From Streptomyces roseoverticillatus (GTDB taxonomy: Bacteria; Actinomycetota; Actinomycetes; Streptomycetales; Streptomycetaceae): a stretch of 64,000 nt of DNA. The first letter of the stretch is position 1. Every line of letters starts with the position of its first letter. This document shows positions 1 to 64,000 of the stretch, in pieces. A program made the position numbers and the translations under genes. The notes under the pieces were generated by a model. The model saw only the letters and a program-made list of their open reading frames with translations, was not told the origin of the DNA and did not search any database. The stretch spans positions 1 to 64,000 of the forward strand of contig NZ_JOFL01000014.1 in NCBI RefSeq assembly GCF_000719265.1, written 5' to 3'.

Positions 1-95
1 GCGTAGACCGCCACACTGGCAATCCCGGCATCCCGGCACGCGCGAGCAACGCGGACAGCGATTTCGCCACGGTTGGCGATGAGCACCTTGCGCAC
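1..95 (-). CDS. acyl-CoA carboxylase biotin-carboxylase (alpha) subunit, N-terminal fragment
   Basis: Only the first 31 or so codons are inside the window; the gene continues past the left edge. The visible N-terminus begins [19 protein letters not shown], the hallmark start of biotin carboxylase domains in acetyl/propionyl-CoA carboxylase alpha chains, whose ATP-grasp domain carboxylates biotin on a BCCP domain. The GTG start at 95 follows a strong AAGGAGG ribosome site (104-110), and a TAAACT -10-like box lies at 122-127. Beta and epsilon carboxylase subunits and biotin ligase lie 8-10 kb away, so this is probably the alpha partner of that complex. The family call is firm; which paralogue it is cannot be told. 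Confidence 0.9.
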
Positions 96-484
96 GATGG
101 CTCCCTCCTTGAAACAAGGTGAGTTTAGGTACTGGCGACACTCTGTGCCGAGCCGACTCCCTAGGTGAGCTTGCCCACACGGAGCGTGAACCGGAGGCCG
201 TGTGCGCGCCAAAGTCCCCAGTTCTCCCACGGTACGCCGGGTATACGGGTCTCCGCCGACCTTTGGCTGTGGCGCAGCTCTCGAACCGCGGCGAGGAGCG
301 GGAAACCGCTTTCTTTGTTCAGTCCCTACGAACGGGTGGGCCAAAGTTTGCGGATCCGAGATCCGCGCCACGGGGTCGTCGCGCCCCTTGCCCCGGGATC
401 TACCCGTGAGTAGCGTCCTCCATGACGTCGTACCCGCGGTAACGCGCAGCAATCACCCGCACGGGGTGGTGGGAGGGATGGCGC
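96..484. other. intergenic region, no gene seen
   Basis: This 389-bp gap lies between the divergent carboxylase gene and a membrane-protein gene. The left part carries the carboxylase ribosome site and a TAAACT box. I see no convincing coding frame; the small open frames here have no recognisable protein features. Confidence 0.5.
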
Positions 485-952
485 ATGACTGCCTGGACGA
501 CCGGCCGGCGACGGACCGTCCGCTTCCGCCGGTCCGTCGCCGCCCTCGCAGCCCTCGCCCTCACCGTCGAGGGGCTCGGCATCGCCCTCATCAACTGGAT
601 CCTCGGCGTCGTCGTCCGCCGCCAGCGGATGTCCCTCGCGGGCAGCGATCCGGGGCTGATGTCCCTCGCCGCGTGGATCGCCGGCGGGCTCTTCGCCGTC
701 TACCTGCTCCTCTGCGCCTTCGTCGCCCTGCGCGCGGCCCTGCGCGACCGCCCGCCCCGTACGGCCGGGAGGATCCTGCTGATCACCTGCGGCGTCGTGC
801 ACGGCCTGCTGGGCGCGTTCTGCGTCGCCCTCGTCGGCTGGGGCGCGTTCGCGGCCGTCATGACCGTCCTCGCGCTGCTGATCTGCACGCTGCTGGCGTA
901 CGACCCGGAGGGGCGGGCTCAGAGCGCGGAAGCCGCCGTTCCGCCGCGCTGA
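485..952 (+). CDS. four-helix integral membrane protein of unknown function
   Basis: A 155-residue protein with an Arg-rich cytoplasmic N-terminus (about residues 7-16) and four hydrophobic segments at roughly 18-40, 60-85, 95-118 and 120-140. No enzymatic motif is visible and I do not recognise the family. The start sits next to GGGAGGGATGGCGC, a plausible ribosome site. Its 3' end overlaps the 3' end of the convergent IclR gene by 34 bp (919-952), so the two transcripts are antisense there. Real-gene confidence rests on the coherent membrane topology and typical codon use. Confidence 0.7.
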   Translation: MTAWTTGRRRTVRFRRSVAALAALALTVEGLGIALINWILGVVVRRQRMSLAGSDPGLMSLAAWIAGGLFAVYLLLCAFVALRAALRDRPPRTAGRILLITCGVVHGLLGAFCVALVGWGAFAAVMTVLALLICTLLAYDPEGRAQSAEAAVPPR

Positions 953-1686
953 TGCGCGGCCAACTTCGCCGCCTCCGCCGCCACGTGGCGCAAGGTGTCC
1001 GTCAGCTGAAGGCGCCGGCGGTGGAAGTCCTCCAGGGGCAGGGCCGCCGATACGGCCCTCAGGGAGCGGCCTGGCGCCGCGGCCGGTACGGGCACCGCCA
1101 CGCACGCCACTCCCGGCGCGCACTCCTCCACCTCCACGGCGACCCCCTCCCGCCGCACGCGCAGCAGCTCCGCGTCGAGGCGGGCCGGTGACGTGATCGT
1201 CCGCGGTGTGATCGCCCGCATCCCCGTACCGGTCAGGTAGCGCATCCGCGCGGCCCGCGGCAGCGCGGACAGCAGCACCTTGCCGTGGGCGGTGGCATGC
1301 CCGTCGAGGTCCCGGCCCACCGTGAAACCGCCGGTGGAGGGCACCGCGGAGTTCCCCGCGAGGACGGCGATGGCCCCGTCGCGGTACGTGCTGAAGTACG
1401 TGTCCGCGCCCGCCTCGCGCCGGGCGCGCAGGAGGAGGGCGTGCACGGCGTCGTCCAGCTGCATCTGCCGCTGGAACGCCTGGTGGAGTGCGGGTACGCG
1501 ATAGCCGAGCGCGTACCCGCCGGGGGTGCGGACCAGGTGGCCGCGGTCCGTCAGCGTGCCGAGGATCTCGTACACCGTGGAGAGGCTGTAGCCGAGCTGC
1601 CGGGCCAGCGCCTTGGCGGGCACGGGGCCGCTTGCCGCGGCTACGGCGTCCAGGACGTCCAGGGCGCGGTCCACGGACTGGGACAT
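919..1686 (-). CDS. IclR-family transcriptional regulator
   Basis: A 255-residue regulator. Residues 1-60 form the winged helix-turn-helix typical of IclR proteins (MSQSVDRALDVLDAVAAASG, then a recognition helix around YSLSTVYEILGTLTDRG), and the rest is the C-terminal effector domain with the GKVLLSALP stretch common to the family. The ATG at 1686 matches IclR N-termini; a longer in-frame extension upstream crosses the neighbouring gene and lacks family similarity. It lies 80 bp downstream of and in the same direction as the PfpI gene, and a perfect 12-bp inverted repeat fills the gap, suggesting autoregulation. The effector is unknown. Confidence 0.92.
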   Translation of the reverse strand: MSQSVDRALDVLDAVAAASGPVPAKALARQLGYSLSTVYEILGTLTDRGHLVRTPGGYALGYRVPALHQAFQRQMQLDDAVHALLLRARREAGADTYFSTYRDGAIAVLAGNSAVPSTGGFTVGRDLDGHATAHGKVLLSALPRAARMRYLTGTGMRAITPRTITSPARLDAELLRVRREGVAVEVEECAPGVACVAVPVPAAAPGRSLRAVSAALPLEDFHRRRLQLTDTLRHVAAEAAKLAAHQRGGTAASAL

Positions 1687-1692
1687 GGGTGT

Positions 1693-1754
1693 ACGGGGTT
1701 CCCTTCGGGCGGATCCGGCTGACGGACCTACCAGCCTCGCACAGGGAACCCCGT
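1693..1754. promoter_or_regulatory. 12-bp inverted repeat upstream of iclR
   Basis: ACGGGGTTCCCT at 1693-1704 is mirrored exactly by AGGGAACCCCGT at 1743-1754, with 38 bp between. It starts 7 bp upstream of the IclR start codon and ends 13 bp from the PfpI stop. Either a paired operator for the IclR protein or an RNA hairpin between the two genes would fit; the sequence cannot decide. Confidence 0.55.
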
Positions 1755-1766
1755 GGGCGGCGGGCG

Positions 1767-2333
1767 CTAGCTCTTGACCGGCGCCTGCTCCCGCAGCAGC
1801 TCCACGAAGGCGCGCATCCACGCGGGCTGGTCGTTCCAGGCGCGGGCCGACACCATGTTCCCGTCGACGACGGCCTCCGCGTCCACGAACGTGCCGCCCG
1901 CGAGCTGGACGTCCGGCCTGCAGGCGGGCCAAGCAGCGGTGCGGCGGCCCTTGAGGACGCCCAGCGGCGTCAGGGCGGTCACGGCGTGGCAGATGTGAGC
2001 GATGGGCCTGTTGTGCGCGAAGAACCACTTGATGATCCGCTGGAAGTCCGGATCCAGCCGCAGGAACTCCGGCGCGCGGCCGCCGGGGATGACGACCGCG
2101 GCGTAGTCGGAGGGGTTCACGTTCGCCAGCGCGACGTCCGCGGGCCAGCTGTGGCCGAGCTTCTCCGTGTACGTGTCGAAGCTCGCGACGAAGTCGTGCA
2201 CGACGAACTGGAGCTGCTTCACGGTGGGGGCGGCGATGTCCACCTCGTAGCCCTCCTCCAGCAGGCGCTGGTAGGGGTACAGGACCTCCAGGTCCTCGGC
2301 GGCGTCTCCGGTGGTGATCAGGATCCTCGGCAT
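1767..2333 (-). CDS. DJ-1/PfpI-family protein
   Basis: A 188-residue single-domain DJ-1/PfpI protein. It shows the core fold order of the family: an N-terminal strand MPRILITTGD with an acidic residue near position 15, VVIPGG around 80-85, and the nucleophile elbow AHICHAVTAL with the reactive cysteine near position 114 followed by His. Members act as amidases, glyoxalases, chaperones or protein/nucleic-acid repair factors, so the substrate is open. The length is typical. It is probably co-transcribed with the IclR gene downstream. The upstream AGCGAGGAGCC is a good ribosome site for the ATG at 2333. Confidence 0.9.
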   Translation of the reverse strand: MPRILITTGDAAEDLEVLYPYQRLLEEGYEVDIAAPTVKQLQFVVHDFVASFDTYTEKLGHSWPADVALANVNPSDYAAVVIPGGRAPEFLRLDPDFQRIIKWFFAHNRPIAHICHAVTALTPLGVLKGRRTAAWPACRPDVQLAGGTFVDAEAVVDGNMVSARAWNDQPAWMRAFVELLREQAPVKS

Positions 2334-2509
2334 GGCTGGCTCCTCGCTCCTCGGGGGATGGAGTCGTTGGCTCTACCGGAATATGCACCTTGACATGTCC
2401 CAGGAAACGTGACCGGGCGAGGTGGGTGATGGTGAGGGTGGGGTGCGTGGGGCTCCACGGGCCCTGCGACGGGCCGGTGTTCCTCAACTGTTGACGACGG
2501 TTGAGGTAC

Positions 2510-2796
2510 CCGCCGCGCGGGCGGATCGTCGCCCCGTGGGGCGGCGGCCTGTTCCACTACAGCTTCGCCGTCCTCGACGTCTCCGACGGGCGTGCCGAAG
2601 GCCGCTTCACCGGAAACCCGGCGTTCATGCACACCCGCAGCCGCCCCGGCGGCGGGGGCGCCTGCGGGACTTCCTCCACCACGAGCACGACGGCGCCCCC
2701 GGCCGCGACCGTGCGGGGCTTGTCGTCGACGGTGCGGGGGAGCGGGTCTGGCTGGACGACCCCGGCAACGTCATCGCGAGCATGCCGCGTAGCTGA
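2510..2796 (+). pseudogene. frameshifted C-terminal remnant of a PCMT-like methyltransferase
   Basis: Two frames must be joined to read a coherent protein. About 2510-2650 reads GRIVAPWGGGLFHYSFAVLD and onward to a NPAFM segment. After a frame change near 2640-2665 it continues through RGRLRDFLHHEHDG and ends VWLDDPGNVIASMPRS at 2796. This resembles the C-terminal half of the protein-L-isoaspartate-type methyltransferases that sit beside XRE/DUF397 genes in Streptomyces. The N-terminal SAM-binding half is absent. Its end overlaps the DUF397 gene on the other strand (2771-2796). Family assignment is from motif memory, so it is moderate. Confidence 0.55.
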
Positions 2797-3037
2797 GGAA
2801 GGTCGACCAGGCGGGGAGGCCCACGGTGAGGGTGGGGCCGGTGGGGTTCTTGGAGTCGCGTATGTGGACCCCTTGTATGTGGACCGGGGCCCGGTTTGGG
2901 CGTCTGGCGACCTCCAGGCAGTTGCCGCCGCTGGGGTCGCTGTGGCTCGACTTGCGCCAATCGGCCGCGACTTCGACGCAGTGGCCGCCGCTGTCGTCGC
3001 TGTAGCTGGACTTGTGCCATTGCAAGGCCGTGCTCAT
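2771..3037 (-). CDS. DUF397-domain protein with duplicated motif
   Basis: An 88-residue protein with two tandem DUF397 cores: WHKSSYSDDSGGHCVEVA at about 7-24 and WRKSSHSDPSGGNCLEVA at about 27-44. DUF397 proteins are small actinomycete proteins nearly always encoded with a DUF5753 HTH regulator and thought to bind or antagonise it (BldB-like or antitoxin-like roles). The ATG overlaps the stop of the upstream regulator as ATGA (3034-3037), so translation is coupled. The C-terminal 30 residues beyond the domain are longer than usual and lie opposite the methyltransferase remnant. Confidence 0.88.
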   Translation of the reverse strand: MSTALQWHKSSYSDDSGGHCVEVAADWRKSSHSDPSGGNCLEVARRPNRAPVHIQGVHIRDSKNPTGPTLTVGLPAWSTFLSYAACSR

Positions 3038-3867
3038 AGTTCTCCCGCCAACCGCTTGACGAAGCCCAGCGATTCATCTGGGCCGAGAGCCTGCGCGCGG
3101 ATCTTCGCATAGAGGTGGAAGTGACGGGTCACCTCGGCCGGTTCGCTGAGCAGATTGCTGGTGCCCTGTACTTCCAAGTAGACCATCATGCGGTGGTCTG
3201 GGGACTGTACGAGTTGCATCGTCCCCCTGGCGCCGGCGTGCCGCCCTCGCAGTCCACGGTCCATGGGTAGTACTTGAATGCAGACGTTCGGCCGCTCCGA
3301 GCAGTCGATGAGGTGGCTCAGCTGCCCGCGCATGATGTCCCAGCTTCCGAACGGGCGGCTTAGCGTCGACTCTTCGAGGATCAACTCGATCAACGCCGTA
3401 GGCTCGCGGTCGAAGACTGCCTTGCGCGCCATTCGGGCTGCGACCAATTCCTCCACTGTGGACTCCGGTAGCGGTGGATATCCGCCGCTGATGAGTGCCC
3501 GTGCGTAGTCCTCCGTCTGAAACAGTCCGTCGATCACGAAGTTCTGATACGTGCAGAGCGTCAGCGCCTGCTGTTCCAGCCGCGCGAAGTCCTTGAAGTG
3601 CGTCGGGTACTTGTCCAGCCGTACGTACTTCTTCGCCGCCTTGAAGATGCCCATCCCGCTGCCGATGGCATTCTCCAGGCCGTCCAGCATCTGCTCGGTC
3701 GCAGGCTGCGCGCCTGTCTCCAACGCGCTGATGGCCGACCCCGTGTAGCCGATCTGCGCCCCCAGCTCCTCCTGTGTCATGCCCGCGAGCTTGCGCAGCA
3801 ACCGTGTGATATCGGACGTGAGTTGCGCCGCCGTCGACGCCCGGTCCTTGTTCTCCTGGCTCGCCAT
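3034..3867 (-). CDS. XRE helix-turn-helix regulator with DUF5753 domain
   Basis: A 277-residue regulator: N-terminal XRE HTH (about residues 20-75, with LAGMTQEELGAQIGYTGSAI as the helix-turn-helix) followed by a DUF5753 domain, marked by the LCTYQNFVIDGLFQTEDYAR and QVLPMDRG segments. This is the standard partner of DUF397 proteins; several family members control development or antibiotic production in Streptomyces. I chose the ATG at 3867 (MASQENKD) because it starts just before the HTH; a start 13 codons earlier is possible. It forms an ATGA-coupled operon with the DUF397 gene and is divergent from the next gene. Confidence 0.93.
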   Translation of the reverse strand: MASQENKDRASTAAQLTSDITRLLRKLAGMTQEELGAQIGYTGSAISALETGAQPATEQMLDGLENAIGSGMGIFKAAKKYVRLDKYPTHFKDFARLEQQALTLCTYQNFVIDGLFQTEDYARALISGGYPPLPESTVEELVAARMARKAVFDREPTALIELILEESTLSRPFGSWDIMRGQLSHLIDCSERPNVCIQVLPMDRGLRGRHAGARGTMQLVQSPDHRMMVYLEVQGTSNLLSEPAEVTRHFHLYAKIRAQALGPDESLGFVKRLAGEL

Positions 3868-3989
3868 TCCCGACCCCCGCCTTCCACTGCACTCAACTGC
3901 GCTCAAGACGCGTTCGACTGCGGCGCACCGTTAACGTGCGTCCACGCTCCGTGATGGAAAACCTAGCCGCCTGCGGTGATGCTCGTCAC

Positions 3990-4418
3990 ATGAATCAGCA
4001 AGCCCACATGGCCGAAATCGAGTGGCTGCCCGCTTCCGGTCACCAACTCCGTAAAACCGGCGTCCACTTCGACGCCGTCCGCGTCCCCGGCGGCGACGGC
4101 CGCCGTCTGGCCAATGCCATGGCCATGCTCACCCGCGGCCGGCCCGGTCCGATCATCGCGGAAGCGAACAACGGCGAGGCCATGTACTTCCTCCTCAACC
4201 CCGGAAGTACGTCCGGCCGCTCATGGCCGAAGGGCGTCACTCGGCTCGACTACGTACTCATTCCCGCGCTGTACGGCGCCACATGGCCGCTCTCGTGGTG
4301 GTGTAAGCCCACCGCGGACGGCAGGCTCGTGCACACACTTCTCCTGCTCAGCACGGCCCGTGCATTTCTGGGGAGCGCCCCCCGAGTGGCGGAAGGAATG
4401 GTGACCGAGGCGCGGTGA
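3990..4418 (+). CDS. hypothetical protein divergent from the XRE/DUF397 operon
   Basis: A protein of about 142 residues (MNQQAHMAEIEWLPASGHQL at its start) with no family I can name. Visible features are a globular soluble composition and a Trp-rich segment LYGATWPLSWWCKP near the middle. Proteins of this type often accompany XRE-DUF397 pairs in Streptomyces, which is inference from context. No clear ribosome site distinguishes the starts at 3990, 4008 or a GTG at 3936. It is divergent from the regulator, with about 120 bp for shared control. Confidence 0.65.
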   Translation: MNQQAHMAEIEWLPASGHQLRKTGVHFDAVRVPGGDGRRLANAMAMLTRGRPGPIIAEANNGEAMYFLLNPGSTSGRSWPKGVTRLDYVLIPALYGATWPLSWWCKPTADGRLVHTLLLLSTARAFLGSAPRVAEGMVTEAR

Positions 4419-4434
4419 CCTCGTTGTGGCGGTC

Positions 4435-4731
4435 ATGATGAAGCGCATCGTTTCTGTCGCCGTCCTCAGCGGCGCCGCTCTCGCCCTGACCGCCACTGCC
4501 GCCTCGGCGGCCCCGATGCCTCAGCCGCCCGTCTCCCACTCCGGGAGCGTCGTCGCCCCGCCCGTCGCCCCGTCGGACGGCATGGACGCGAAGCCGCCGA
4601 CGAGCATCTACCCGGACGGCACGAACCAGCTCAACAAGCTGAACCAGCTCAACCAGCTGGGGCAGGCGTCCCAGGCGCTCGACCCGGTGCTCGGGATCCT
4701 CGCGCCGGTGACCGGTCTGCTGCCGATGTAG
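4435..4731 (+). CDS. small secreted protein
   Basis: A 98-residue protein with a clear Sec signal peptide: MMKR, a hydrophobic core VSVAVLSGAALALTATA, and an ASA-A cleavage site near residue 27. The mature part is Pro/Ser-rich and then carries a short Asn-Leu repeat (NQLNKLNQLNQLGQ) and a hydrophobic C-terminus. I know of many anonymous Streptomyces secreted proteins like this, with no assigned role. Its stop codon lies inside a palindrome shared with the convergent maf stop. Confidence 0.75.
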   Translation: MMKRIVSVAVLSGAALALTATAASAAPMPQPPVSHSGSVVAPPVAPSDGMDAKPPTSIYPDGTNQLNKLNQLNQLGQASQALDPVLGILAPVTGLLPM

Positions 4732-4743
4732 CGAGCGGGCTCG

Positions 4744-5349
4744 CTAGGCCCACAGGTCCGTGATCCGGACCCCGAGCTCGGCGAGGAGCTTGCGCAGCAT
4801 GGGCAGGGACAGGCCGACGACGTTCCCGTGGTCGCCCTCGATGCCCTCGATGAAGGGGGCGGAGCGGCCGTCGAGGGTGAAGGCGCCCGCGACGTACAGC
4901 GGCTCACCCGTCGCGACGTACGCGGCGATCTCGGCGTCGGAGGGGTCGCCGAACCGCACGGTCGTGGAAGCGGTCGCCGACACCCGGCGGCCCGTGGCCG
5001 TGTCGATGATGCAGTGGCCGGTCCGGAGGATCCCGGACCGGCCGCGCATCGACTTCCAGCGGGCGGTGGCGTCCTCGGCGTCCGCGGGCTTGCCCAGGGC
5101 CTGACCGTCCAGCTCCAGGACGGAGTCGCAGCCGATGACCAGCGCCCCGGCCGCTTCCGGCCGGGCGGCGACCGCGTCGGCCTTGGCCTCGGCGAGGACG
5201 CGGGCGAGCTCGCCGGGCGTGGCGGCCGTCAGCGCGTCCTCGTCGACACCACTTACGCAAACCTCGGGGTCGAGCCCGGCGGCCTTGAGCAGGCCGAGGC
5301 GGGCGGGGGACTGGGAGCCGAGGACGAGACGGCGGCGCTGAGCGGTCAT
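4744..5349 (-). CDS. maf: Maf-family nucleoside triphosphate pyrophosphatase
   Basis: About 201 residues. Family signatures are the N-terminal [19 protein letters not shown] (the S-x-SPxR motif that binds the nucleotide phosphates) and a central [15 protein letters not shown] in the region carrying the catalytic Asp. Maf proteins hydrolyse dTTP, UTP or modified NTPs and are linked to septum control. The ATG at 5349 is favoured; an in-frame ATG three codons earlier (5358) is also possible. It lies downstream of the PBP gene on the same strand. Confidence 0.92.
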
Positions 5350-5390
5350 GCCCGCCATCGTAGACAACCCCGCGGGTGATCCCCGGGCCC

Positions 5391-6854
5391 TTACTTCTTG
5401 ACGATGGCCTCCATGACCTTCTTCGCGATCGGGCCGGCGAGCGCGCCGCCGTGGATCTCGTCGCGGTCGATGCCGGAGCCGTCGGGGTCGATGAAGACGG
5501 CGACGGCGACGGGGGAGCCGTCGGCCTGCTTGGCGTAGGAGACGAACCAGGCGTACGGGAGCTTCTCGTTGTTGACGCCGTGCTGCGCCGTGCCGGTCTT
5601 GGCGCCGACGGTGACGCCGTCGATGAGGGCCGCCTTGCCGGTGCCGTTCTTGGCGGTGTTCTCCATCATCTGCTGGACCTTCTTCGCCGTGTCGGCGGAG
5701 ACGGCCTGGGACATCTGCTCGGGCTTGTGCTTCTCCAGCGTGTTCAGGTTCGGGTCGCGGAGCTCCTCGACGAGGTACGGCTTCATGAGCTTGCCGTCGT
5801 TGGCGAGGGCGGCGGTCATCATCGCGATCTGCAGCGGGGTGCTGTCGAGGCTGCCCTGGCCCATGCCGGTGAGGGCGGTCTGCGGGCGGTCGAGGTTCTT
5901 GGGGTAGATGCTCTCGACGGTGCCGTTGGGGATGAAGAGGTCCTTGTTGTTGAACCCGAACTTCTCCGCGGTCTCCCGCATCTTGTCCTTGCCCAGCTTG
6001 TCGGCCAGGTCGAGGAAGACGTTGTTGCAGGACCACTGGAGGCCGGCCATCAGGGAGCCGTTGACGCACTCGTCGGTCTGGACGTCGTTGCGGACCTTGG
6101 TGGTGCTCAGCGGCAGCGGGTACGGGACGGGGGCGCTGCCCTTGGCGTTGATGTCGGTGACGATGCCGTGTTCGAGGGCCGCCGCGGCGGTGAGGATCTT
6201 GAAGGTGGAGCCCGGGGGGTAGCGCTCCTTGATCGCCCGGTTGACCAGCGGCTTGTCCTTGTCGGCCTCCAGCTTCTTGTACTCCTCCTGGTCCTTGAGC
6301 GTGTTGCCCGAGAAGACCGAGGGGTCGTAGGAGGGGGTGGAGGCGAGGGCGAGGATCTTGCCCGTGCGCGGGTCGAGGGCGACGACGGCCCCCTTGTACT
6401 TGCCGAGGCCCTTGAACGCGGCTTCCTGCGCCTTGGGGTCGATGGTCGTCACCACGTCGCCGCCGTGGGGCTTCTTGCCGGTGAGCATGTCGGTGGTGCG
6501 CTGCAGGAACAGCTTGTCGTCGGTGCCGCTGAGCAGCTTGTTGTTGACGAATTCGAGCTGGCTGTTGCCGTAGAGCTGCGAGGAGTAGCCGGTGACGGGG
6601 GCGTACATCTCGCCGTCCTTGAACGTGCGCTTGTACTTGTAGTCACCCGTGGTCTCCGAGGAGCCCGTGATGGGCTGGCCGCCGACGATGATGTTGCCGC
6701 GCGGCTGGGCGAAGGAGGCGATCTTCACCCGCTTGTTGTCCTTGTGGTTGGACAGCTCGTCGCTGCGGACGAACTGGACCCAGGTCGCCTGGACCAGCAG
6801 CGCCAGGACCAGCACTCCGACAAAGACGGATATGTGGCGCACGGGCTTGTTCAT
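5391..6854 (-). CDS. class B penicillin-binding protein (transpeptidase)
   Basis: A 487-residue bitopic membrane protein. There is a short cytoplasmic start, one transmembrane helix (about 8-27), a non-catalytic dimerisation/pedestal region, and a C-terminal D,D-transpeptidase domain from about 155. All three penicillin-binding motifs are intact: S216-T-F-K219, S275-C-N277 and K419-T-G-T422. It cross-links peptidoglycan outside the membrane. The ATG at 6854 has a GGGGAG ribosome site; the GTG at 6866 overlaps that site and is less likely. It is not beside a SEDS glycosyltransferase gene here, so the partner is unknown. Confidence 0.93.
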
Positions 6855-6990
6855 GGTGTGACGCACTCCCCGGTTCGCGGCATTTCACTAGCGATGATGC
6901 GGGTGGGGAGGATTTGGTTGCAGGTCCCCTGTAACTGTGGGTTTCCTGTGCCTGGTGGGGTGCCCGGTGGGGTGCCTGAGTGCGGGGAGG

Positions 6991-7128
6991 TCAGTGCAGG
7001 CCGAGGATGATGAACGCCGCGATCATGCCGATCGCGAGTACGAGACCGGCCCGGCGGAGCATCGCCTGCGCCTCGCGCAGCTCCTCGGGGGGCTCGTTCG
7101 ATGGATCCGACCACAGCATCGGATCCAT
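6991..7128 (-). CDS. 45-residue single-pass membrane protein
   Basis: The protein begins MDPMLWSDPSNEPPEELREA, continues QAMLRRAG and ends in a hydrophobic helix (LVLAIGMIAAFIILGLH). Features are an acidic, Pro-rich head, a short amphipathic RE-AQ-MLRR stretch and one C-terminal transmembrane segment. I recall very similar short proteins being conserved across Streptomyces and annotated as a morphogenic membrane protein of the Mmp type; I am not certain of that name. It lies between the PBP gene and the carboxylase subunit genes, reading the same way as both. Confidence 0.75.
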   Translation of the reverse strand: MDPMLWSDPSNEPPEELREAQAMLRRAGLVLAIGMIAAFIILGLH

Positions 7129-7178
7129 CGTGGCGTGAGCGGGCTGTTACCGCCTGAGTACCCGTACTCAGCTTGGCG

Positions 7179-7781
7179 TCAGGACTTTCCGCGGCGGCGC
7201 CGCAGAGCGATGGTTCCTGCGATCACCAGCACGGCCGCCGCGCCGCCCGCGGCCAGGGCCGGGCCCCGCCAGGAGCTCTCGTCCTCTTCGGGGTCCGCCT
7301 GCGTGATGGTGAACGTCCAGGGCTCCTCGTCCGCTTCCGGGGTCGCGGCGCCGGCGCTGCCCCGGGCGGTGATGGTGAACGTCTTCGTCAGCTGACCGCA
7401 GCCGCCGTGGCTGGTGAGCGTGGCGTACTGCGGCCCCGGCCCGGCCCCCGCCCTGATCTTCGCCTTCCCCGTGTACTGGCGGCCCGCGAAGGTGAGGACG
7501 GCCGGCCGCTCGAAGGCCGCCGACATGACGGTCACCGTCTTCTCGCCGGTGTCCATCCACTCGTCCAGCCAGTCGACCTCGACCTCCTCCCCCTGCCCGA
7601 CCTCGGCCCTGTCGAGCGACAGCGTGGCGGACGGGGGGTAGTAGTCGAGCGGCTTCCGCTCGCACTCGCGCGGGCGTTCGCCGGCCGCGGCCGGTGGGGC
7701 CGCGGCCGACCCCAGCCCCAGCCCCAGCCCGAGGGCCAGGGCGAGGGCGGCGGACAGGGACGAAGTCGAACGAAGATTCAC
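7179..7781 (-). CDS. secreted, C-terminally membrane-anchored protein
   Basis: About 200 residues from a GTG at 7781 (NLRSTSSLSAALALALGLGL). It has a signal peptide rich in Ala-Leu-Gly, a mature beta-rich domain with few Cys, and a C-terminal anchor: SSWRGPALAAGGAAAVLVIA followed by RRRRGK. No LPXTG motif is visible. The topology suggests an Ig-like extracellular domain tethered to the membrane. The start is uncertain because no ribosome site is evident upstream; the stop of the epsilon subunit gene lies only 8 bp upstream (7790), so it may be translated from the carboxylase transcript. Confidence 0.7.
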   Translation of the reverse strand: MNLRSTSSLSAALALALGLGLGLGSAAAPPAAAGERPRECERKPLDYYPPSATLSLDRAEVGQGEEVEVDWLDEWMDTGEKTVTVMSAAFERPAVLTFAGRQYTGKAKIRAGAGPGPQYATLTSHGGCGQLTKTFTITARGSAGAATPEADEEPWTFTITQADPEEDESSWRGPALAAGGAAAVLVIAGTIALRRRRGKS

Positions 7782-7789
7782 ATGTACGA

Positions 7790-8002
7790 CTATGACGGCC
7801 AGTACGTCGTGCGCCACGCCCTGGGGCCCGGCCTCGCCATCCGGGCCGCGGCCAGGCGCCGCGCCGGCGCCGACCACTCCGGGCGGTCCTCACCCGCCGC
7901 CGGCGCGGCGGCGGCATCGCCCGCCGCCGCGCGGGCCCGGACCACCGCCAGGGCGGCGGCGAGCTCCTCGGGGGTCGGGTTGCCCCGTACTACCTTGATC
8001 AC
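7790..8002 (-). CDS. pccE: acyl-CoA carboxylase epsilon subunit
   Basis: A 70-residue protein starting VIKVVRGNPTPEELAAALAV, the defining motif of the actinomycete carboxylase epsilon subunit, which bridges alpha and beta subunits of the propionyl/acetyl-CoA carboxylase and stimulates activity. The rest is Ala/Pro-rich, ending in WSAPARRL and a Trp-containing tail as is usual. The GTG at 8002 has a GGGAGG ribosome site six bases away. It lies 32 bp downstream of pccB in the same direction, so the two are an operon. Confidence 0.92.
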   Translation of the reverse strand: MIKVVRGNPTPEELAAALAVVRARAAAGDAAAAPAAGEDRPEWSAPARRLAAARMARPGPRAWRTTYWPS

Positions 8003-8034
8003 CGGACGCCTCCCGGAGGGACCTAGAGGGATAC

Positions 8035-9624
8035 CTAGAGGGGGATGTTGCCGTGCTTCTTCGGCGGCAGCGCCTCGCGCTTGTCGCGCAGCGCCCGCAG
8101 GCCCCGCACGATGTGGCGGCGCGTCTCGTGCGGCATGATCACCGCGTCCACGTAGCCGCGCTCCGCCGCCGCGTACGGGTTGAGCAGCGCGTCCTCGTAG
8201 TCCGCGATCAGCTGCGCGCGCAGCTCCTCCCGCTCCTCGTCCGTCTCCGCCGCGGCGATCGTGCGGCGGTGCAGGATGTTGACCGCGCCCTGGGCGCCCA
8301 TGACGGCGATCTGGGCGGTCGGCCACGCGAGGTTGAGATCGGCGCCGAGGTGCTTGGAGCCCATCACGTCGTACGCGCCGCCGAACGCCTTCCGCGTGAT
8401 CACCGTGATCAGCGGGACGGTCGCCTCCGCGTACGCGTAGATCAGCTTGGCGCCGCGGCGGATGATGCCGTTGTACTCCTGGTCGGTGCCCGGGAGGAAG
8501 CCCGGCACGTCGACGAAGGTGAGCACCGGCACGTTGAACGCGTCGCACGTGCGCACGAAGCGGGAGGCCTTCTCGCTCGCGTTGATGTCGAGACACCCGG
8601 CGAACTGGAGCGGCTGGTTGGCCACGATGCCGACCGGCCGGCCCTCGACACGCCCGAAACCGGTGATGATGTTCGGCGCGAACAGGGCCTGGGTCTCCAG
8701 GAACTCGCCGTCGTCCAGCACGTGCTCGATCGCGGTGTGCATGTCGTACGGCTGGTTGGCCGAGTCCGGGATCAGCGCGTCCAGCTCGCCGTCGGCCGGC
8801 GAAATCTCCAGGTCGGCCTCCTCGGGGTAGGCCGGCGGCTCGGAGAGGTTGTTCGAGGGCAGGTAGGAGAGGAGCGCCTTCACGTACTCGATGGCGTCCT
8901 TCTCGTCCCCGGACATGTGGTGCGCCACGCCCGAGGTGGTGTTGTGCGTACGGGCGCCGCCCAGCTCCTCGAAGCCGACGTCCTCGCCCGTGACCGTCTT
9001 GATCACGTCCGGGCCCGTGATGAACATGTGCGACGTCTGGTCCACCATGACCGTGAAGTCGGTGATCGCGGGGGAGTAGACCGCGCCGCCCGCGCACGGG
9101 CCGACGATCAGGGAGATCTGCGGGACCACGCCCGAGGCGTGCACGTTCCGGCGGAAGATCTCGCCGAACAGACCGAGGGCGACCACGCCCTCCTGGATGC
9201 GGGCGCCGCCGCCGTCGTTGATGCCGATGATCGGGCAGCCGGTCTTCAGCGCGAAGTCCATGGCCTTGCCGATCTTCTCGCCGTAGACCTCGCCGAGCGA
9301 ACCGCCGAAGACCGTGAAGTCCTGCGAATAGACGCAGACGGTGCGGCCGTCGACCGTGCCGTAGCCGGTCACGACGCCGTCGCCGTACGGACGGTTCTTC
9401 TCGATACCGAAGTTCGTCGAGCGGTGGCGGGCGAATTCGTCGAGCTCGACGAAGGAACCCTCGTCCAGGAGGAGTTCGATCCGCTCACGAGCGGTCAGCT
9501 TGCCCTTGGCGTGCTGCTTCTCCACGGCACGGGCGGAGCCGGCGTGCGTGGCCTCGTCGATCCGGCGTTGCAGATCCGCGAGCTTGCCCGCGGTGGTGTG
9601 GATGTCGTGTTCCGGCTCGGACAT
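8035..9624 (-). CDS. pccB: propionyl-CoA carboxylase beta (carboxyltransferase) subunit
   Basis: A 529-residue carboxyltransferase with both crotonase-like halves. The N-half has [10 protein letters not shown] and [12 protein letters not shown] (acyl-CoA oxyanion hole); the C-half has [16 protein letters not shown]. The Asp in AYDVM (residue 419 here) aligns with D422 of S. coelicolor PccB, the residue known to favour propionyl-CoA over acetyl-CoA, so methylmalonyl-CoA is the likely product. The C-terminal KKHGNIPL is typical. ATG 9624 follows AGGAG. Methylmalonyl-CoA supplies polyketide and odd-chain lipid synthesis. Confidence 0.96.
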
Positions 9625-9704
9625 CGGGATGCGGCTCCTGCTCGTCCAGAGGTGGGCTGACGGGACTGAACTGAAGGTCTGGCGTTGCGGCGGGCTGACG
9701 CGGT

Positions 9705-9760
9705 GCCGGCTGGTCACCGGTGCTCGCGGTGCGCCGGCCGGTCACCGGTGTTGTCGCTGC
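9705..9760. repeat. 28-bp tandem direct repeat upstream of pccB and birA
   Basis: Two adjacent 28-bp units (9705-9732 and 9733-9760) match at about 24 positions and share GGTCACCGGTG. They lie between divergent pccB (start 9624) and birA (start 9866), where a regulator of carboxylase supply could bind. No cognate protein is identifiable. Confidence 0.5.
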
Positions 9761-9865
9761 TGATCCTTGCTACCGGTCCGTAGCGTATCCGCGCGGCTGC
9801 GCCGTGGCAGTGCGTCGTTGGCCACACCGGATTGCTTCCGCTTCCCCTCTCCTATGGTGGGCCCC

Positions 9866-10747
9866 ATGACCCCTCCTTCTGATGGAAGCCGCTGGTCCGA
9901 TCTCGACCGGCCGCCGCTCAACGTCACCGCGCTGCGGCGCGGGCTCCTCCGGCCCGGCTCGCTGTGGACCTCGCTGGACGTCGTCACCCGGACCGGGTCC
10001 ACCAACACCGACCTCGTCGAGGCCGCGTCCGCCTCCGCCTCCGCCTCCGCCGGCAAGGCCGAGGGGGCCGTGCTCGTGGCCGAGGAGCAGTCCTCGGGGC
10101 GGGGGCGGCTCGACCGCACGTGGTCCGCGCCCGCGCGCTCCGGGCTCTTCTTCTCCGTGCTGCTGCGGCCCGGCGCGGGCGTGCCCGTGGAGCGGTGGGG
10201 GTGGCTGCCGCTCCTCGCCGGGGTCGCGACCGCCTCCGCGCTGTCCCGGGCCGCCGGGGTCGACACCGCGCTCAAGTGGCCGAACGACCTCTTGGTGACG
10301 GTGGAGGGAGAGGAGCGGAAGGCCGGGGGGATCCTCGCCGAGCGGACCGGCGACGCGGTCGTGGTCGGGATCGGGCTCAACGTGTCCTTGCGGGCGGACG
10401 AGCTGCCCGTCCCCACGGCGGGGTCGCTCGCCCTGGCCGGGGCGCAGGTCCTCGACCGCGATCCGCTGCTGCGCGCCGTACTCCGTTCGCTGGAGGAGTG
10501 GTACGGCCTCTGGCGGGACGCCGCGGGCGATCCGGCGCAGAGCCGGCTGCAGGAGGCGTACACGGCGGGGTGCGCGACGCTCGGGCGGAACGTACGCGCC
10601 GAACTGCCGGGCGGCGGTGAGCTCGTCGGGGAGGCCGTGGCCGTCGACGGGGACGGGCGGCTGGTGCTGGCCACGGGGGACGGGGTGCAGCGGCCTGTGG
10701 GGGCCGGGGACATTGTTCATGTGCGGCCTGCCGGGGGAGCCGGCTGA
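9866..10747 (+). CDS. birA: biotin--[acetyl-CoA-carboxylase] ligase
   Basis: A 293-residue biotin protein ligase without the N-terminal DNA-binding domain of E. coli BirA, so it is a group I enzyme. Motifs are TGSTNTDL (biotin and ATP site), SSGRGRLDRTW (the GRGRxxR adenylate loop) and KWPNDLL (catalytic Lys). It biotinylates the BCCP domain of the carboxylase whose subunits are encoded nearby. Residues about 54-64 are a low-complexity ASASASASA run from a TCCGCC microsatellite and sit in a loop. The ATG at 9866 is 7 nt after a TATGGT box, consistent with a leaderless message. Confidence 0.94.
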   Translation: MTPPSDGSRWSDLDRPPLNVTALRRGLLRPGSLWTSLDVVTRTGSTNTDLVEAASASASASAGKAEGAVLVAEEQSSGRGRLDRTWSAPARSGLFFSVLLRPGAGVPVERWGWLPLLAGVATASALSRAAGVDTALKWPNDLLVTVEGEERKAGGILAERTGDAVVVGIGLNVSLRADELPVPTAGSLALAGAQVLDRDPLLRAVLRSLEEWYGLWRDAAGDPAQSRLQEAYTAGCATLGRNVRAELPGGGELVGEAVAVDGDGRLVLATGDGVQRPVGAGDIVHVRPAGGAG

Positions 10748-10922
10748 GGGGCCGGTGGGTGGTTCGGCGGGGAGGCCGGTGGACGGTTCGGTCGAGGGTC
10801 CGGTGGGCCCTCCGCCCCGTCGGAAGAGTGAGCTACGGCACACCTGTCGTATCGTTGTGCCCGGAACCTAAGCGAGCAGTGATCGGCAGGGCAGTGCGCA
10901 CGGATCGGACAGGGGGCGGGCG

Positions 10923-12020
10923 GTGACCGCCGACGGGGTCGAAGGTGCCGCCACTGGTGGCGTCGAGGAGTACGACGGCGACGAGGGCGGAGACGAGGGC
11001 GGCGACCCCATTGCGCTGCAGCTCGAAGCGCTGATCCTCGGCGCGGAGCGTCGCTACACCCCCTTCCAGGCCGCCCGCGCGGCCGGCGTCTCCATGGACC
11101 TCGCCTCCCGGTTCTGGCGGGCCATGGGCTTCGCCGACATCGGGCAGGCCCGGGCCCTGACCGAGGCGGACGTGCTCGCCCTGCGGCGGCTCGCGGGCCT
11201 CGTGGAGGCCGGGCTGCTCAGCGAGCCGATGGCCGTGCAGGTCGCCCGGTCCACCGGGCAGACCACGGCCCGGCTCGCCGACTGGCAGATCGACTCCTTC
11301 CTGGAGGGCCTGACGGAGCCCCAGGAACCCGGCATGACGCGGACGGAGATCACGTACCCGCTGGTCGAGCTGCTGCTGCCCGAGCTGGAAGAGTTCCTGA
11401 TCTACGTGTGGCGGCGACAGCTGGCGGCCGCTACGGGACGGGTGGTCCAGGCCCAGGACGACGCGGAGATGGTGGACCGGCGGCTGGCCGTCGGGTTCGC
11501 TGATCTGGTCGGCTTTACGCGATTGACGCGGCGGCTGGAGGAGGAGGAGCTCGGGGAGCTCGTCGAGGCCTTCGAGACCACCGCGGCGGATCTGGTGGCT
11601 GCGCATGGGGGGCGGCTGATCAAGACGCTGGGTGATGAGGTGCTGTACTCCGCTGATGATGCGGGGACGGCTGCCGAGATCGGGCTGCGGCTCATTGAGA
11701 CCATGACGCACGACGAGACCATGCCCGAGCTGCGGGTCGGGATCGCGTTCGGGACGGTCACGACGCGGATGGGCGACGTCTTCGGCACGACGGTGAACCT
11801 CGCGTCGAGGCTCACGTCGATAGCGCCGAAGGACGCCGTGTTGGTCGACCAGGCGCTGGCGGAGGAACTGACGCGGAGCGGGGAGGCGCCGAAGTCGGAG
11901 GCGGAGGTGGAGGAGGGGGCCGGAAACGGGTACCGGTTCGCGCTCCAGCCGATGTGGCAGCGGCCTGTGCGGGGGCTGGGCATGGTGGAGCCGTGGCTCC
12001 TGCGCCGGAGGGGCGGCTGA
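10923..12020 (+). CDS. cya: class III adenylate cyclase
   Basis: A 365-residue soluble cyclase. An acidic N-terminal tail (1-30) leads into an alpha-helical regulatory domain (about 30-160), as in mycobacterial Rv1264, and then the class III catalytic domain (about 185-350). Metal-binding aspartates are in VGFADLVGFTRL and the second one in LIKTLGDEVLYS; the transition-state Asn/Arg pair is in TTVNLASRL. It makes cAMP, which in Streptomyces acts through Crp in germination and antibiotic production. GTG 10923 is preceded by GGGGGCGGGCG. The arms GGCACA and TGTGCC (10837-10861) flank a possible promoter. Confidence 0.95.
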   Translation: MTADGVEGAATGGVEEYDGDEGGDEGGDPIALQLEALILGAERRYTPFQAARAAGVSMDLASRFWRAMGFADIGQARALTEADVLALRRLAGLVEAGLLSEPMAVQVARSTGQTTARLADWQIDSFLEGLTEPQEPGMTRTEITYPLVELLLPELEEFLIYVWRRQLAAATGRVVQAQDDAEMVDRRLAVGFADLVGFTRLTRRLEEEELGELVEAFETTAADLVAAHGGRLIKTLGDEVLYSADDAGTAAEIGLRLIETMTHDETMPELRVGIAFGTVTTRMGDVFGTTVNLASRLTSIAPKDAVLVDQALAEELTRSGEAPKSEAEVEEGAGNGYRFALQPMWQRPVRGLGMVEPWLLRRRGG

Positions 12021-12088
12021 CGGGGCGTCGGTGCGGGTTCGTTTCGGTGCCGGTGCGGGCGCGCTTGGGTGCCGGTGGTGGGGGCTCC

Positions 12089-12195
12089 GGGGTGGGGGTC
12101 CGGGGCCGTATATTTACGGGCCCGTTGCCGTAGGCGTCGAGGGTGCCCCGGTATTGGGCCCACAAATACACGTCAGCGCCCCGGACCCCCACCCC
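12089..12195. repeat. large imperfect palindrome with 18-bp perfect terminal arms
   Basis: The segment 12089-12106 (GGGGTGGGGGTCCGGGGC) is exactly reverse-complementary to 12178-12195. The symmetry continues inward imperfectly: CGTATATTTACGGGCCC at about 12107-12123 faces CGTGTATTTGTGGGCCC read from the other side. The whole is about 107 bp and would fold into one long hairpin. It lies after cya and before a small zinc-finger-like gene. It looks like a MITE or REP-type element or a strong terminator. Confidence 0.6.
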
Positions 12196-12304
12196 TGCGC
12201 CCCCGCCCCCTCCTGCAGTTCTCAGTCCGGAGGGGGTTGCGTTGGGCTAGCCTCGGTTTGTGCCACCGAGAGGGGGCATGTGACATGTCCGAAAAGGTCT
12301 CAGG

Positions 12305-12610
12305 ATGAGCACACCCGAGGGTCAGATGCGTCCGGTCTTCGTCTGTGTGGGGTGTGGGTGCACCTACCTGCCGCCCAAGGCGATGAGGTACCCGGAGCTG
12401 GGTACCGAGGCTTCGCCGTTGCATTGTGGGGAGTCGGCGTGCCGACGGCACGCCGAGGGTATTCCCGGCCCGTTGCAGGCCTTGATGGTCAAGCAGGCTT
12501 GGGCGCGGGCCGAGCGGTGGATGGAGCGGGAGCTGTCCCCGCTGCCGGAGCGGGCGCGGCGGCGGGCGCGGAGTGGTCGTCCGGGCGGGGCTCGTTCGAA
12601 GTTGCGCTGA
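12305..12610 (+). CDS. small Cys-rich (zinc-ribbon-like) hypothetical protein
   Basis: A 101-residue protein with cysteines at 14, 17, 19, 41 and 46 (VFVCVGCGCTYL, then HCGESACRRH), suggesting one zinc site, followed by a basic Arg-rich tail (RARRRARSG). I do not recognise a named family. The ATG at 12305 has only a weak purine-rich site upstream. It lies between cya and an enoyl-CoA hydratase, all in the same direction but with gaps that suggest separate promoters. Confidence 0.7.
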   Translation: MSTPEGQMRPVFVCVGCGCTYLPPKAMRYPELGTEASPLHCGESACRRHAEGIPGPLQALMVKQAWARAERWMERELSPLPERARRRARSGRPGGARSKLR

Positions 12611-12718
12611 GCCCGCGCCCCGGCTCGCATTCGGGTATGGCCTCGCCGGGTGGGTGCAGGGCATGATCTGGGTACCGCAGGTTTACGAGCGTTAACCCGT
12701 ACCCGGAGGGTGAAGGCC

Positions 12719-13513
12719 ATGAGCGAGCAGCGTTTCGGAGAGTGGATTGCGGTTCGGCGGCACGGGCACGTGGCCGAGCTCGTGCTGGATCGGCCCAAGG
12801 CCATGAACGCCGTCTCCAGTGAGCTGGCCGGGCGGCTTGCTGAGGCGACCTCCGCTCTTGCCGCGGATGATTCCGTGCGGGTCGTCGTTCTTACGTCCAC
12901 GCATGAGCGCGCCTTTTGTGTGGGTGCTGATCTGAAGGAGCGGAACTCCTTCACTGATGCTGATCTCAGCCGGCAGCGGCCTCATGCTCGTGCCGCGTAC
13001 ACCGGTGTTCTGGAGCTCCCCATGCCGACTGTCGCCGCCGTGCACGGGTTCGCGCTCGGGGGTGGGTTCGAGCTTGCCCTCTCGTGCGATGTCATCGTTG
13101 CCGATGCGACTGCTGTGGTGGGGCTGCCTGAGGTGTCCGTCGGTGTCATTCCGGGTGGGGGCGGTACTCAGCTTCTGCCCCGGCGGGTGGGTGCGGCCCG
13201 TGCTGCCGAGCTGATTTTCAGTGCCCGGCGGGTGGAGGCCGTGGAGGCCAGGGAATTGGGTCTCGTCGATCAGTTGGTCGGCGAAGGCCAGGACCGGGCC
13301 GAGGCGCTCGCCCTCGCTGCGCGGATCGCCGCCAACTCGCCCGTGGGCCTTCGTGCCGCCAAGCGCGCGCTGCGGCTCGGGCACGGTCTCGATCTGCGCG
13401 CCGGTCTGGAGGTCGAGGACGCGGCCTGGCGGTCCGTGGCCTTCTCCGGCGACCGGGCCGAGGGCGTCGCCGCCTTCAACGAGAAGCGCAAGCCCGACTG
13501 GCCGGGCCTGTAG
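12719..13513 (+). CDS. enoyl-CoA hydratase/isomerase (crotonase family)
   Basis: A 264-residue crotonase-fold protein. The oxyanion-hole motifs are AFCVGADLKER (about 65-75) and HGFALGGGFELALSCD (about 105-120), and a Glu in GLPEVSVGVIPGGGGTQ is the usual catalytic acid. It likely hydrates 2-enoyl-CoA in fatty-acid or amino-acid catabolism; substrate is open. ATG 12719 follows GGAGGG by 8 nt. The first 540 bp use many more T-ending codons than the last 240 bp or the neighbours, an oddity noted separately. Confidence 0.93.
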   Translation: MSEQRFGEWIAVRRHGHVAELVLDRPKAMNAVSSELAGRLAEATSALAADDSVRVVVLTSTHERAFCVGADLKERNSFTDADLSRQRPHARAAYTGVLELPMPTVAAVHGFALGGGFELALSCDVIVADATAVVGLPEVSVGVIPGGGGTQLLPRRVGAARAAELIFSARRVEAVEARELGLVDQLVGEGQDRAEALALAARIAANSPVGLRAAKRALRLGHGLDLRAGLEVEDAAWRSVAFSGDRAEGVAAFNEKRKPDWPGL

Positions 13514-13601
13514 CCGTACTGCTGTCGCCCCTGAGGAAGAAGTGACGGGAGGGCGCTACGGCCGTCATGGGGCGGAATGGGCCCGACATTCTTAGGCTGG
13601 A

Positions 13602-14813
13602 GTGCAGAATCTGCGCTCAGCAACGGAATGTGAGGCTCGGGTGGCAGCAGGCGGGGAGTGCGACGATCGGCTGCGCGCCGTGGTGGAGCTGGCCCAGTCG
13701 ATGGCGGCGGCGCGTACCCCCTTGGACACGGTGGCCGCCGCGGCGGAGCGGGTGATGACCGCGCTGGGCGGCAGCTTCGCCGCCGTGTCCGTGTGGGAGC
13801 GCGACCGCGGGCGGCTGCGCGTCCTGGTCAACGCGGGGGAGCTGACCGCGGGAGAGGAGCGCTACCCGGAGGACGAGTCCTATCCGGTGCACGACTTCCC
13901 CGAGATCGCGGAGTTCCTCCACGAGGAGTGGGCGGGCGGCGGCACCGAGCCGCGCGCGTGGGTCGAGAGCATGGACGGGGCCGCGGAGACGGGCGGCGGG
14001 CAGGGCGCGTACCGGCACGAGCGGGTGGCCGCGCTGCGCCGCCGCGGCCGGGGCGCTTGTGTCGTCGCGCCGGTCGTCCTGCACGGGCGGGCCTGGGGGG
14101 AGCTGTACGTGGCCCGGCCGCCCGGAGCGCCCGCCTTCGACCGTGCGGACGCCGACTTCGCGACCGTCCTGGCGGCCGTGGCGGCGGCGGGGATCGCGCA
14201 GACCGAGCAGCTGGAGGAGGTCCGGCGGCTGGCCTTCACCGATCCGCTGACCGGGCTCGCCAACCGGCGCGCGGTCGACGCGCGGCTCGACGAGGCCGTG
14301 GAACGGCACCTCGCGGACGGGGTCGTCGTGAGCCTCGTGGTGTGCGACCTCAACGGCCTCAAGCGCGTCAACGACTCCCTCGGGCACGCGGTCGGCGACC
14401 GCCTCCTGGAGCGCTTCGGCTCCGTGCTGTCGCTGTGCGGCGCGATGCTGCCGGGCGCGCTGGCGGCGCGGCTGGGCGGTGACGAGTTCTGCCTGCTGAC
14501 GGTGGGGCCGGGCACGGACGAGGTCGTCGCCGTGGCCGGCGAACTGTGCCGCCGGGCCGCGGCGTTGGAGCTGGGCGAGGGGGTCTCCTGCGGCATCGCC
14601 TCCACCGGCGACCCGATCGGCCCGGTGGCCACGGCCCGGCGGCTGTTCCGGCTCGCCGACGCGGCGCAGTACCGGGCGAAGGCGGCGCGGGCCACCGAGC
14701 CGGTCGTCGCCGGGCGCGCCGGGGGACCGGCCGACCCCGTGGTCCGGCTCGCCGATCATCCGCCCGCCGCGCCGGTGGCCGAGCGGCGGCGGTTCCGGGG
14801 GCGGCGGCCGTGA
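13602..14813 (+). CDS. GAF-GGDEF diguanylate cyclase
   Basis: A soluble protein of about 403 residues. An N-terminal GAF-like sensor (about 20-200) is followed by a GGDEF domain (about 205-375) containing FTDPLTGLANRRA and the intact active-site loop RLGGDEFCLL, so it should make cyclic di-GMP from two GTP. In Streptomyces c-di-GMP binds BldD and delays sporulation. No transmembrane segment is seen. The GTG start at 13602 is not certain: a TAGGCT box at 13593-13598 is too close for it, and a GTG at 13641 would fit a promoter there better. The Pro/Arg-rich tail has no domain. Confidence 0.9.
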   Translation: MQNLRSATECEARVAAGGECDDRLRAVVELAQSMAAARTPLDTVAAAAERVMTALGGSFAAVSVWERDRGRLRVLVNAGELTAGEERYPEDESYPVHDFPEIAEFLHEEWAGGGTEPRAWVESMDGAAETGGGQGAYRHERVAALRRRGRGACVVAPVVLHGRAWGELYVARPPGAPAFDRADADFATVLAAVAAAGIAQTEQLEEVRRLAFTDPLTGLANRRAVDARLDEAVERHLADGVVVSLVVCDLNGLKRVNDSLGHAVGDRLLERFGSVLSLCGAMLPGALAARLGGDEFCLLTVGPGTDEVVAVAGELCRRAAALELGEGVSCGIASTGDPIGPVATARRLFRLADAAQYRAKAARATEPVVAGRAGGPADPVVRLADHPPAAPVAERRRFRGRRP

Positions 14814-14936
14814 CGAAGGCCCGTGCTGCCGTGACGAGGGCTCGGGCAGCCGTGGCAAAGGCCCCGGGCATTCTTCCCGGTCCGGCATGCGGAACGGGTC
14901 CCTACGCGTTGTACCTGACAGGCAACCCGTCGGCTA

Positions 14937-14965
14937 TGTACAGGCAGCGATTCAGTCTCTAGGGT
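14937..14965 (+). promoter_or_regulatory. hutH promoter, probably leaderless
   Basis: A -35-like TGTACA (14937-14942) and a -10 TAGGGT (14960-14965) are 17 bp apart, and the hutH ATG begins 8 nt after the -10 box. No ribosome site precedes the ATG. The layout predicts transcription starting at or next to the start codon. Confidence 0.6.
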
Positions 14966-14973
14966 GCCTGAAT

Positions 14974-16518
14974 ATGGATATGCACACTGTGGTGGTGGGG
15001 ACGGCCGGGACGACCGCGGAAGACGTGATCGCCGTGGCACGGGGCGCCGCGCGCGTCGTCGTATCGGACGAAGCGCTGGCCGCGGTTGCCGCGTCGCGCC
15101 GCGTCATCGACGACCTCGCCGCCAAGCCCGACCCCGTCTACGGCGTCTCCACCGGCTTCGGAGCCCTCGCCGTCCGCCACATCAGCCCCGAGCTGCGCGC
15201 CCAGCTGCAGCGCAACATCGTGCGCTCGCACGCCGCCGGCATGGGCCCGCGCGTCGAGCGCGAGGTCGTCCGCGCACTGATGTTCCTGCGCCTGAAGACC
15301 CTCGCCTCGGGCCGCACCGGCGTGCGCCCGCTCGTGGTCGAGACCATGGCGGCCATCCTCAACGCCGGCATCACCCCCGTCGTGCACGAGTACGGCTCCC
15401 TGGGCTGCTCCGGCGACCTCGCGCCGCTCTCCCACTGCGCGCTCACGCTCATGGGCGAGGGCGACGCCGAGGGCCCCGACGGCGCCGTCCACCCGGCCGG
15501 CCGGCTCCTCGCCGAGCACGGCATCGAGCCCGTCGAGCTGCGCGAGAAGGAGGGCCTGGCCCTCCTCAACGGCACCGACGGCATGCTCGGCATGCTCGTC
15601 ATGGCCTGCGCCGACCTCGCCCGCCTCTACACCTCGGCCGACGTCACCGCCGCCCTGTCGCTGGAGGCCCTGCTCGGCACCGAGAAGGTCCTCGCGCCCG
15701 AACTGCACGCCATCCGGCCCCACCCGGGCCAGGGCGCCAGCGCCGGCAACATGCTGCGCGTCCTCGCCGGCTCCGGGCTCACCGGGCACCACCAGGACGA
15801 CGCGCCGCGCGTCCAGGACGCCTACTCCATCCGCTGCGCCCCGCAGGTCGCCGGCGCCGGCCGCGACACCCTCGCGCACGCCCGCCTGGTCGCCGACCGC
15901 GAGCTCGCCTCCGCCGTCGACAACCCCGTGGTGCTGCCCGACGGCCGCGTCGAGTCCAACGGCAACTTCCACGGCGCCCCCGTCGCCTACGTCCTCGACT
16001 TCCTCGCCATCGCCGCCGCCGACCTCGCCTCCATCGCCGAGCGCCGCACCGACCGGCTGCTCGACAAGAACCGCTCGCACGGCCTGCCGCCGTTCCTGGC
16101 CGGCGACGCGGGCGTCGACTCCGGCCTGATGATCGCCCAGTACACCCAGGCCGCCCTGGTCAGCGAGATGAAGCGGCTGGCAGTCCCCGCTTCGGTGGAC
16201 TCCATCCCGTCCTCCGCGATGCAGGAGGACCACGTCTCCATGGGCTGGTCGGCCGCCCGCAAGCTCCGTACGGCCGTGGCCGCCCTCGCGCGCGTCATCG
16301 CCGTCGAGCTCGTCGCCGCGACCCGCGCCGTCGAGCTGCGCGAGGGCCTCACCCCCTCGCCCGCCACGCAGGCCGTGCTCAAGGCCGTGCGCGCGGCGGG
16401 CGTGGAGGGCCCCGGCGGGGACCGCTTCCTCGCCCCGGACCTGGCGCGCGCGGAGGAGTTCGTACGGGCCGGGAAGCTCGTCGAAGCGGTTGAACCCGTA
16501 ACGGGTCCGCTGGCGTAA
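14974..16518 (+). CDS. hutH: histidine ammonia-lyase
   Basis: A 514-residue MIO-dependent lyase that deaminates histidine to urocanate, the first step of the Hut pathway. The prosthetic-group loop reads GSLGCSGDLAPLSH, with C145-S146-G147 as the self-cyclising triad instead of the common Ala-Ser-Gly. Other family features are VYGVSTGFG near residue 55 and the late MQEDHVSMGWSAA stretch. The ATG at 14974 suits the promoter above; MPEYGYAHCG in another frame is a shadow. No other hut genes are adjacent, as is usual in Streptomyces. Confidence 0.96.
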   Translation: MDMHTVVVGTAGTTAEDVIAVARGAARVVVSDEALAAVAASRRVIDDLAAKPDPVYGVSTGFGALAVRHISPELRAQLQRNIVRSHAAGMGPRVEREVVRALMFLRLKTLASGRTGVRPLVVETMAAILNAGITPVVHEYGSLGCSGDLAPLSHCALTLMGEGDAEGPDGAVHPAGRLLAEHGIEPVELREKEGLALLNGTDGMLGMLVMACADLARLYTSADVTAALSLEALLGTEKVLAPELHAIRPHPGQGASAGNMLRVLAGSGLTGHHQDDAPRVQDAYSIRCAPQVAGAGRDTLAHARLVADRELASAVDNPVVLPDGRVESNGNFHGAPVAYVLDFLAIAAADLASIAERRTDRLLDKNRSHGLPPFLAGDAGVDSGLMIAQYTQAALVSEMKRLAVPASVDSIPSSAMQEDHVSMGWSAARKLRTAVAALARVIAVELVAATRAVELREGLTPSPATQAVLKAVRAAGVEGPGGDRFLAPDLARAEEFVRAGKLVEAVEPVTGPLA

Positions 16519-16545
16519 GGCGAAGGTAAAAAAGGTAAAAGCTGG

Positions 16546-16830
16546 TCAGCGGTCCGCCGTGCGCGTCCTGCGTACGGCGACCGTCACCAGCGCACCGCCC
16601 GCCGCCACGAGGGCAACTCCCCCGAAAACGTAGGGAGTGGTGTCCACGCTGCCCGAGTCGGCGAGGGAAAGGTGCTGCTCAGCGGCCTGCGCGGGCTGTG
16701 CCGTGGGCGCCGGGCGCGGCGCGGCGCGCTCCGCCCGTTCGACCGTGGCGTTCGCGGTAGGCATGAACCACACCGCACACAGGAGCGACCCTGCGGCGAC
16801 GGCGGTCAGCAGCGGTCGGCGTGCGGTCAC
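16546..16830 (-). CDS. small surface protein with LADSG-like C-terminal sorting signal
   Basis: A 94-residue protein. It has a signal peptide (TARRPLLTAVAAGSLLCAVW, cleavage near ANA at 27-29) and an Ala/Pro/Gln mature spacer. The C-terminal module is LSLADSGSVDTTPYVFGGVA, then a hydrophobic helix and the basic tail RRTRTADR. The layout copies LAXTG sortase-class E substrates of Streptomyces, but the expected Thr is Ser (LADSG). It may be a weak sortase substrate or simply tail-anchored. GTG 16830 has GGGGGA seven bases upstream. Confidence 0.75.
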   Translation of the reverse strand: MTARRPLLTAVAAGSLLCAVWFMPTANATVERAERAAPRPAPTAQPAQAAEQHLSLADSGSVDTTPYVFGGVALVAAGGALVTVAVRRTRTADR

Positions 16831-17167
16831 GGACGAATCCCCCTTGAGGCGGCGGAGATTGAGGGCGCGGCACGGCGGCCTCCTCCGGACTGACTCGATG
16901 TCAGTGACCCGATGGTAGTGATACGAACGGCCGGGAGGAAGTCGTGGGGTTTCCGTCGGTCACCGCCGCCCCGCGCCCCGTCAACCGCCCCGCCGTCATC
17001 GGCTCCCCCGCTATCATGGCGCCCCTCCGAGGGGAGCAGGCAGGCGTGGCCTTCCCCACATTCTCCAGGGGTGTGGAACGGACGAACCGGTGCAGGCGTT
17101 CCTTGAAGTAGTAGCCGGGAATCGTGCTGCCCCACGGTTCGGCTCGGGGATAGGGGCCGCAGGAGCA

Positions 17168-18442
17168 ATGGAGAAGCGTGTGATGACGTACGGCAAGCGC
17201 CGCAAGGCCCTCGCGGCCGCGGCCGCTGTGCTCGGCGGTGTACTGACCCTCGCCGCCTGCGGCGGCGATGACGACGGCGGCAAGAGCAGCTCCAGCAGCA
17301 GCGGCAAGGAGCAGAACAAGGTCGATGCCGCCGCCGCCAAGGAAGCCTCCAAGGCGCAGATCAAGATCGCTCAGAAGGACGGCTCGACCAACGCGGGCAT
17401 CGCGGCGGACAACGCCAAGGTCACCGTCAGTGACGGCACGCTCGTGAGCGTCAAGATGACGACGGAGAAGGGCGCCCCGGTCGAGGGGACGATATCGCCG
17501 GACAAGACGTCGTGGCAGCCCAAGGCCCAGCTGGAGCGCTCGACCAAGTACAAGATCGTCGTCGAGGCCGTGGACTCCGCCAACCGCAAGGCCACGGAGA
17601 ACTCCTCGTTCACCACCGTCTCGCCCACCAACAGCTTCATCGGCGCGTTCACGCCCGAGGACGGCTCGACCGTCGGCGTCGGCATGCCCGTGTCGATCAA
17701 CTTCGACAAGCCGATCAAGGACCGCAAGGCCGTCCAGTCGCACATCGAGGTGAACTCGAGCAGCGGCCAGAAGGTCGTCGGCCACTGGTTCGGTGACCAG
17801 CGCATCGACTTCCGCCCGCAGGAGTACTGGAAGGCCAACTCCGACGTCACCCTGAAGCTCGACCTCGACGGCGTCGAGGGCGCGCCGGGCGTCAAGGGCG
17901 TGCAGAAGAAGACCGTCTCCTTCAAGATCGGTCACTCCCAGGTCTCCACGGTGGACAGCAAGTCCCACCAGATGACGGTCGTCCGGGACGGCAAGACCAT
18001 CAAGACCATCCCGATCTCCGCCGGCAGCCCCGAGAACCCCACGTACAACGGCAAGATGGTGATCTCCGAGAAGTTCAAGGAGACCCGGATGGACGGCTCG
18101 ACCGTCGGCTTCACCAAGGGCGACGGCAAGGGCGAGTACGACATCAAGGACGTGCCGCACGCCATGCGGCTGTCCACGTCCGGCACGTTCATCCACGGCA
18201 ACTACTGGGGCAGCGGCATCTTCGGTGTCGCCAACACCAGCCACGGCTGCATCGGCCTGCAGGACAAGCAGGGCGCGGACGACCCCAACACCTCGGGTGC
18301 CTGGTTCTTCACCAACTCCCAGATCGGTGACGTCGTCGAGGTGAAGAACTCGCCCGACAAGACCATCGCCCCCGAGAACGGCCTCAACGGCTGGAACATG
18401 GACTGGAGCGCGTGGGTGGCGGGCAGCGCCACGGGCGCGTAG
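17168..18442 (+). CDS. L,D-transpeptidase lipoprotein
   Basis: About 424 residues. It is a lipoprotein: signal sequence ending in the lipobox LAAC (Cys31), a Ser/Gly linker, two Ig-like domains (about 75-165 and 170-260), then a YkuD catalytic domain with HGNYWGSGIFG and the active-site SHGCIGL motif (about residue 360). It makes 3-3 cross-links in peptidoglycan at the cell surface. The start is uncertain: AGGAG lies only 2 nt from the ATG at 17168, while the ATG at 17183 has GGAG at 9 nt. A strong terminator follows. Confidence 0.94.
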   Translation: MEKRVMTYGKRRKALAAAAAVLGGVLTLAACGGDDDGGKSSSSSSGKEQNKVDAAAAKEASKAQIKIAQKDGSTNAGIAADNAKVTVSDGTLVSVKMTTEKGAPVEGTISPDKTSWQPKAQLERSTKYKIVVEAVDSANRKATENSSFTTVSPTNSFIGAFTPEDGSTVGVGMPVSINFDKPIKDRKAVQSHIEVNSSSGQKVVGHWFGDQRIDFRPQEYWKANSDVTLKLDLDGVEGAPGVKGVQKKTVSFKIGHSQVSTVDSKSHQMTVVRDGKTIKTIPISAGSPENPTYNGKMVISEKFKETRMDGSTVGFTKGDGKGEYDIKDVPHAMRLSTSGTFIHGNYWGSGIFGVANTSHGCIGLQDKQGADDPNTSGAWFFTNSQIGDVVEVKNSPDKTIAPENGLNGWNMDWSAWVAGSATGA

Positions 18443-18470
18443 GCCCTCCGGGCAGGTAAGCGGTTTTCCC

Positions 18471-18508
18471 AGGGCGGCGGTCCCCACGAGAGTGGGGGCC
18501 GCCGCCCT
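18471..18508 (+). terminator. rho-independent-type hairpin after the L,D-transpeptidase gene
   Basis: The 17-bp stem AGGGCGGCGGTCCCCAC / GTGGGGGCCGCCGCCCT has a GAGA loop and a single T-G mismatch. There is no U-tract, as is usual in Streptomyces. Confidence 0.8.
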
Positions 18509-18718
18509 GTCGTGTGGACGGCACCTTCGCCGGGTGGCACCTTTCGCGTGGAGTGCCGCGCGTCGCGCTTGCTCCGGCGGTTCCGCCGAAAAGACTCCGC
18601 CGCAACGGCGCGTCGCCACGACGTTGTGGACCGGCGGTGCCGTGCGGACAGGAGCCGTGAATCCGCACGACATGAAATCCGCACGACAAGCGGCAGCGCG
18701 ATCCGTACCGTGCGCAGG

Positions 18719-19726
18719 ATGAGCGATCTTTCGCGAACGGGCGTCGTCGAGCGCCTGAGCAGCACTCCTTCCGATACCGAGACCGACGCTTGGCACGCCG
18801 TCGTCACCGCCGCCCACCGCCACGACATGCCGGCGGGGGTGCCCGGGCCGGGGCGGGTGGAGACTGCGGGGCAGCTGCGGGTGCCCGCGGCGCGCAGCCG
18901 GATCGTCAAGCTGGCCGTCCCGTCGCCGGACGGAGACGGCTCCGGGTACGCCGGCGTCGCCATGCTCCGGCTCTTCGACGACGACGTGAACCGCAGGACC
19001 GCCTGGATCGGGCGGCTCGCCGTCCGGCCCGACCAGCGGCGCCGCGGCGTCGGCACCCTGCTGTGGCGGGAGATACGGGCGGTCCTGGAGCACGAGCGGC
19101 GGGACTCGGTGAGCCTGGAGCTGGAAATCGGCAGCGTGGGCGAGCAGTTCGCCAAGGACCGCGGGTTCACGTGCGGGCTGCAGCTCGTCCTGTACGTCCA
19201 GCGGATCGCCGACGAGACCGCCGCGCCCGAGCTGCCCGACGGCTATCGCTTCGTGGTGTGGACCGGGGCCGTTCCCGCCGCCAACGCCGCCCTCTTCGCC
19301 GGGGTCCGCAACGCCATGGCCGACGCCCCCATGGGCGAACTGGACCAGCAGCCCATGCGGTGGGACGCGGAGAGCATCGCCGCCGCCCAGCGCGGGTTCG
19401 TGGAGCGCGGCGGGCTGCTGTACACCGTCACGGTCGCCGCGCCCGACGGCACGTACGCCGCTCTCACCGAGGTGGGCGTGCGCTCGCCCGGCGACCTCCG
19501 CGCCCAGCAGTACGAGACCGCCGTCGCCCCCGCGCACCGCGGCCTCGGCCTCGGACGGGCCGTCAAGCTCCGCATGCTGCAGGTGCTGCGCGCGCAGGAG
19601 CCGTCCGTACGGGAGATCTGCACGCACGTCGCCGACGACAACGGCCCGATGCGGGCCGTCAACAAGCTGCTCGGCTACCGGCCGGAGCGGTCCGTGGGGA
19701 TCTTCCAGGCACGGGTGCCGGAGTAG
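18719..19726 (+). CDS. tandem GNAT acetyltransferase
   Basis: A 335-residue protein with two GNAT folds. The first (about 60-170) carries the acetyl-CoA pyrophosphate loop VRPDQRRRGVGTLL; the second (about 185-330) carries VAPAHRGLGLGRAVKLRML. This double-GNAT layout recalls mycothiol synthase and aminoglycoside-type paralogues, but it lacks features that would identify MshD, so substrate is unknown. ATG 18719 begins 7 nt after a TACCGT -10-like box and has no good ribosome site, suggesting a leaderless message. Confidence 0.88.
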   Translation: MSDLSRTGVVERLSSTPSDTETDAWHAVVTAAHRHDMPAGVPGPGRVETAGQLRVPAARSRIVKLAVPSPDGDGSGYAGVAMLRLFDDDVNRRTAWIGRLAVRPDQRRRGVGTLLWREIRAVLEHERRDSVSLELEIGSVGEQFAKDRGFTCGLQLVLYVQRIADETAAPELPDGYRFVVWTGAVPAANAALFAGVRNAMADAPMGELDQQPMRWDAESIAAAQRGFVERGGLLYTVTVAAPDGTYAALTEVGVRSPGDLRAQQYETAVAPAHRGLGLGRAVKLRMLQVLRAQEPSVREICTHVADDNGPMRAVNKLLGYRPERSVGIFQARVPE

Positions 19727-20175
19727 CGCTTCAGGCGCTGCGCGGGCCCGGTGCCGCGGCCGGACCGTGAGCGGCACCGCCGGGCTCCACCGTCGTGGTC
19801 GTGCGGCGCTGCGGCGGGCAGGGGCCGGCCGGGGCGGCACCCGTACGTTTGCGGGTGCCCCGGGATTCTTTCGCCGCGGCGATGATCCGCCACAGCGGAC
19901 GTTCCCGGCGGTGCCGAGCGCACGTCAGCTCGTACGGCTCCGCCGGGATCCACAGGGCTCGTCCCGGGAGGCGCCCGGGAGTCCTCCCGGGCTTTGTCCG
20001 AGGGCTCCCCCGACAGCCCGCGGAATGGTAGCCTCCGCCCGCTGACCTGGGCGGTAACACCTGGTGCAGCGGGCGTCACGGACAATGGACCGTACCGGCG
20101 CCGTACCGGTGCCGCATCGCGGTGAACCCGTCCGACGCGGTGATCCGTCATGCGTCATGCAAGGAAGAGAGTCCC
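19727..20175. other. intergenic region with GC-rich hairpin repeats
   Basis: No gene is supported in these 449 bp. A repeat core GGCACCGCCGGGCTCCACC around 19771-19789 recurs at about 32687. A hairpin GCCCGGGA-gtcc-TCCCGGGC at 19973-19992 followed by TTTG looks like a terminator, and a TAGCCT box near 20028 may serve the downstream gene. Confidence 0.5.
19973..19995 (+). terminator. short hairpin terminator
   Basis: A perfect 8-bp stem (GCCCGGGA / TCCCGGGC) with a 4-nt loop, followed by TTT. It lies 246 bp after the tandem GNAT gene. Confidence 0.45.
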
Positions 20176-21444
20176 GTGGCCGAACGCAACAAGCAGCAGG
20201 GTCGCCGGCAGGACCAGCAGGACCGGCAGGTCCGGCAGGAGGACGCCGCCCTGCTGGAGACCGTCGAGGAGGCGCTCTCCTCCCTCCGCGCGCACGGCCC
20301 GGACACCCTCGACGACGCTCTCTACGCCGCCGCCTCCGCCCTGGCCGCCGCGCCCGCCGGCTGGGAGGCCCTCAGCCGCGCCGTCGTGCGCACCGCCTCG
20401 GCGACCGTACGGGGCTGCTGGGAGCGCGGCTGGCAGCCCGCCGACGTGATCCGGCTCGCCCGGCGGGAACTCGGCCCCGCCGAGGTGCGGTTCGCCGTCG
20501 CGGCCGTGGCCGCCGAGGCGCGGCGGTACGCCTCCGACACGCTCGGCGCGCGCTGGACCGCGCAGCTGCACGACCTCCGGGCGCAGGTGTGGTGGGACGA
20601 CGACGCCGCTTTCCTGGAGGGCTTCGCGCAGCGCGAGCGCCTCAGCCGCTTCGAGACGGTCGCGTGCGCGCTCGGCGCGCTGCGGCTGGCCGCCCGCCTG
20701 CCGAGGACGGGCGCGGTCGGACCGCTGCCCGGCGCCGCGTACGCCCGGCCGGGCGCGCACGTCGAGCCGCGCGTCCTGGGCCGGATCCGCGCGCTGCTGG
20801 CCAAGGCCGAGTCCACGGACTTCCCCGAGGAGGCCGAGGCCCTCTCCGGCAAGGCCCAGGAGCTCATGGCCCGCCACTCCATGGACGAGGCGCTCCTGGC
20901 CGCCCACGCGGACGGGGCCGTCGCCGACGGGCCCGGGGCCTGCCGGATCGGTGTCGAGGGCCCGTACGAGTCGGCGAAGGCGCTGCTGCTGGACGCGGTG
21001 GCCGGCGCGAACCACTGCCAGGCGGTCTGGTCCGCCGACCACTGCTTCTCCACCGTCGTCGGCTTCGACGCCGACCTGGAGCTGGTGGAGCTCATGTACA
21101 CGTCCTTGCTGGTCCAGGCCACCACCGCCATGAACCGGGCCGCCGACGCGCACCACGCGGGCGGGCGCTCGCGCCGCACCCGCGACTTCCGCGAGTCCTT
21201 CCTGATCGCCTACGCGTCCCGGATCAGCGAACGGCTCGCGGCGGCGGTGCGGGACGCGACGGCCGAGGCGGTCGCGCAGGAGGCGCGGCCCGAGGTGCTG
21301 CCGGTGCTCGCCGCGCGCGACCTCGCGGTCGGCGAGACCGCCGAGCGGCTCTTCCCGGAGACCACGTCGCACCGGCTGCGGGGGCGCGACGCGGACGGCT
21401 GGGCGCGGGGGGCGGAGGCGGCGGACGCGGCGGAGCTGGGCTAG
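20176..21444 (+). CDS. DUF2786-domain protein
   Basis: A protein of 422 residues. The DUF2786 motif lies around residues 207-240 (RIRALLAKAESTDFPEEAEA then KAQELMARHSMDEAL), and DUF7168-type sequence follows it. A Gln/Arg-rich N-terminus (about 5-22) precedes a long helical region. Function is unknown; DUF2786 proteins are scattered in bacteria and phages. The GTG at 20176 follows AAGGAAGAG. Its 3' end is only 2 bp from the end of the convergent AraC gene, leaving no room for a terminator. Confidence 0.88.
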   Translation: MAERNKQQGRRQDQQDRQVRQEDAALLETVEEALSSLRAHGPDTLDDALYAAASALAAAPAGWEALSRAVVRTASATVRGCWERGWQPADVIRLARRELGPAEVRFAVAAVAAEARRYASDTLGARWTAQLHDLRAQVWWDDDAAFLEGFAQRERLSRFETVACALGALRLAARLPRTGAVGPLPGAAYARPGAHVEPRVLGRIRALLAKAESTDFPEEAEALSGKAQELMARHSMDEALLAAHADGAVADGPGACRIGVEGPYESAKALLLDAVAGANHCQAVWSADHCFSTVVGFDADLELVELMYTSLLVQATTAMNRAADAHHAGGRSRRTRDFRESFLIAYASRISERLAAAVRDATAEAVAQEARPEVLPVLAARDLAVGETAERLFPETTSHRLRGRDADGWARGAEAADAAELG

Positions 21445-21446
21445 CA

Positions 21447-22259
21447 CTACCGGGGGTCCCCCGGGGCGAAGTACGTCCCCGGAGGCACCCCCACGCCCCG
21501 GCGGAAGGCGGCCACGAACGCGCTCGGCGACCCGTAGCCGACGCGCCGCGCCACGGCCGAGACCGTTGCGCCCGCCGCCAGCATCGGCATCGCCGCCTGC
21601 AGCCGCAGCTGCGTGCGCCACTGCCCGTACGTCATGCCCGTACCGGCGGCGAAGGCCCGCGCGAGCGTCCGCGCGCTCGCGCCCACGACCGCGCCCCACT
21701 CCGCGAGCGTGCGCCCGTCCGAGGGGTCCGCGCGGAGGGCCTCCGCGATGCGGCGGGCGCGGGGGTCGGCGGGCAGCGGCGCGCGGACGGTCGTCACGGA
21801 GACCGGGCGGAGGAGGTCGAGGACGACGTCCTCGGCGCGCTGCCGGGGCTCCGCGGCGAGGGAGCCGGTCTCCTGCGCCAGGTAGTTGATCAGCTCCCGC
21901 AAGAGGCCGGAGACGGGCACGACTTGGGGCTCGGCCCAGGCCAACGGGCAGCGCTCCGGCCAGAAGTAGAGACTGCGGAGGAGCGCGGACGAGGTCGCGC
22001 CGGTGGCGTGCGGGGTGCCCGCGGGGATCCAGAGCGCGACGGTGGACGGCAGCACCCACGTACGGCCGGAGGCGCGCACGGCGAGGACGCCGTGGGGTGC
22101 CCAGGCCAGCTGGTGGGCCGCGTGCTCGTGGCGCGCGAACCACTCGCCGTCGTCGAGGGCGAAGCTGGCGACGGCGACGGCGGCGCCGGGAGGGGAGACG
22201 AGGTGGGGGAGCGGCTCCCGGCTCGCCCGCCGTGCCTCCTGCTGTCCGTTCAGCGACAT
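21447..22259 (-). CDS. AraC-family regulator with cupin sensor
   Basis: A 270-residue regulator. The N-terminal cupin-like domain (about 25-110) has the His cluster FARHEHAAHQLAWAP and the GTPHATG motif. The C-terminal AraC DNA-binding domain (about 170-265) has two HTH units, the second ending in VARRVGYGSPSAFVAAFRRG. ATG 22259 follows GGAGG. It is divergent from a methyltransferase gene with a 55-bp gap, so it probably controls that gene. Confidence 0.93.
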   Translation of the reverse strand: MSLNGQQEARRASREPLPHLVSPPGAAVAVASFALDDGEWFARHEHAAHQLAWAPHGVLAVRASGRTWVLPSTVALWIPAGTPHATGATSSALLRSLYFWPERCPLAWAEPQVVPVSGLLRELINYLAQETGSLAAEPRQRAEDVVLDLLRPVSVTTVRAPLPADPRARRIAEALRADPSDGRTLAEWGAVVGASARTLARAFAAGTGMTYGQWRTQLRLQAAMPMLAAGATVSAVARRVGYGSPSAFVAAFRRGVGVPPGTYFAPGDPR

Positions 22260-22314
22260 GAGTTGACCTCCTGGCCCGTATACGACATCGCCATCCCCTT
22301 CCTAGCCTCGACAC

Positions 22315-22884
22315 ATGCCGATGAACCTCATCCACCGCCGCCTCTGCTCCTCCGACCGGTGGTTCCGCGCCATCCGGGACGAACTTCTGCCCTGGGCCCT
22401 GGAGGACGTCCCGCTGGGCGAGGACTGCCTGGAGATCGGGCCGGGTTACGGGGCGACCACGCGGGTCCTGGTGCGCAAGGTGGAGAGGCTGAGCGTCGTG
22501 GAGTCGGACGCGTCGTACGCGGCCCGGCTGCGGCTGCTGTTCGGTGACCGCGTCGACGTCGTCTACGGGGACGGCGCCGACATCCCGCTGCCGGACGGGC
22601 GCTTCGACTCGGTCGCCTGCTTCACGATGCTCCACCACGTCCCGGCCCTCACCGCCCAGGACCGCCTCTTCGCCGAGGCCCACCGCGTGCTGCGCCCCGG
22701 CGGTGTCTTCACCGGCTGCGACGCCCTCAGCAACTGGGGCTTCCGGCTGATCCACGTCGGCGACACATGCGTTCCGGTGCCGCCGGAGACGCTGGAGGCG
22801 CGGCTGCGGATGGCGGGGTTCGAGGAGTGCACGGTCACGGTGGGGAAGGGGAGTTTCCGCTTCGTGGCGAAGCGGGGGCGGTGA
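22315..22884 (+). CDS. class I SAM-dependent methyltransferase
   Basis: A 189-residue Methyltransf_11-type enzyme. Motif I is CLEIGPGYGATTRVL (SAM glycine loop), an acidic residue follows in SVVESD, then YGDGADIPLPDG, and the post-motif HRVLRPGGVF is typical. Substrate is unknown. The ATG at 22315 is 6 nt after TAGCCT (22303-22308), again a leaderless-type layout, and that promoter overlaps the 5' region of the divergent AraC gene. Confidence 0.9.
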   Translation: MPMNLIHRRLCSSDRWFRAIRDELLPWALEDVPLGEDCLEIGPGYGATTRVLVRKVERLSVVESDASYAARLRLLFGDRVDVVYGDGADIPLPDGRFDSVACFTMLHHVPALTAQDRLFAEAHRVLRPGGVFTGCDALSNWGFRLIHVGDTCVPVPPETLEARLRMAGFEECTVTVGKGSFRFVAKRGR

Positions 22885-23049
22885 GCCGGGCCGGTGAGCC
22901 GGGGCCGGGGGATTACCCGGCAGGTAATCGACGGAACGGGAGGGCGGACGGAAGACTCCGGACTGACGGAGACCACCACTGATGCAGATCGCCGCGTCAC
23001 ACCGCGATCACACGGCACCGCACCGCAACCGCGCTGAAGGAGAACCCTC

Positions 23050-23442
23050 ATGACCGCGTACGCCCTGGGCAGCTTCCGTGACATCGCCCCCGCCGCGGCC
23101 GGCGCCGGTCCCCACCCCGACATCATCGCGTACGTCGAACGCATCCAGGCCACCCTCGATCCGTTCGGCGGCCGCTTCCTCGTCCATGGCGCGGAGGTGG
23201 AGGTCCTGGAGGGCGACTGGCCCGGCAACATGGTCCTGATCGGCTTCCCGGGCCCGGCCGAGGCCCGCGCCTGGTACGCGTCACCGGCATACCAGGCCAT
23301 CGTCCCGCTGCGTACGGACCACGTGGAGGGCGTGATCATCCTCGTGGACGGCGTCGCACCGGGCTACGACCCGGCGGAGCTGGCGGCGAAGATGCGGGCG
23401 GCGGGGGCGGCGCCGGGTGCGGGCGGCGCGGCCGGCTCATGA
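23050..23442 (+). CDS. DUF1330-domain protein
   Basis: A 130-residue ferredoxin-like small protein of the DUF1330 family: IIAYVERIQATLDPFGGRFL near the start, and the diagnostic MVLIGFPGPAEARAWYASPA segment around 62-82. No catalytic role is established. A GAAGGAG ribosome site precedes ATG 23050. The Ala/Gly-rich C-terminal tail is outside the domain. A strong hairpin terminator follows immediately. Confidence 0.9.
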   Translation: MTAYALGSFRDIAPAAAGAGPHPDIIAYVERIQATLDPFGGRFLVHGAEVEVLEGDWPGNMVLIGFPGPAEARAWYASPAYQAIVPLRTDHVEGVIILVDGVAPGYDPAELAAKMRAAGAAPGAGGAAGS

Positions 23443-23443
23443 G

Positions 23444-23486
23444 CGGCCCTGCGCGCGCCGCACAGGGGACGGCGCGCGCAGGGCCG
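23444..23486 (+). terminator. hairpin terminator after the DUF1330 gene
   Basis: A perfect 15-16-bp stem (GGCCCTGCGCGCGCC / GGCGCGCGCAGGGCC) with an 11-nt loop begins 2 bp after the stop codon. Confidence 0.8.
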
Positions 23487-23510
23487 GCCCGGCCGGGCCA
23501 CACTGGCGGG

Positions 23511-24038
23511 ATGCCTCATGATGCCGACTTCGCCGCCCGCCTGACCGCTGCCGAGGACTGGCTGGACCTCGCGATAGGGGCCCAGCAGGACGGCGACTGG
23601 ATACTGGACGACACGGAGCGGCGCGTCCTCGCCGACCTGGTCGCCGCGACCAACCCGCTGCACGGCGGCAACCTGCCGCCCCACACCGGGGACTCCCTGT
23701 ACGTCCGCATCGGCCGCATCACCAACTGGGCCGGCGCGCTCCGCCTCGCCGCACGCGCCGGCGGCTGGGAACTCTCCCCGGTGACGGGCCGGGACCCGTC
23801 GGCCCTCACCCGCCCCGCCGGCATGGCCGACCTGCTGTCCGGCATCTACGCACTCGCCGAACAGGGCGAACAGTGGCAGGAACTCCTCCTGGCCACGGTG
23901 CGCACCCTGCCGCGGGGTCAGTCCCTGGCGCAGGAGATCAGGGCACGTCACCCACGCCTCGAAAAGGAACTCGCGGCGGCCGAAGCCTTCTTCACGGGCC
24001 CGGGCTCCGTGGAAGACCTCCCGCTCTTCTTCTACTGA
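23511..24038 (+). CDS. hypothetical soluble protein
   Basis: A 175-residue, helix-rich protein starting MPHDADFAARLTAAEDWLDL. I do not recognise a family and see no membrane segment, metal motif or signal peptide. It lies 23 bp upstream of a GNAT gene in the same direction. Codon use and the coherent frame support a real gene. The start is the first ATG after the hairpin; CACACT six bases upstream may be a weak -10 box. Confidence 0.65.
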   Translation: MPHDADFAARLTAAEDWLDLAIGAQQDGDWILDDTERRVLADLVAATNPLHGGNLPPHTGDSLYVRIGRITNWAGALRLAARAGGWELSPVTGRDPSALTRPAGMADLLSGIYALAEQGEQWQELLLATVRTLPRGQSLAQEIRARHPRLEKELAAAEAFFTGPGSVEDLPLFFY

Positions 24039-24061
24039 GCCGCGCCGTAAAGTGCCCCGTC

Positions 24062-24574
24062 ATGAACGACCTCACCTTCCGCCGCGCGGACGAACACGAC
24101 CTGACCGAGCTGACCCGCCTCCGCGACGACGCCGCACGCTGGCAGATCGGCCGCGGCATCGACCAGTGGAAGCCGGGGCAACTCGGCGAGGACCACTTCC
24201 GGGCGCGCCTGGAGGACGGCGAGGTCTGGATCGCCACCCACGGCCCCGGCGGCCCCGTCACCGGCGCCTGGGAACTGTGGTGGGACGACCCGGCGGCCTG
24301 GGGTCCCCAGTCCCCGGACGCCGGCTACGTCCACCGCCTCATGACCGACCGCCGCACCGCCCCGCCCGGCACCGGCCGCCACCTGCTCGCCGAGGCCGAA
24401 CGCCGCATCGCCGCCACCGGCCGGACCCTGTGCCGGCTGGACTGCCTGAGCAACAACGCGCGGCTGCGTGACTACTACGAGGCGGCGGGCTACACGGTCG
24501 TCGGCGAACAGCGGGCGAAGAACGGCGGCCTGGGCAGCACGTACGCGGTCACCCTCCTGGAGAAGCAGCTCTAG
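24062..24574 (+). CDS. GNAT-family N-acetyltransferase
   Basis: A 170-residue single-domain GNAT. The N-terminus reads LTFRRADEHDLTELTRLRDD, the acetyl-CoA region is near GYVHRLMTDRRTAPPGTGRH (about 95-115), and LDCLSNNARLRDYYEAAGY is the typical C-terminal strand-helix. Substrate is unknown. TAAAGT at 24048-24053 ends 8 nt before the ATG and no ribosome site is seen. Its TAG stop shares a CTAG with the stop of the convergent sulfotransferase gene. Confidence 0.9.
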   Translation: MNDLTFRRADEHDLTELTRLRDDAARWQIGRGIDQWKPGQLGEDHFRARLEDGEVWIATHGPGGPVTGAWELWWDDPAAWGPQSPDAGYVHRLMTDRRTAPPGTGRHLLAEAERRIAATGRTLCRLDCLSNNARLRDYYEAAGYTVVGEQRAKNGGLGSTYAVTLLEKQL

Positions 24575-25620
24575 CCGGCAGTCGAGGACGGTCTGCCGGC
24601 CGTCGCCTTCAGCGCCCGCATACCGGGAGCGCACTGCCGGTGGAGCGCGGCGAGTTCACCGGGCGGCAGCCGCAGCGAGGCGCCCCGGCGGCCCCCTTCG
24701 AGCATCGCGCACCCCGTGTCCAGCCAGTGCGGCAGCGGCTCGACGCCGAAGAACGCCGCAATGCGGCTCAGCTCCCGGCGCGGTGCGTCGAGCAGATCCT
24801 CGTACGCGAGCGGCATCCACTGCTCCTGCGGCAGCCGGCCGAGGTGCGCCGCCGCCTCGCTGACGATCTGCGACCACAGGGTGCCGAACTCCGCCACGGG
24901 AAGGGGCCGGTCCAGCACCAGCGCCGGATCGAAGGGGACATTCAGCAGGCCTGCCAGCTCCGGGGGCAGGGACCGCACCTGTTCCCCGGTCAGCGCCTCG
25001 TCGGGACTCGCCGCACCCGTCCGGGCCTGGATCTCGCGCCGCAGGAGGATGAGCCGGAACCCCGGATGCCGGCTCATGGACAGCGCGCAGTCCGGCCCGT
25101 CGCGGAACATGTGCACGAACTTCGCCCCGGGGAAGGCGGCGTGCAACTGCGGCACCCTGTGCCCCGAGTAGCCGGAACGCTCGACGACAGCCGTCCGCCC
25201 GAAGCGCGCGCACAGCGCGTCGAACAGCCGCTGGTGGTGCTCGGGGGCTGTACGGCGCGGCCACCTGATGACCGCTTCCTTGAGCTCTTCGAGCAGCCCG
25301 TCCGGGTCGTCCGAGAGGTGAGGCAGCACCATGAGCGACAGCGCGGGGATTCCCGCGCCTTCGTCCCGTCTCGCCGCGCGCGGGTGCAGGAACTCGGCCA
25401 TCGGCATCCCGCTGCGGACCATGGCGTCGAAGGCGGGGTGAGGATCCGCGATCAGCCGCCAGAACTCCGCCCCGTCGACGGGCCGGTCGGGCAAGGCGCG
25501 CGTGCCGACCGACGCCCAGAACTCATTGAGACTCAGCACGTCCGGATGGGCATGGACGATCCGGGACAGGGCGGTGGAGCCGCTCCGCCCCGAGCCGACG
25601 ACAAAGGTCACGCTGCGCAT
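24571..25620 (-). CDS. sulfotransferase-family protein
   Basis: A 349-residue cytosolic-type sulfotransferase. The PAPS 5'-phosphosulfate loop is VVGSGRSGSTALSRIV at residues 6-21, and the 3'-phosphate region is around KFVHMFRDGPDCALSM. Members transfer sulfate from PAPS to hydroxyl or amine acceptors; the acceptor cannot be inferred. I chose ATG 25620 because it starts directly before the P-loop strand; longer starts add an unrelated leader. It is convergent with the GNAT gene and overlaps it by 4 bp. Confidence 0.88.
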   Translation of the reverse strand: MRSVTFVVGSGRSGSTALSRIVHAHPDVLSLNEFWASVGTRALPDRPVDGAEFWRLIADPHPAFDAMVRSGMPMAEFLHPRAARRDEGAGIPALSLMVLPHLSDDPDGLLEELKEAVIRWPRRTAPEHHQRLFDALCARFGRTAVVERSGYSGHRVPQLHAAFPGAKFVHMFRDGPDCALSMSRHPGFRLILLRREIQARTGAASPDEALTGEQVRSLPPELAGLLNVPFDPALVLDRPLPVAEFGTLWSQIVSEAAAHLGRLPQEQWMPLAYEDLLDAPRRELSRIAAFFGVEPLPHWLDTGCAMLEGGRRGASLRLPPGELAALHRQCAPGMRALKATAGRPSSTAG

Positions 25621-25853
25621 GCCCCGGCCTACCCCGGATCCCCTCCCGGCACACGCCGTGAACCCGGTCACGTTCCCGCTGGGTAATCGATCGGTGTTGC
25701 AGCAGCACGAGGAGCGGAAGCAGGGCGTATCCGGTCATCACCCACTGGCGGAAACACTGGCGGAAACACAGCCAGGACCGGCCGACCGCCTTCCGGCTCC
25801 CTTGTCCCACGCGTACGGTGCTGCCCCGTCTCCGACACGAGAGGGGCACCATC

Positions 25854-27329
25854 GTGAAGGCCATGGACAGACGCACCGTGCTGCGCGCGGGAGCGGGGGC
25901 GGGGCTCGCCGCGGGCTTATGGGCGCCGGCGGGGCGGGCGACGGCGGCGGCACGCCCGGCGGCGCCGAAGGATCCTGACTGGGGTGCTCTCAAGAAGGCG
26001 CTCGGCGGCCGGTTGTTCCGCCCGGGTGACCCCGGTTTCTGGCCGCTGAACCTGCCGTCCAACCACCTCTACGCCAACCGGATCCCGGCAGGAATCGCCT
26101 ACCCGCGGACCGCCGGAGAAGTGACCGCGACGGTCCTGTGGGCCGCGGCCAACAAGGTTTCCCCGGTTCCACGCAGCGGCGGCCACAACTACGCGGGCTA
26201 CTCGACGACGAACGGCGGCCTTCTGGTCCACCTGGGCGGCATGCGCAAGGTCACGCGGAACGGCACCACCGTCACGGTCGAGGCCGGAGCCCGCAACGCC
26301 GACGTGTACGCGGCGCTCAAGGACACCGATCTGCTGCTGCCCGGGGGCCGGTGTCCGGACGTCGGCGTCAGCGGGCTGGTCCTGGGCGGTGGCATCGGCC
26401 TGGCCACGCGTGCCTACGGCCTCAGCTGCGACAGTCTCACCGACACCACCGTCGTGACGGGCGAGGGGTACACCGCGCGCTGCAACGACAACAGCAACGC
26501 CGAGCTCTTCTGGGCGTGCCGCGGAGGGGCGGGCGGCAACTTCGGGATCAACACGTCGTTCACGTTCGACCTGCACCGGGTCCGGCAGGCGACGGCCTGG
26601 TACGACCTGTCATGGGACTGGAAGGACGCGGCGCCCGCGCTGAAGAGGCTCGCGGAACTGATCGCGGACCCCCGGTACCGGAAGAACCTCACCTGCCAGT
26701 TCGGTCTCCGTACGTCCGGCGAGACGCGCGTCTACGCCCAGGGATTGTTCTTCGGCTCCGAGCAGACCCTGCGGAAGCTCGTCACCTTGCTGCGGCCGGG
26801 CAGGAGCCTCACCGGCGCCGCCGGGATCTGGGAGTGCATGCACCGCTTCTACGAGACCTCGTCGGGGGACCCGTACCTCTCCAGCTCGATCGTGGCCGGA
26901 CAGGATCTCGGCGCACCCCTCGTCGACGAGCTCGTCGACTCCCTCGGCAGCTGGAAGTCCGCCTCCCCGGCCTCCCGGGCCACCGTTTCCTTCTTCGCGA
27001 TGGGCGGCGAGGACACGGCGCTGCGCCCGGCGGACACCGCGTACGTCCACCGTGACGCCACGTTCATCGTGGACCTGGCAACGTACTGGTCGGACACCGA
27101 CCCGTCCTGGGTGGCCGACGCCAACCGGCACCGGCTCCAGGGGCTCTACCGCGTCCTGAGTAAGACCCTCGGCACGGACGCCTACCAGAACTTCCCCGAC
27201 CCCGGGCTGAGCAACTGGCAGACGGCCTACTACGGCCGGGACAACTACAAGAAGCTGCAGCGGGTCAAACGCACAGTCGACCCCGACAGGCTGTTCACGT
27301 ACCCGCAGGGCATCGTTCCCACCCCCTAG
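25854..27329 (+). CDS. secreted FAD-dependent oxidoreductase (BBE type, Tat substrate)
   Basis: About 491 residues. The twin-arginine signal MDRRTVLRAGAGAGLAAG is followed by an FAD-binding PCMH domain. Both flavin anchors of berberine-bridge enzymes are present: His in PRSGGHNYAGYS and Cys in GGRCPDVGVSGL. The BBE C-terminus reads YYGRDNYKKLQRVKRTVDPD. It probably oxidises an alcohol, sugar or alkaloid-like substrate outside the membrane, using O2. The GTG at 25854 has GAGGGG seven bases upstream; the ATG at 25863 is the alternative. A bidirectional terminator follows. Confidence 0.92.
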   Translation: MKAMDRRTVLRAGAGAGLAAGLWAPAGRATAAARPAAPKDPDWGALKKALGGRLFRPGDPGFWPLNLPSNHLYANRIPAGIAYPRTAGEVTATVLWAAANKVSPVPRSGGHNYAGYSTTNGGLLVHLGGMRKVTRNGTTVTVEAGARNADVYAALKDTDLLLPGGRCPDVGVSGLVLGGGIGLATRAYGLSCDSLTDTTVVTGEGYTARCNDNSNAELFWACRGGAGGNFGINTSFTFDLHRVRQATAWYDLSWDWKDAAPALKRLAELIADPRYRKNLTCQFGLRTSGETRVYAQGLFFGSEQTLRKLVTLLRPGRSLTGAAGIWECMHRFYETSSGDPYLSSSIVAGQDLGAPLVDELVDSLGSWKSASPASRATVSFFAMGGEDTALRPADTAYVHRDATFIVDLATYWSDTDPSWVADANRHRLQGLYRVLSKTLGTDAYQNFPDPGLSNWQTAYYGRDNYKKLQRVKRTVDPDRLFTYPQGIVPTP

Positions 27330-27344
27330 CGGGAGCGTCCGCGC

Positions 27345-27375
27345 ACGGCCCCCGGACCGCGAACCCGGGGGCCGT
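27345..27375. terminator. bidirectional hairpin terminator
   Basis: ACGGCCCCCGG (27345-27355) pairs with CCGGGGGCCGT (27365-27375) around a 9-nt loop. It lies between the convergent FAD oxidoreductase and PEP carboxykinase genes. Confidence 0.75.
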
Positions 27376-27381
27376 CACCCG

Positions 27382-29211
27382 TCAGCCGAGGCGCCGCACC
27401 AGCGCCCGGTACTCGTCCCACAGCTCCTTCGGGGTGTGCTCGCCGAAGGTGTTCAGGTGCTCGGGGATGAGCGCGGCCTCCTCGCGCCACACCTCCTGGT
27501 CGACCGTGAGCAGCAGGTCGAGGTCCTCGTCGGAGATGTCCAGGCCCTGGGTGTCGAGCGCCTCGCGGGTCGGCAGGATGCCGATGGGGGTCTCGACGCC
27601 TTCGGCGCGGCCGTCGAGGCGGTCGACGATCCACTTCAGGACGCGGCTGTTGTCACCGAAGCCCGGCCACACGAACCGGCCGTCCGCGTCCTTGCGGAAC
27701 CAGTTCACGTAGAAGATCTTCGGGAGGGCGGCCTGGTCCCGGCCCTTGCCGACCTTGATCCAGTGGCCCATGTAGTCGCCCATGTTGTAGCCGCAGAACG
27801 GCAGCATGGCGAACGGGTCGCGGCGCAGCTCGCCGACCTTGCCCTCGGCGGCGGCGGTCTTCTCGGAGGCGACGTTGGCGCCGAGGAAGACGCCGTGCTG
27901 CCAGTCGAAGGACTCGGTCACCAGCGGGACGGCGGAGGCGCGGCGGCCGCCGAAGAGGATCGCCGAGATCGGCACGCCCTTGGGGTCCTCCCACTCGGGC
28001 GCGATGATCGGGCACTGCGCGGCGGGCACGGTGAAGCGGGCGTTCGGGTGGGCGGCCGGGGTCGGTGAGGCCGGGGTCCAGTCGTTGCCCTTCCAGTCCG
28101 TGAGGTGGGCGGGCTGCTCCTCGGTCATGCCCTCCCACCACACGTCGCCGTCGTCGGTGAGGGCGACGTTGGTGAAGACGGAGTTGCCCCACAGGGTCTT
28201 CATGGCGTTGGCGTTGGTGTGCTCGCCGGTGCCGGGCGCGACGCCGAAGAAGCCGGCCTCGGGGTTGATGGCGTAGAGGCGGCCGTCCTCGCCGAAGCGC
28301 ATCCAGGCGATGTCGTCGCCGATGGTCTCCACCGTCCAGCCGGAGACGGTGGGCTCCAGCATGGCGAGGTTGGTCTTGCCGCAGGCGGACGGGAAGGCGG
28401 CGGCGACGTACTTGGACTCGCCCTGGGGCGGGGTGAGCTTGAGGATGAGCATGTGCTCGGCGAGCCAGCCCTCGTCGCGGGCCATCACCGACGCGATGCG
28501 CAGGGCGTAGCACTTCTTGCCGAGCAGGGCGTTGCCGCCGTAGCCGGAGCCGTAGGACCAGATCTCGCGGTCCTCGGGGAAGTGCGAGATGTACTTGGTG
28601 GAGTTGCAGGGCCAGGGGACGTCGGCCTCGCCCTCGGCGAGCGGCGCGCCGAGGGTGTGGACGGCCTTGACGAAGAAGCCGTCGGTGCCGAGCTCGTCGA
28701 GGACGGCCTGACCCATGCGGGTCATGGTGCGCATGGAGACGGCGACGTAGGCCGAGTCGGTGATCTCGACGCCGATGGCGGACAGCGGGGAGCCGACCGG
28801 GCCCATGCAGAAGGGCACGACGTACATGGTGCGGCCGCGCATGGAGCCGCGGAAGATGCCGCCCTGGTCGTCCTTGCCGGAGAAGACCTCCCGCATCTCG
28901 GCGGGGGCCTTCCAGTGGTTCGTCGGGCCGGCGTCCTCCTCCTTCTCGGAGCAGATGAACGTGCGGTCCTCGACGCGCGCCACGTCGCTGGGGTCGGAGG
29001 CGGCGTAGTACGAGTTGGGGCGCTTGACCGGGTCGAGCTTCTTGAAGGTGCCCTTGGCGACGAGCTCCTCGCACAGGCGCTCGTACTCGGCCTCGGAGCC
29101 GTCGCACCAGACCACGCGGTCAGGCTGGGTGAGGGCGGCGATCTCGTCGACCCAGGAGATCAGCTCCTGGTGCTGGGTGGGGGTGGTGGGAGCCGCACTG
29201 ATGCGCGCCAC
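27382..29211 (-). CDS. pckG: GTP-dependent phosphoenolpyruvate carboxykinase
   Basis: A 609-residue GTP-type PEPCK converting oxaloacetate and GTP to PEP, CO2 and GDP in gluconeogenesis. The P-loop is [15 protein letters not shown], the Mn-binding region includes [20 protein letters not shown], and [20 protein letters not shown] is the PEPCK-specific segment. Length matches the family. GTG 29211 has a GGAG ribosome site five bases away. It is monocistronic with a terminator 3' to it and divergent from the haemolysin III gene. Confidence 0.97.
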
Positions 29212-29448
29212 GATCGCTCCGTCCCGCCGGAAACCACGCTGCCCCGGCGTAGAGGTTGAGGGTTGAACGGACCCGTTCGGTGCTCGGCGCACCAGGAAGC
29301 CCGCTTCGTCGTTGTCTGCCCCTTGGGGGCTGCGACCCAGACGCTTCGTGACCGCTCATCCGGTGCCGCCCGCACTCATTTGATCATCCGACTCCGTTTA
29401 CGTTCTGTCCAGGGGGCACTCCCGTGACCATCGCCACGTGATACTGAT

Positions 29449-29461
29449 CCGTAACTTACGG
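29449..29461. promoter_or_regulatory. 13-bp palindrome upstream of the haemolysin III gene
   Basis: CCGTAA-C-TTACGG is a perfect 6-bp inverted repeat with one central base, 13 bp before the ATG at 29475. Its position suggests an operator. The binding protein is unknown. Confidence 0.4.
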
Positions 29462-29474
29462 TGGCGTAGGTAGC

Positions 29475-30242
29475 ATGTCGGCCATGACTCCCGCGCCCGA
29501 CGCAGCGCCTCCCGCGCTCCCCGCGCCCGCCGGTGGCGCGGCCGCAGCAGCCCTCCCCACCGATGCTGCCCACTCCGCCGCCACCCCGCTCGCCGAGCCG
29601 CCGATCCCGGCCAAACCGCGCCTGCGCGGCTGGCTGCACGCGGGGATGTTCCCCGCCGTGCTGATCGCCGGCGTCTTCCTGACCGCCCTCGCCGACAGCA
29701 CCCGCGGCCGGATCGCCTGTGCGGTCTACGTCCTCACCGCGGGATCCCTCTTCGGCATCAGCGCCCTCTATCACCGGGGTAACTGGAGCCCGCGCGTCAA
29801 CGCGGTGCTGCGCCGCCTCGATCACGCGAACATCTTTCTGATCATCGCCGGTACATACACTCCGCTTACGATGCTGCTGATCCCCGGCGGCCGGGGGCAG
29901 GTCCTCCTTTGGGCCGTCTGGGCGGCCGCGGCGGCGGGCATCGCCTTCCGCGTCTTCTGGGTGGGGGCCCCGCGCTGGCTCTACACCCCCTGCTACATCG
30001 CGATGGGCTGGGCCGCGGTGTTCTTCCTGCCCGACTTCCTGCGCAAGGGCGGCATCGCCGTCCTCGTCCTGGTGGTCATCGGCGGGCTGCTCTACAGTGC
30101 GGGCGGCGTCATCTACGGCATCAAGCGGCCGAACCCGTCGCCGCGCTGGTTCGGCTTCCACGAGGTCTTCCACTCGCTCACGCTGGCGGCGTTCATCGTG
30201 CACTACGTCGGCATCTCGCTGGTGGCGTACACGCACGCCTGA
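29475..30242 (+). CDS. haemolysin III / PAQR-family membrane protein
   Basis: About 255 residues. A Pro/Ala-rich cytoplasmic N-terminus (1-50) precedes seven predicted membrane helices. Conserved PAQR features are ALYHRGNWSPRVNAVLRRLD near the second helix (His and Asp) and the C-terminal FHEVFHSLTLAAFIVHYVG (two His). These residues form the intramembrane zinc site of the family, which includes hydrolase-like receptors. Start 29475 or 29484: TAGCAT at 29471-29476 ends 7 nt before the latter, which would fit a leaderless start. A clear intrinsic terminator follows. Confidence 0.92.
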   Translation: MSAMTPAPDAAPPALPAPAGGAAAAALPTDAAHSAATPLAEPPIPAKPRLRGWLHAGMFPAVLIAGVFLTALADSTRGRIACAVYVLTAGSLFGISALYHRGNWSPRVNAVLRRLDHANIFLIIAGTYTPLTMLLIPGGRGQVLLWAVWAAAAAGIAFRVFWVGAPRWLYTPCYIAMGWAAVFFLPDFLRKGGIAVLVLVVIGGLLYSAGGVIYGIKRPNPSPRWFGFHEVFHSLTLAAFIVHYVGISLVAYTHA

Positions 30243-30263
30243 ACCGCCCCGCCCTTCCCGGAC

Positions 30264-30295
30264 ATGGCCGCGACCGCACAGGTCGCGGCCATTTT
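30264..30295 (+). terminator. intrinsic terminator with U-tract
   Basis: The 12-bp stem ATGGCCGCGACC / GGTCGCGGCCAT has a GCACA loop and runs directly into TTT. It is the most canonical intrinsic terminator in the window. Confidence 0.85.
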
Positions 30296-30331
30296 CGTGC
30301 GCTGCCCCACCGTACCGAAAGGGACTCTTGA

Positions 30332-30380
30332 TTGACAGTGCCCATCTTTTGAGAGTTACTATCATTCGACTCCAACTCTC
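30332..30380 (+). promoter_or_regulatory. promoter and operator of the MFS-tetR operon
   Basis: TTGACA (30332-30337) and TACTAT (30357-30362) form a consensus-like promoter with a long 19-bp spacer. GAGAGTT (30351-30357) and AACTCTC (30374-30380) are perfect 7-bp inverted arms overlapping the -10 box. That is where a TetR repressor would be expected to bind, and the operon's second gene encodes one. Confidence 0.6.
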
Positions 30381-30396
30381 CCCTCGGAGGTGTGCC

Positions 30397-31929
30397 ATGA
30401 GCACCCGGCCCGACCCGCGCCGCTGGTGGGCGCTCGGCGCCCTCGTCGCCTGCATGCTCGTCCTCGGCTTCGACGGCACGATCCTCAACGTGGCCCTGCC
30501 CGCGATGGCCGCCCAGCTCGGCGCCGACACGGCCGAGCAGACCTGGATCGCCGACTCCTACCTCGTCGTCTTCGCCGCCCTGATGCTCCCCGCGGGCCTG
30601 CTCGGCGACCGGTTCGGGCGCCGCCGGATGCTCCTCGCCGGCCTCGGGATCTTCCTCGCGGGCTCCCTCTTCGGCGCCTTCGTCACCAGCCCCGCCCAGG
30701 TCATCGCCGCCCGCGTCGTCCTCGGCGCCGGCGGGGCGCTGATCATGCCGCTCGCCCTGTCCGTGCTGCCCTCGCTGTTCCCCGCGGAGGAGCGCTCCAA
30801 GGCGCTCGGGGCCGTCTCCGCCGCCTCCGCGCTCGGTATGCCGCTCGGCCCGATCGTCGGCGGCTGGCTGCTCGACCACTTCTGGTGGGGCTCCGTCTTC
30901 CTCGTCAACGTCCCGCTCGTCCTCCTCGGCATAGCCGCCTGCCTCTTCCTGCTCCCCGAGACCCGGGACCCCGCCGCGCCGAAGCTGAGCCCGCTGTCCA
31001 CCGTCCTCACCGTCACCGGCCTCGCCGCCCTCGTCTCCGGCGTCAACGAGGGCCCGGCGCGGGGCTGGACCTCGCCCCTCGTGATCGCCGCGCTCGCCGC
31101 GTCCGCCGTCCTGCTCGCCGCGCTCGTGCTGCGCGAGCGGCGCGCGGCCCGGCCCGTCCTGGACGTCTCGCTGCTGCGGCACCGCGCGTTCCGGTGGAAC
31201 ACGCTCGCCGCGGCCCTGGTCACGTTCGCCCTCACCGGCCTGCTGTTCGTCGTGCCGCAGTACCTGCAGACGGTCCAGGGCCGGGACGCCTTCGGCACCG
31301 GGCTGCGGATGATGCCGATGATGGGCGGCCTGCTCGTGGCCTCCCGCGCAGCCGGGCCCCTCGTCAAGCGCCTCGGGTCCCGCGTGGTCATCCCCGGCGC
31401 GCTGCTCGTCCTGGCCGTCGCCGCCCTGCTCGGCAGCCGTACGAACGTCCACGACGGCTACGGGTTCGCCGCCGTGTGGCTGACGCTCGCCGGCCTCGGG
31501 TTCGGCCTCGGGATCATCCCGGCCATGGACGGCGCGCTCGGCGCCCTGCCGCGGGACCGCGCGGGCAGCGGCTCCGGCCTGCTGATGACACTGCGTCAGC
31601 TCTCGGGGGCGATCGGCGTCGCGGTCCTCGGCAGCCTGATCGCCGGCTCGTTCGCCGGCCGGCTCGACACCCACGCCCTGCCGCCGGCCGCGGCGGACGC
31701 CGCCGGCGACTCCGTCGTCGCCGCGCACGCGGTGGCCGCGCGGCTCGGCGACACGGCCCTCGCCCGGTCGGCGGACGCCGCCTTCGTCCACGGCATGGAC
31801 CTCGCCCTGCTGGTGTGCGCCGCAGGAGCCGTCGCCGCCGCGCTGCTCACCGCCGTCCGCCTGCCCGGCAGGCCCCCCGCCACGGCCGCCGCGGCGGGGA
31901 CCCGCGAAGCCGTGGGGGCCGATGCCTGA
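30397..31929 (+). CDS. DHA2-type MFS drug efflux transporter
   Basis: A 510-residue, 14-helix transporter of the EmrB/QacA (DHA2) subfamily. Motif D1 is seen in LVLGFDGTILNVALPAMAAQ, motif A in LLGDRFGRRRMLLAG, and motif C in SALGMPLGPIVGGWLLDHFW. It is a proton antiporter that exports drugs or natural products. GGAGG precedes ATG 30397. It is translationally coupled to a TetR gene (8-bp overlap), the usual repressor/pump arrangement. Confidence 0.95.
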   Translation: MSTRPDPRRWWALGALVACMLVLGFDGTILNVALPAMAAQLGADTAEQTWIADSYLVVFAALMLPAGLLGDRFGRRRMLLAGLGIFLAGSLFGAFVTSPAQVIAARVVLGAGGALIMPLALSVLPSLFPAEERSKALGAVSAASALGMPLGPIVGGWLLDHFWWGSVFLVNVPLVLLGIAACLFLLPETRDPAAPKLSPLSTVLTVTGLAALVSGVNEGPARGWTSPLVIAALAASAVLLAALVLRERRAARPVLDVSLLRHRAFRWNTLAAALVTFALTGLLFVVPQYLQTVQGRDAFGTGLRMMPMMGGLLVASRAAGPLVKRLGSRVVIPGALLVLAVAALLGSRTNVHDGYGFAAVWLTLAGLGFGLGIIPAMDGALGALPRDRAGSGSGLLMTLRQLSGAIGVAVLGSLIAGSFAGRLDTHALPPAAADAAGDSVVAAHAVAARLGDTALARSADAAFVHGMDLALLVCAAGAVAAALLTAVRLPGRPPATAAAAGTREAVGADA

Positions 31930-32563
31930 GAATGCAGCCATGGCCTCCGCAGAAACCCCCTCCGCCGCGCAGCCCGGGCCCCGGCTCGGCCTGCGCGAAC
32001 GGAAGAAGATCCAGACCCGCCAGGCGATCCGCCGCGCCGCCTACCGCCTCTTCGAGCAGCAGGGCTACGACGCGACGCCCGTCGACCGGATCGCGGAAGC
32101 CGCCGACGTCTCTCCCAGCACGGTCTTCCGCTACTTCCCCACCAAGGAAGACATCGTCCTCACCGACGAGTACGACCCGGCGCTGGAGGCCGCGATCCGT
32201 GCGCGACCGGCGGAGGAGCCGCCCGTCGAGGCCATCCGGCAGGGCGTCATCGTCTCGATGCGGGACATCGTCGCCCGCGACATGACCGAGTTCCGCCAGC
32301 GGGCCCGGCTCATGCGGGAGGTGCCCGCACTGCGCCGCCGCGCGGCCGAGGGGATGGGCGAGTCGGGACACATGCTCTGCGGCGTCCTGGCCGAGCGCAC
32401 GGGACGGGCCGCGGACGACATCGAGCTGCGCATCGTCGTCACCGCGGTCTTCGCGGCGATGAACGAGGCGCTCATGTACTGGGACGAGCGGGGCCAGACG
32501 GAGGACATCGTCACGCTCATCGAACGCACGCTGGACGTCCTGGGCCGCGGCCTGACGCTCTGA
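31922..32563 (+). CDS. TetR-family transcriptional regulator
   Basis: A 213-residue TetR. The HTH lies at about 25-75 (RQAIRRAAYRLFEQQGYDAT, then VDRIAEAADVSPSTVFRYFP). The C-terminal ligand domain begins around 90 and resembles TetR_C_17-type domains (RARLMREVPALRRR). It probably represses its own operon through the inverted repeat at 30351-30380. The ATG at 31922 overlaps the end of the pump gene; an ATG at 31940 is an alternative. Confidence 0.94.
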   Translation: MPENAAMASAETPSAAQPGPRLGLRERKKIQTRQAIRRAAYRLFEQQGYDATPVDRIAEAADVSPSTVFRYFPTKEDIVLTDEYDPALEAAIRARPAEEPPVEAIRQGVIVSMRDIVARDMTEFRQRARLMREVPALRRRAAEGMGESGHMLCGVLAERTGRAADDIELRIVVTAVFAAMNEALMYWDERGQTEDIVTLIERTLDVLGRGLTL

Positions 32564-32573
32564 GCCTCGCGGC

Positions 32574-32612
32574 GGGCGATGCGGGCGATGCGGGCGATGC
32601 GGGCGATGCGGG
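32574..32612. repeat. 9-bp minisatellite
   Basis: The unit GGGCGATGC is repeated about four times, starting 11 bp after the TetR stop codon. No function is apparent. Confidence 0.6.
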
Positions 32613-32839
32613 CCGTGCGGCGATGCCGGCCATGCGGCTATGCGGGCGTGCGCCACGCACGGCCTGCAGCCTGCGGCCTGCACGGCACCGCCGGGCTCCA
32701 CCGTCGTGGTTGCGCACCGCGGCGGCGGATTCAAGGGCCTGCGAGCCCCTTGCCCCGGCCAGGAGAGGCCGCCGCGAACAGGCGCAGCCGCACCGCGGAT
32801 CCAAGGGGCCGGGCCCCTTGACCGGGTGGTGCAGCCGCA

Positions 32840-33310
32840 TCCTTCCTCCCGCCGCGACGGCGGTCGGCCCCGGCGGTGGTATCCGGCGGTGCCGGACTGC
32901 CTTTGCTCGTGCGGCACTGCCGGGGCGGCGGATTCCGGGGGCCCGGGTCCCCGGCCGGGGGTGCAACCGCATTCCGTCGTCCCGCCGCGACGGCGGCCGG
33001 CGCCGAGGGCGGTATCCGGCGGTGCCGGACTGCCTCAGCTCGTGCGGCACTGCCGGGGGCGGCGGATTCCGGGGGCCCGGGTCCCCGGCCGGGGGTGCAA
33101 CCGCATTCCGTCGTCCCGCCGCGACGGCGGCCGGCGCTGACGGCGGTGTCCGGCGGTGCCGGACCGCCTCAGCTCGTACGGCACTGCCGGGGCGGCGGAT
33201 TCCAGGGGCCCGGTCCCTGGCCGGGGGTGCAACCGCATTCCGTCGTTCCGCCGCGACGGTGGTCGGCCCCGACGGCGGTATCCGGCGGTGCCGGACCGCC
33301 TCAGCCCGTG
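32840..33310. repeat. tandem array of about 133-bp GC-rich units
   Basis: About three and a half units: the marker GCCGCGACGG recurs at 32851, 32984, 33118 and 33250, giving periods of 133, 134 and 132 bp. Each unit includes CCGGCGGTGCCG followed about 17 bp later by CGGCACTGCCGG, forming a hairpin. The array fills the space between the convergent tetR and DUF255 genes. Open frames run through it but have no protein character. Confidence 0.75.
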
Positions 33311-33320
33311 CGGGAATCGC

Positions 33321-35384
33321 TCAGCTCAAGCGCAGCGTGAGCGTTTCCGGGTCCGTCGCCGGCGCGTCGCACACGAAGCCCCGGCAGACGTACGCGACCG
33401 CCCGACCGTCCGCCAGGGGACGGTTCGCCAGCAGCGGCACCTCCACCGCGGTGGGATCGTCCGCGGACGGCGGCGCGCCGACGGCGACGGCGAGGCCGGG
33501 GGCCGTGGACAGCAGGGCCGTGCGGTGGAGGGCGGCCGTGGCCGGGTCGTCGGCCAGGCCGACGACGGCGACCTCGCGCGGCCCGTCGAGCAGCGCCTCG
33601 GCCACCGCCAGGCCCCAGCTGATGAAGCGCGGCGCCCGCGGGCCCAGCGCCCGGACCACGCCGAGCGCCCGCTCGGCGGCCTCGCGGTGCGCGGTGCTGC
33701 CGGTGTACGCGGCGTACGTCAGCAGCGCGCCGCAGGCGGCGGTCCAGCCCGACGGCGTGGCGTTGTCCGTCGGATCCTGGGGGCGCCGGATGAGGGTCTC
33801 GGCGTCGTCGGCGGTGTCGAAGAGAGCGCCGTCCGGGCCGGTGAAGCGGGCGAGGACGGTGTCCAGCAGGAGGCCCGCGAAGTCCACCCACACGCCCTCG
33901 CCGGTGACGGCGCCGAGCGCGAGGAAGCCCTCGGCGACGTCCGCGTAGTCCTCCAGGACGCCCGCGTGGGCGCCGGCCGTGCCGTCGAGGGAGGTGCGGA
34001 AGAGCCGCGCGTGCCAGTCCATGTGCGTACGGACGAGCAGGTCGGCGGCGTCGGTGGCGGCCTGGACGAGGTCCGGCCGGTCGAAGAAGGCGCCGGTCTC
34101 GGCCAGCGCGGCGATCGCCAGCCCGTTCCAGGCGGCCACCACCTTGTCGTCACGGCCGGGCCGGGGCCGCTGCTCGCGCGCCGCGAGGAGCCTGCGGCGC
34201 ACCGAGTCGAGCTTGCCGGCGTCCAGGAGCCGTTCGGAGTCGGGGAGCTGGAGGACCGAGGCGCCCTCCTCGAAGGTGCCGTCCTCGGTGACGCCGAAGT
34301 GGGCCGCGGCGAGCAGCGCGTCCTCCTCGCCGAGCACCTCGCGCAGCTGCTGCGGCGTCCACACGTAGTAGGCACCCTCCACGTGCCGGCCGCTGCCGTC
34401 GTCGCTGTCGGCGTCCAGCGCGGACGCGAACCCGCCCTGCTCGGTGCGCAGCTCGCGGACCAGGAAGTCCGCCGTCTCCAGCGCGACGCGGCGGGCCAGC
34501 TCGGAGCCCGTGGCCCGCCACAGGTGCGCGTAGGCGCGGCAGAGCAGGGCGTTGTCGTACAGCATCTTCTCGAAGTGCGGCACCACCCACTCCGCGTCGA
34601 CGGAGTAGCGCGCGAAGCCGCCGCCCAGCTGGTCGTAGATGCCGCCCCGGGCCATCGCCTCGCAGGTGGCCTGCGCCATCTCCAGGGCGCCCTCGGAGCC
34701 CGTACGGGCGTGGTGGCGCAGCAGGAACTCCAGCGTCATGGACGGCGGGAACTTCGGGGCCCCGCCGAAGCCGCCGCGGACCGCGTCGAACTCGCGGGTC
34801 AGCCCCAGCAGGGCCGCGCCCAGGTCCTCGGCGGCGGGCGGCTGTGCGGGCGCGCCCTTCTCCGCCGGGACGCCGAGGGCGAGCGTGCGCTCGGAGAGGT
34901 CGCGCACGATGCGGCCCGCGACCTGCCCGACCTCGTCGCGGCGGTCCCGCCACGCGGCCCGCACGCCCTCCAGGACCTGCGGGAAGCCCGGCATGCCGTG
35001 CCGGGGCGCGGGCGGGAAGTACGTGCCGAAGTAGAACGGCTCGGCCTCGGGCGTGAGGAATACCGTCATGGGCCAGCCGCCCTGGCCGGTCGCGGCCTGG
35101 ACGGCCTCCATGTACACGGCGTCGACGTCGGGCCGTTCCTCGCGGTCGACCTTGACGGCGACGAAGTGCTCGTTGAGGAGCGCGGCCGTGGCCTCGTCCT
35201 CGAACGACTCGTGTGCCATCACATGGCACCAGTGGCAACTGGAATAGCCGACGCTCAGCAGCACCGGCACGTTCCGGCGCCGGGCCTCGGCGAAGGCCTC
35301 GGCCGACCACGGCCACCAGTCGACCGGGTTCGCGGCGTGCTGGAGGAGGTAGGGGGACGTCTCGTGCGCCAGGCGGTTGGGCAT
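33321..35384 (-). CDS. DUF255 thioredoxin-fold / glycosidase-like protein (YyaL, SSP411 family)
   Basis: A 687-residue protein. The N-terminal thioredoxin-like DUF255 domain (about 1-165) begins [20 protein letters not shown] and has the redox motif [10 protein letters not shown] long (alpha/alpha)6-barrel-like region with [17 protein letters not shown] follows, and a C-terminal domain ends the protein. Members are called spermatogenesis-associated or N-acylglucosamine-epimerase-like; no reaction is proven. ATG 35384 matches the conserved family N-terminus. Confidence 0.93.
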
Positions 35385-35679
35385 GGGCCCATCCTTGCGC
35401 ACGGGGTGCCCTCCCGGGCGGGTGGCCATGGGGCCGTGTCCGCCCGCGGGGGTCGGCCCCGGCGCACCACCCGGTGGCAGGCGCGGGTCCGGCACGGCCG
35501 GACGACTTTCCGCCATGGCGGACCTTCCGCCGCGCGGGCGCAGTCCTGCGGTGCGGGCCGGTCCGGCACCGCAGGACCCCGCCGGCGTGGCTGATCGCCG
35601 TTGCGGCGGGACGATCCCTTCCGCCGCAACGGTGCGAAGTCCGGCGGCGGCTTCCGGCGGTGCCGGACCGCCTCGGCCG
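35385..35679. repeat. cluster of palindromic hairpin repeats
   Basis: No gene is seen. Palindromes include TCCGCCATGGCGGA (35509-35522), GTCCGGC..GCCGGAC (about 35487-35503), TCCTGCGGTGC paired with GCACCGCAGGA, and GTTGCGGCGGGA paired with TTCCGCCGCAAC. A core GGCGGTGCCGGACCGCCTC is shared with the array at 32840-33310. Confidence 0.6.
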
Positions 35680-35904
35680 TCAGACCGTGGGGCTGGCCTT
35701 GTCACCCGGCACCGCGCCGGAGGCGTCCGGTTCCTCGACGAAGTCCACCCGCTTCATGTGCCGGTTCATGCTCTTCATCAGGAACCACACCGCCACGCCG
35801 ATGACGGCGAAGACGATGAAGCCGAGGACACCGGGGGTGACCTTGTTCTTGTCGAGTTCTTCGGCGAGCGGCACCAGCTGCGTGGCGGCGAGGGAGCTCA
35901 TCAT
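35680..35904 (-). CDS. small single-pass membrane protein downstream of mca
   Basis: A 74-residue protein with a short N-terminal region, one transmembrane helix ([20 protein letters not shown], about 26-45) and a charged cytoplasmic tail ([11 protein letters not shown]). It starts 4 bp after the mca stop in the same direction and has no ribosome site of its own, so it is translated from the mca message. A small membrane protein beside mca is common in Streptomyces; its role is unknown. Confidence 0.85.
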
Positions 35905-35908
35905 GGGG

Positions 35909-36778
35909 TCAATTGTTGCGGATGCCCGCGAAGAGGTCGTCCTCGGGGAGGGACGTGCCGACGAGAGACTTCGCCAGCTCGTACTCCTCCGTCGGCCAGA
36001 TCTCCCGCTGGAGGTCCAGCGGCACGCGGAACCAGCCGCCGTCCGGGTCGATCTGCGTGGCGTGCGCGATCAGCGCCTTGTCGCGGATCTCGAAGAAGTC
36101 GCCGCAGGGCACGTACGTGGTCAGGGTGCGCTCGCGGCCCATGGTGTGCCAGCGCTCCAGCCACTCCCCGTACGGGGATTCCATGCCGCGCTCCAGCAGC
36201 GCGTCGTGCAGCGCCTGGGTGCGCGGCCGGTTGAAGCCCTGGTTGTAGTAGAGCTTCTGCGGCTGCCACGGCTCGCCGGCCTCGGGGTAGCGGGACGCGT
36301 CGCCGGCCGCCTCGAAGGCCACCATCGAGATCTTGTGCGTCATGATGTGGTCGGGGTGCGGGTAGCCGCCGTTCTCGTCGTACGTGGTGACCACGTGCGG
36401 ACGGAACTCGCGGATGAGCCGCACCAGCGCCTCCGCCGCTTCTTCGACGTTCTGCAGGGCGAAGCAGCCCTCCGGCAGCGGCGGCAGCGGGTCGCCCTCC
36501 GGCAGACCGGAGTCGACGAAGCCCAGCCACTCCTGCTTGACGCCCAGGATGTCGCGCGCCTCGGCCATCTCCTTGGCGCGGACCTCGTGGATGTGCTCCT
36601 CGATGTAGGGGTCGCCCTGGAGCTTGGGGTTGAGGATGGAGCCGCGCTCGCCGCCCGTGCAGGTGGCCACCAGCACGTCCACCCCCTCGGACACGTACTT
36701 GGCCATCGTGGCCGCGCCCTTGCTCGACTCGTCGTCGGGGTGGGCATGCACGGCCATCAGTCGCAGCTGCTCAGTCAA
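35909..36778 (-). CDS. mca: mycothiol S-conjugate amidase
   Basis: A 289-residue zinc amidase of the LmbE/PIG-L family. Zinc ligands are in VHAHPDDESSKGAA (HPDD) and YPHPDHIMTH. It cleaves mycothiol conjugates of electrophiles to a mercapturic acid and GlcN-Ins, the actinobacterial thiol detoxification route. I favour a TTG start at 36778 (MTEQLRLMAVHAHPDDES) with GAGGA seven bases upstream, since this matches known Mca N-termini; a GTG at 36796 is the alternative. It is divergent from the DUF4307 gene. Confidence 0.96.
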   Translation of the reverse strand: MTEQLRLMAVHAHPDDESSKGAATMAKYVSEGVDVLVATCTGGERGSILNPKLQGDPYIEEHIHEVRAKEMAEARDILGVKQEWLGFVDSGLPEGDPLPPLPEGCFALQNVEEAAEALVRLIREFRPHVVTTYDENGGYPHPDHIMTHKISMVAFEAAGDASRYPEAGEPWQPQKLYYNQGFNRPRTQALHDALLERGMESPYGEWLERWHTMGRERTLTTYVPCGDFFEIRDKALIAHATQIDPDGGWFRVPLDLQREIWPTEEYELAKSLVGTSLPEDDLFAGIRNN

Positions 36779-36904
36779 GGCTCGATCCTCAGTCACTGGT
36801 CATGGCCCGTCTTATCGGTGTGTCGGGGCGCCTCCTATAGTGACCGAAGCGGGAGGGCGTTTCATTCCTGTTCTCCCGAGCGGCACCGACCCGGAGGAAA
36901 GATC

Positions 36905-37315
36905 ATGGCTGCGGCACGCGAAGGGCTGCCCGACGGTCGCTACGGCCGCTCGGCGGACACGCGCGCGGACCGCAAGCTCAAGGTCGTCGGCGCGGTGCTG
37001 GGCGCCGGACTGCTCGGCGTGATCGCCTGGTCCGGGATCCACTACATCACCAAGTCGGACGTGACCGGCCAGCTCCTCCGCTCGAAGCCGGTCTCGGACG
37101 ACACCGTGCAGGCCGTCGTGGAGATCCGCAAGGGCAAGGACCAGACCGGCGTGTGCACGCTGCGCTCGCTCGGCGCCGACGGCTCCGAGGTCGGCCGCAA
37201 GGACGTCACGCTGGACCGCCGCGAGGAGCACTTCACCGAGTTCGTCGTCATGCGGACGACGCAGCACGCGGCGGCCACGGAGCTTGAGGGCTGCCGGGCG
37301 ACGCCGGGGCGCTGA
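36905..37315 (+). CDS. DUF4307-domain membrane protein
   Basis: A 136-residue protein. The cytoplasmic start (AAAREGLPDGRYGRSAD) carries the G-RYG-S motif typical of DUF4307, one transmembrane helix follows (about 27-46), then an extracytoplasmic domain with two cysteines. The function is unknown, but the family is conserved in actinobacteria next to mca. GGAGGAAAG precedes ATG 36905 and TATAGT (36836-36841) is a likely -10 box with a leader. Confidence 0.92.
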   Translation: MAAAREGLPDGRYGRSADTRADRKLKVVGAVLGAGLLGVIAWSGIHYITKSDVTGQLLRSKPVSDDTVQAVVEIRKGKDQTGVCTLRSLGADGSEVGRKDVTLDRREEHFTEFVVMRTTQHAAATELEGCRATPGR

Positions 37316-37602
37316 CGGGCGACGGGTGACGGGCCCGGGCGAACGCCGGCGTGCTGAAGCAGGGGTTCCGTCGGCCGGGCGCCACGCGCCGCAGCTGATC
37401 CGATACGGAGTGCAGTCACCTGCCTGACCTGCATTGACGCGATTCTTGCGTGATTTCTCCCGTTTACTTCTTCCCCCTCTCCGGACCCAATTGTTAGGCT
37501 CGTGGTTTCGCCCCGCTTTGAAGGTGCACCCTTCTGAGTAGGGCGTTCATTTGTTATCGCGATGTATCCCCAAGCATTCCCCAGTACCGACGAGGAGCAC
37601 CT

Positions 37603-38100
37603 GTGACCCAGACCAGCGACAACGTCACCTGGCTGACTCAGGAGGCGTACGACCAGCTCAAGGCCGAGCTGGAGTACCTGTCTGGTCCCGCTCGCACCGA
37701 GATCGCGACCAAGATCGCGGCCGCCCGCGAGGAGGGTGACCTGCGAGAGAACGGCGGGTACCACGCGGCCAAGGAGGAGCAGGGCAAGCAGGAGCTCCGC
37801 GTGCGCCAGCTCACCCAGCTGCTGGAGAACGCGAAGGTCGGCGAGGCCCCGGCGGCCACCGGCGTCGTCGCGCCCGGCATGGTGGTGACCATCGCCTTCG
37901 ACGGCGACGTGGACGACACCCTGGACTTCCTCCTCGCCTCCCGCGAGTACGCCAGCTCGGACATCGAGACGTACTCGCCGCAGTCCCCGCTGGGCTCCGG
38001 CGTCAACGGCAAGAAGATCGGCGAGGACGCCCAGTACGAGCTGCCGAACGGCAAGAAGGCCATGGTCCGCATCCTGGAGGCCAAGCCGTACACCGGCTGA
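37603..38100 (+). CDS. greA: transcription elongation factor GreA
   Basis: A 165-residue GreA. The N-terminal coiled-coil (about 15-80) carries AAAREEGDLRENGGYHAAKE, with the acidic tip that stimulates RNA polymerase to cleave backtracked transcripts. The C-terminal FKBP-like domain is marked by ETYSPQSPLGSGVNGKKIGE. The GTG at 37603 follows GAGGAG. A TTAGGCT box near 37492-37498 suggests a leader of about 100 nt. A strong terminator follows the gene. Confidence 0.96.
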   Translation: MTQTSDNVTWLTQEAYDQLKAELEYLSGPARTEIATKIAAAREEGDLRENGGYHAAKEEQGKQELRVRQLTQLLENAKVGEAPAATGVVAPGMVVTIAFDGDVDDTLDFLLASREYASSDIETYSPQSPLGSGVNGKKIGEDAQYELPNGKKAMVRILEAKPYTG

Positions 38101-38192
38101 CCAGCTGACCAGCTTCACGGGCTGACTGCTTCACCGGCTGACCGACGGCCGGGTCGCGCGGTACGTGTCGCAGGGCGTCGCACGCGGCGCAC

Positions 38193-38234
38193 GAAGGCCC
38201 TCCCGTCCCCTCTCAAGGGGGCGGGAGGGCCTTC
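38193..38234. terminator. strong bidirectional terminator
   Basis: GAAGGCCCTCCCG (38193-38205) pairs exactly with CGGGAGGGCCTTC (38222-38234), and an inner CCCC/GGGG extends the stem. It separates convergent greA and the ABC permease gene. Confidence 0.88.
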
Positions 38235-38290
38235 GCCGTGCTCGGGGGTGTCCCTCGGGGCGACACGCCGCGCTCAGGCCGTCGCCATGC

Positions 38291-39147
38291 TCAGGCCGTC
38301 GCCGACCGGAACTTCCGCACCGCCAGCGTCCGGAACAGCGCAATGATCAGCACCGACCAGATCAGCGACGCCCACACCGGGTGCTGCATCGGCCACGCCG
38401 CCGGCACGGGATAGCCGTCCGGCAGGTTGCCGAACAGCTCGCGCGCCGCCTGCACCGTGGCGCTGAAGGGGTTCCACTCCGCGATCGTGCGCAGCACCGT
38501 CGGCATGTTGTCGGCGGGCACGAAGGCGTTGGAGATGAAGGTGAGCGGGAAGAGCCAGATCAGCCCGCCCGAGGTGGCCGCCTCCGGGGTGCGCACCGAC
38601 AGCCCGATCAGCGCGCCGATCCAGGAGAAGGCGTAGCCGAGCAGGAGCAGCAGCGCGAACCCCGCCATGGCCTTGAGGACGCCTTCGTGGATCCGCCAGC
38701 CGACGATCACCGCCACGATCGCCAGTACGACCAGGGTGAGGGCCGTCTGCACCAGGTCGGCGAGCGTGCGGCCGGTGAGGACGGCGCCGCGGGCCATGGG
38801 CAGGGACCGGAAGCGGTCGATGAGCCCCTTGTGCATGTCGTCGGCGATGCCCGCCCCGGCGCCGGCCGTGGCGAAGGTGACCGTCTGGGCGAAGATGCCC
38901 GCCATGAGGAACTCGCGGTACGCGGCCGGGTCCGTGTTGCCGCCGACGGCGATCGAGCCGCCGAAGACGTAGCTGAACAGCACCACGAACATGATCGGCT
39001 GGATGAGCCCGAAGATGACCACCTCGGGGATGCGGATCATCCGGATCAGGTTGCGCTTGGCGACGACGAGGGAGTCGCGCACGGAGCGGCCGATGCCGCC
39101 GTGGACGCGGAGGGCGGCGGCTCTGGAGGCGGGGCTTCCGATGACGC

Positions 39148-39151
<4 letters not shown>
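38291..39151 (-). CDS. ABC transporter permease (DrrB/ABC-2 type)
   Basis: A 286-residue ABC-2 membrane protein with six hydrophobic segments and the family segment LTFISNAFVPADNMP before the last helices. The N-terminal region (about 1-45) is cytoplasmic. With the ATPase upstream it forms a DrrAB-like exporter for hydrophobic compounds. ATG 39151 has GGAGG seven bases away and overlaps the ATPase stop as ATGA, so the two are coupled. Confidence 0.94.
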
Positions 39152-40179
<1,028 letters not shown>

Positions 40180-40325
40180 GGAAGTTCTCCCCGCTGAATG
40201 ACGTATTACCTGATTTTACGTTCGGTGGTGCGATCTCGCCCTGTGAATGCCGTTCCCCGCTTGTGCAGGGAAACGCGGGCAATGCGGGTCAATCCGTGCA
40301 GGGTGCGGAAGGGCAACACCCTGTC

Positions 40326-40505
40326 CTCGTGCGGGTGTCGGGGCTCGTACGGCCGTCGGGGCTCGTGCGGGTGTCGGGCCTCGTATGGCCGTCGGGCTTC
40401 GTACGGCCATCGGGCCTCGTGCGGCCATCGGGCTTCGTACGGGCGTCGGGCTTCGTACGGCCATCGGACCTCGCATGGCCGTTGTGCCTCGTACGGGCGT
40501 CGGGC
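40326..40505. repeat. ten 18-bp tandem repeats
   Basis: Exactly ten consecutive 18-bp units, variants of CTCGTACGGCCGTCGGGC, run from 40326 to 40505 and stop 1 bp before the ilvA stop codon (40507). Because 18 is a multiple of three and no unit contains a stop, all frames stay open across it, producing repeats such as SGLVRP or RRPYEA in the translations. I see no ribosome sites or gene context that would make these real proteins. Confidence 0.85.
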
Positions 40506-40506
40506 T

Positions 40507-41778
40507 TCATATGGGGGCGGCACTCTCACCCGGCCATCCGGCCACCCGGTATCCCGCCTCCCGCAGGGCCGCGAACACCTCGTCGCAGTGCGCGGGCCCC
40601 TTCGTCTCCAGGTGCAGCTCCACTTCCGCCTCGGCCAGGCCGAGCCTCGGGTCGGTGCGGACGTGGCCGACGTCCAGGACGTTGGCGTCGGCGGCGGAGA
40701 GCACTTCCAGGAGCGCGGCAAGCGCCCCGGGGCGGTCGATCAGCCGCAGCCGCAGGCTCAGGTAGCGGCCGGCCGCCGCCATCCCGTGCCGCAGGACGCG
40801 CTGCAGCAGCAGCGGGTCGACGTTGCCGCCCGACAACACGGCGACGAGAGGTCCCTCGAACGAGTCGGGATCGGCCAGCAGCGCCGCCACCGGGCCCGCG
40901 CCTGCCGGCTCCACGACCATCTTGGCCCGCTCCAGGCAGAGCAGCAGCGCCCCGGCGAGGGCGTCCTCGGAGACCGTACAGACCCCGTCGACCAGCTCCC
41001 GGACGATGCCGAAGGGCACGTCCCCGGGGCGGCCCACCCGGATGCCGTCGGCCATCGTCACCGGCTCCGCGACCGCCACGGGGTGCCCGGCGGCCAGCGA
41101 CGGCGGGTACGCGGCCGCGCCCGCAGCCTGCACGCCCACGATCCGGACGTCCGGCCGCAGCGCCTTGACCGCGGTCGCGATCCCGGCCGCGAGCCCGCCG
41201 CCGCCCATGGCCACCACGATCGTGCGCGCCTCGGGGCACTGTTCGAGGATCTCCAGGCCGACGGTGCCCTGACCGGCGATGACGTCCGGGTGGTCGAAGG
41301 GGTGGACGAAGACGGCGCCCGTCGCGCGGGCATACTGCCGGGCGGCGGACAGCGCCTCGTCCAGGACCTGTCCCCGCAGGCGCACCTCGGCGCCGTACGC
41401 GCGGGTCGCGGCGACCTTCGGCAGGGGCGCGCTCACCGGCATGAACACCGTGGCGCGCACGCCCAGGAGCGCGGCTGCCAGGGCCACGCCCTGCGCATGG
41501 TTGCCCGCGCTGGCGGCCACGACCCCCGCCGCGCGCTCCCCCTGCGAGAGCCCGGCGATGCGGGTGTACGCGCCGCGGACCTTGAAGGAGCCGGTCCGCT
41601 GGAGGTTCTCGCACTTGAGGCGGACGGGGGCGCCGATCAGGCGGGAGAGGTGGCGGCTGCCTTCCAGGGCCGTGACGCGGGTGACGCCCGCGAGGACCTT
41701 CCGGGCGCGCAGGACGTCGTCGAGGGTGACAGCGGGGGCAGCGGGCAGGCCGGGCCGGTCCGCCGCGCGTACGGCCAT
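40507..41778 (-). CDS. ilvA: threonine ammonia-lyase with ACT domain
   Basis: A 423-residue PLP enzyme converting threonine to 2-oxobutyrate. The PLP lysine is K66 in RTGSFKVRGA, the phosphate-binding Gly-rich loop is VVAMGGGGLAAG, and a C-terminal ACT domain (about 340-410, RLIDRPGALAALLEVL) is present. Single-ACT enzymes of this form occur as biosynthetic or catabolic types; the short domain fits the catabolic type. A tandem repeat array starts right after its stop. Its upstream region is shared with the divergent marR gene. Confidence 0.94.
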   Translation of the reverse strand: MAVRAADRPGLPAAPAVTLDDVLRARKVLAGVTRVTALEGSRHLSRLIGAPVRLKCENLQRTGSFKVRGAYTRIAGLSQGERAAGVVAASAGNHAQGVALAAALLGVRATVFMPVSAPLPKVAATRAYGAEVRLRGQVLDEALSAARQYARATGAVFVHPFDHPDVIAGQGTVGLEILEQCPEARTIVVAMGGGGLAAGIATAVKALRPDVRIVGVQAAGAAAYPPSLAAGHPVAVAEPVTMADGIRVGRPGDVPFGIVRELVDGVCTVSEDALAGALLLCLERAKMVVEPAGAGPVAALLADPDSFEGPLVAVLSGGNVDPLLLQRVLRHGMAAAGRYLSLRLRLIDRPGALAALLEVLSAADANVLDVGHVRTDPRLGLAEAEVELHLETKGPAHCDEVFAALREAGYRVAGWPGESAAPI

Positions 41779-42084
41779 GAGGCCAGTGTGGCAGCCGGGC
41801 GGGCGGCCCGCGCACGGCTCCGGTGAGCGGGCCCGCGGTGGGTCCGAGGCTCGGTTTCGGCTCGCTTGCGGCTCGTTTACGTAACGACCTTACGTAACGA
41901 CCGTCGTGACCGACGCATATCGTCCGGCCGATTCCGGTGCGCATCGCAGTGCATATCCATGCATACCGAGCGGATTGTCAGGCACCGCTCCAGCGGATTG
42001 TCCGCCACCGGCCCAGGGGCCCTCCGGGCCGCGTACTCTGTCCCCCAATCTTCCCTGCCCGACGCACGAAGTGAGCCCCAGGCC
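41779..42084. promoter_or_regulatory. ilvA-marR intergenic region with twin TTACGTAA boxes
   Basis: TTACGTAACGACC occurs twice in tandem (41877-41889 and 41890-41902), each copy starting with the perfect palindrome TTACGTAA. A second imperfect palindrome TGCAT-atcc-ATGCA lies near 41950-41963. Both are in the divergent promoter space and may be operators for the MarR protein. Confidence 0.5.
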
Positions 42085-42585
42085 ATGCCCACCCCTTCGG
42101 ACATGACGACCGACATCGCCCCAGGTGTCCTCGACGCGCTCCAGCACCAGGTTGCCGTCTTCGCACGCCGCGCCGAACAGACGCGGCTCGGCGGCGTGGG
42201 ACAGGTCCGCAACTCGATGGACCGCGCCGCTTATCTGCTGCTCAACCGCCTCGACCAGGAAGGCCCGATGGGCGTCAAGGCGCTCGCCGCCGGCATGGGC
42301 ATCGACTCCTCGACCGTCACCCGCCAGGTGGCGCCGCTGGTCGACACCGGCCTGGTCAAGCGCACCTCGCACCCCGAGGACGGCCGTGCCGTGGTTCTCC
42401 AGCTCTCCCCGCGCGGCAAGGCGCGCCTGGAGGAGGTGCGGGCCTCGCGGCGCGCGCTGATGGCGCTGGTGACGGAGGGCTGGAGCGAGGGCGAGCGGGA
42501 CGCGTTCTGCTCGCTGCTCACGCGCTTCAACACCGCGCTGTCCGAGGTGCACAACGCCCTGCCGCCGGTGACGCCGACGGCGTGA
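42085..42585 (+). CDS. MarR-family transcriptional regulator
   Basis: A 166-residue winged-helix regulator. The core is about 40-130, with KALAAGMGIDSSTVTRQVAP as the recognition helix and a wing at TSHPEDGRAVVLQLSPRG. Effector and targets are unknown, but twin palindromes in its promoter space point to autoregulation and perhaps control of ilvA. ATG 42085 is the first in-frame start near the domain; MTTDIAPG at 42103 is possible. Confidence 0.92.
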   Translation: MPTPSDMTTDIAPGVLDALQHQVAVFARRAEQTRLGGVGQVRNSMDRAAYLLLNRLDQEGPMGVKALAAGMGIDSSTVTRQVAPLVDTGLVKRTSHPEDGRAVVLQLSPRGKARLEEVRASRRALMALVTEGWSEGERDAFCSLLTRFNTALSEVHNALPPVTPTA

Positions 42586-42587
42586 CC

Positions 42588-42695
42588 GCACCGAAGAACG
42601 CGTCGAAGGACGCACTGAACATCGCACCGAGTAACGCGCCGAACAACGCATCGAGCAACGCGCTGAGCGCACCGTAGAACGCGCTGAAACGCACT
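42588..42695. repeat. degenerate 12-bp tandem repeats after marR
   Basis: About nine imperfect units near the pattern AACGCGCCGAAC follow the MarR stop codon and run into the terminator. Some translations of the region look like Ser-Arg-Cys repeats and should not be taken as genes. Confidence 0.5.
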
Positions 42696-42696
42696 G

Positions 42697-42731
42697 CGCC
42701 GGGCGGGCCGCGTAATGCGGCCCGCCCGGCG
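42697..42731. terminator. bidirectional terminator between marR and metB
   Basis: A perfect 15-bp stem, CGCCGGGCGGGCCGC / GCGGCCCGCCCGGCG, with the loop GTAAT. It serves two convergent genes. Confidence 0.9.
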
Positions 42732-42767
42732 TAGGGGGAAAGCGAAGGACCGGCGAAGGACCGGCGA

Positions 42768-43913
42768 CTAGCCCAGCGCCTGCGTGAGGTCGGCCAGCAG
42801 ATCGTCGACGGACTCGATGCCCACCGACAGGCGGACCAGGTCCGCGGGGACCTCCAGCTGGGACCCGGCGGTCGACGCGTGCGTCATCAGGCCCGGGTGC
42901 TCGATCAGCGACTCCACGCCGCCGAGGGACTCGCCGAGGGTGAACACCTCGGTGCGGTTGCAGATCTCGACGGCCTGCTCCTGGCCGCCGGCCACACGGA
43001 ACGACACCATGCCGCCGAAGGACTTCATCTGCTTGGCGGCGACCTCGTGCAGCGCGTGCTCGGGCAGACCCGGGTAGTAGACCTGGGTGACCTTGGGGTG
43101 GGAGACGAGCAGCTCGGCCACGCGCTCGGCGTTGGCGCTGTGCCGGTCCATGCGCACGGCGAGGGTCTTGATGCCGCGCAGCGTCAGCCAGGAGTCGAAG
43201 GGGCCGGCGACGGCGCCCATCGCGTTCTGGTGGTAGGCGAGCTCCTCGGCGAGGCCCGCGTCCGCGGTGATCAGCGCGCCGCCCACGACGTCGGAGTGGC
43301 CGCCCATGTACTTGGTCGTGGAGTGCACGACGACGTCCGCGCCGAGCGCGAGCGGCTGCTGCAGGTACGGGCTCGCGAAGGTGTTGTCGATGACCAGGCG
43401 GACCCCGGCCGAGTGCGCGACCTCGGCGAGGGCGGCGATGTCGCTGATGCCCAGCAGCGGGTTCGACGGGGTCTCGACCCAGATCGCCTTGGTCGAGGGC
43501 CGCAGGGCCGCGCGCACGGCGGCCGGGTCGGAGGTGTCGGCGACCGACCACTCCACGCCCCAGCGGCTGATCACCTTGGCGAAGAGGCGGAAGGTGCCGC
43601 CGTAGGCGTCGTTCGGGATGACCACGTGGTCACCCGGCGCCAGGAGCGTACGCAGCAGGGTGTCCTCGGCGGCCAGGCCGGACGCGAACGCCAGGCCGCG
43701 GACACCGCCCTCCAGCGCCGCCAGGTTCTCCTCAAGAGCGGTACGGGTCGGGTTGGCGCTGCGGCTGTACTCGTAACCGCCGCGCAGACCGCCGACCCCG
43801 TCCTGCTTGTAGGTGGACACCTGGTAGATCGGCGGCACGACGGCCCCGGTCAGCGGGTCCGGCTCCTGCCCGGCGTGGATGGCCAGGGTTTCGAAGGCAT
43901 GCTGATCGCTCAT
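42768..43913 (-). CDS. metB: cystathionine gamma-synthase / trans-sulfuration enzyme
   Basis: A 381-residue Cys/Met-metabolism PLP enzyme. PLP is held by K201 in VVHSTTKYMGGHSDVVGG; the active-site YEYSRSANPTR and the C-terminal SLGGVESLIEHPGLMTHAS segment are diagnostic. It forms cystathionine from an activated homoserine and cysteine; a gamma-lyase or dual role cannot be excluded. ATG 43913 is 7 nt after a TAGGCT -10 box (complement of 43921-43926), a leaderless-type start. Confidence 0.93.
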   Translation of the reverse strand: MSDQHAFETLAIHAGQEPDPLTGAVVPPIYQVSTYKQDGVGGLRGGYEYSRSANPTRTALEENLAALEGGVRGLAFASGLAAEDTLLRTLLAPGDHVVIPNDAYGGTFRLFAKVISRWGVEWSVADTSDPAAVRAALRPSTKAIWVETPSNPLLGISDIAALAEVAHSAGVRLVIDNTFASPYLQQPLALGADVVVHSTTKYMGGHSDVVGGALITADAGLAEELAYHQNAMGAVAGPFDSWLTLRGIKTLAVRMDRHSANAERVAELLVSHPKVTQVYYPGLPEHALHEVAAKQMKSFGGMVSFRVAGGQEQAVEICNRTEVFTLGESLGGVESLIEHPGLMTHASTAGSQLEVPADLVRLSVGIESVDDLLADLTQALG

Positions 43914-44044
43914 TTTCCCGAGCCTAGTACTCCGCACACCCGAACACCCGTGTTCACTTGTAACCGGAGGATGAACGATCCGCGGATCCCGCGCGTTGTT
44001 CCTCACATAGCCGTACGCTGCCCCACCCACGTTCAGGACCGCTC

Positions 44045-45142
44045 ATGGAGTTTCTGCTCATCATGCTGGCCGTCGTCGCGATCGGCGCCGTCCTCGCCGG
44101 GCCCGCGCTGCGCCGCCGGCGGGCCCGCGCCGGGCTGGCCGGCGGACCGCACGGACCCGGCCCGGTCGACGCGGCCGCCGCGCACGGCTTCCTGCCGCCC
44201 GAGCAGCTGGACGTCCGCCTGCCCGGCCCCGACCCCGAGCTGCTGGGCGCCGTCGAGGAGGCCCGCCGCACGCAGGACTGGAAGCCCGCCGCCGAGCTGC
44301 TCTCCCGCACGAACGACCCGGAGCAGCGCTGGCAGCGCGTACAGACGCTGGCGGGCGCGGCGGTCCGCGAGCTGGCCGGCGCACCGGGCACGGGCGGCCT
44401 GTGGCTGCGGCACTGGCGCGTGGTGGCCCCGGAGGACGCGGGCGGCGCGGCCGTGCAGGCCGAGTTCCTGGTCCAGCAGGCCCTGCGCGACCCGTCCTCG
44501 CAGGACTACCGCATGATCCTGGAGGAGGCCCGTACGGTCTGCGCGGAGGCCGCCCGGCTGGCCCCGGAGGATGTGGTGCCGCTGATCGTCGAGCTGGGCG
44601 TGGCGCGCGGCATGGGCGTGGGAGCCGCCGAGTTCCAGTCGGCGTGGGAGCGGGTCGCCGCCCGCGCCCCCCAGCACATGGGCGCCCACCTGGCCGCGCT
44701 GCGCTACTGGAGCGCGAAGTGGCACGGCTCCCGCGAGCAGGCCGACGCCTTCGCGCAGCGGGCGGCCGCGGGCGCGGCGAAGGGCAGCCTGCTGCCGGCG
44801 CTGCCGCTGTTCGCCGTCCACGACCACCTGCCCGACGTGAACGTCGTCCAGGGCCTGTACCGCAGCGAGGTGATCACCCGCGCGATCGAGGCGGCGCAGT
44901 ACGCCGCCGTCCACGCCCCGTCCGACCACCCCGTCCTGCCGCACGTCCGCCACCTGCTCGTCTGGTTCCTGGTCAACGCCGAGCGCTACCCGGAGGCGAT
45001 CGAGCAGCTGCGCCGGGTGGACGGCCACATCGGTGCGGTGCCGTGGTCGTACGAGGCGGATCCGGTCGCGGCGTACGCGGCGTACCGCGCGGTGGCGCTG
45101 GCGGGCGGGGAATCGCCGGGAGCGGCGAACCGTTGGCTGTAA
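44045..45142 (+). CDS. membrane-anchored TPR-like protein
   Basis: A 365-residue protein. An N-terminal helix ([18 protein letters not shown], 2-19) with RRRRAR after it anchors it with the bulk in the cytoplasm. The remainder is helical, with TPR-like spacing in several segments and no catalytic motif. I recall such proteins being conserved in Streptomyces near msrA but no function. It is upstream of msrA by 41 bp in the same direction. Confidence 0.82.
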
Positions 45143-45183
45143 AGCCGCGCCGTGCTTGCCTTTGACGCCTTGGAGGCCCTGAC

Positions 45184-45846
45184 ATGCTCTTCCCCACCCG
45201 AGAACCCCGCCTCCCCACCCCGGAAGAGGCCCTGAAGGGCCGCCCGGAACCGGAATTCCCCCTCCAGGAACGCCACACGGTGCTGGGCACGCCCCTGGGC
45301 GGCCCCTACCCGGCGGGCCTGGAAGTGGCGGACTTCGCTCTCGGCTGCTTCTGGGGCGCGGAACGCAAGTTCTGGCAGACGGAGGGCGTCCGGACCACCC
45401 TCGTCGGCTACCAGGGCGGCCACACGCCGCACCCGGCGTACGAGGAGGTGTGCAGCGGCCTGACGGGCCACACGGAGGTGGTCCGCGTGGTCTTCGACCC
45501 GGCAGTCGTCTCCTACGCCACCCTCCTGAAGCTCTTCTGGGAATCCCACAACCCCACCCAGGGCTTCCGCCAGGGCAACGACCGCGGCACGCAGTACCGC
45601 TCGGCGATCTACACCCACTCCGCCGCCCAGCAGTCGACCGCGGAGTCCTCCCGGGAGGCGTACCAGCAGGTCCTGACGGGCTCGGGCTACGGCCCCATCA
45701 CCACGGAAATCCTCCCGGCGGGCCCGTTCTACTACGCGGAGCCCTACCACCAGCAGTATCTTGCGCGCAACATTAACGGCTACTGCGGGATCGGCGGGAC
45801 TGGTGTTAGCTGCCCGATCGGCGTGGCCGAGGCTAACGGCCAGTGA
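45184..45846 (+). CDS. msrA: peptide-methionine (S)-S-oxide reductase
   Basis: A 220-residue MsrA. The catalytic cysteine is C55 in [13 protein letters not shown], with [17 protein letters not shown] and HAEV-like GHTEVVRV further on. Resolving cysteines are in the C-terminal [16 protein letters not shown]. The N-terminal 45 residues extend beyond the core as in other Streptomyces enzymes. It repairs oxidised methionine with thioredoxin. Its stop overlaps a following GTG as GTGA. Confidence 0.96.
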
Positions 45847-45932
45847 CTGAACCGCTGCCTGCGGGCGCGGTGGCAACGCTGGAGGCGCTGCTGGCGGGAC
45901 CGGATCCGGCGAACAGCGTCCTCAGGGCTTAA
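45843..45932 (+). pseudogene. 29-codon ORF coupled to msrA, probably a truncated gene start
   Basis: A GTG overlapping the msrA stop (GTGA, 45843-45846) opens a 29-codon frame beginning [20 protein letters not shown] and ending at a TAA (45930). The tight coupling is what one expects for a real second gene of the operon, but it stops just where the accessory region begins. I read it as a 5' fragment whose remainder was replaced; a genuine 29-residue peptide is the alternative. Confidence 0.4.
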
Positions 45933-46079
45933 ATCCCGTACACGCCGGAGCCCCGCTTCCGGAAGCGCTGAACTCACGGCAGCACGCCCGTGCGTCAACT
46001 CCCCTGCCGACCGGGACTTACCCACTTGGGATACCCCTCTGGGATGCTGGGGTGCAGTTGGCGACGGAGGGCAACTCGC

Positions 46080-46613
46080 ATGCAGTGGAAGACCCATGGC
46101 GAGCGGCAGATCTATACGAACGAGTGGGTGAACTTGTGCCTGGTCGACGTTGAACAGCCGGACGGCCGGCGGTGGGAACACCACGTGGTCCGGCTGCGGC
46201 ACCTCGCCGTGGCGGCCGTGGTGAACGAGCAGCGCGAGATCCTCATGATGTGGCGGCACCGGTTCATCACGGACTCGTGGGCCTGGGAACTCCCCATGGG
46301 TCTGATAGAGGTGGGCGAGACCCCCGAGGAAGCGGCCGTCCGGGAGGTCGAGGAAGAAACGGGCTGGCGCCCCGAGTCGGTGAGACCGCTGGTGTACGCG
46401 GAGCCCGCGAACGGGATCACGGACTCGCAGCACTACGTGTTCCGCGCCGACAGCGCCACGTACATCGGCCCGCCGACCGAGAAGAACGAGTCTGACCGGA
46501 TCGAGTGGGTCCCCTTGGACAAGGTACGCGGCATGATCGACCGCCGGGAGATCGTCAGCAGCGGATCCCTGGTGGGCGTGCTGTACGTACTCATGGACGA
46601 AGCGATCCGCTGA
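46080..46613 (+). CDS. Nudix hydrolase
   Basis: A 177-residue Nudix enzyme. The Nudix box is GLIEVGETPEEAAVREVEEE followed by TGW (about residues 75-97). It resembles ADP-ribose pyrophosphatase-like members that act on nucleoside diphosphate conjugates; substrate is unknown. GGAGGG lies eight bases before ATG 46080. It is the first gene in the accessory region and stands alone. Confidence 0.92.
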   Translation: MQWKTHGERQIYTNEWVNLCLVDVEQPDGRRWEHHVVRLRHLAVAAVVNEQREILMMWRHRFITDSWAWELPMGLIEVGETPEEAAVREVEEETGWRPESVRPLVYAEPANGITDSQHYVFRADSATYIGPPTEKNESDRIEWVPLDKVRGMIDRREIVSSGSLVGVLYVLMDEAIR

Positions 46614-46930
46614 GCATTGGATCACTGCAGGGCCTGCAATGGTGATCGCTCCATCTGGGCTCATTGAGCAACGTTTCATTCATCACCGCTGGAAGCTCCC
46701 CACCGAAGAGCTCGGGAACACCCCTATCGAGCGCCCGGTTCCTGCTCACTTCGATCGACCTCTCACCAAAGCCGGCCATGTCGACGCGCCCAGCAGCCAA
46801 CCGCGTGCAAGGCCACGTGGCAGCATGCAGCCGACGGACGGGCGTCAAGCTGAGTGACCCGTTCGAGACGAACTGGGGCGGCTCGTGCCCGACGGGGATC
46901 GCGCCGGTCGAGGACTGACATCGCGGCCCG
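46614..46930. other. intergenic region, no supported gene
   Basis: These 317 bp contain short open frames on both strands (for example a minus frame reading VPELFGGELPAVMNETLLNE), but none has a ribosome site or a family I can name. It may hold the debris of a lost gene. Confidence 0.4.
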
Positions 46931-47401
46931 TCACCCCAGGTAGGGGCGCTCCCGGTGCTCCAGGAAGTGCCGGATGCGGAGCTGCTGGGTGTGGTGCATC
47001 GGGAGAGCAGCGATCTCGCCGGGGCGGACGAACCGCAGCTCCGTGGACTCGTCGGAGATCGCCAGCTTCCCGCCGGTCACGCGGGCGGTGAAGCAGACGT
47101 TGAACTGCCGCCGCACCTCCCCGTCGGAGTAGGCGATCACGTGGCGCGGGTCGGTGTAAGTGCCGACCATCCCCGTGATCTCCACGTCCAGCCCGGTCTC
47201 CTCTTTGACCTCGCGCACGGCTGTGCCCGGGAGGGAGTCGGTCATCTCCATGCCGCCACCGGGCAAGGCCCATAGACCGTTGTCGCGTCGCCGCTGCAGC
47301 AGGATGCGCCCCTGGTCGTCGGTGACGACGGCGGACGCGGCGACGACCATGCTGTTGGGCTCGGGGGCCTCCGGGTCGTCGTAGTACTCGGTGCGGGACA
47401 C
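46931..47401 (-). CDS. Nudix hydrolase (MutT-like)
   Basis: A 156-residue Nudix protein with the box GGGMEMTDSLPGTAVREVKE continuing ETGLDV (about 50-75) and the preceding RRRDNGLWALPGG typical of MutT/ADP-ribose-type enzymes. Substrate is unknown. I chose the GTG at 47401 (SRTEYYDDPEAPEPN) since AGGAGGA is six bases upstream; the GTG at 47407 overlaps the stop of the upstream regulator gene. The coupling makes an operon with that truncated regulator. Confidence 0.92.
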   Translation of the reverse strand: MSRTEYYDDPEAPEPNSMVVAASAVVTDDQGRILLQRRRDNGLWALPGGGMEMTDSLPGTAVREVKEETGLDVEITGMVGTYTDPRHVIAYSDGEVRRQFNVCFTARVTGGKLAISDESTELRFVRPGEIAALPMHHTQQLRIRHFLEHRERPYLG

Positions 47402-47403
47402 GG

Positions 47404-48030
47404 TCACTCCTCCTGGACGGGCGTCGCTGTCGCCCACGCCGCGTCGAAGCTCTGCGCGTACGTGTCGAAGATCCCTCCGGCGCCGCTGCGGCGGAGGTGC
47501 CAGACAGGTGCCGCGAACGCGTTCGCTCCCCAGATGTGAGCGTTGACCAGTAGTTGATCATCCGCCCGGTAGAGGGAGTTGTACAGCGTCGTCCCGTGGG
47601 TCCGGATCTCGATTCCGGGCACCCCGACCAACGACCGGTAGTGCATCAGCGCCAGCCGGCACCGGGACTCGATGCCGTGGCCGAACCGCTCTTCCTCACC
47701 GCGCTGCCGTACGTTCGCGCTGTCGGCGTCGCCCAGCGCGATCCGGATCGAGCATCCTTCAGCGGCCCGCTCACGAAGGAGATCGTTGAGTCGGGGGTAC
47801 GCCTCGTGCAGGAAGACCGCGGCATAGACGAGTACGTCGATGTGCTCGCGGGCCTGGGCGAACAGGTCGGCGAAGCGGGATACCGGAACGTCCGCGCGCT
47901 GGTCGTAGAGCGTGACCAGTTCAGGACTGACGGCGCGTGCGGCACGTGCCTGCCGGAGCGCCGGCCAAAGTGCGTGCACGTCTTCTCCTAACACCTCCGC
48001 CGCCTGAACAGCCGTCGCGCGACGGGGCAC
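47404..48030 (-). pseudogene. XRE regulator with DUF5919 domain, HTH truncated
   Basis: About 208 codons remain. The C-terminal DUF5919-like domain is intact (RFADLFAQAREHIDVLVYAA, LNDLLRERAAEG, LYNSLYRADDQLLVNAHIWG). Family members as I know them start with about 55 residues of XRE HTH and then GRVPxRR...AVAAVLGEDxxYLWP; here the frame starts at [19 protein letters not shown], so the DNA-binding helices are gone. A TTA codon (codon 14) is present, rare in Streptomyces and read by bldA tRNA. The junction abuts a truncated cis-prenyltransferase on the other strand. Confidence 0.65.
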
Positions 48031-48032
48031 AC

Positions 48033-48185
48033 GCCCCTGAACAGCGCCTGTCCGGCTTCCTGCTGTGGCAGGCGGCCGTTGCCGAGTACTACTTCTGCGA
48101 AGCCCCGTGGCCAGCCTTCAGCCGGGAAGACTTCCGCAGCGCACTGGACTCCTACGCGTCACGGCACCGCCGTTACGGCCACTGA
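48033..48185 (+). pseudogene. C-terminal remnant of a cis-prenyltransferase (UppS-like)
   Basis: The frame reads [20 protein letters not shown], then [20 protein letters not shown] and ASRHRRYG to a stop at 48185. This matches the conserved C-terminal end of undecaprenyl-diphosphate synthase-type enzymes (region around SGExRLSxFLxWQ...YAE..F....WPDF and RRYG). Roughly 200 N-terminal residues with the FPP site are missing; upstream the frame runs into the regulator's antisense sequence. It lies 44 bp before the terpene synthase gene and was probably its partner. Confidence 0.65.
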
Positions 48186-48229
48186 GTACGAGCAGCTCGC
48201 CGGCAGGGACCACCCTCAGGAGGATCGCC

Positions 48230-49279
48230 ATGCTCCTCACACCGCGCACCGACGCCCTGGGCCGCACCGTGCTCCTGCCCGAGCTGCTGGCCGGCCTGAA
48301 GGCCGAACTCCACCCTGACCACGAGTCCATCCGGGCCGTGACCACCCCTTGGACCAGGAAGCACCTGCACCGCATGGGCCTCGACGCGGACTGGACCGAC
48401 GTCTTCGTCTCCATGCGCCACGACAACTGGCCGTGCTGGGTCTACCCGCGGGGCGTCACCGACAGGGTGCGCGGCTCGGCCGATCTGACGATCTGCGTGT
48501 CGGTCTGCGACAACCTGCTCACCGACATGCAGCGCGGCCTGCGGCCCGATCGCACCGCCGCCGTGACGGCCGCCGTCCTGCAGGTCGTCGGGGGCGCCCC
48601 GCCCGGCGACGACCCGCTGGCCGTCATGGCGGCCGAGGCATGGAACGGTCTGACCTCTCCCATGCGCCCGAGCCAGCGCTGGCGCGTGCTCGCCGGGATA
48701 CACGACTACGTCAGGGGCGAAGCCATGGCCGACGAAGTCCACCGGACCGGCCGCCGCCTCACCATCGACGAGTACCTGCCGATGCGCGGCTACGCCATCG
48801 GGGCTCGGCCCTGGACAGCGATGCTCGACTTCGTCCTGGACGTGGACCTGCCCGACGACCTCCTCGACAGCCCTGAGCTGCGCCGTGCACGGGAACTCGC
48901 AGTGCTGCACTCGGCGTTGGTCAACGATCTCTTCTCCTTCGGCCGCGAGTGCCGAGAGGGGCAGTGGCCCTTCAACGCGCTGGGCATTCTCCACTTCCAC
49001 GAGGGCCTGGACCTCCAGGAGGCGACGGACAGGCTGTGCGGGCTCATCGCCGATCACGAACGGCAGTTGCTCGACGTCACCGAGGCCGTCCGCAGCGGGC
49101 CCCGGGGCGGTCGGCCGGGCCTCGACGCCTACCTCGAAGGCCTGGGCCACTTCGTCGCCGGCAACGTCCCCTACCACTTCTTCAGCCCCCGCTACGGCGG
49201 CCGCGGCCACGTCTGGGACGGCCGTACCACCAGCGGCCGTGCCACCTTTCTCGGTGACCGTCTCCGGATCCGTCCGTAG
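48230..49279 (+). CDS. class I terpene synthase-family protein
   Basis: A 349-residue all-alpha terpene-cyclase-like protein. The NSE metal triad is present in LVNDLFSFGRECREG (N, S, E about residues 225-235), and the late Arg-Tyr pair in FFSPRYGGRG matches the terpene-synthase RY motif. The first Asp-rich motif is unusual: VCDNLLTDMQRG (D-N-x-x-x-D) in place of DDxxD. It should ionise a prenyl diphosphate if active; the product cannot be predicted. AGGAGG precedes ATG 48230. No oxidase or prenyltransferase gene is intact nearby. Confidence 0.8.
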   Translation: MLLTPRTDALGRTVLLPELLAGLKAELHPDHESIRAVTTPWTRKHLHRMGLDADWTDVFVSMRHDNWPCWVYPRGVTDRVRGSADLTICVSVCDNLLTDMQRGLRPDRTAAVTAAVLQVVGGAPPGDDPLAVMAAEAWNGLTSPMRPSQRWRVLAGIHDYVRGEAMADEVHRTGRRLTIDEYLPMRGYAIGARPWTAMLDFVLDVDLPDDLLDSPELRRARELAVLHSALVNDLFSFGRECREGQWPFNALGILHFHEGLDLQEATDRLCGLIADHERQLLDVTEAVRSGPRGGRPGLDAYLEGLGHFVAGNVPYHFFSPRYGGRGHVWDGRTTSGRATFLGDRLRIRP

Positions 49280-49283
49280 GCGC

Positions 49284-49337
49284 GTTCCGGCGGTGGATGT
49301 CGTGCGCGGGGACGGCCCGCAATCACTGGCCGCTTAA
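49284..49337 (+). pseudogene. 17-codon C-terminal remnant, copy 1
   Basis: The frame VPAVDVVRGDGPQSLAA-stop directly after the terpene synthase resembles the end of the frame at 50998 (AAVELVVRGDGPEPLAA-stop). Both look like tails of the same lost gene family, which I cannot identify. Confidence 0.35.
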
Positions 49338-49595
49338 CCTCGGCCTCGGCCGGACAGAACTCCCCCGCCGGGCCGATCCCATCGCAGCGGCTGCTGGTTT
49401 CAGCAAGCTTATTTACGGTGATGCCGATCTGATGCAGCCCGGCATCTTCGACCGGCATAGCGGTGGGAGTTTATGATCGACTACCTCAAAACAGCCGGTA
49501 AGTTTCCATGTTCGAGGCCCCGTGTCAGGACAGAAAGTATCCGGCCTGACACGGGGCCCGCCTATAGGCTGTTCAGCAGTTCACTGCTCGGCCAC
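49338..49595. other. intergenic region with hairpin, no gene seen
   Basis: The GC content drops noticeably here. There is a run of short open frames and a long hairpin at 49516-49568. No ribosome site or protein family is recognisable. Confidence 0.4.
49516..49568 (-). terminator. hairpin downstream of the low-GC orphan gene
   Basis: GGCCCCGTGTCAGG (49516-49529) pairs exactly with CCTGACACGGGGCC (49555-49568), 14 bp with a 25-nt loop. It lies 28 bp past the stop codon of the minus-strand gene, the position of a terminator. Confidence 0.65.
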
Positions 49596-50318
49596 TCACG
49601 GCAGCAGCTTGACCTCCTCGACCTGGGCGGCCAGTTCCATGGAGTGAGAGATGAGCAGCGGGGTGATCAGATCGCCCGACTTCACGAGCTGCAGCCACGG
49701 TGGGGTCCCCTCGGCACTCCAGCCCTTGTCCATGTCGAAAGCGACCCTTCGGTTGTCCTCCAACCCCATATCGATCAGAGCCCCGGGGCCGAACATCTGC
49801 ACCGTGACCGTTCCGACCTTGAAGGGGTTGGTGGCGAAGGCCAGGAGCACGCGTTCCTTAGGAGCGAACGCCACTGATTGCAGTCCGCGAAGGTCAACTG
49901 CGCACAGGGGCGCAGGGTCCTGGCCCGGCTGGGCTTGCGAGATTCCGGTCGAGAACCGTTCCGTTGTTTCGTTGATGGCGCTGATGACTTCCGGGGTGCC
50001 GCCACCTTCGACCCGGCCGATCGCATGCTTGGAGTAGATGATGAACTTCTGCCCCAGGGTGATGTCCTTGGCGTTCCGTCCCGTGATCTCGTAGCCCGGC
50101 TGGATGTCAGACACTGAGGCATACGCCTGGAAGTGCTCGCTCCACTTGATCGTGGTGTGTGTGGAGTACTTCTGAGACTTGATCCACACCACCGGAGATC
50201 CGTTGGGGGAGGAGGTCGTGACCGCCTTGAAGCCGAAGAGATGGTACCCGCCGTGTTCCAGATCGAGGACCGTCTGTTCCGGCATGACGATGTCGATGTG
50301 GAAATTCGTCTCACGCAT
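49596..50318 (-). CDS. orphan beta-rich protein of unknown family, low GC
   Basis: A 240-residue protein beginning MRETNFHIDIVMPEQTVLDL. Composition suggests a soluble beta-sandwich: no signal peptide, no membrane helix, no catalytic motif recognised, conserved-looking aromatic turns (GYHLFGFKAV, VVWIKSQKYS). Codon use is markedly less GC-rich than the rest of the window, pointing to recent transfer. AAAGG eight bases before ATG 50318 supports the start. It stands alone between remnants. I will not guess a function. Confidence 0.75.
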   Translation of the reverse strand: MRETNFHIDIVMPEQTVLDLEHGGYHLFGFKAVTTSSPNGSPVVWIKSQKYSTHTTIKWSEHFQAYASVSDIQPGYEITGRNAKDITLGQKFIIYSKHAIGRVEGGGTPEVISAINETTERFSTGISQAQPGQDPAPLCAVDLRGLQSVAFAPKERVLLAFATNPFKVGTVTVQMFGPGALIDMGLEDNRRVAFDMDKGWSAEGTPPWLQLVKSGDLITPLLISHSMELAAQVEEVKLLP

Positions 50319-50869
50319 ACCGATCACCTTTCTGCCTGTGATTCTTGACTCCCGGAATCGAGCCGTAAGACCACGCGTAGCACCGCCGGCCAGAGTTAGT
50401 GAAAACCTCGGCGAGCGAGCCAATCTTGTCGCGTGCGACTTCCGTCAACCAGCAGGTAAATCGGCCAAGTCCACAAGGTGAGTAGCGCATCGCCGATCCG
50501 GCCAGCAGGATTCATGAAGCTTGACGCCGATATCCGGCCGCTGACCGACGAGAACACTGGCAGCAACCGCACAGAAGCGGGATGAGCACCGACGAGATGC
50601 GCCTAGGCGCATGTCCGAAGGGCCGTGCCGGAACCGGTGAAGCAGTGTCCTCATGGGGGCGCCGAGGCGCGAGTTGGGAGGAACCCTGTCTCGTATCTAA
50701 CAGCCCTCATGACAAGTCAGCTCAAATGCCCCATCACTACGTCGTGGCTGGTACCACCCGAGACTTCGCTGAGCTGCGTTGCGGCGGCGGTTGCCCCGCC
50801 TGGGTGTGTGTTCGTGCGAGAACCCCACCTGGTACCAGTCCAGTTCTCAGGAAGGGTGTGGGCCGGGTG
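50319..50869. other. non-coding stretch with a 16-bp palindrome
   Basis: No gene is supported. It contains the perfect palindrome ATGCGCCTAGGCGCAT (50597-50612) and several weak open frames. GC is lower than in flanking core genes. Confidence 0.4.
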
Positions 50870-50998
50870 GGGTCCGGCAGCGAGTGGTTCGACCGGCGGA
50901 CGGGTCGGCCGTGGCCCGGCTTGTGGCCGGTGGAGACCATGCGGGCGGCTGTGGAGCTGGTGGTGCGCGGCGACGGCCCGGAGCCGCTGGCGGCATAG
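50870..50998 (+). pseudogene. C-terminal remnant, copy 2
   Basis: The frame reads GSEWFDRRTGRPWPGLWPVE then TMRAAVELVVRGDGPEPLAA-stop. It has protein-like composition but no start or upstream domain of its own. Its last 17 codons resemble the remnant at 49284-49337. The parent family is not recognised. Confidence 0.35.
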
Positions 50999-51074
50999 GG
51001 CGTGCCAGGTGAGTTGAGTGACCGGACCCACCAGGCAGGCCCTTGCCGAGGCGCCTGCGCCGTGGCCGAAGGAC

Positions 51075-51275
51075 TCAGCTCAAGGGCATCCGGCGAGCGC
51101 GCACCCACATCACCACGGTCATGATCGCGGTGAAGTACGCCGTGCCGGCCACAAAAGTCACGTCCTGGACGTACTGTTCGTAGCCTTCTGCGCGCAACTG
51201 AAACGCGAAGGATACAAGTGCAGTTCCGAGCACGGTGAGCACAGCGAACAGGACGCCGAACGGGGCCTGTTTCAT
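51075..51275 (-). CDS. small two-helix membrane protein
   Basis: A 66-residue protein starting MKQAPFGVLFAVLTVLGTAL, with two hydrophobic helices (about 5-25 and 40-58) and a basic C-terminus (VRARRMPLS). No family recognised. GGAGG lies seven bases before ATG 51275, a strong site. The neighbours are unrelated. Confidence 0.7.
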   Translation of the reverse strand: MKQAPFGVLFAVLTVLGTALVSFAFQLRAEGYEQYVQDVTFVAGTAYFTAIMTVVMWVRARRMPLS

Positions 51276-51436
51276 TCCATGTCCTCCCAACGGTGAAACG
51301 ACCTGGTCACCACCGACTCTACGGGTGGGCCGTCAACGCCCGGTCGGCTGACCCCCGGTCGGTGGCGGCGCTTTGTGGCGGCACCGGTTCAAGCGGCCCC
51401 CGTCATCCGGCTCCGCGTATGACTACCAGGGCAGTT

Positions 51437-51592
51437 CTAGGCGAAGGCGAAGACGACGATGAGCAGCACGACGAGAAGGGCGAATGTTTCCCATCGGGTC
51501 GCGCGCCTGAGCGTGCGCAGCGATATGGGTTTCCCGGACCGCGAGGCCGGTGATGGGCCGGGGCTGTAGTCGTCGGACGTGTTGTCGCTCAT
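51437..51592 (-). CDS. 51-residue tail-anchored membrane protein
   Basis: The protein starts MSDNTSDDYSPGPSPASRSG and ends in the membrane helix FALLVVLLIVVFAFA preceded by RTLRRATRWET. The layout is a cytoplasmic Ser/Pro/Asp head, a basic belt and a C-terminal anchor. A TAGCAT box ends 6 nt before the ATG, the same leaderless layout seen for larger genes here, which supports expression. No known family. Confidence 0.65.
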   Translation of the reverse strand: MSDNTSDDYSPGPSPASRSGKPISLRTLRRATRWETFALLVVLLIVVFAFA

Positions 51593-51722
51593 TCCGCCAT
51601 GCTAGCCATGCCGCATCCGGTGCTTCCGTCCGTGACCGCCACGGCGCCCGTTGATCAGCGCGGGGATCCGGCCCGACGCATCGGATGACCGACCGGGCGG
51701 AACCTGGTCGGGCCGGCCGCCT

Positions 51723-52145
51723 TTAGTTGCCCGGCTCGGCGATGCCCAGTGCCGCCGCGTGCGCCGCCAGGCGTTCCGCGGCGAGGGTCTCGCCCGCCGT
51801 GTCGCCGACGGTCGTCGCGACGACCAGGGCCTGGCCGGCCAGCTGGTGGGCTCGCTGGTGCAGGGCGGTGATGCGGGCGGGGGTGCTGTGCTCCGCCGAG
51901 GGGGTGGCGCGGAGCGGGGCGTGGCCGCGCATGCGGGTGATGCGGTCGGCGAGCCGGTCCGCCGCGTCGTCCAGGGTGCGGGACGGCGTGAGGGCGCGGA
52001 GCTCGTCGGTCATGGTCAGCAGTGCGGTGAGGTGCCCCGCGAGCCGGATGTCCAGCTCTTCCTCGCGGGAGCGGTGCAGGCCGCGCATGCTGCAGCTCTG
52101 TGCGGCCATGGTGTGGACCGATTGCGTCCGGATCGGCTCGTACAT
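51723..52145 (-). CDS. conserved Streptomyces protein of unknown function
   Basis: A 140-residue, helix-rich soluble protein. The start MYEPIRTQSVHTM and the stretch REEELDIRLAGHLTALLTMT are familiar from many Streptomyces genomes, but no function is assigned. A near-perfect TetR-type operator (52185-52199) lies 40 bp upstream, overlapping the likely promoter (TTAGGAT on the minus strand), so it should be repressible. Confidence 0.78.
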   Translation of the reverse strand: MYEPIRTQSVHTMAAQSCSMRGLHRSREEELDIRLAGHLTALLTMTDELRALTPSRTLDDAADRLADRITRMRGHAPLRATPSAEHSTPARITALHQRAHQLAGQALVVATTVGDTAGETLAAERLAAHAAALGIAEPGN

Positions 52146-52184
52146 GGATGGCCTCCTGGGAATGCCTCAGAAGGCCATCCTAAC

Positions 52185-52199
52185 TTAGACGGCGTCTAA
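52185..52199. promoter_or_regulatory. TetR-type operator palindrome
   Basis: TTAGACG-G-CGTCTAA is a 15-bp palindrome with perfect 7-bp arms, just upstream of the gene starting at 52145. No tetR gene lies within several kilobases. Confidence 0.6.
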
Positions 52200-52316
52200 A
52201 GTTGTCCTGTCTACAGGGATACTCGATCAGATTGGGTCCGAAGGGTCAATCGGGGCCGCTCTGTGCTGCTCGGGTCGCTCAGGCTCGCTCAGGGTCGCTC
52301 GGGCCGCTCGGGCCGC

Positions 52317-53528
52317 TCAGGGCTGGCCGTAGCCGTCCAGGAAGTTCCCGATGCGCGTCACCGCGTCCGCCAGGTCCTTGGTGCTCGGCAGCGTGACCAG
52401 GCGGAAGTGGTCCGGCTCCGGCCAGTTGAAGCCCGTGCCGTGGACGACCATGATCTTCTCGGCGCGGAGCAGGTCCAGCACCATCTGCCGGTCGTCCTTG
52501 ATCTTGTAGACCTTGGGGTCGAGGCGCGGGAAGGCGTACAGCGCGCCCTTCGGCTTTACGCAGGTCACGCCCGGGATCTGCGTCAGCAGCTCGTGCGCGA
52601 CGTCGCGCTGCTCCAGCAGCCGGCCGCCCGGCAGCACCAGGTCGTTGATCGACTGCCGGCCGCCGAGGGCCGTGGCCACCGCGTACTGCGCCGGCATGTT
52701 GGCGCACAGGCGCATGTTGGCGAGGATCGTCAGGCCCTCGATGTAGCTGTCGGCGTGGGCCTTGGGGCCGCAGACCGCCATCCAGCCGCTGCGGTAGCCG
52801 GCCACCCGGTAGGACTTGGAGAGGCCGTTGAAGGTGAGCGTCAGCAGGTCGGGGGCGATGGCGGCGGTCGGAGTGTGCGTGACGCCGTCGTAGAGGATCT
52901 TGTCGTAGATCTCGTCGGAGCAGACGATCAGGTTGTGGCGGCGGGCGATCTCGGTCAGGCCGCGCAGCATCTCGTCGTCGTAGACGGCACCCGTGGGGTT
53001 GTTCGGGTTGATGATGACGATGGCCTTGGTGCGGTCGGTGACCTTGCGCTCGATGTCGGCGAGGTCCGGCATCCAGTCCGACTGCTCGTCGCAGCGGTAG
53101 TGCACGGCGGTGCCGCCGGCGAGGGAGACCGAGGCCGTCCACAGCGGGTAGTCCGGCGCGGGGACGAGGACCTCGTCGCCGTCGTCGAGCAGCGCCTGCA
53201 TCGACATCTGGATCAGCTCGGAGACGCCGTTGCCGAGGTAGACGTCCTCGACGGACAGCTCGATGCCCTTCGTCTCGTAGTGCTGCACCACCGCGCGGCG
53301 GGCGGAGAGGAGACCCTTGGCGTCGCCGTAGCCGTGCGCGTCGCCGACGTTGCGCAGCATGTCCTCGAGGATCTCCGGCGGGCACTCGAACCCGAAGATC
53401 GCCGGGTTGCCCGTGTTGAGCTTGAGGATGCGGTGACCTGCCGCTTCCAGCCGCATGGCCTCCTCGAGCACCGGGCCACGGATTTCGTAGCAGACGTTGG
53501 CGAGCTTCGTTGACTGGATCACCTGCAT
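52317..53528 (-). CDS. class I PLP aminotransferase (alanine/aspartate type)
   Basis: A 403-residue fold-type I aminotransferase. The PLP lysine is in GLSKSYRVAGYRSGWM, with NPNNPTGAVYDDEML binding the cofactor and RVAGYRSGW marking the AlaA/AlaT group. It probably interconverts alanine and pyruvate with glutamate. I start at ATG 53528 (MQVIQSTKLANVCYEIRGP), 7 nt after a TATGGT box, rather than the longer frame. Short GCTCGGG-type repeats follow its stop. Confidence 0.94.
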   Translation of the reverse strand: MQVIQSTKLANVCYEIRGPVLEEAMRLEAAGHRILKLNTGNPAIFGFECPPEILEDMLRNVGDAHGYGDAKGLLSARRAVVQHYETKGIELSVEDVYLGNGVSELIQMSMQALLDDGDEVLVPAPDYPLWTASVSLAGGTAVHYRCDEQSDWMPDLADIERKVTDRTKAIVIINPNNPTGAVYDDEMLRGLTEIARRHNLIVCSDEIYDKILYDGVTHTPTAAIAPDLLTLTFNGLSKSYRVAGYRSGWMAVCGPKAHADSYIEGLTILANMRLCANMPAQYAVATALGGRQSINDLVLPGGRLLEQRDVAHELLTQIPGVTCVKPKGALYAFPRLDPKVYKIKDDRQMVLDLLRAEKIMVVHGTGFNWPEPDHFRLVTLPSTKDLADAVTRIGNFLDGYGQP

Positions 53529-53604
53529 GACGGCCACCATACGGGGGCGCGACACGGGGCGCGCGCCGTTTGCGGAGGCGCCGGCACCGCCGCGAAGCCG
53601 CTGA

Positions 53605-55224
53605 TCACGGCCGTGCGGTGCGCCGGACGGTCCGGCCCGCGAGGACGTCCGTGCGGCGGCCGTCTTCCATCACAAAGCGTCCGGCAATCAGGACATAAGG
53701 AATGCCGGTCGGAAGGGTTCGCGGGGCTTCGAAAGTGGCACCGGCGGCCACCGTCTCCGGATCGAACAGGACGAGGTCCGCATGGTGCCCGACCCGTACG
53801 AGACCCCGGTCGGGGAGCCTCAGCCGGGCCGCGGGACGGGACGTGAGATGCGCCACGCACTCCTCCAGGGAGAGCACGCCGAGCTCGCGCACGTACCGGC
53901 CGAGGTAGTGCGGGAACGTTCCGTAAGCGCGCGGATGGGGCTTCGCGCCCTGCAGGATGCCGTCGCTGCCGCCCGTGTGCACGCGGTGCCGCATGATCGT
54001 GCGGACGTTCTCCTCGTGACCCACGTGCTGCAGGATCGCCGTGCCCAGCCTGTCCGCGATCAGCAGGCGGCGGGCCGTCGCCCACGGCTCCTCGCCGCGC
54101 TCGCGGGCCGCGCGGGCGATCGTCCTGCCGACGTGGGCGGAGGCCAGGGCCGGATCGGCCACGCCCGACACCTCGATCGCCTCCCAGTCGATGGGCACGC
54201 CGTGGCAGCCGTCCGCGCCCTCGGTCTCCATCGCGTACCGGATGCGCCCGGCCGTCGCGTCGTCGCGCAGGCGCGCCAGCACCGACTCCGGGCCGCCCTC
54301 GCCCGCCCAGCTCGGCAGCATCGCGGCGAGCGTCGTGCAGCCGGGGGTGTACGGGTACGTGTCCAGGGAGATGTCCGCGCCCGCGGCGAGCGCCGCGTCG
54401 AGCAGGGCCAGCAGCTCGGGGGCGCGGCCTTCGTTCACCCCGAAGTTCATGGTGGCGTGGGCCAGGTGCAGGGCGCAGCCCGCGCGGCGGGTCAGGGCGA
54501 TCATCTCCTCGTACGCGGCGAGGGCCCCCTTCCCGTACGAACGGTGGTGCGGGCAGTAGTAGCCGCTGTACGCCGCGACGACGCGGCAGAGCTCGGTCAG
54601 CTCGGCGTCCGTCGCGTACATGCCGGGTGTGTACGTGAGCCCGGAGGACAGGCCGACGGCGCCCTGTGCCAGCCCCTCCGCGACGAGCCGCTTCATGCGC
54701 TCGGTCTCGGCCGGCGTCGCCGGGCGGTCCTCCCAGCCGACGGCGAGCGCGCGGAGCGTTCCCTGGGGGATGAGGTAGGCGGCGTTGACGGCGATGCCCT
54801 CGCCGGCGAAGCCGTGGTCGAGGCGGTCCAGGTACTCGCCGGTGGTCCGCCAGGTGAAGTCGATGTCCGCACCGTCGCCGTTCCAGCCCGCGATCTGGGC
54901 GCGGACGGCGGCGAGGGTGCGGTCGTCGACCGGCGCGTACGACAGGCCGTCCTGGCCGATGACCTCCAGGGTGACGCCCTGGGCGGCCTTCGCGGTGTGC
55001 GCGGGGTCGCGCAGGAGGGCGAGGTCGCTGTGCGCGTGCATGTCGATGAAGCCGGGGGAGAGGGCGAGGCCGTTCGCCTCCACGACGCGGCGGGCGGTGG
55101 GGCGGGGGCCTGCACCGGGGCGCCGGATCTCGGCGATCCGGTCTCCGGCCAGGGCGACGTCGGCCCGGTAGGAGGGCCCGCCGGAGCCGTCGATGACGCG
55201 AGCGTCGCGGAACACGGTGTCCAT
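53605..55224 (-). CDS. N-acyl-D-amino-acid deacylase (D-aminoacylase)
   Basis: A 539-residue amidohydrolase-superfamily enzyme. The N-terminal metal site is FIDMHAHSDLALLRDP, EVIGQDGLSYAPVDD carries the family Cys/Gln region, LGLSSGLTYTPGMYA-like sequence (VGLSSGLTYTPGMYATD) is specific to D-aminoacylases, and HTGGSDGILQGAKPHPRAYG holds the catalytic Asp. It frees D-amino acids from N-acyl forms. GGGAG precedes ATG 55224. It lies downstream of the DSD1-type gene on the same strand, across a 449-bp repeat-rich gap. Confidence 0.94.
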   Translation of the reverse strand: MDTVFRDARVIDGSGGPSYRADVALAGDRIAEIRRPGAGPRPTARRVVEANGLALSPGFIDMHAHSDLALLRDPAHTAKAAQGVTLEVIGQDGLSYAPVDDRTLAAVRAQIAGWNGDGADIDFTWRTTGEYLDRLDHGFAGEGIAVNAAYLIPQGTLRALAVGWEDRPATPAETERMKRLVAEGLAQGAVGLSSGLTYTPGMYATDAELTELCRVVAAYSGYYCPHHRSYGKGALAAYEEMIALTRRAGCALHLAHATMNFGVNEGRAPELLALLDAALAAGADISLDTYPYTPGCTTLAAMLPSWAGEGGPESVLARLRDDATAGRIRYAMETEGADGCHGVPIDWEAIEVSGVADPALASAHVGRTIARAARERGEEPWATARRLLIADRLGTAILQHVGHEENVRTIMRHRVHTGGSDGILQGAKPHPRAYGTFPHYLGRYVRELGVLSLEECVAHLTSRPAARLRLPDRGLVRVGHHADLVLFDPETVAAGATFEAPRTLPTGIPYVLIAGRFVMEDGRRTDVLAGRTVRRTARP

Positions 55225-55673
55225 TGATTGCGCTCCCGGAGTCGAGGACGGTCCGGCACCGCCGGGCACGTCCGGTGGGGCTGTCGAGAGGCTGCGCCTC
55301 TCATGTCCGCCGGGGTGGCGATCGGCCACGGCGGGGCGGTCCGGCGGTGCTGTACGGGCCTGGGGCGGGTCGGGCACCGCCGGTTTCCGCCGTGGGGGTT
55401 GCTCGCTGTTGCGGCGGGAGGTTACGCCTGGCGGCGGGGGCGTGTGGAGGGGCCGGCCTCTGGATTCCGCCGCGGCGGGGGTGTTGAGAGGCTGCGCCTC
55501 TCATGTCCGCCGGGGACGGGCCGCAGCCGTGGCGGGCTGCGTCGAGAGGCCGGGCCTCCCCCTCCCGTCGCGGTGGCGATCAGCCACGACGGCGCGGTCC
55601 GGCGGTGCTGGACGGCCGTCGTGGTGGCCGGTGCGGCATCGTGCGGGACCCGCCGTCGCCGGGCGGCCGGCCG
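55225..55673. repeat. repeat-rich gap with a 30-bp direct repeat and hairpins
   Basis: No gene is seen. A perfect 30-bp repeat begins at 55286 and again at 55486, exactly 200 bp apart. Each copy starts with the hairpin GAGAGGC-TGC-GCCTCTC. Between and after them are GGCGGTGCTG-containing segments related to those at 32840-33310 and 35460-35690. Confidence 0.65.
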
Positions 55674-56993
55674 TCAGAAGAACGTGCGGATGTAATCCGT
55701 GACCGTGCCGTCCTCCGCGGCCAGGGGAATCAGCTGCCACTTGTCGAACACCGTGCACGGGTGCGACAGGCCCAGGCCCACCCAGTCGCCGACCTCGATC
55801 TCCGTGCCCTCCGCGAGTTCCACGAAGGCGTGCTGGTCGGCGAGGCCGATCACGGTCATGCCGTCGCCGCCCCGCACGGAGCCGTCCCGTGCGGACCGCA
55901 CGGCCCGTACGACCGGCAGGTCCAGGTCGTAGGGCACGTCCCGCTTGCCGGCGTTGAGGTAGGCGCGGCCGGGTTCCGGGCGGGAGACGACCTGGGCCCA
56001 GAGGCGGAACGCCGGGCGGAGTTCGCCCTCCTCGGGGTGGCGGTTGAAGGGGGTCTTCTTCCGGTACGCCCCGTCGTCGTGGGTGATGTACGCACCCGAC
56101 CGCAGCAGCTTCAGCACCGGCACCGACAGCGCCGGCAGCTCCGCGAAGACCTCGGCGACCGCGTCGAACCACGCGCTGCCGCCCGCGCTGACGACGACCT
56201 CCTCCACGCCGGCGAACCGGCCCGCCTTGTCGAACCCGGCGGCCAGTGCGGTCAGCCGGCGCAGCCACGCGCGGACGAGCTCGCCGTCCGCGCCCGGGAT
56301 CTCCGCCTCGTAGCCGCCGACGCCCGCCAGCCGCAGGGTGCTCACGGCGGCCACGGCGTCGGCCACGGCCGTGCAATCGGCCTCGGTGCGGGCGCCGGTG
56401 CGGCCGCCCGCGGCGCCCAGTTCGACGACGACGTCGAGGGGGCGGCGGGCCCCGGCGGCGCGGAGGGCGGCGTCCATCAGCTCGACGCCGCGTACGGAGT
56501 CGACGTAGGTGAAGAGCCGGAACTCCGGGTCGGCGTCCAGCTCGGCGGCGAGCCAGCGCAGGGCCGCGGCGTCCACGACCTCGTTGGCGAGGAAGACGCG
56601 GCGGATCCCGTGGGCGCGGTAGACGCGCACCTGGGAGACGGTCGCCGCGGTGATCCCCCACGCGCCGTGCGCGATCTGCCGCTCCAGCAGCTGCGGCGCC
56701 ATCGTGGTCTTGCCGTGCGGGGCGAAGGCCAGGCCGTGCCCGGCGGACCAGCGTTCCATGAGGGCGAGGTTGTGGTCGAGCGCCTCCGCCGACAGGGCGA
56801 GCACGGGCGTGGTGAAGCCGCCCGTGAAGAGCGAGCGGCGCTCGGCGGCCAGGGCGCCGACGGTCAGGCCCTCGGCGTCCGGGGGCAGGCCCTTGAAGCG
56901 GTGGTCGACGCGGGTGTCCGCGAGCCGGGCGACGGCGTCGACGGCGGTTCCGTCGGGGCCGTCGGTGCCGGTGGTCGCGTCGGCGGTGGCCAT
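55674..56993 (-). CDS. DSD1-type D-amino-acid lyase / D-threonine aldolase-like PLP enzyme
   Basis: A 439-residue fold-type III (alanine-racemase-like) PLP protein. The PLP lysine is in FAPHGKTTMAPQLLERQ, and the C-terminal D-serine-dehydratase-like domain has the metal-binding pair in LADQHAFVE and GLSHPCTVFDKW. Known relatives are D-serine dehydratase, D-threonine aldolase and D-amino-acid deaminases; which reaction applies is open. GGGAGG precedes ATG 56993. It is divergent from the kinase operon across an operator-like palindrome. Confidence 0.9.
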   Translation of the reverse strand: MATADATTGTDGPDGTAVDAVARLADTRVDHRFKGLPPDAEGLTVGALAAERRSLFTGGFTTPVLALSAEALDHNLALMERWSAGHGLAFAPHGKTTMAPQLLERQIAHGAWGITAATVSQVRVYRAHGIRRVFLANEVVDAAALRWLAAELDADPEFRLFTYVDSVRGVELMDAALRAAGARRPLDVVVELGAAGGRTGARTEADCTAVADAVAAVSTLRLAGVGGYEAEIPGADGELVRAWLRRLTALAAGFDKAGRFAGVEEVVVSAGGSAWFDAVAEVFAELPALSVPVLKLLRSGAYITHDDGAYRKKTPFNRHPEEGELRPAFRLWAQVVSRPEPGRAYLNAGKRDVPYDLDLPVVRAVRSARDGSVRGGDGMTVIGLADQHAFVELAEGTEIEVGDWVGLGLSHPCTVFDKWQLIPLAAEDGTVTDYIRTFF

Positions 56994-57027
56994 GGAGCCT
57001 CCCGGGGTGGGTCTGGTGTGTGCTGTC

Positions 57028-57060
57028 GTTGCACTCTGTGCAACGACCGTTGCGCATTGC
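57028..57060. promoter_or_regulatory. IclR-type operator candidate
   Basis: GTTGCAC-TCT-GTGCAAC (57028-57044) is a perfect 7-bp inverted repeat, followed at once by a half-like GTTGCGCATTGCGC (57049-57062). It lies 35 bp upstream of the DSD1-type gene and in the shared divergent promoter space of the cluster that encodes an IclR regulator. Confidence 0.65.
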
Positions 57061-57127
57061 GCTGGCTGCTGTCTAACATCCCGCCAAGTACCGGGTCAAC
57101 GGTCGTCTCACGCGCCGGGCACGACCG

Positions 57128-57232
57128 TGACAGGACGCGTACAAACCAGGACGCGGACAACCAGGACGCGGACGACCAGGGCGCGTACGACCCGGACGCG
57201 CACAAACCCGGACACGCACAAACCCCGGACCA
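57128..57232. repeat. 15-16-bp tandem repeats before the kinase gene
   Basis: About six units of the pattern GGACGCGNACAACCA run between the divergent promoters and the kinase start. Translated they give QDADNQDAD-like peptides without start signals. Confidence 0.6.
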
Positions 57233-57248
57233 GGAGCGAGGGCCGACC

Positions 57249-58496
57249 GTGACCGCAGCCGCCCGGAGGACCCCGGAAGGCGACCACCGACCCGCCGACG
57301 TCGTGTGCCTCGGCGAGTCGATGGTCGCCTTCCGCCCGGCGGCGGAGCGCGCGCCGCTCGCCGGCGCGGCCACCTTCGCCCGGGGCATCGGCGGCGCCGA
57401 GTCCAACGTCGCCTGCGCCCTGGCCGCCGCCGGGCACCGTACGAGATGGGTCGGCAGGGTCGGCGCGGACGGCTTCGGCGACCACCTGGTGGCCGCGATC
57501 GCCGCGTACGGCGTGGACGTCTCCGCCGTCCAGCGCGACCCCGACCGGCCGACGGGCGTGTACTTCCGTACGGCCGGGGAGCGGTCCGCAGGCCTCCCCG
57601 ACCCGCCCGGCGCCTCCGGCCCGCCCCACTCCGAAGTCCTCTACTACCGCGCCGGATCCGCCGCCTCCGCCATGTCGCCGGAGGTGATCCCCCGCGCCAC
57701 CGCCTGGTCCGGCCACGTCCTGCACCTCACCGGCATCACCGCCGCCCTCTCCGCCGGCTGCCTCGCCCTTCTCCGCGCCCTCACCGAGCGCCGCCCCGGA
57801 CGCCCCCTCGTCTCCTTCGACGTCAACTACCGCGTGGCGCTGTGGCGGAACGCCCCCGAGGGTCCCGCCGTCCTGGCCTCCCTCGCCCGCCGCAGCGACC
57901 TCGTCTTCGTCGGCGAGGACGAGGCCGAGGCCGCCTGGGGCCTCCACGGCGCCGCCGCGATCCGCTCCGCCCTGCCCGAGCCGCGGGTCCTCGTCGTGAA
58001 GCAGGGCGCGGCGGGGGCGACGGCGTACGTGCGCGCCGCCGCGGGCGGGCCGGGCACGGATGCCGTACTCACGGCCGGGGGCGGGCCGGGCACGGGCGAC
58101 GCACGAACTGCCGCTGCCCGCACGCCGCGCACCGACGCCGCCCCCCTCGCCGACGCCGTCGTCTCCGCCCCTGCCCCCTCCGTCGACGTCGTCGTCTCCG
58201 CTCCCGCCCCCTCCGTCGACGTCGTCGCCCCCGTCGGTGCCGGAGACGCCTTCGCCGCAGGATTCCTCCACGGCACCCTCCGCGGGCTGACCCCCGGACA
58301 GTGCCTGCGCCACGGCCACCTCATGGCCGCCGCCGCCCTCACCGCCCCCGGCGACCTCGCCGCCCCGCCCCGCCGCGACCACGCCGACCGGCTCGCCGCC
58401 CTCGGCCCCGAAGCCTGGGGGAGACTGCGACTCGGCCCGGGCTGGACCGAGCCCACCCCCGCCGCCCCCGCCAGCGCGAAGGAACGCACCCCATGA
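57249..58496 (+). CDS. PfkB-family carbohydrate kinase (2-keto-3-deoxygluconate kinase-like)
   Basis: A 415-residue ribokinase-fold enzyme. It starts VVCLGESMVAFRP with GGAESNVACALA in the sugar site; LVSFDVNYRVALWRN and the catalytic anion hole PVGAGDAFAAGFLHG (Asp is the base) are intact. The pattern fits KDG kinase, but substrate is inferred. The odd feature is an insertion of about 75 residues just before GAGD, Ala/Pro/Gly-rich with the unit VVSAPAPSVDV duplicated (33-bp repeat, about 58158-58223). The GTG at 57249 follows GAGCGAGGG. Its stop overlaps the IclR start as ATGA. Confidence 0.92.
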   Translation: MTAAARRTPEGDHRPADVVCLGESMVAFRPAAERAPLAGAATFARGIGGAESNVACALAAAGHRTRWVGRVGADGFGDHLVAAIAAYGVDVSAVQRDPDRPTGVYFRTAGERSAGLPDPPGASGPPHSEVLYYRAGSAASAMSPEVIPRATAWSGHVLHLTGITAALSAGCLALLRALTERRPGRPLVSFDVNYRVALWRNAPEGPAVLASLARRSDLVFVGEDEAEAAWGLHGAAAIRSALPEPRVLVVKQGAAGATAYVRAAAGGPGTDAVLTAGGGPGTGDARTAAARTPRTDAAPLADAVVSAPAPSVDVVVSAPAPSVDVVAPVGAGDAFAAGFLHGTLRGLTPGQCLRHGHLMAAAALTAPGDLAAPPRRDHADRLAALGPEAWGRLRLGPGWTEPTPAAPASAKERTP

Positions 58497-59263
58497 GCCA
58501 GACCGTCGACCGCGCCCTGCGGATCCTGCCGCTCCTCGCCGAGGGTCCGGCCAACCTGGAGCAGGTGGCGGCCCGCCTCGGCGTCCACAAGTCGACCGCG
58601 CTGCGCCTGCTGCGCACCCTCCACGAGCACGGCATGGTCTACCGGCAGCAGGACCAGCGCTACCGCCTCGGCACCCGCCTGTTCGCCCTCGCCCAGCAGG
58701 CCGCCGAGAACCTCGACGTCCGCGAGATCGCCCACCCCCACCTCGCCGCGCTCAACGAGCGCTGCGGGCACACCGTGCACCTCGCCGTGTACGAGGACGG
58801 CGAGGTCCTCTACATCGACAAGGTCGAGAGCCGCTACCCCGTACGGATGTACTCGCGCATCGGCAAGCCCGTCGCGATCACCGTCGCCGCCGTCGCCAAG
58901 CTGCTCCTCGCCGACCTGCCCGAGCCCGAGCGGCGCGCCGTCGCCGAGCGGCTCGATTACCCCGCCTACACGGCCCGTTCGACGCCGAACGCCGCCGCGT
59001 ACCTCGACGAGCTCGCGACCGTGCGGGAACAGGGCTGGGCCACCGACTTCGGCGGCCACGAGGAGTCCATCAACTGCATCGGCGCACCCGTCCGCGGCAC
59101 CGACGGCCGCGCCGTCGCCGCCTGCTCGGTCTCCGCGCCGAACGTCGTCGTCGGCACGGCCGAACTCCTCGAACTCCTCCCGCTGCTGCGCCGCACCGCG
59201 GACGCCATCAGCGCGGAGTACTCCGGTACGACACCGCCACCCCTGCAGAAAGCGAAACCATGA
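58493..59263 (+). CDS. IclR-family regulator of the D-amino-acid/sugar cluster
   Basis: A 256-residue IclR regulator. The N-terminal winged helix (1-65) reads MSQTVDRALRILPLLAEGPA with RLGVHKSTALRLLRTL as the recognition helix. The effector domain follows, with VAKLLLADLP and the ligand-site segment GHEESINCIGAPVRG. It is translationally coupled to the kinase (ATGA) and to RidA downstream (ATGA). The palindrome at 57028-57044 is its probable operator, controlling both arms of the cluster. Confidence 0.95.
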   Translation: MSQTVDRALRILPLLAEGPANLEQVAARLGVHKSTALRLLRTLHEHGMVYRQQDQRYRLGTRLFALAQQAAENLDVREIAHPHLAALNERCGHTVHLAVYEDGEVLYIDKVESRYPVRMYSRIGKPVAITVAAVAKLLLADLPEPERRAVAERLDYPAYTARSTPNAAAYLDELATVREQGWATDFGGHEESINCIGAPVRGTDGRAVAACSVSAPNVVVGTAELLELLPLLRRTADAISAEYSGTTPPPLQKAKP

Positions 59264-59664
59264 CCGAGAAGACCGCCGTCACGCCCCCCACCCACACCAC
59301 CCCGCCCGCGAAGTTCTCGCACGGCGTGAAGAAGGGCAACATCCTGCAGGTCGCCGGCCAGGTCGGCTTCCTGCCGGCGGTGGCGGGGCAGCCGCCGACG
59401 CCCGCCGGCGACTCCCTGCGCGCCCAGACCCTGCAGACCCTCGCCAACGTCGCGGCGGTCCTGGAGGAGGGCGGCGCCGCCTGGGAGGACGTGATCATGA
59501 TGCGGATCTACCTCACCGACACCGCCCACTTCGCCGAGTTCAACGAGATCTACGACGCGTACTTCGCCGGCCTGAAGTCCGTACCCGCCGCCCGTACGAC
59601 CGTCTACGTCGGCCTCCCCGCCGGCCTGCTCGTCGAGATCGACGCACTCGCCGTCCTCGGCTGA
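59260..59664 (+). CDS. ridA: RidA (YjgF/YER057c/UK114) enamine/imine deaminase
   Basis: A 134-residue RidA. Family signatures are GNILQVAGQVGF near the start, VIMMRIYLTDTAHFAEFNEI (about 82-101), and RTTVYVGLPAGLLVEIDALA, where Arg and Glu form the active site. It hydrolyses reactive enamines such as 2-aminoacrylate released by PLP-dependent lyases. Its place in a cluster with a D-amino-acid lyase fits that role exactly. The start overlaps the IclR stop as ATGA. Confidence 0.95.
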   Translation: MTEKTAVTPPTHTTPPAKFSHGVKKGNILQVAGQVGFLPAVAGQPPTPAGDSLRAQTLQTLANVAAVLEEGGAAWEDVIMMRIYLTDTAHFAEFNEIYDAYFAGLKSVPAARTTVYVGLPAGLLVEIDALAVLG

Positions 59665-59685
59665 CGGCCGTCCCGGGGCCGGGGG

Positions 59686-61167
59686 GTGGTGGACGCCGTG
59701 TCCGGCGTGTCCGTCGTATCCGTCACGTACGCGGCCGAGCGCCGCACCGGAGGGCTGCTCGCCCTCGTCCCGGGCACCGGCGGTCTGCTGACCGTCGCCG
59801 CCCTCGGAATCGCCCTGCTCCTCTTCCTCATCATCAAGGCCAGGCTGCAGCCCTTCGTGGCCCTGCTGGCCGTCTCCATCGCCGTCGGACTCGGCGCCGG
59901 GCTGTCCGTGACGGAGCTCTTCGGCACGGTTCAGAAGTCCGGCGCCGTGTCGCTCGTCGAGGCCGGCATGGGCGGCACCCTCGGCCACATCGCCGTGATC
60001 GTCGGGCTCGGCACGATGCTCGGCTCGGTCCTGGAGGTCTCAGGCGGCGCGCAGGCCCTCAGCGGCCGGCTCCTCGCCCTCTTCGGCGCGCGGCGCGAGC
60101 CCCTCGCGATGGGCGTGACCGGCGTGGTCTTCGGGATACCGGTCTTCTTCGACGTCGGCATCTTCGTCCTCGCGCCGATCGTGTACGCGGCAGCCCGGCG
60201 CAGCGGGAAATCGATTCTGCTGTACGCGCTGCCGCTGCTGGCCGGCCTCTCCATGACCCACGCCTTCCTGCCGCCGCACCCGGGCCCCGTGGCCGCGGCC
60301 GGGCTGCTGCACGTGGACCTCGGCCGGGTGATCCTCATGGGCGCCGCGGCGGGCCTGCCGGCGGTTCTGGCCGCGTGGGCGTACGCGGCCTGGATCGGCC
60401 GCCGCCTCTTCCTCCCCGTACCCGGGGAGATGGCGGCGGCGGCCGAGGAGGCGAAGCGGGCGGCGACGGCGCAGCGGGGCCCGGCCCCCGGGAAGCCGGT
60501 CGCGCTCGGCACGCTGCTCGCCGTCATCGGCACGCCCCTGCTGCTCATCCTCCTCGCGACGTTCTCCTCGGTGGCGTTCGCGCCGAGCGCGGGCCGCTCG
60601 GTCGTGGAGTTCTTCGGTCACCCCTTCGTGGCGCTGACCATCGCCCTGCTCCTGGCGTACTGGCTGCTGGGCCTGCGGCGCGGCTGGTCCCGCGCGTCGC
60701 TGGAGGCCGTCTCGACCGCCTCGCTCAAGCCGGTCGGCAACATCCTGCTCGTCGTCGGTGCGGGCGGCGTCTTCGGTGCGGTCCTCAAGGGCAGCGGGGT
60801 GGCCCGGGCGCTGGCCGACGCGTTCGCCGGCGCCGGGCTGCCGGTCATCGTCCTGGCGTGGCTGATCGCTGTCGCCCTGCGGGTGGCGCAGGGCTCGGCG
60901 ACGGTCGCGATCGTGACGACGGCGGGCATCGTCTCCCCGCTCCTGTCCGGCGGCGGCCACTCGCAGTCGCAACTGGCCCTGGTCGTCGTGGCGGTCTCGG
61001 CGGGCTCGGTCTTCGCCTCGCACGTCAACGACGGCGGGTTCTGGATGGTCTCCACGTACTTCGGCATCCCGGAGCGGGAGACGCTGGCGTCGTGGACGGT
61101 CCTGGAGTCGGTGCTGTCGGTGACGGGGTTCGCGGTGGCGGCGGCCCTGAGCGCGGTGGTGCCGTGA
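59686..61167 (+). CDS. GntP-family permease
   Basis: A 493-residue transporter with about 12 helices. GntP features are FGIPVFFDVGIFVLAPIVYA, SMTHAFLPPHPGPVAAAGLL, LRVAQGSATVAIVTTAGIV and ASHVNDGGFWMVSTYF near the C-terminus. Characterised members import gluconate and other sugar acids; some related carriers import D-serine (DsdX), so a D-amino-acid substrate is equally likely here. A GTG at 59686 begins 21 bp after ridA. A hairpin terminator follows the stop. Confidence 0.95.
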   Translation: MVDAVSGVSVVSVTYAAERRTGGLLALVPGTGGLLTVAALGIALLLFLIIKARLQPFVALLAVSIAVGLGAGLSVTELFGTVQKSGAVSLVEAGMGGTLGHIAVIVGLGTMLGSVLEVSGGAQALSGRLLALFGARREPLAMGVTGVVFGIPVFFDVGIFVLAPIVYAAARRSGKSILLYALPLLAGLSMTHAFLPPHPGPVAAAGLLHVDLGRVILMGAAAGLPAVLAAWAYAAWIGRRLFLPVPGEMAAAAEEAKRAATAQRGPAPGKPVALGTLLAVIGTPLLLILLATFSSVAFAPSAGRSVVEFFGHPFVALTIALLLAYWLLGLRRGWSRASLEAVSTASLKPVGNILLVVGAGGVFGAVLKGSGVARALADAFAGAGLPVIVLAWLIAVALRVAQGSATVAIVTTAGIVSPLLSGGGHSQSQLALVVVAVSAGSVFASHVNDGGFWMVSTYFGIPERETLASWTVLESVLSVTGFAVAAALSAVVP

Positions 61168-61168
61168 C

Positions 61169-61198
61169 GCGGTCCCGGCGGCTCTCCGCCGGGACCGC
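61169..61198. terminator. terminator after the permease gene
   Basis: A perfect 13-bp stem, GCGGTCCCGGCGG / CCGCCGGGACCGC, with a CTCT loop, 2 bp after the permease stop and before the end of the convergent carboxypeptidase gene. Confidence 0.88.
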
Positions 61199-61210
61199 TC
61201 GTGCGGCGGG

Positions 61211-62524
61211 CTACTTCTGCTTGCAGTACTGCGCCTCCTTGCCGATGACCCGGTACATGCAGTCCGAGGCCTCCAGCAGCTGCAGCACCGCGTCGCGGTT
61301 GCGCGCGACCTCCCGGTCGATCACCTCGTCGGGCGGGTAGAAGCCGCCGCCCGCGCCGCTCTCGTTCGGATACATCTCGAAGGTGTACGAGAAGATGCGC
61401 TGGTCGCCCCAGAGCCAGTCGTCGATGGTCCCGTCGGTGGTGTAGAGGTCGCTCGACTGCTCCGGCTTGTAGCCGTTGCTGGCGGCCATGGACTTTCCGA
61501 GCGTCGCGTAGACGTCGTGCTCGTCCTGGCTCATCCCGGGGCCGGTGTCGTCGTAGGTGTAGCCGAAGGGCCACAGGACCAGCTCGCTGTACGTGTGGAA
61601 GTCGATGCCCGACTTGATCTGCTGCTTGCCGCCGACGATCCGGCTGCGGACGAAGTCGGCGACGACCTTCACCTCGGGCGCGGACTCGCCCGCCGCGCCG
61701 CGGTAGGTCTCGGAGCCGGGGCTGCCGGAGGAGCCGCCGCAGCAGCCCCACTTGTAGTTCCAGTTGCGGTTGAGGTCGGTGCCGCGGTAGGCGGAGCTCG
61801 CGTTGGGCTGGCGGTTCTTGCGCCAGCTGCGGTACGAGCCGGTGGCGATGTCGTATTCGCCGCCGTCGGGGTTGACGTCGGGCACGACCCAGATCTCGCG
61901 GGAGTCGACCATCTTGGTGACGCGCGGGTCGCTGCCGTACTTGGAGCCGAACTCCTTGAGCAGGTAGAGGGCCATCTCGACGGTGAGGTGCTCGCGCGCG
62001 TGCTGGTGCGCGGTGAAGAGGACCTCGGGCTCGTCCTCGTCCGTGGCGACGTTGTCGCTGATCTTGACGGCGACGATGTCGCGTCCCTCGAAGGACTTGC
62101 CGATGACCTTCTTGCTCATGATGGCCGGGTGGGCGGCGACGTCCGCGTCGACCTCCGCCATGGCCTCCTTGTAGTTGTGGTACTTCGAGTCCTCCGGCGG
62201 GAAGTCGTACGGCTCGGTGGCCCGGCCGCCCGAGCGGTCCGGCGGCCCCGGCAACCGGCTGACCCCGTAGCCCATCCGGCGGATGCGCTCGGCCTGGGCG
62301 GCGTCGGCCGTGACGACGATCGAGGTGCCGCGCACGGCGTCGACGGAGACGCCGGTCGCGGCGACGGCGGTGCGCTGGGCGGCGGTACGAGGGCCGGTGA
62401 CCTCGTACTCGTGAGTGGTCCCGCGGGCCTCCTCGGCACCGCGCGAGGCGGCGGGGACGGCCAGGGCCAGGGTGAGCACTGCGGCGAGGGCGGTCGCCCA
62501 TCTGCCGCGCGAACGGGGTCGCAT
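61211..62524 (-). CDS. secreted M14 zinc carboxypeptidase
   Basis: A 437-residue secreted enzyme. A signal peptide ([20 protein letters not shown], cleavage near residue 30), a propeptide region (about 30-120), and an M14 catalytic domain are visible. Zinc ligands are HQHAREH (HxxE) and the later His in GIDFHTYSE; the general-base Glu is in TFEMYPNES. It resembles Streptomyces carboxypeptidase T/SG-type enzymes that trim peptides for nutrition. AGGAGA precedes ATG 62524. It is divergent from a secreted protease gene. Confidence 0.95.
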
Positions 62525-62775
62525 GCGGTCTCCTGGGGGGTTCCAGTCGTGCGACGGGTGGGGGGTGTCGCGGGGGGGTGATAAGGGGGTTGCGTGGTCA
62601 GTGTCGAGCGCTGTCATGAACAGGTCAACGTAAGAGAGGCGAGGGATTCCGGCCAAGTTGCCCTTCACTCCGGTGACTTCGGTCCGGCTGATTGCGCCCA
62701 CCCCCACCGACACCAACAATGCGCATGTCAAAACCGAACAGGGCTTCGGCTCGGCTCAGAGAGGAACCACCCCCC

Positions 62776-63630
62776 ATGAGAAGACCTCTCGTCGGTGCGC
62801 TCGCCACGCTGCTCCTCACGGGAGCGACCGTGGCCGGTGCGGGCACCGCCACCGCGGCTTCCCCGGACGGCGCCGCGGGCGCCAAGGACAGGCCCAAGGC
62901 GGTCGGCTTCGCGGGCACCGTGGCGCTCAGCAACTGTTCAGGCTCCCTGGTCCGCCTACCGGGCTCGTCGGACAACGACCCCGGCCTCGTCATGACCAAC
63001 GGTCACTGCCTGGAGACCGGCATGCCGGGGCCCGGCGAGGTCATCACCGACCGGCCGTCCACGCGGACCTTCAGCCTGCTGAACTCCAGTGCGGGCAAGG
63101 TTGCCACACTGCGCGCCACAAAAGTCTCATACGCCACGATGACGGACACGGATGTCACCCTCTACGAGCTGAACACGACGTACGCGCAGATCAAGCAGCG
63201 CTACAAGATCGACGCTCTGAGCCTCTCCTCGGACCACCCCGTGGCCGGCACGTCCATCAAGGTCGTCTCCGGCTTCTGGAAGAAGATCTACAGCTGCAAC
63301 GCCGACGGGTTCGTCTACCGCCTCCGCGAGGCCGACTGGACCTGGAAGGACTCGCTCCGCTACACCTCGTCGTGCAACACGATAGGCGGCACGTCCGGCT
63401 CCCCGGTCCTCGACGCGAACACCGGCAAGGTCGTCGCGATCAACAACACCGGCAACGAGAGCGGCGAGCGCTGCACGATGAACAACCCGTGCGAGGAGGA
63501 CGAGAACGGCCAGGTGACCGTGCGGCAGGGCATCAACTACGCCCAGGAGACGTACGGCATAGCCAAGTGCTTCACCACCGGCAACAAGCTGGACCTGGGC
63601 CTCCCGGGCTGCGAACTGCCCAAGCCGTGA
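62776..63630 (+). CDS. secreted trypsin-like serine protease
   Basis: A 284-residue secreted S1-fold protease. The signal peptide is RRPLVGALATLLLTGATVAG with cleavage near residue 27, followed by a short pro-region. The catalytic triad is visible: His in VMTNGHCLE, Asp in MTDTDVTLYEL and Ser in GGTSGSPVLD. Several cysteines suggest disulfides. The sequence is more like the V8/glutamyl-type or uncharacterised Streptomyces group than trypsin itself. ATG 62776 follows AGAGGAA. It forms a secreted-peptidase pair with the divergent M14 gene. Confidence 0.92.
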   Translation: MRRPLVGALATLLLTGATVAGAGTATAASPDGAAGAKDRPKAVGFAGTVALSNCSGSLVRLPGSSDNDPGLVMTNGHCLETGMPGPGEVITDRPSTRTFSLLNSSAGKVATLRATKVSYATMTDTDVTLYELNTTYAQIKQRYKIDALSLSSDHPVAGTSIKVVSGFWKKIYSCNADGFVYRLREADWTWKDSLRYTSSCNTIGGTSGSPVLDANTGKVVAINNTGNESGERCTMNNPCEEDENGQVTVRQGINYAQETYGIAKCFTTGNKLDLGLPGCELPKP

Positions 63631-63860
63631 CGTTCCTCCGTCCCTGACCCGCTGCCGGACGGGCCTCCGGGCCGGTCCGGCGGCAGGCGTCCGGGTGAGC
63701 GGGCCTCCGGTGGATCGCGGGGTTTCGGGCAAGGGTTCTCCGAGGACCGGTTCTCAGCCGCTCCGTTCATGGATAAAGTGCGGAGGCGCCGGCACAGGGC
63801 AGCCAGTGTCGTGCTGCATCCGCCGCAGCCCCGCGGCACCGGAGGGAACGGGAAGCCGAC

Positions 63861-64000
63861 GTGCCCCTTGCGATAGCAGTCACCAGCCCCGACCTGGTGA
63901 TCTCACCGACCGACGGGCCGGTTCCCGACGCCGCCGTCCTCCGGCCGCCCGCCGAAGAGCCGCTGGAGACCGCCGTCGCCCGGGCGTCCGTCCTGCTCGA
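63861..64000 (+). CDS. start of an unidentified gene (partial)
   Basis: A GTG at 63861 preceded by GGGAAG opens a frame still running at the window edge: PLAIAVTSPDLVISPTDGPV and more. TAAAGT at about 63774-63779 may be its -10 box. Too little is visible to assign a family. Confidence 0.55.
   Translation, partial: MPLAIAVTSPDLVISPTDGPVPDAAVLRPPAEEPLETAVARASVLL

Follow-up and report, generated by a model that had tools for sequence, protein, structure and literature searches.

The six genes at positions 53605–61167 of the window, by which we mean the whole 64,000-nucleotide stretch analysed (Streptomyces roseoverticillatus, contig NZ_JOFL01000014.1), probably serve the catabolism of N-acetyl-D-glucosaminate (GlcNAc1A), together with an aldolase gene and an importer operon located elsewhere in the genome. 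This compound, 2-acetamido-2-deoxygluconate, is the aldonic-acid end of chitin oligosaccharides cut by C1-oxidising LPMOs. A route through KDG and KDPG is strongly supported, and GlcNAc1A is the substrate that fits it best. Open reading frames and a profile search recovered all six genes where the sequence-only reading had placed them, each with a family match, and a predicted operator lies among them:

53605–55224, minus strand: D-aminoacylase-like amidohydrolase (PF07969; alignment with a Pseudoalteromonas OngB-type protein), predicted N-acetyl-D-glucosaminate deacetylase
55674–56993, minus strand: DSD1-type PLP enzyme ('amino acid deaminase'; PF14031 and PF01168), predicted D-glucosaminate dehydratase yielding KDG and NH3
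57026–57046 (core 57028–57044), no strand: palindrome TCGTTGCAC-TCT-GTGCAACGA (core GTTGCR-N5-YGCAAC), predicted IclR operator
57249–58496, plus strand: PfkB kinase (GTG start; PF00294), predicted KDG kinase
58493–59263, plus strand: IclR-family regulator (PF09339 and PF01614), predicted repressor of the regulon
59260–59664, plus strand: RidA-family enamine/imine deaminase (PF01042)
59686–61167, plus strand: GntP-family permease (PF02447, 411 bits; TIGR00791 above cut-off), predicted importer of free aldonate

The genes form two divergent operons, the deacylase and PLP enzyme reading leftward and kinase, IclR, RidA and GntP rightward. Three of them are coupled, as had been claimed, since ATGA overlaps join kinase to IclR and IclR to RidA; GntP starts 21 bp past RidA. 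Scanning the locus for promoters and terminators gave no signal above shuffles.

The operator core, a 17-bp IclR-type palindrome, is positioned between the divergent operons and upstream of both, at 35 bp from the start of the PLP-enzyme gene and 205 bp from that of the kinase gene. The 7.2-Mb genome contains two exact copies of it, the one in the cluster and one 41 bp upstream of an unlinked gene for a KDPG-type aldolase (above cut-off for TIGR01182 and PF01081), and a third copy with one mismatch (11/12 defined bases) stands 20 bp upstream of the sugar-binding lipoprotein gene of an ABC sugar importer operon, which contains a GH20 gene and is likewise unlinked to the cluster. The reversed pattern, taken as a control, gave no match in this genome and 0 to 2 in 12 others, and equal-length stretches within aldolase and sugar-binding genes scored at most 9/12. 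Across 13 genomes, the exact core is present in 0 to 5 copies; sites beyond those of the cluster, aldolase and importer fall in or near assorted genes and are read as chance, only sites kept before orthologous genes being counted. Such sites, with at least 11 of the 12 defined bases matching, lie ahead of the PLP-enzyme gene (no more than 450 bp upstream and no more than 60 bp into it) in 75 of 80 named loci, and they precede the sugar-binding protein gene in all of the 30 best Streptomyces loci (27 at 12/12, 3 at 11/12). They also precede the aldolase gene in 51 of 52 fetched Streptomyces loci, own genome included and two rows being pieces of one gene (32 at 12/12, 15 at 11/12 and 4 at 10/12, two of these last looking weak), the sole exception being a 48% paralogue. 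A single predicted operator is shared by the divergent cluster, the aldolase gene and the importer/GH20 operon.

The cluster IclR probably binds this site, and would act by repression rather than activation. Its homologues (E ≤ 1e-75) are found in 136 of 150 Streptomyces genomes, and its top NCBIfam model is KdgR, with a score under the cut-off (the query used for both lacked the first Met). The operator was also seen in the absence of a detected IclR, at the aldolase gene of genome G089, in Pseudonocardia (L230) and in Marinactinospora (L242). Within the own genome, it is missing from the LPMO locus and from two lactonase homologues (40–41% identity), where the best score was 9/12. Regulation by DasR was considered and rejected: the dre-like core TGGTCTAGACCA, motif of the DasR (GlcNAc) regulon of Streptomyces, is absent from the cluster, and its two matches in the window (at most 2 mismatches) both lie outside 53605–61167.

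The cluster is more than chance adjacency, since its gene set recurs across Streptomyces loci. Thirteen of 20 long loci, a sample that includes four chosen for a kinase missing nearby, carry all six genes; two lack GntP only, one of these stretches stopping at a contig end, four have the deacylase and PLP enzyme with none of the other four genes, and one has the PLP enzyme alone. Outside the genus, we considered 43 named loci from 21 genera, picked by the deacylase and extending up to 10 kb on each side. PLP enzyme and RidA are both present in all 43, in line with the earlier suggestion that RidA makes sense beside a PLP lyase, and IclR is found in 39, the kinase in 36 and GntP in 31. An aldolase homologue shares the locus in 21/43, and in Tsukamurella a KDPG aldolase gene comes after the deacylase; GH20 does so in 7/43 and the sugar-binding protein in 6/43. 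The view of the locus as one catabolic unit is upheld, and so is that of the kinase as the sign of a 2-keto-3-deoxy sugar acid; a KDPG aldolase is tied to the cluster by operator or position. In the two loci scanned, Amycolatopsis L248 and Actinokineospora L249, a PF10282 lactonase accompanies the GH20 and ABC genes. This would suit an oxidised-end substrate, because C1-oxidised ends equilibrate with 1,5-lactones (PMC12017989).

Kinase and aldolase are mostly gained or lost jointly. Among 128 less fragmented Streptomyces genomes, 22 with more than 400 contigs being omitted, 106 have both, none the kinase only, 4 the aldolase only and 18 neither; the full set of 150 gives 114, 5, 6 and 25, respectively. 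Genomes holding just a paralogue were counted as lacking the gene (G139, 46% aldolase paralogue; G028, G113, G120 and G135, kinase paralogues of 51–53%), and a kinase gene can escape the search, as in G008. The sugar-binding protein is present in 78 of the 106 genomes with a kinase vs 0 of the 22 without in the 128-genome table, and two kinase-less genomes of the full set (G028 and G139) have it. On a tree scored for 43 of 50 Streptomyces rows with 7 fragmented genomes omitted, just two to four kinase contrasts are independent, too few for significance, the aldolase never changing in the opposite direction. The PLP enzyme itself has a match (E ≤ 0.001) in 149 of 150 genomes. Because IclR, operator and PLP enzyme persist in some Streptomyces that lack kinase and aldolase, these three may also serve a kinase-free role. 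The condition named earlier as refuting the reading, independent occurrence of kinase, permease and deacylase, was checked: the kinase is frequent and conserved in the other genera and mostly moves with the aldolase, but deacylase and PLP enzyme are found without it in a minority of Streptomyces.

The PLP enzyme is of DSD1 type, with PF01168 (Ala_racemase_N) and PF14031 (D-ser_dehydrat) above cut-off and with Lys95, His411 and Cys413 invariant in 10 aligned sequences, which we take to be the PLP-lysine motif and the C-terminal His/Cys pair of such enzymes. Its closest solved relative is 3gwq, labelled D-serine deaminase (273 bits); it would differ from this protein and from D-threonine aldolases by its substrate, predicted from context to be D-glucosaminate. 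The kinase has Thermus KDG kinase 1v19 as best solved sequence relative (E 2.3e-33) and differs from KDG kinases (1v19; NF040938) by a tandem-repeat insertion and by scores under the NCBIfam equivalog cut-offs (NF040938, 142.4 vs 400 bits; NF052444, 56.6 vs 400). Its top NCBIfam model is the IolC N-domain, at 149.6 bits (cut-off 300) just above the KDG kinase score.

The deacylase, of 539 aa with no signal peptide by eye, aligns with HxH, an Asp in place of the Cys ligand of OngB and AfDam, two His and the catalytic Asp. All 91 aligned actinobacterial deacylases have Asp for OngB Cys97 and keep the equivalents of His222, His252 and Asp368, so that the Cys/His/His metal site of OngB is not found as such among them. 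Nor are its substrate residues: Glu226 is Tyr in 91/91, Lys254 is Thr in 87 and Val in 4, Ser292 is Thr in 91/91, and the position of Gln298, beside a large insertion where the alignment is poor and unsure, is Arg in 83/91. BbDam uses an Arg for N-acetyl-D-glutamate (PMC12017989). With the Cys ligand and substrate-binding residues of OngB replaced, an OngB-like specificity cannot be read from the sequence. By whole-sequence score, the best solved relatives are D-aminoacylases (243.7 bits vs 206.7 for PpOngB, of which structures 9kb1 and 9kb3 exist). AfDam and BbDam (1m7j, 3gip) belong to the same amidohydrolase family as the cluster enzyme and have the HxH, both His and the catalytic Asp in common with it; the cluster enzyme differs by its Asp for the Cys ligand and by its place beside a sugar kinase.

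The same chemistry is carried out in the proven ong pathway by OngB, OngC, RidA-type OngD, KdgK and the GH20 OngA, with deacylase of D-aminoacylase type, deaminase of DSD1 type, RidA, PfkB kinase and GH20 forming one unit (PMC9537276). The ong cluster of Pseudoalteromonas prydzensis ACAM 620 was compared through that of Pseudoalteromonas sp. CF6-2 (locus L074), identical in gene set. The Streptomyces cluster contains the deacylase, deaminase, RidA and KDG-type kinase, and a GH20 operon lies under the same predicted operator, a shared site that suggests joint regulation; we read the cluster as the likely actinobacterial counterpart of the marine pathway. The two differ in regulator (IclR vs MurR/RpiR), in uptake (GntP and ABC vs SSS and TonB receptors), in the metal-site type of the deacylase, and in that GH20 and aldolase are unlinked to the cluster in the own genome. 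In PMC9537276, the screen for ong clusters asks for at least 4 co-occurring ong homologues at >30% identity and E < 1e-5, and finds complete pathways in Gammaproteobacteria and one Betaproteobacterium. Aligned locally with their CF6-2 counterparts, and not with those of ACAM 620, deacylase (34%) and deaminase (31% over 386 residues) pass and kinase (22%) and RidA (27%) fail, and the published identity threshold would miss the Streptomyces cluster.

For the substrate of every enzyme and for chitobionate import, we infer the following route. The ABC importer would take up oxidised chitobiose (chitobionate), from which the cytoplasmic GH20 would cleave GlcNAc, while GntP would import free GlcNAc1A. 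The amidohydrolase would split GlcNAc1A into acetate and D-glucosaminate, and the PLP enzyme would convert the latter to KDG and NH3, with RidA hydrolysing the enamine/imine intermediate of this step. The PfkB kinase would then phosphorylate KDG to KDPG, to be cleaved by the unlinked Eda-type aldolase into pyruvate and glyceraldehyde-3-phosphate, and IclR would repress cluster, aldolase and importer/GH20 operon through GTTGCR-N5-YGCAAC. The sequence-only reading had proposed an N-acylated D-amino acid, possibly sugar-linked. Both elements are retained, most likely within one molecule, GlcNAc1A, because the KDPG aldolase, ABC-GH20 operon and lactonase are tied to the cluster and ong uses the same enzyme types (PMC9537276).

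The same KDG/KDPG route might start from another N-acyl-2-amino-2-deoxy-aldonate, such as N-acetyl-D-galactosaminate or one with a non-acetyl acyl group, or from the lactone. The deacylase pocket, differing throughout from OngB, would allow this, and a Klebsiella record combines the same enzyme types with an annotated 2-dehydro-3-deoxygalactonokinase and 2-dehydro-3-deoxy-6-phosphogalactonate aldolase; the prevalence of AA10 LPMOs in Streptomyces and the fit of the co-regulated GH20 and KDPG-type aldolase to the gluco series make it unlikely. Still less probable is that the locus simply degrades N-acyl-D-amino acids (D-Ser, D-Thr, others) and the kinase serves something else. The solved relatives of deacylase and PLP enzyme speak for this reading, as do the Streptomyces loci that keep these two without the kinase and perhaps the S. 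coelicolor D-aminoacylase Sco4986, reportedly active on N-acetyl-D-Phe/Trp. Against it stand the kinase in 36/43 non-Streptomyces loci, the aldolase linked by position or operator, and the presence in the same regulon or operon of a sugar ABC importer, a GH20 and, at two loci, a lactonase. GH20, KDG kinase and KDPG aldolase are also found in uronate pathways, but a supply of KDG from the uronic acids of degraded glycosaminoglycans or pectin, with deacylase and PLP enzyme as a side branch, is very improbable and was set aside, as it leaves the best conserved genes unexplained and as ten proteins scanned in L248 and L249 comprised lactonase, ABC and GH20, two proteins without family, and no GH88, lyase or ketouronate enzyme.

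Returning to GlcNAc1A, descriptions of the oxidised-chitin route have so far come mainly from marine bacteria. LPMOs of S. coelicolor are active on chitin, and for the Serratia chitobiase chitobionate (GlcNAc-GlcNAc1A) is an end product (both PMC10067821). We found no account of Streptomyces use of LPMO-oxidised ends in the searchable literature. What is new here is the predicted operator between the divergent operons, linking them to the unlinked aldolase and importer/GH20 genes; with a regulon defined by its 17-bp operator, the oxidised-end question becomes testable in laboratory Streptomyces, and roles can be proposed for genes now named 'D-aminoacylase', 'alanine racemase' and 'sugar kinase'. 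With less assurance than for the substrate, we lean towards the broader view that Actinobacteria have their own, separately assembled oxidised-chitin pathway. It would comprise a second class of GlcNAc1A deacetylase, with Asp as metal ligand, suggesting a second origin of this deacetylation, along with a dedicated chitobionate importer, a cytoplasmic chitobionate-splitting GH20 (and a lactonase in some genera), KDG kinase and KDPG aldolase. All would answer to one IclR operator, conserved from Streptomyces to Tsukamurella, Nocardia, Arthrobacter and Amycolatopsis. Such a pathway would be a common Streptomyces trait and the missing sink for LPMO products. Co-occurrence with LPMOs is nearly uninformative as a test of this reading, because AA10 genes are near-universal in Streptomyces (148 of 150 genomes). 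The two genomes without AA10 (G051 and G121) also lack the kinase, IclR and aldolase.

The cluster, carried by a 7.2-Mb Streptomyces genome, is composed of six genes in two divergent operons. Among named sequences, its deacylase is closest to those of S. roseoverticillatus and related species. The sequence-only reading had placed these six together; all were located, the right-hand four adjoining one another with two ATGA overlaps.

53605-55224, left operon, D-aminoacylase-like amidohydrolase (deacylase)
55674-56993, left operon, DSD1-type PLP enzyme
57026-57046, between the divergent operons, perfect palindrome TCGTTGCAC-TCT-GTGCAACGA
57249-58496, right operon, PfkB kinase
58493-59263, right operon, IclR
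59260-59664, right operon, RidA
59686-61167, right operon, GntP

The kinase start is preceded by 15-bp tandem repeats (57131-57221), and the kinase gene carries an internal 33-bp tandem repeat (58138-58227), which falls in a stretch, between residues about 262 and 319, unaligned with solved relatives. Imperfect direct repeats, of 91 nt (78%) and 43 nt (93%), lie in the ~450-bp gap between the deacylase and PLP-enzyme genes (55225-55673). Also on the minus strand, an aminotransferase-like gene (52317-53555) begins 49 bp past the end of the deacylase gene; homologues of >50% identity were present in 48 of 100 loci tested, every one Streptomyces.

Conservation of the set, which the earlier reading had proposed to survey, proved coherent. 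Among 150 Streptomyces genomes, the PLP enzyme was matched in 149 (weakly in G139, E 4.5e-10), IclR in 136, the kinase in 119 and an unlinked aldolase in 120, the last two after removal of paralogue-only matches. Twenty long loci comprised 13 with all six genes, two lacking only GntP, four lacking the whole right-hand block and one with the PLP enzyme alone. We also picked 80 named loci via the deacylase (stretches up to 10 kb either side), 43 of them non-Streptomyces from 21 genera; within the fetched stretch, these carried the PLP enzyme and RidA in 43/43 each, IclR in 39, the kinase in 36 and GntP in 31. Since the gene set recurs across Streptomyces and 21 other genera, the cluster is old and coherent.

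The palindrome has the core GTTGCR-N5-YGCAAC. In the stretch ahead of the PLP gene, 51 of the 80 named loci match this core at all 12 defined bases, 24 at 11/12, three at 10/12, one at 9/12 and one at 8/12. Four non-Streptomyces loci have neither kinase nor IclR: those of Pseudonocardia and Marinactinospora retain the exact site, whereas Mycobacterium shows just 10/12 and Krasilnikoviella 8/12. In its own genome the exact core occurs twice (reversed-pattern control, 0), at the cluster and 41 bp upstream of the unlinked aldolase gene (C2:71995), whose product passes PF01081 and TIGR01182. Of 52 Streptomyces aldolase genes fetched with their surroundings, 51 have the site ahead of them (32 at 12/12, 15 at 11/12 and four at 10/12, two of which look weak), the sole miss being a paralogue. 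The site also precedes an ABC sugar-binding lipoprotein gene in the 30/30 best loci of 89 genomes having that protein; the identical search in equal-length stretches inside the aldolase and lipoprotein genes reached at most 9/12. The ABC operon includes a GH20 enzyme (PF00728) whose start shows no signal peptide visible by eye; in the own genome (C32), an 11/12 site lies 20 bp ahead of the lipoprotein start. Two Actinokineospora loci (L249, L268) have a second exact operator between deacylase and GH20, and one genome (G089) keeps the aldolase and site with no IclR or kinase detected. From position and conservation, the cluster's IclR very likely regulates through this palindrome. Elsewhere (L134; G001, contig 280), there are two core copies whose neighbours, judged by eye, resemble oxidoreductases and another IclR-family regulator; a related regulator may act there.

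PMC9537276 and PMC12017989 describe LPMOs producing N-acetyl-D-glucosaminate (GlcNAc1A), the C1-oxidised end, from chitin, and the marine Pseudoalteromonas ong pathway converting it to KDG-6-phosphate. The ong enzymes are a GH20 (OngA), OngB, a deacylase that resembles D-aminoacylases, OngC, which resembles D-amino-acid deaminases, the RidA protein OngD and a KDG kinase. The sugar kinase had earlier seemed a misfit in a plain route for an N-acylated D-amino acid; it has a place in the ong pathway with the same enzyme types, and the sugar acid and the N-acyl-D-amino acid would most likely be a single molecule. Here, KDG would very probably be converted to KDPG and then to pyruvate and glyceraldehyde-3-phosphate. 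The predicted substrate class is, with strong confidence, an N-acyl-2-amino-2-deoxyaldonate, and GlcNAc1A itself is the probable member. The own genome yielded a single AA10 LPMO, and other sampled Streptomyces have up to eight.

Compared with the ong-type set of Pseudoalteromonas sp. CF6-2 (L074), local alignments give 34% identity for the deacylase, 31% for the deaminase, 27% for RidA and 22% for the kinase. An alignment of 91 actinobacterial deacylases retains HxH, His222, His252, Tyr194, Tyr285, Asp368 and Arg379 (OngB numbering), whereas Cys97, Glu226 and Ser292 of OngB are replaced by Asp, Tyr and Thr (91/91 each), and Lys254 by Thr (87/91) or Val (4/91), so that by this sequence test the deacylase is not an OngB; at the Gln298 place, in a poorly aligned region, 83/91 have Arg, as do BbDam-like enzymes. 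Since OngB mutated at several such positions loses activity (PMC12017989), the actinobacterial deacylase would either hold the substrate another way, an insertion of ~50 residues being a candidate for this, or have a different substrate. A Cupriavidus deacylase (L083), beside GntP, RidA, PLP-enzyme, kinase and aldolase homologues, is OngB-type and retains Cys97, Lys254, Glu226, Ser290-292 and Gln298.

Searches of CC-licensed PubMed Central literature brought up the two ong papers and papers on LPMOs, and we found no account of GlcNAc1A catabolism by Streptomyces or any other actinobacterium; the words Streptomyces and Actinobacteria are absent from the available text of both ong papers. PMC9537276 screened 2,455 marine and 12,220 terrestrial genomes, with complete pathways (Fig. 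6 legend) in Gammaproteobacteria and one Achromobacter; under the four-gene, >30% criterion of that screen, the six-gene cluster would escape it. We file the cluster as a new form of the oxidative chitin pathway.

Kinase and aldolase tend to occur together: 114 of the 150 Streptomyces genomes have both, five the kinase only, six the aldolase only and 25 neither, and the 128 genomes with at most 400 contigs give 106, 0, 4 and 18 (Fisher p 2e-18, a figure that ignores shared descent). The kinase search can miss, as in G008, where blast found a kinase absent from the genome-wide search. On a PLP-enzyme tree (43 scored rows), each trait changes four times, giving 2 to 4 independent contrasts; in random pairings, the aldolase went in the same direction as the kinase in 1.9 of 2 and never opposite, which is consistent with joint gain or loss and not significant. 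Among the 128, the sugar-binding protein occurs in 0/22 kinase-less versus 78/106 kinase-bearing genomes. Some Streptomyces loci (L208, L210 and L217, whose contig stops short of the deacylase) still have RidA, IclR, the PLP enzyme and the operator, with no kinase in between and no aldolase. The left-hand enzymes may therefore have a role that does not involve the kinase. In L209, of the same type, the exact match to the site is situated beyond the PLP gene.

Linkage in other genera lends independent support. An aldolase homologue lies within the locus in 21/43 non-Streptomyces loci versus 2/37 labelled Streptomyces; Tsukamurella has the order RidA-IclR-kinase / PLP enzyme-deacylase-KDPG aldolase-gluconate permease. 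In four Amycolatopsis loci (L248, L255, L257, L262), deacylase and GntP are followed by the sugar-binding protein and GH20, and in G398 (L222) GH20 immediately adjoins the deacylase. In both loci scanned (L248, L249), the deacylase and GH20 genes also flank a PF10282 lactonase gene, which suits an aldonolactone.

Among other relatives, a Klebsiella pneumoniae locus (L076, CP125156.1) has an ong-like set with RidA, an SSS transporter, an amino acid deaminase, a deacylase match without annotation, and an annotated 2-dehydro-3-deoxygalactonokinase and 2-dehydro-3-deoxy-6-phosphogalactonate aldolase, a possible galacto variant. In Klebsiella plasmids and Agrobacterium (L070, L077, L082), PLP-enzyme relatives lie with RidA and amino-acid ABC transporters, no sugar kinase being annotated; the family thus probably serves other D-amino acids elsewhere. 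In Eleftheria terrae (L072, 7703-10236), a lactonase-family gene immediately precedes the PLP-enzyme homologue.
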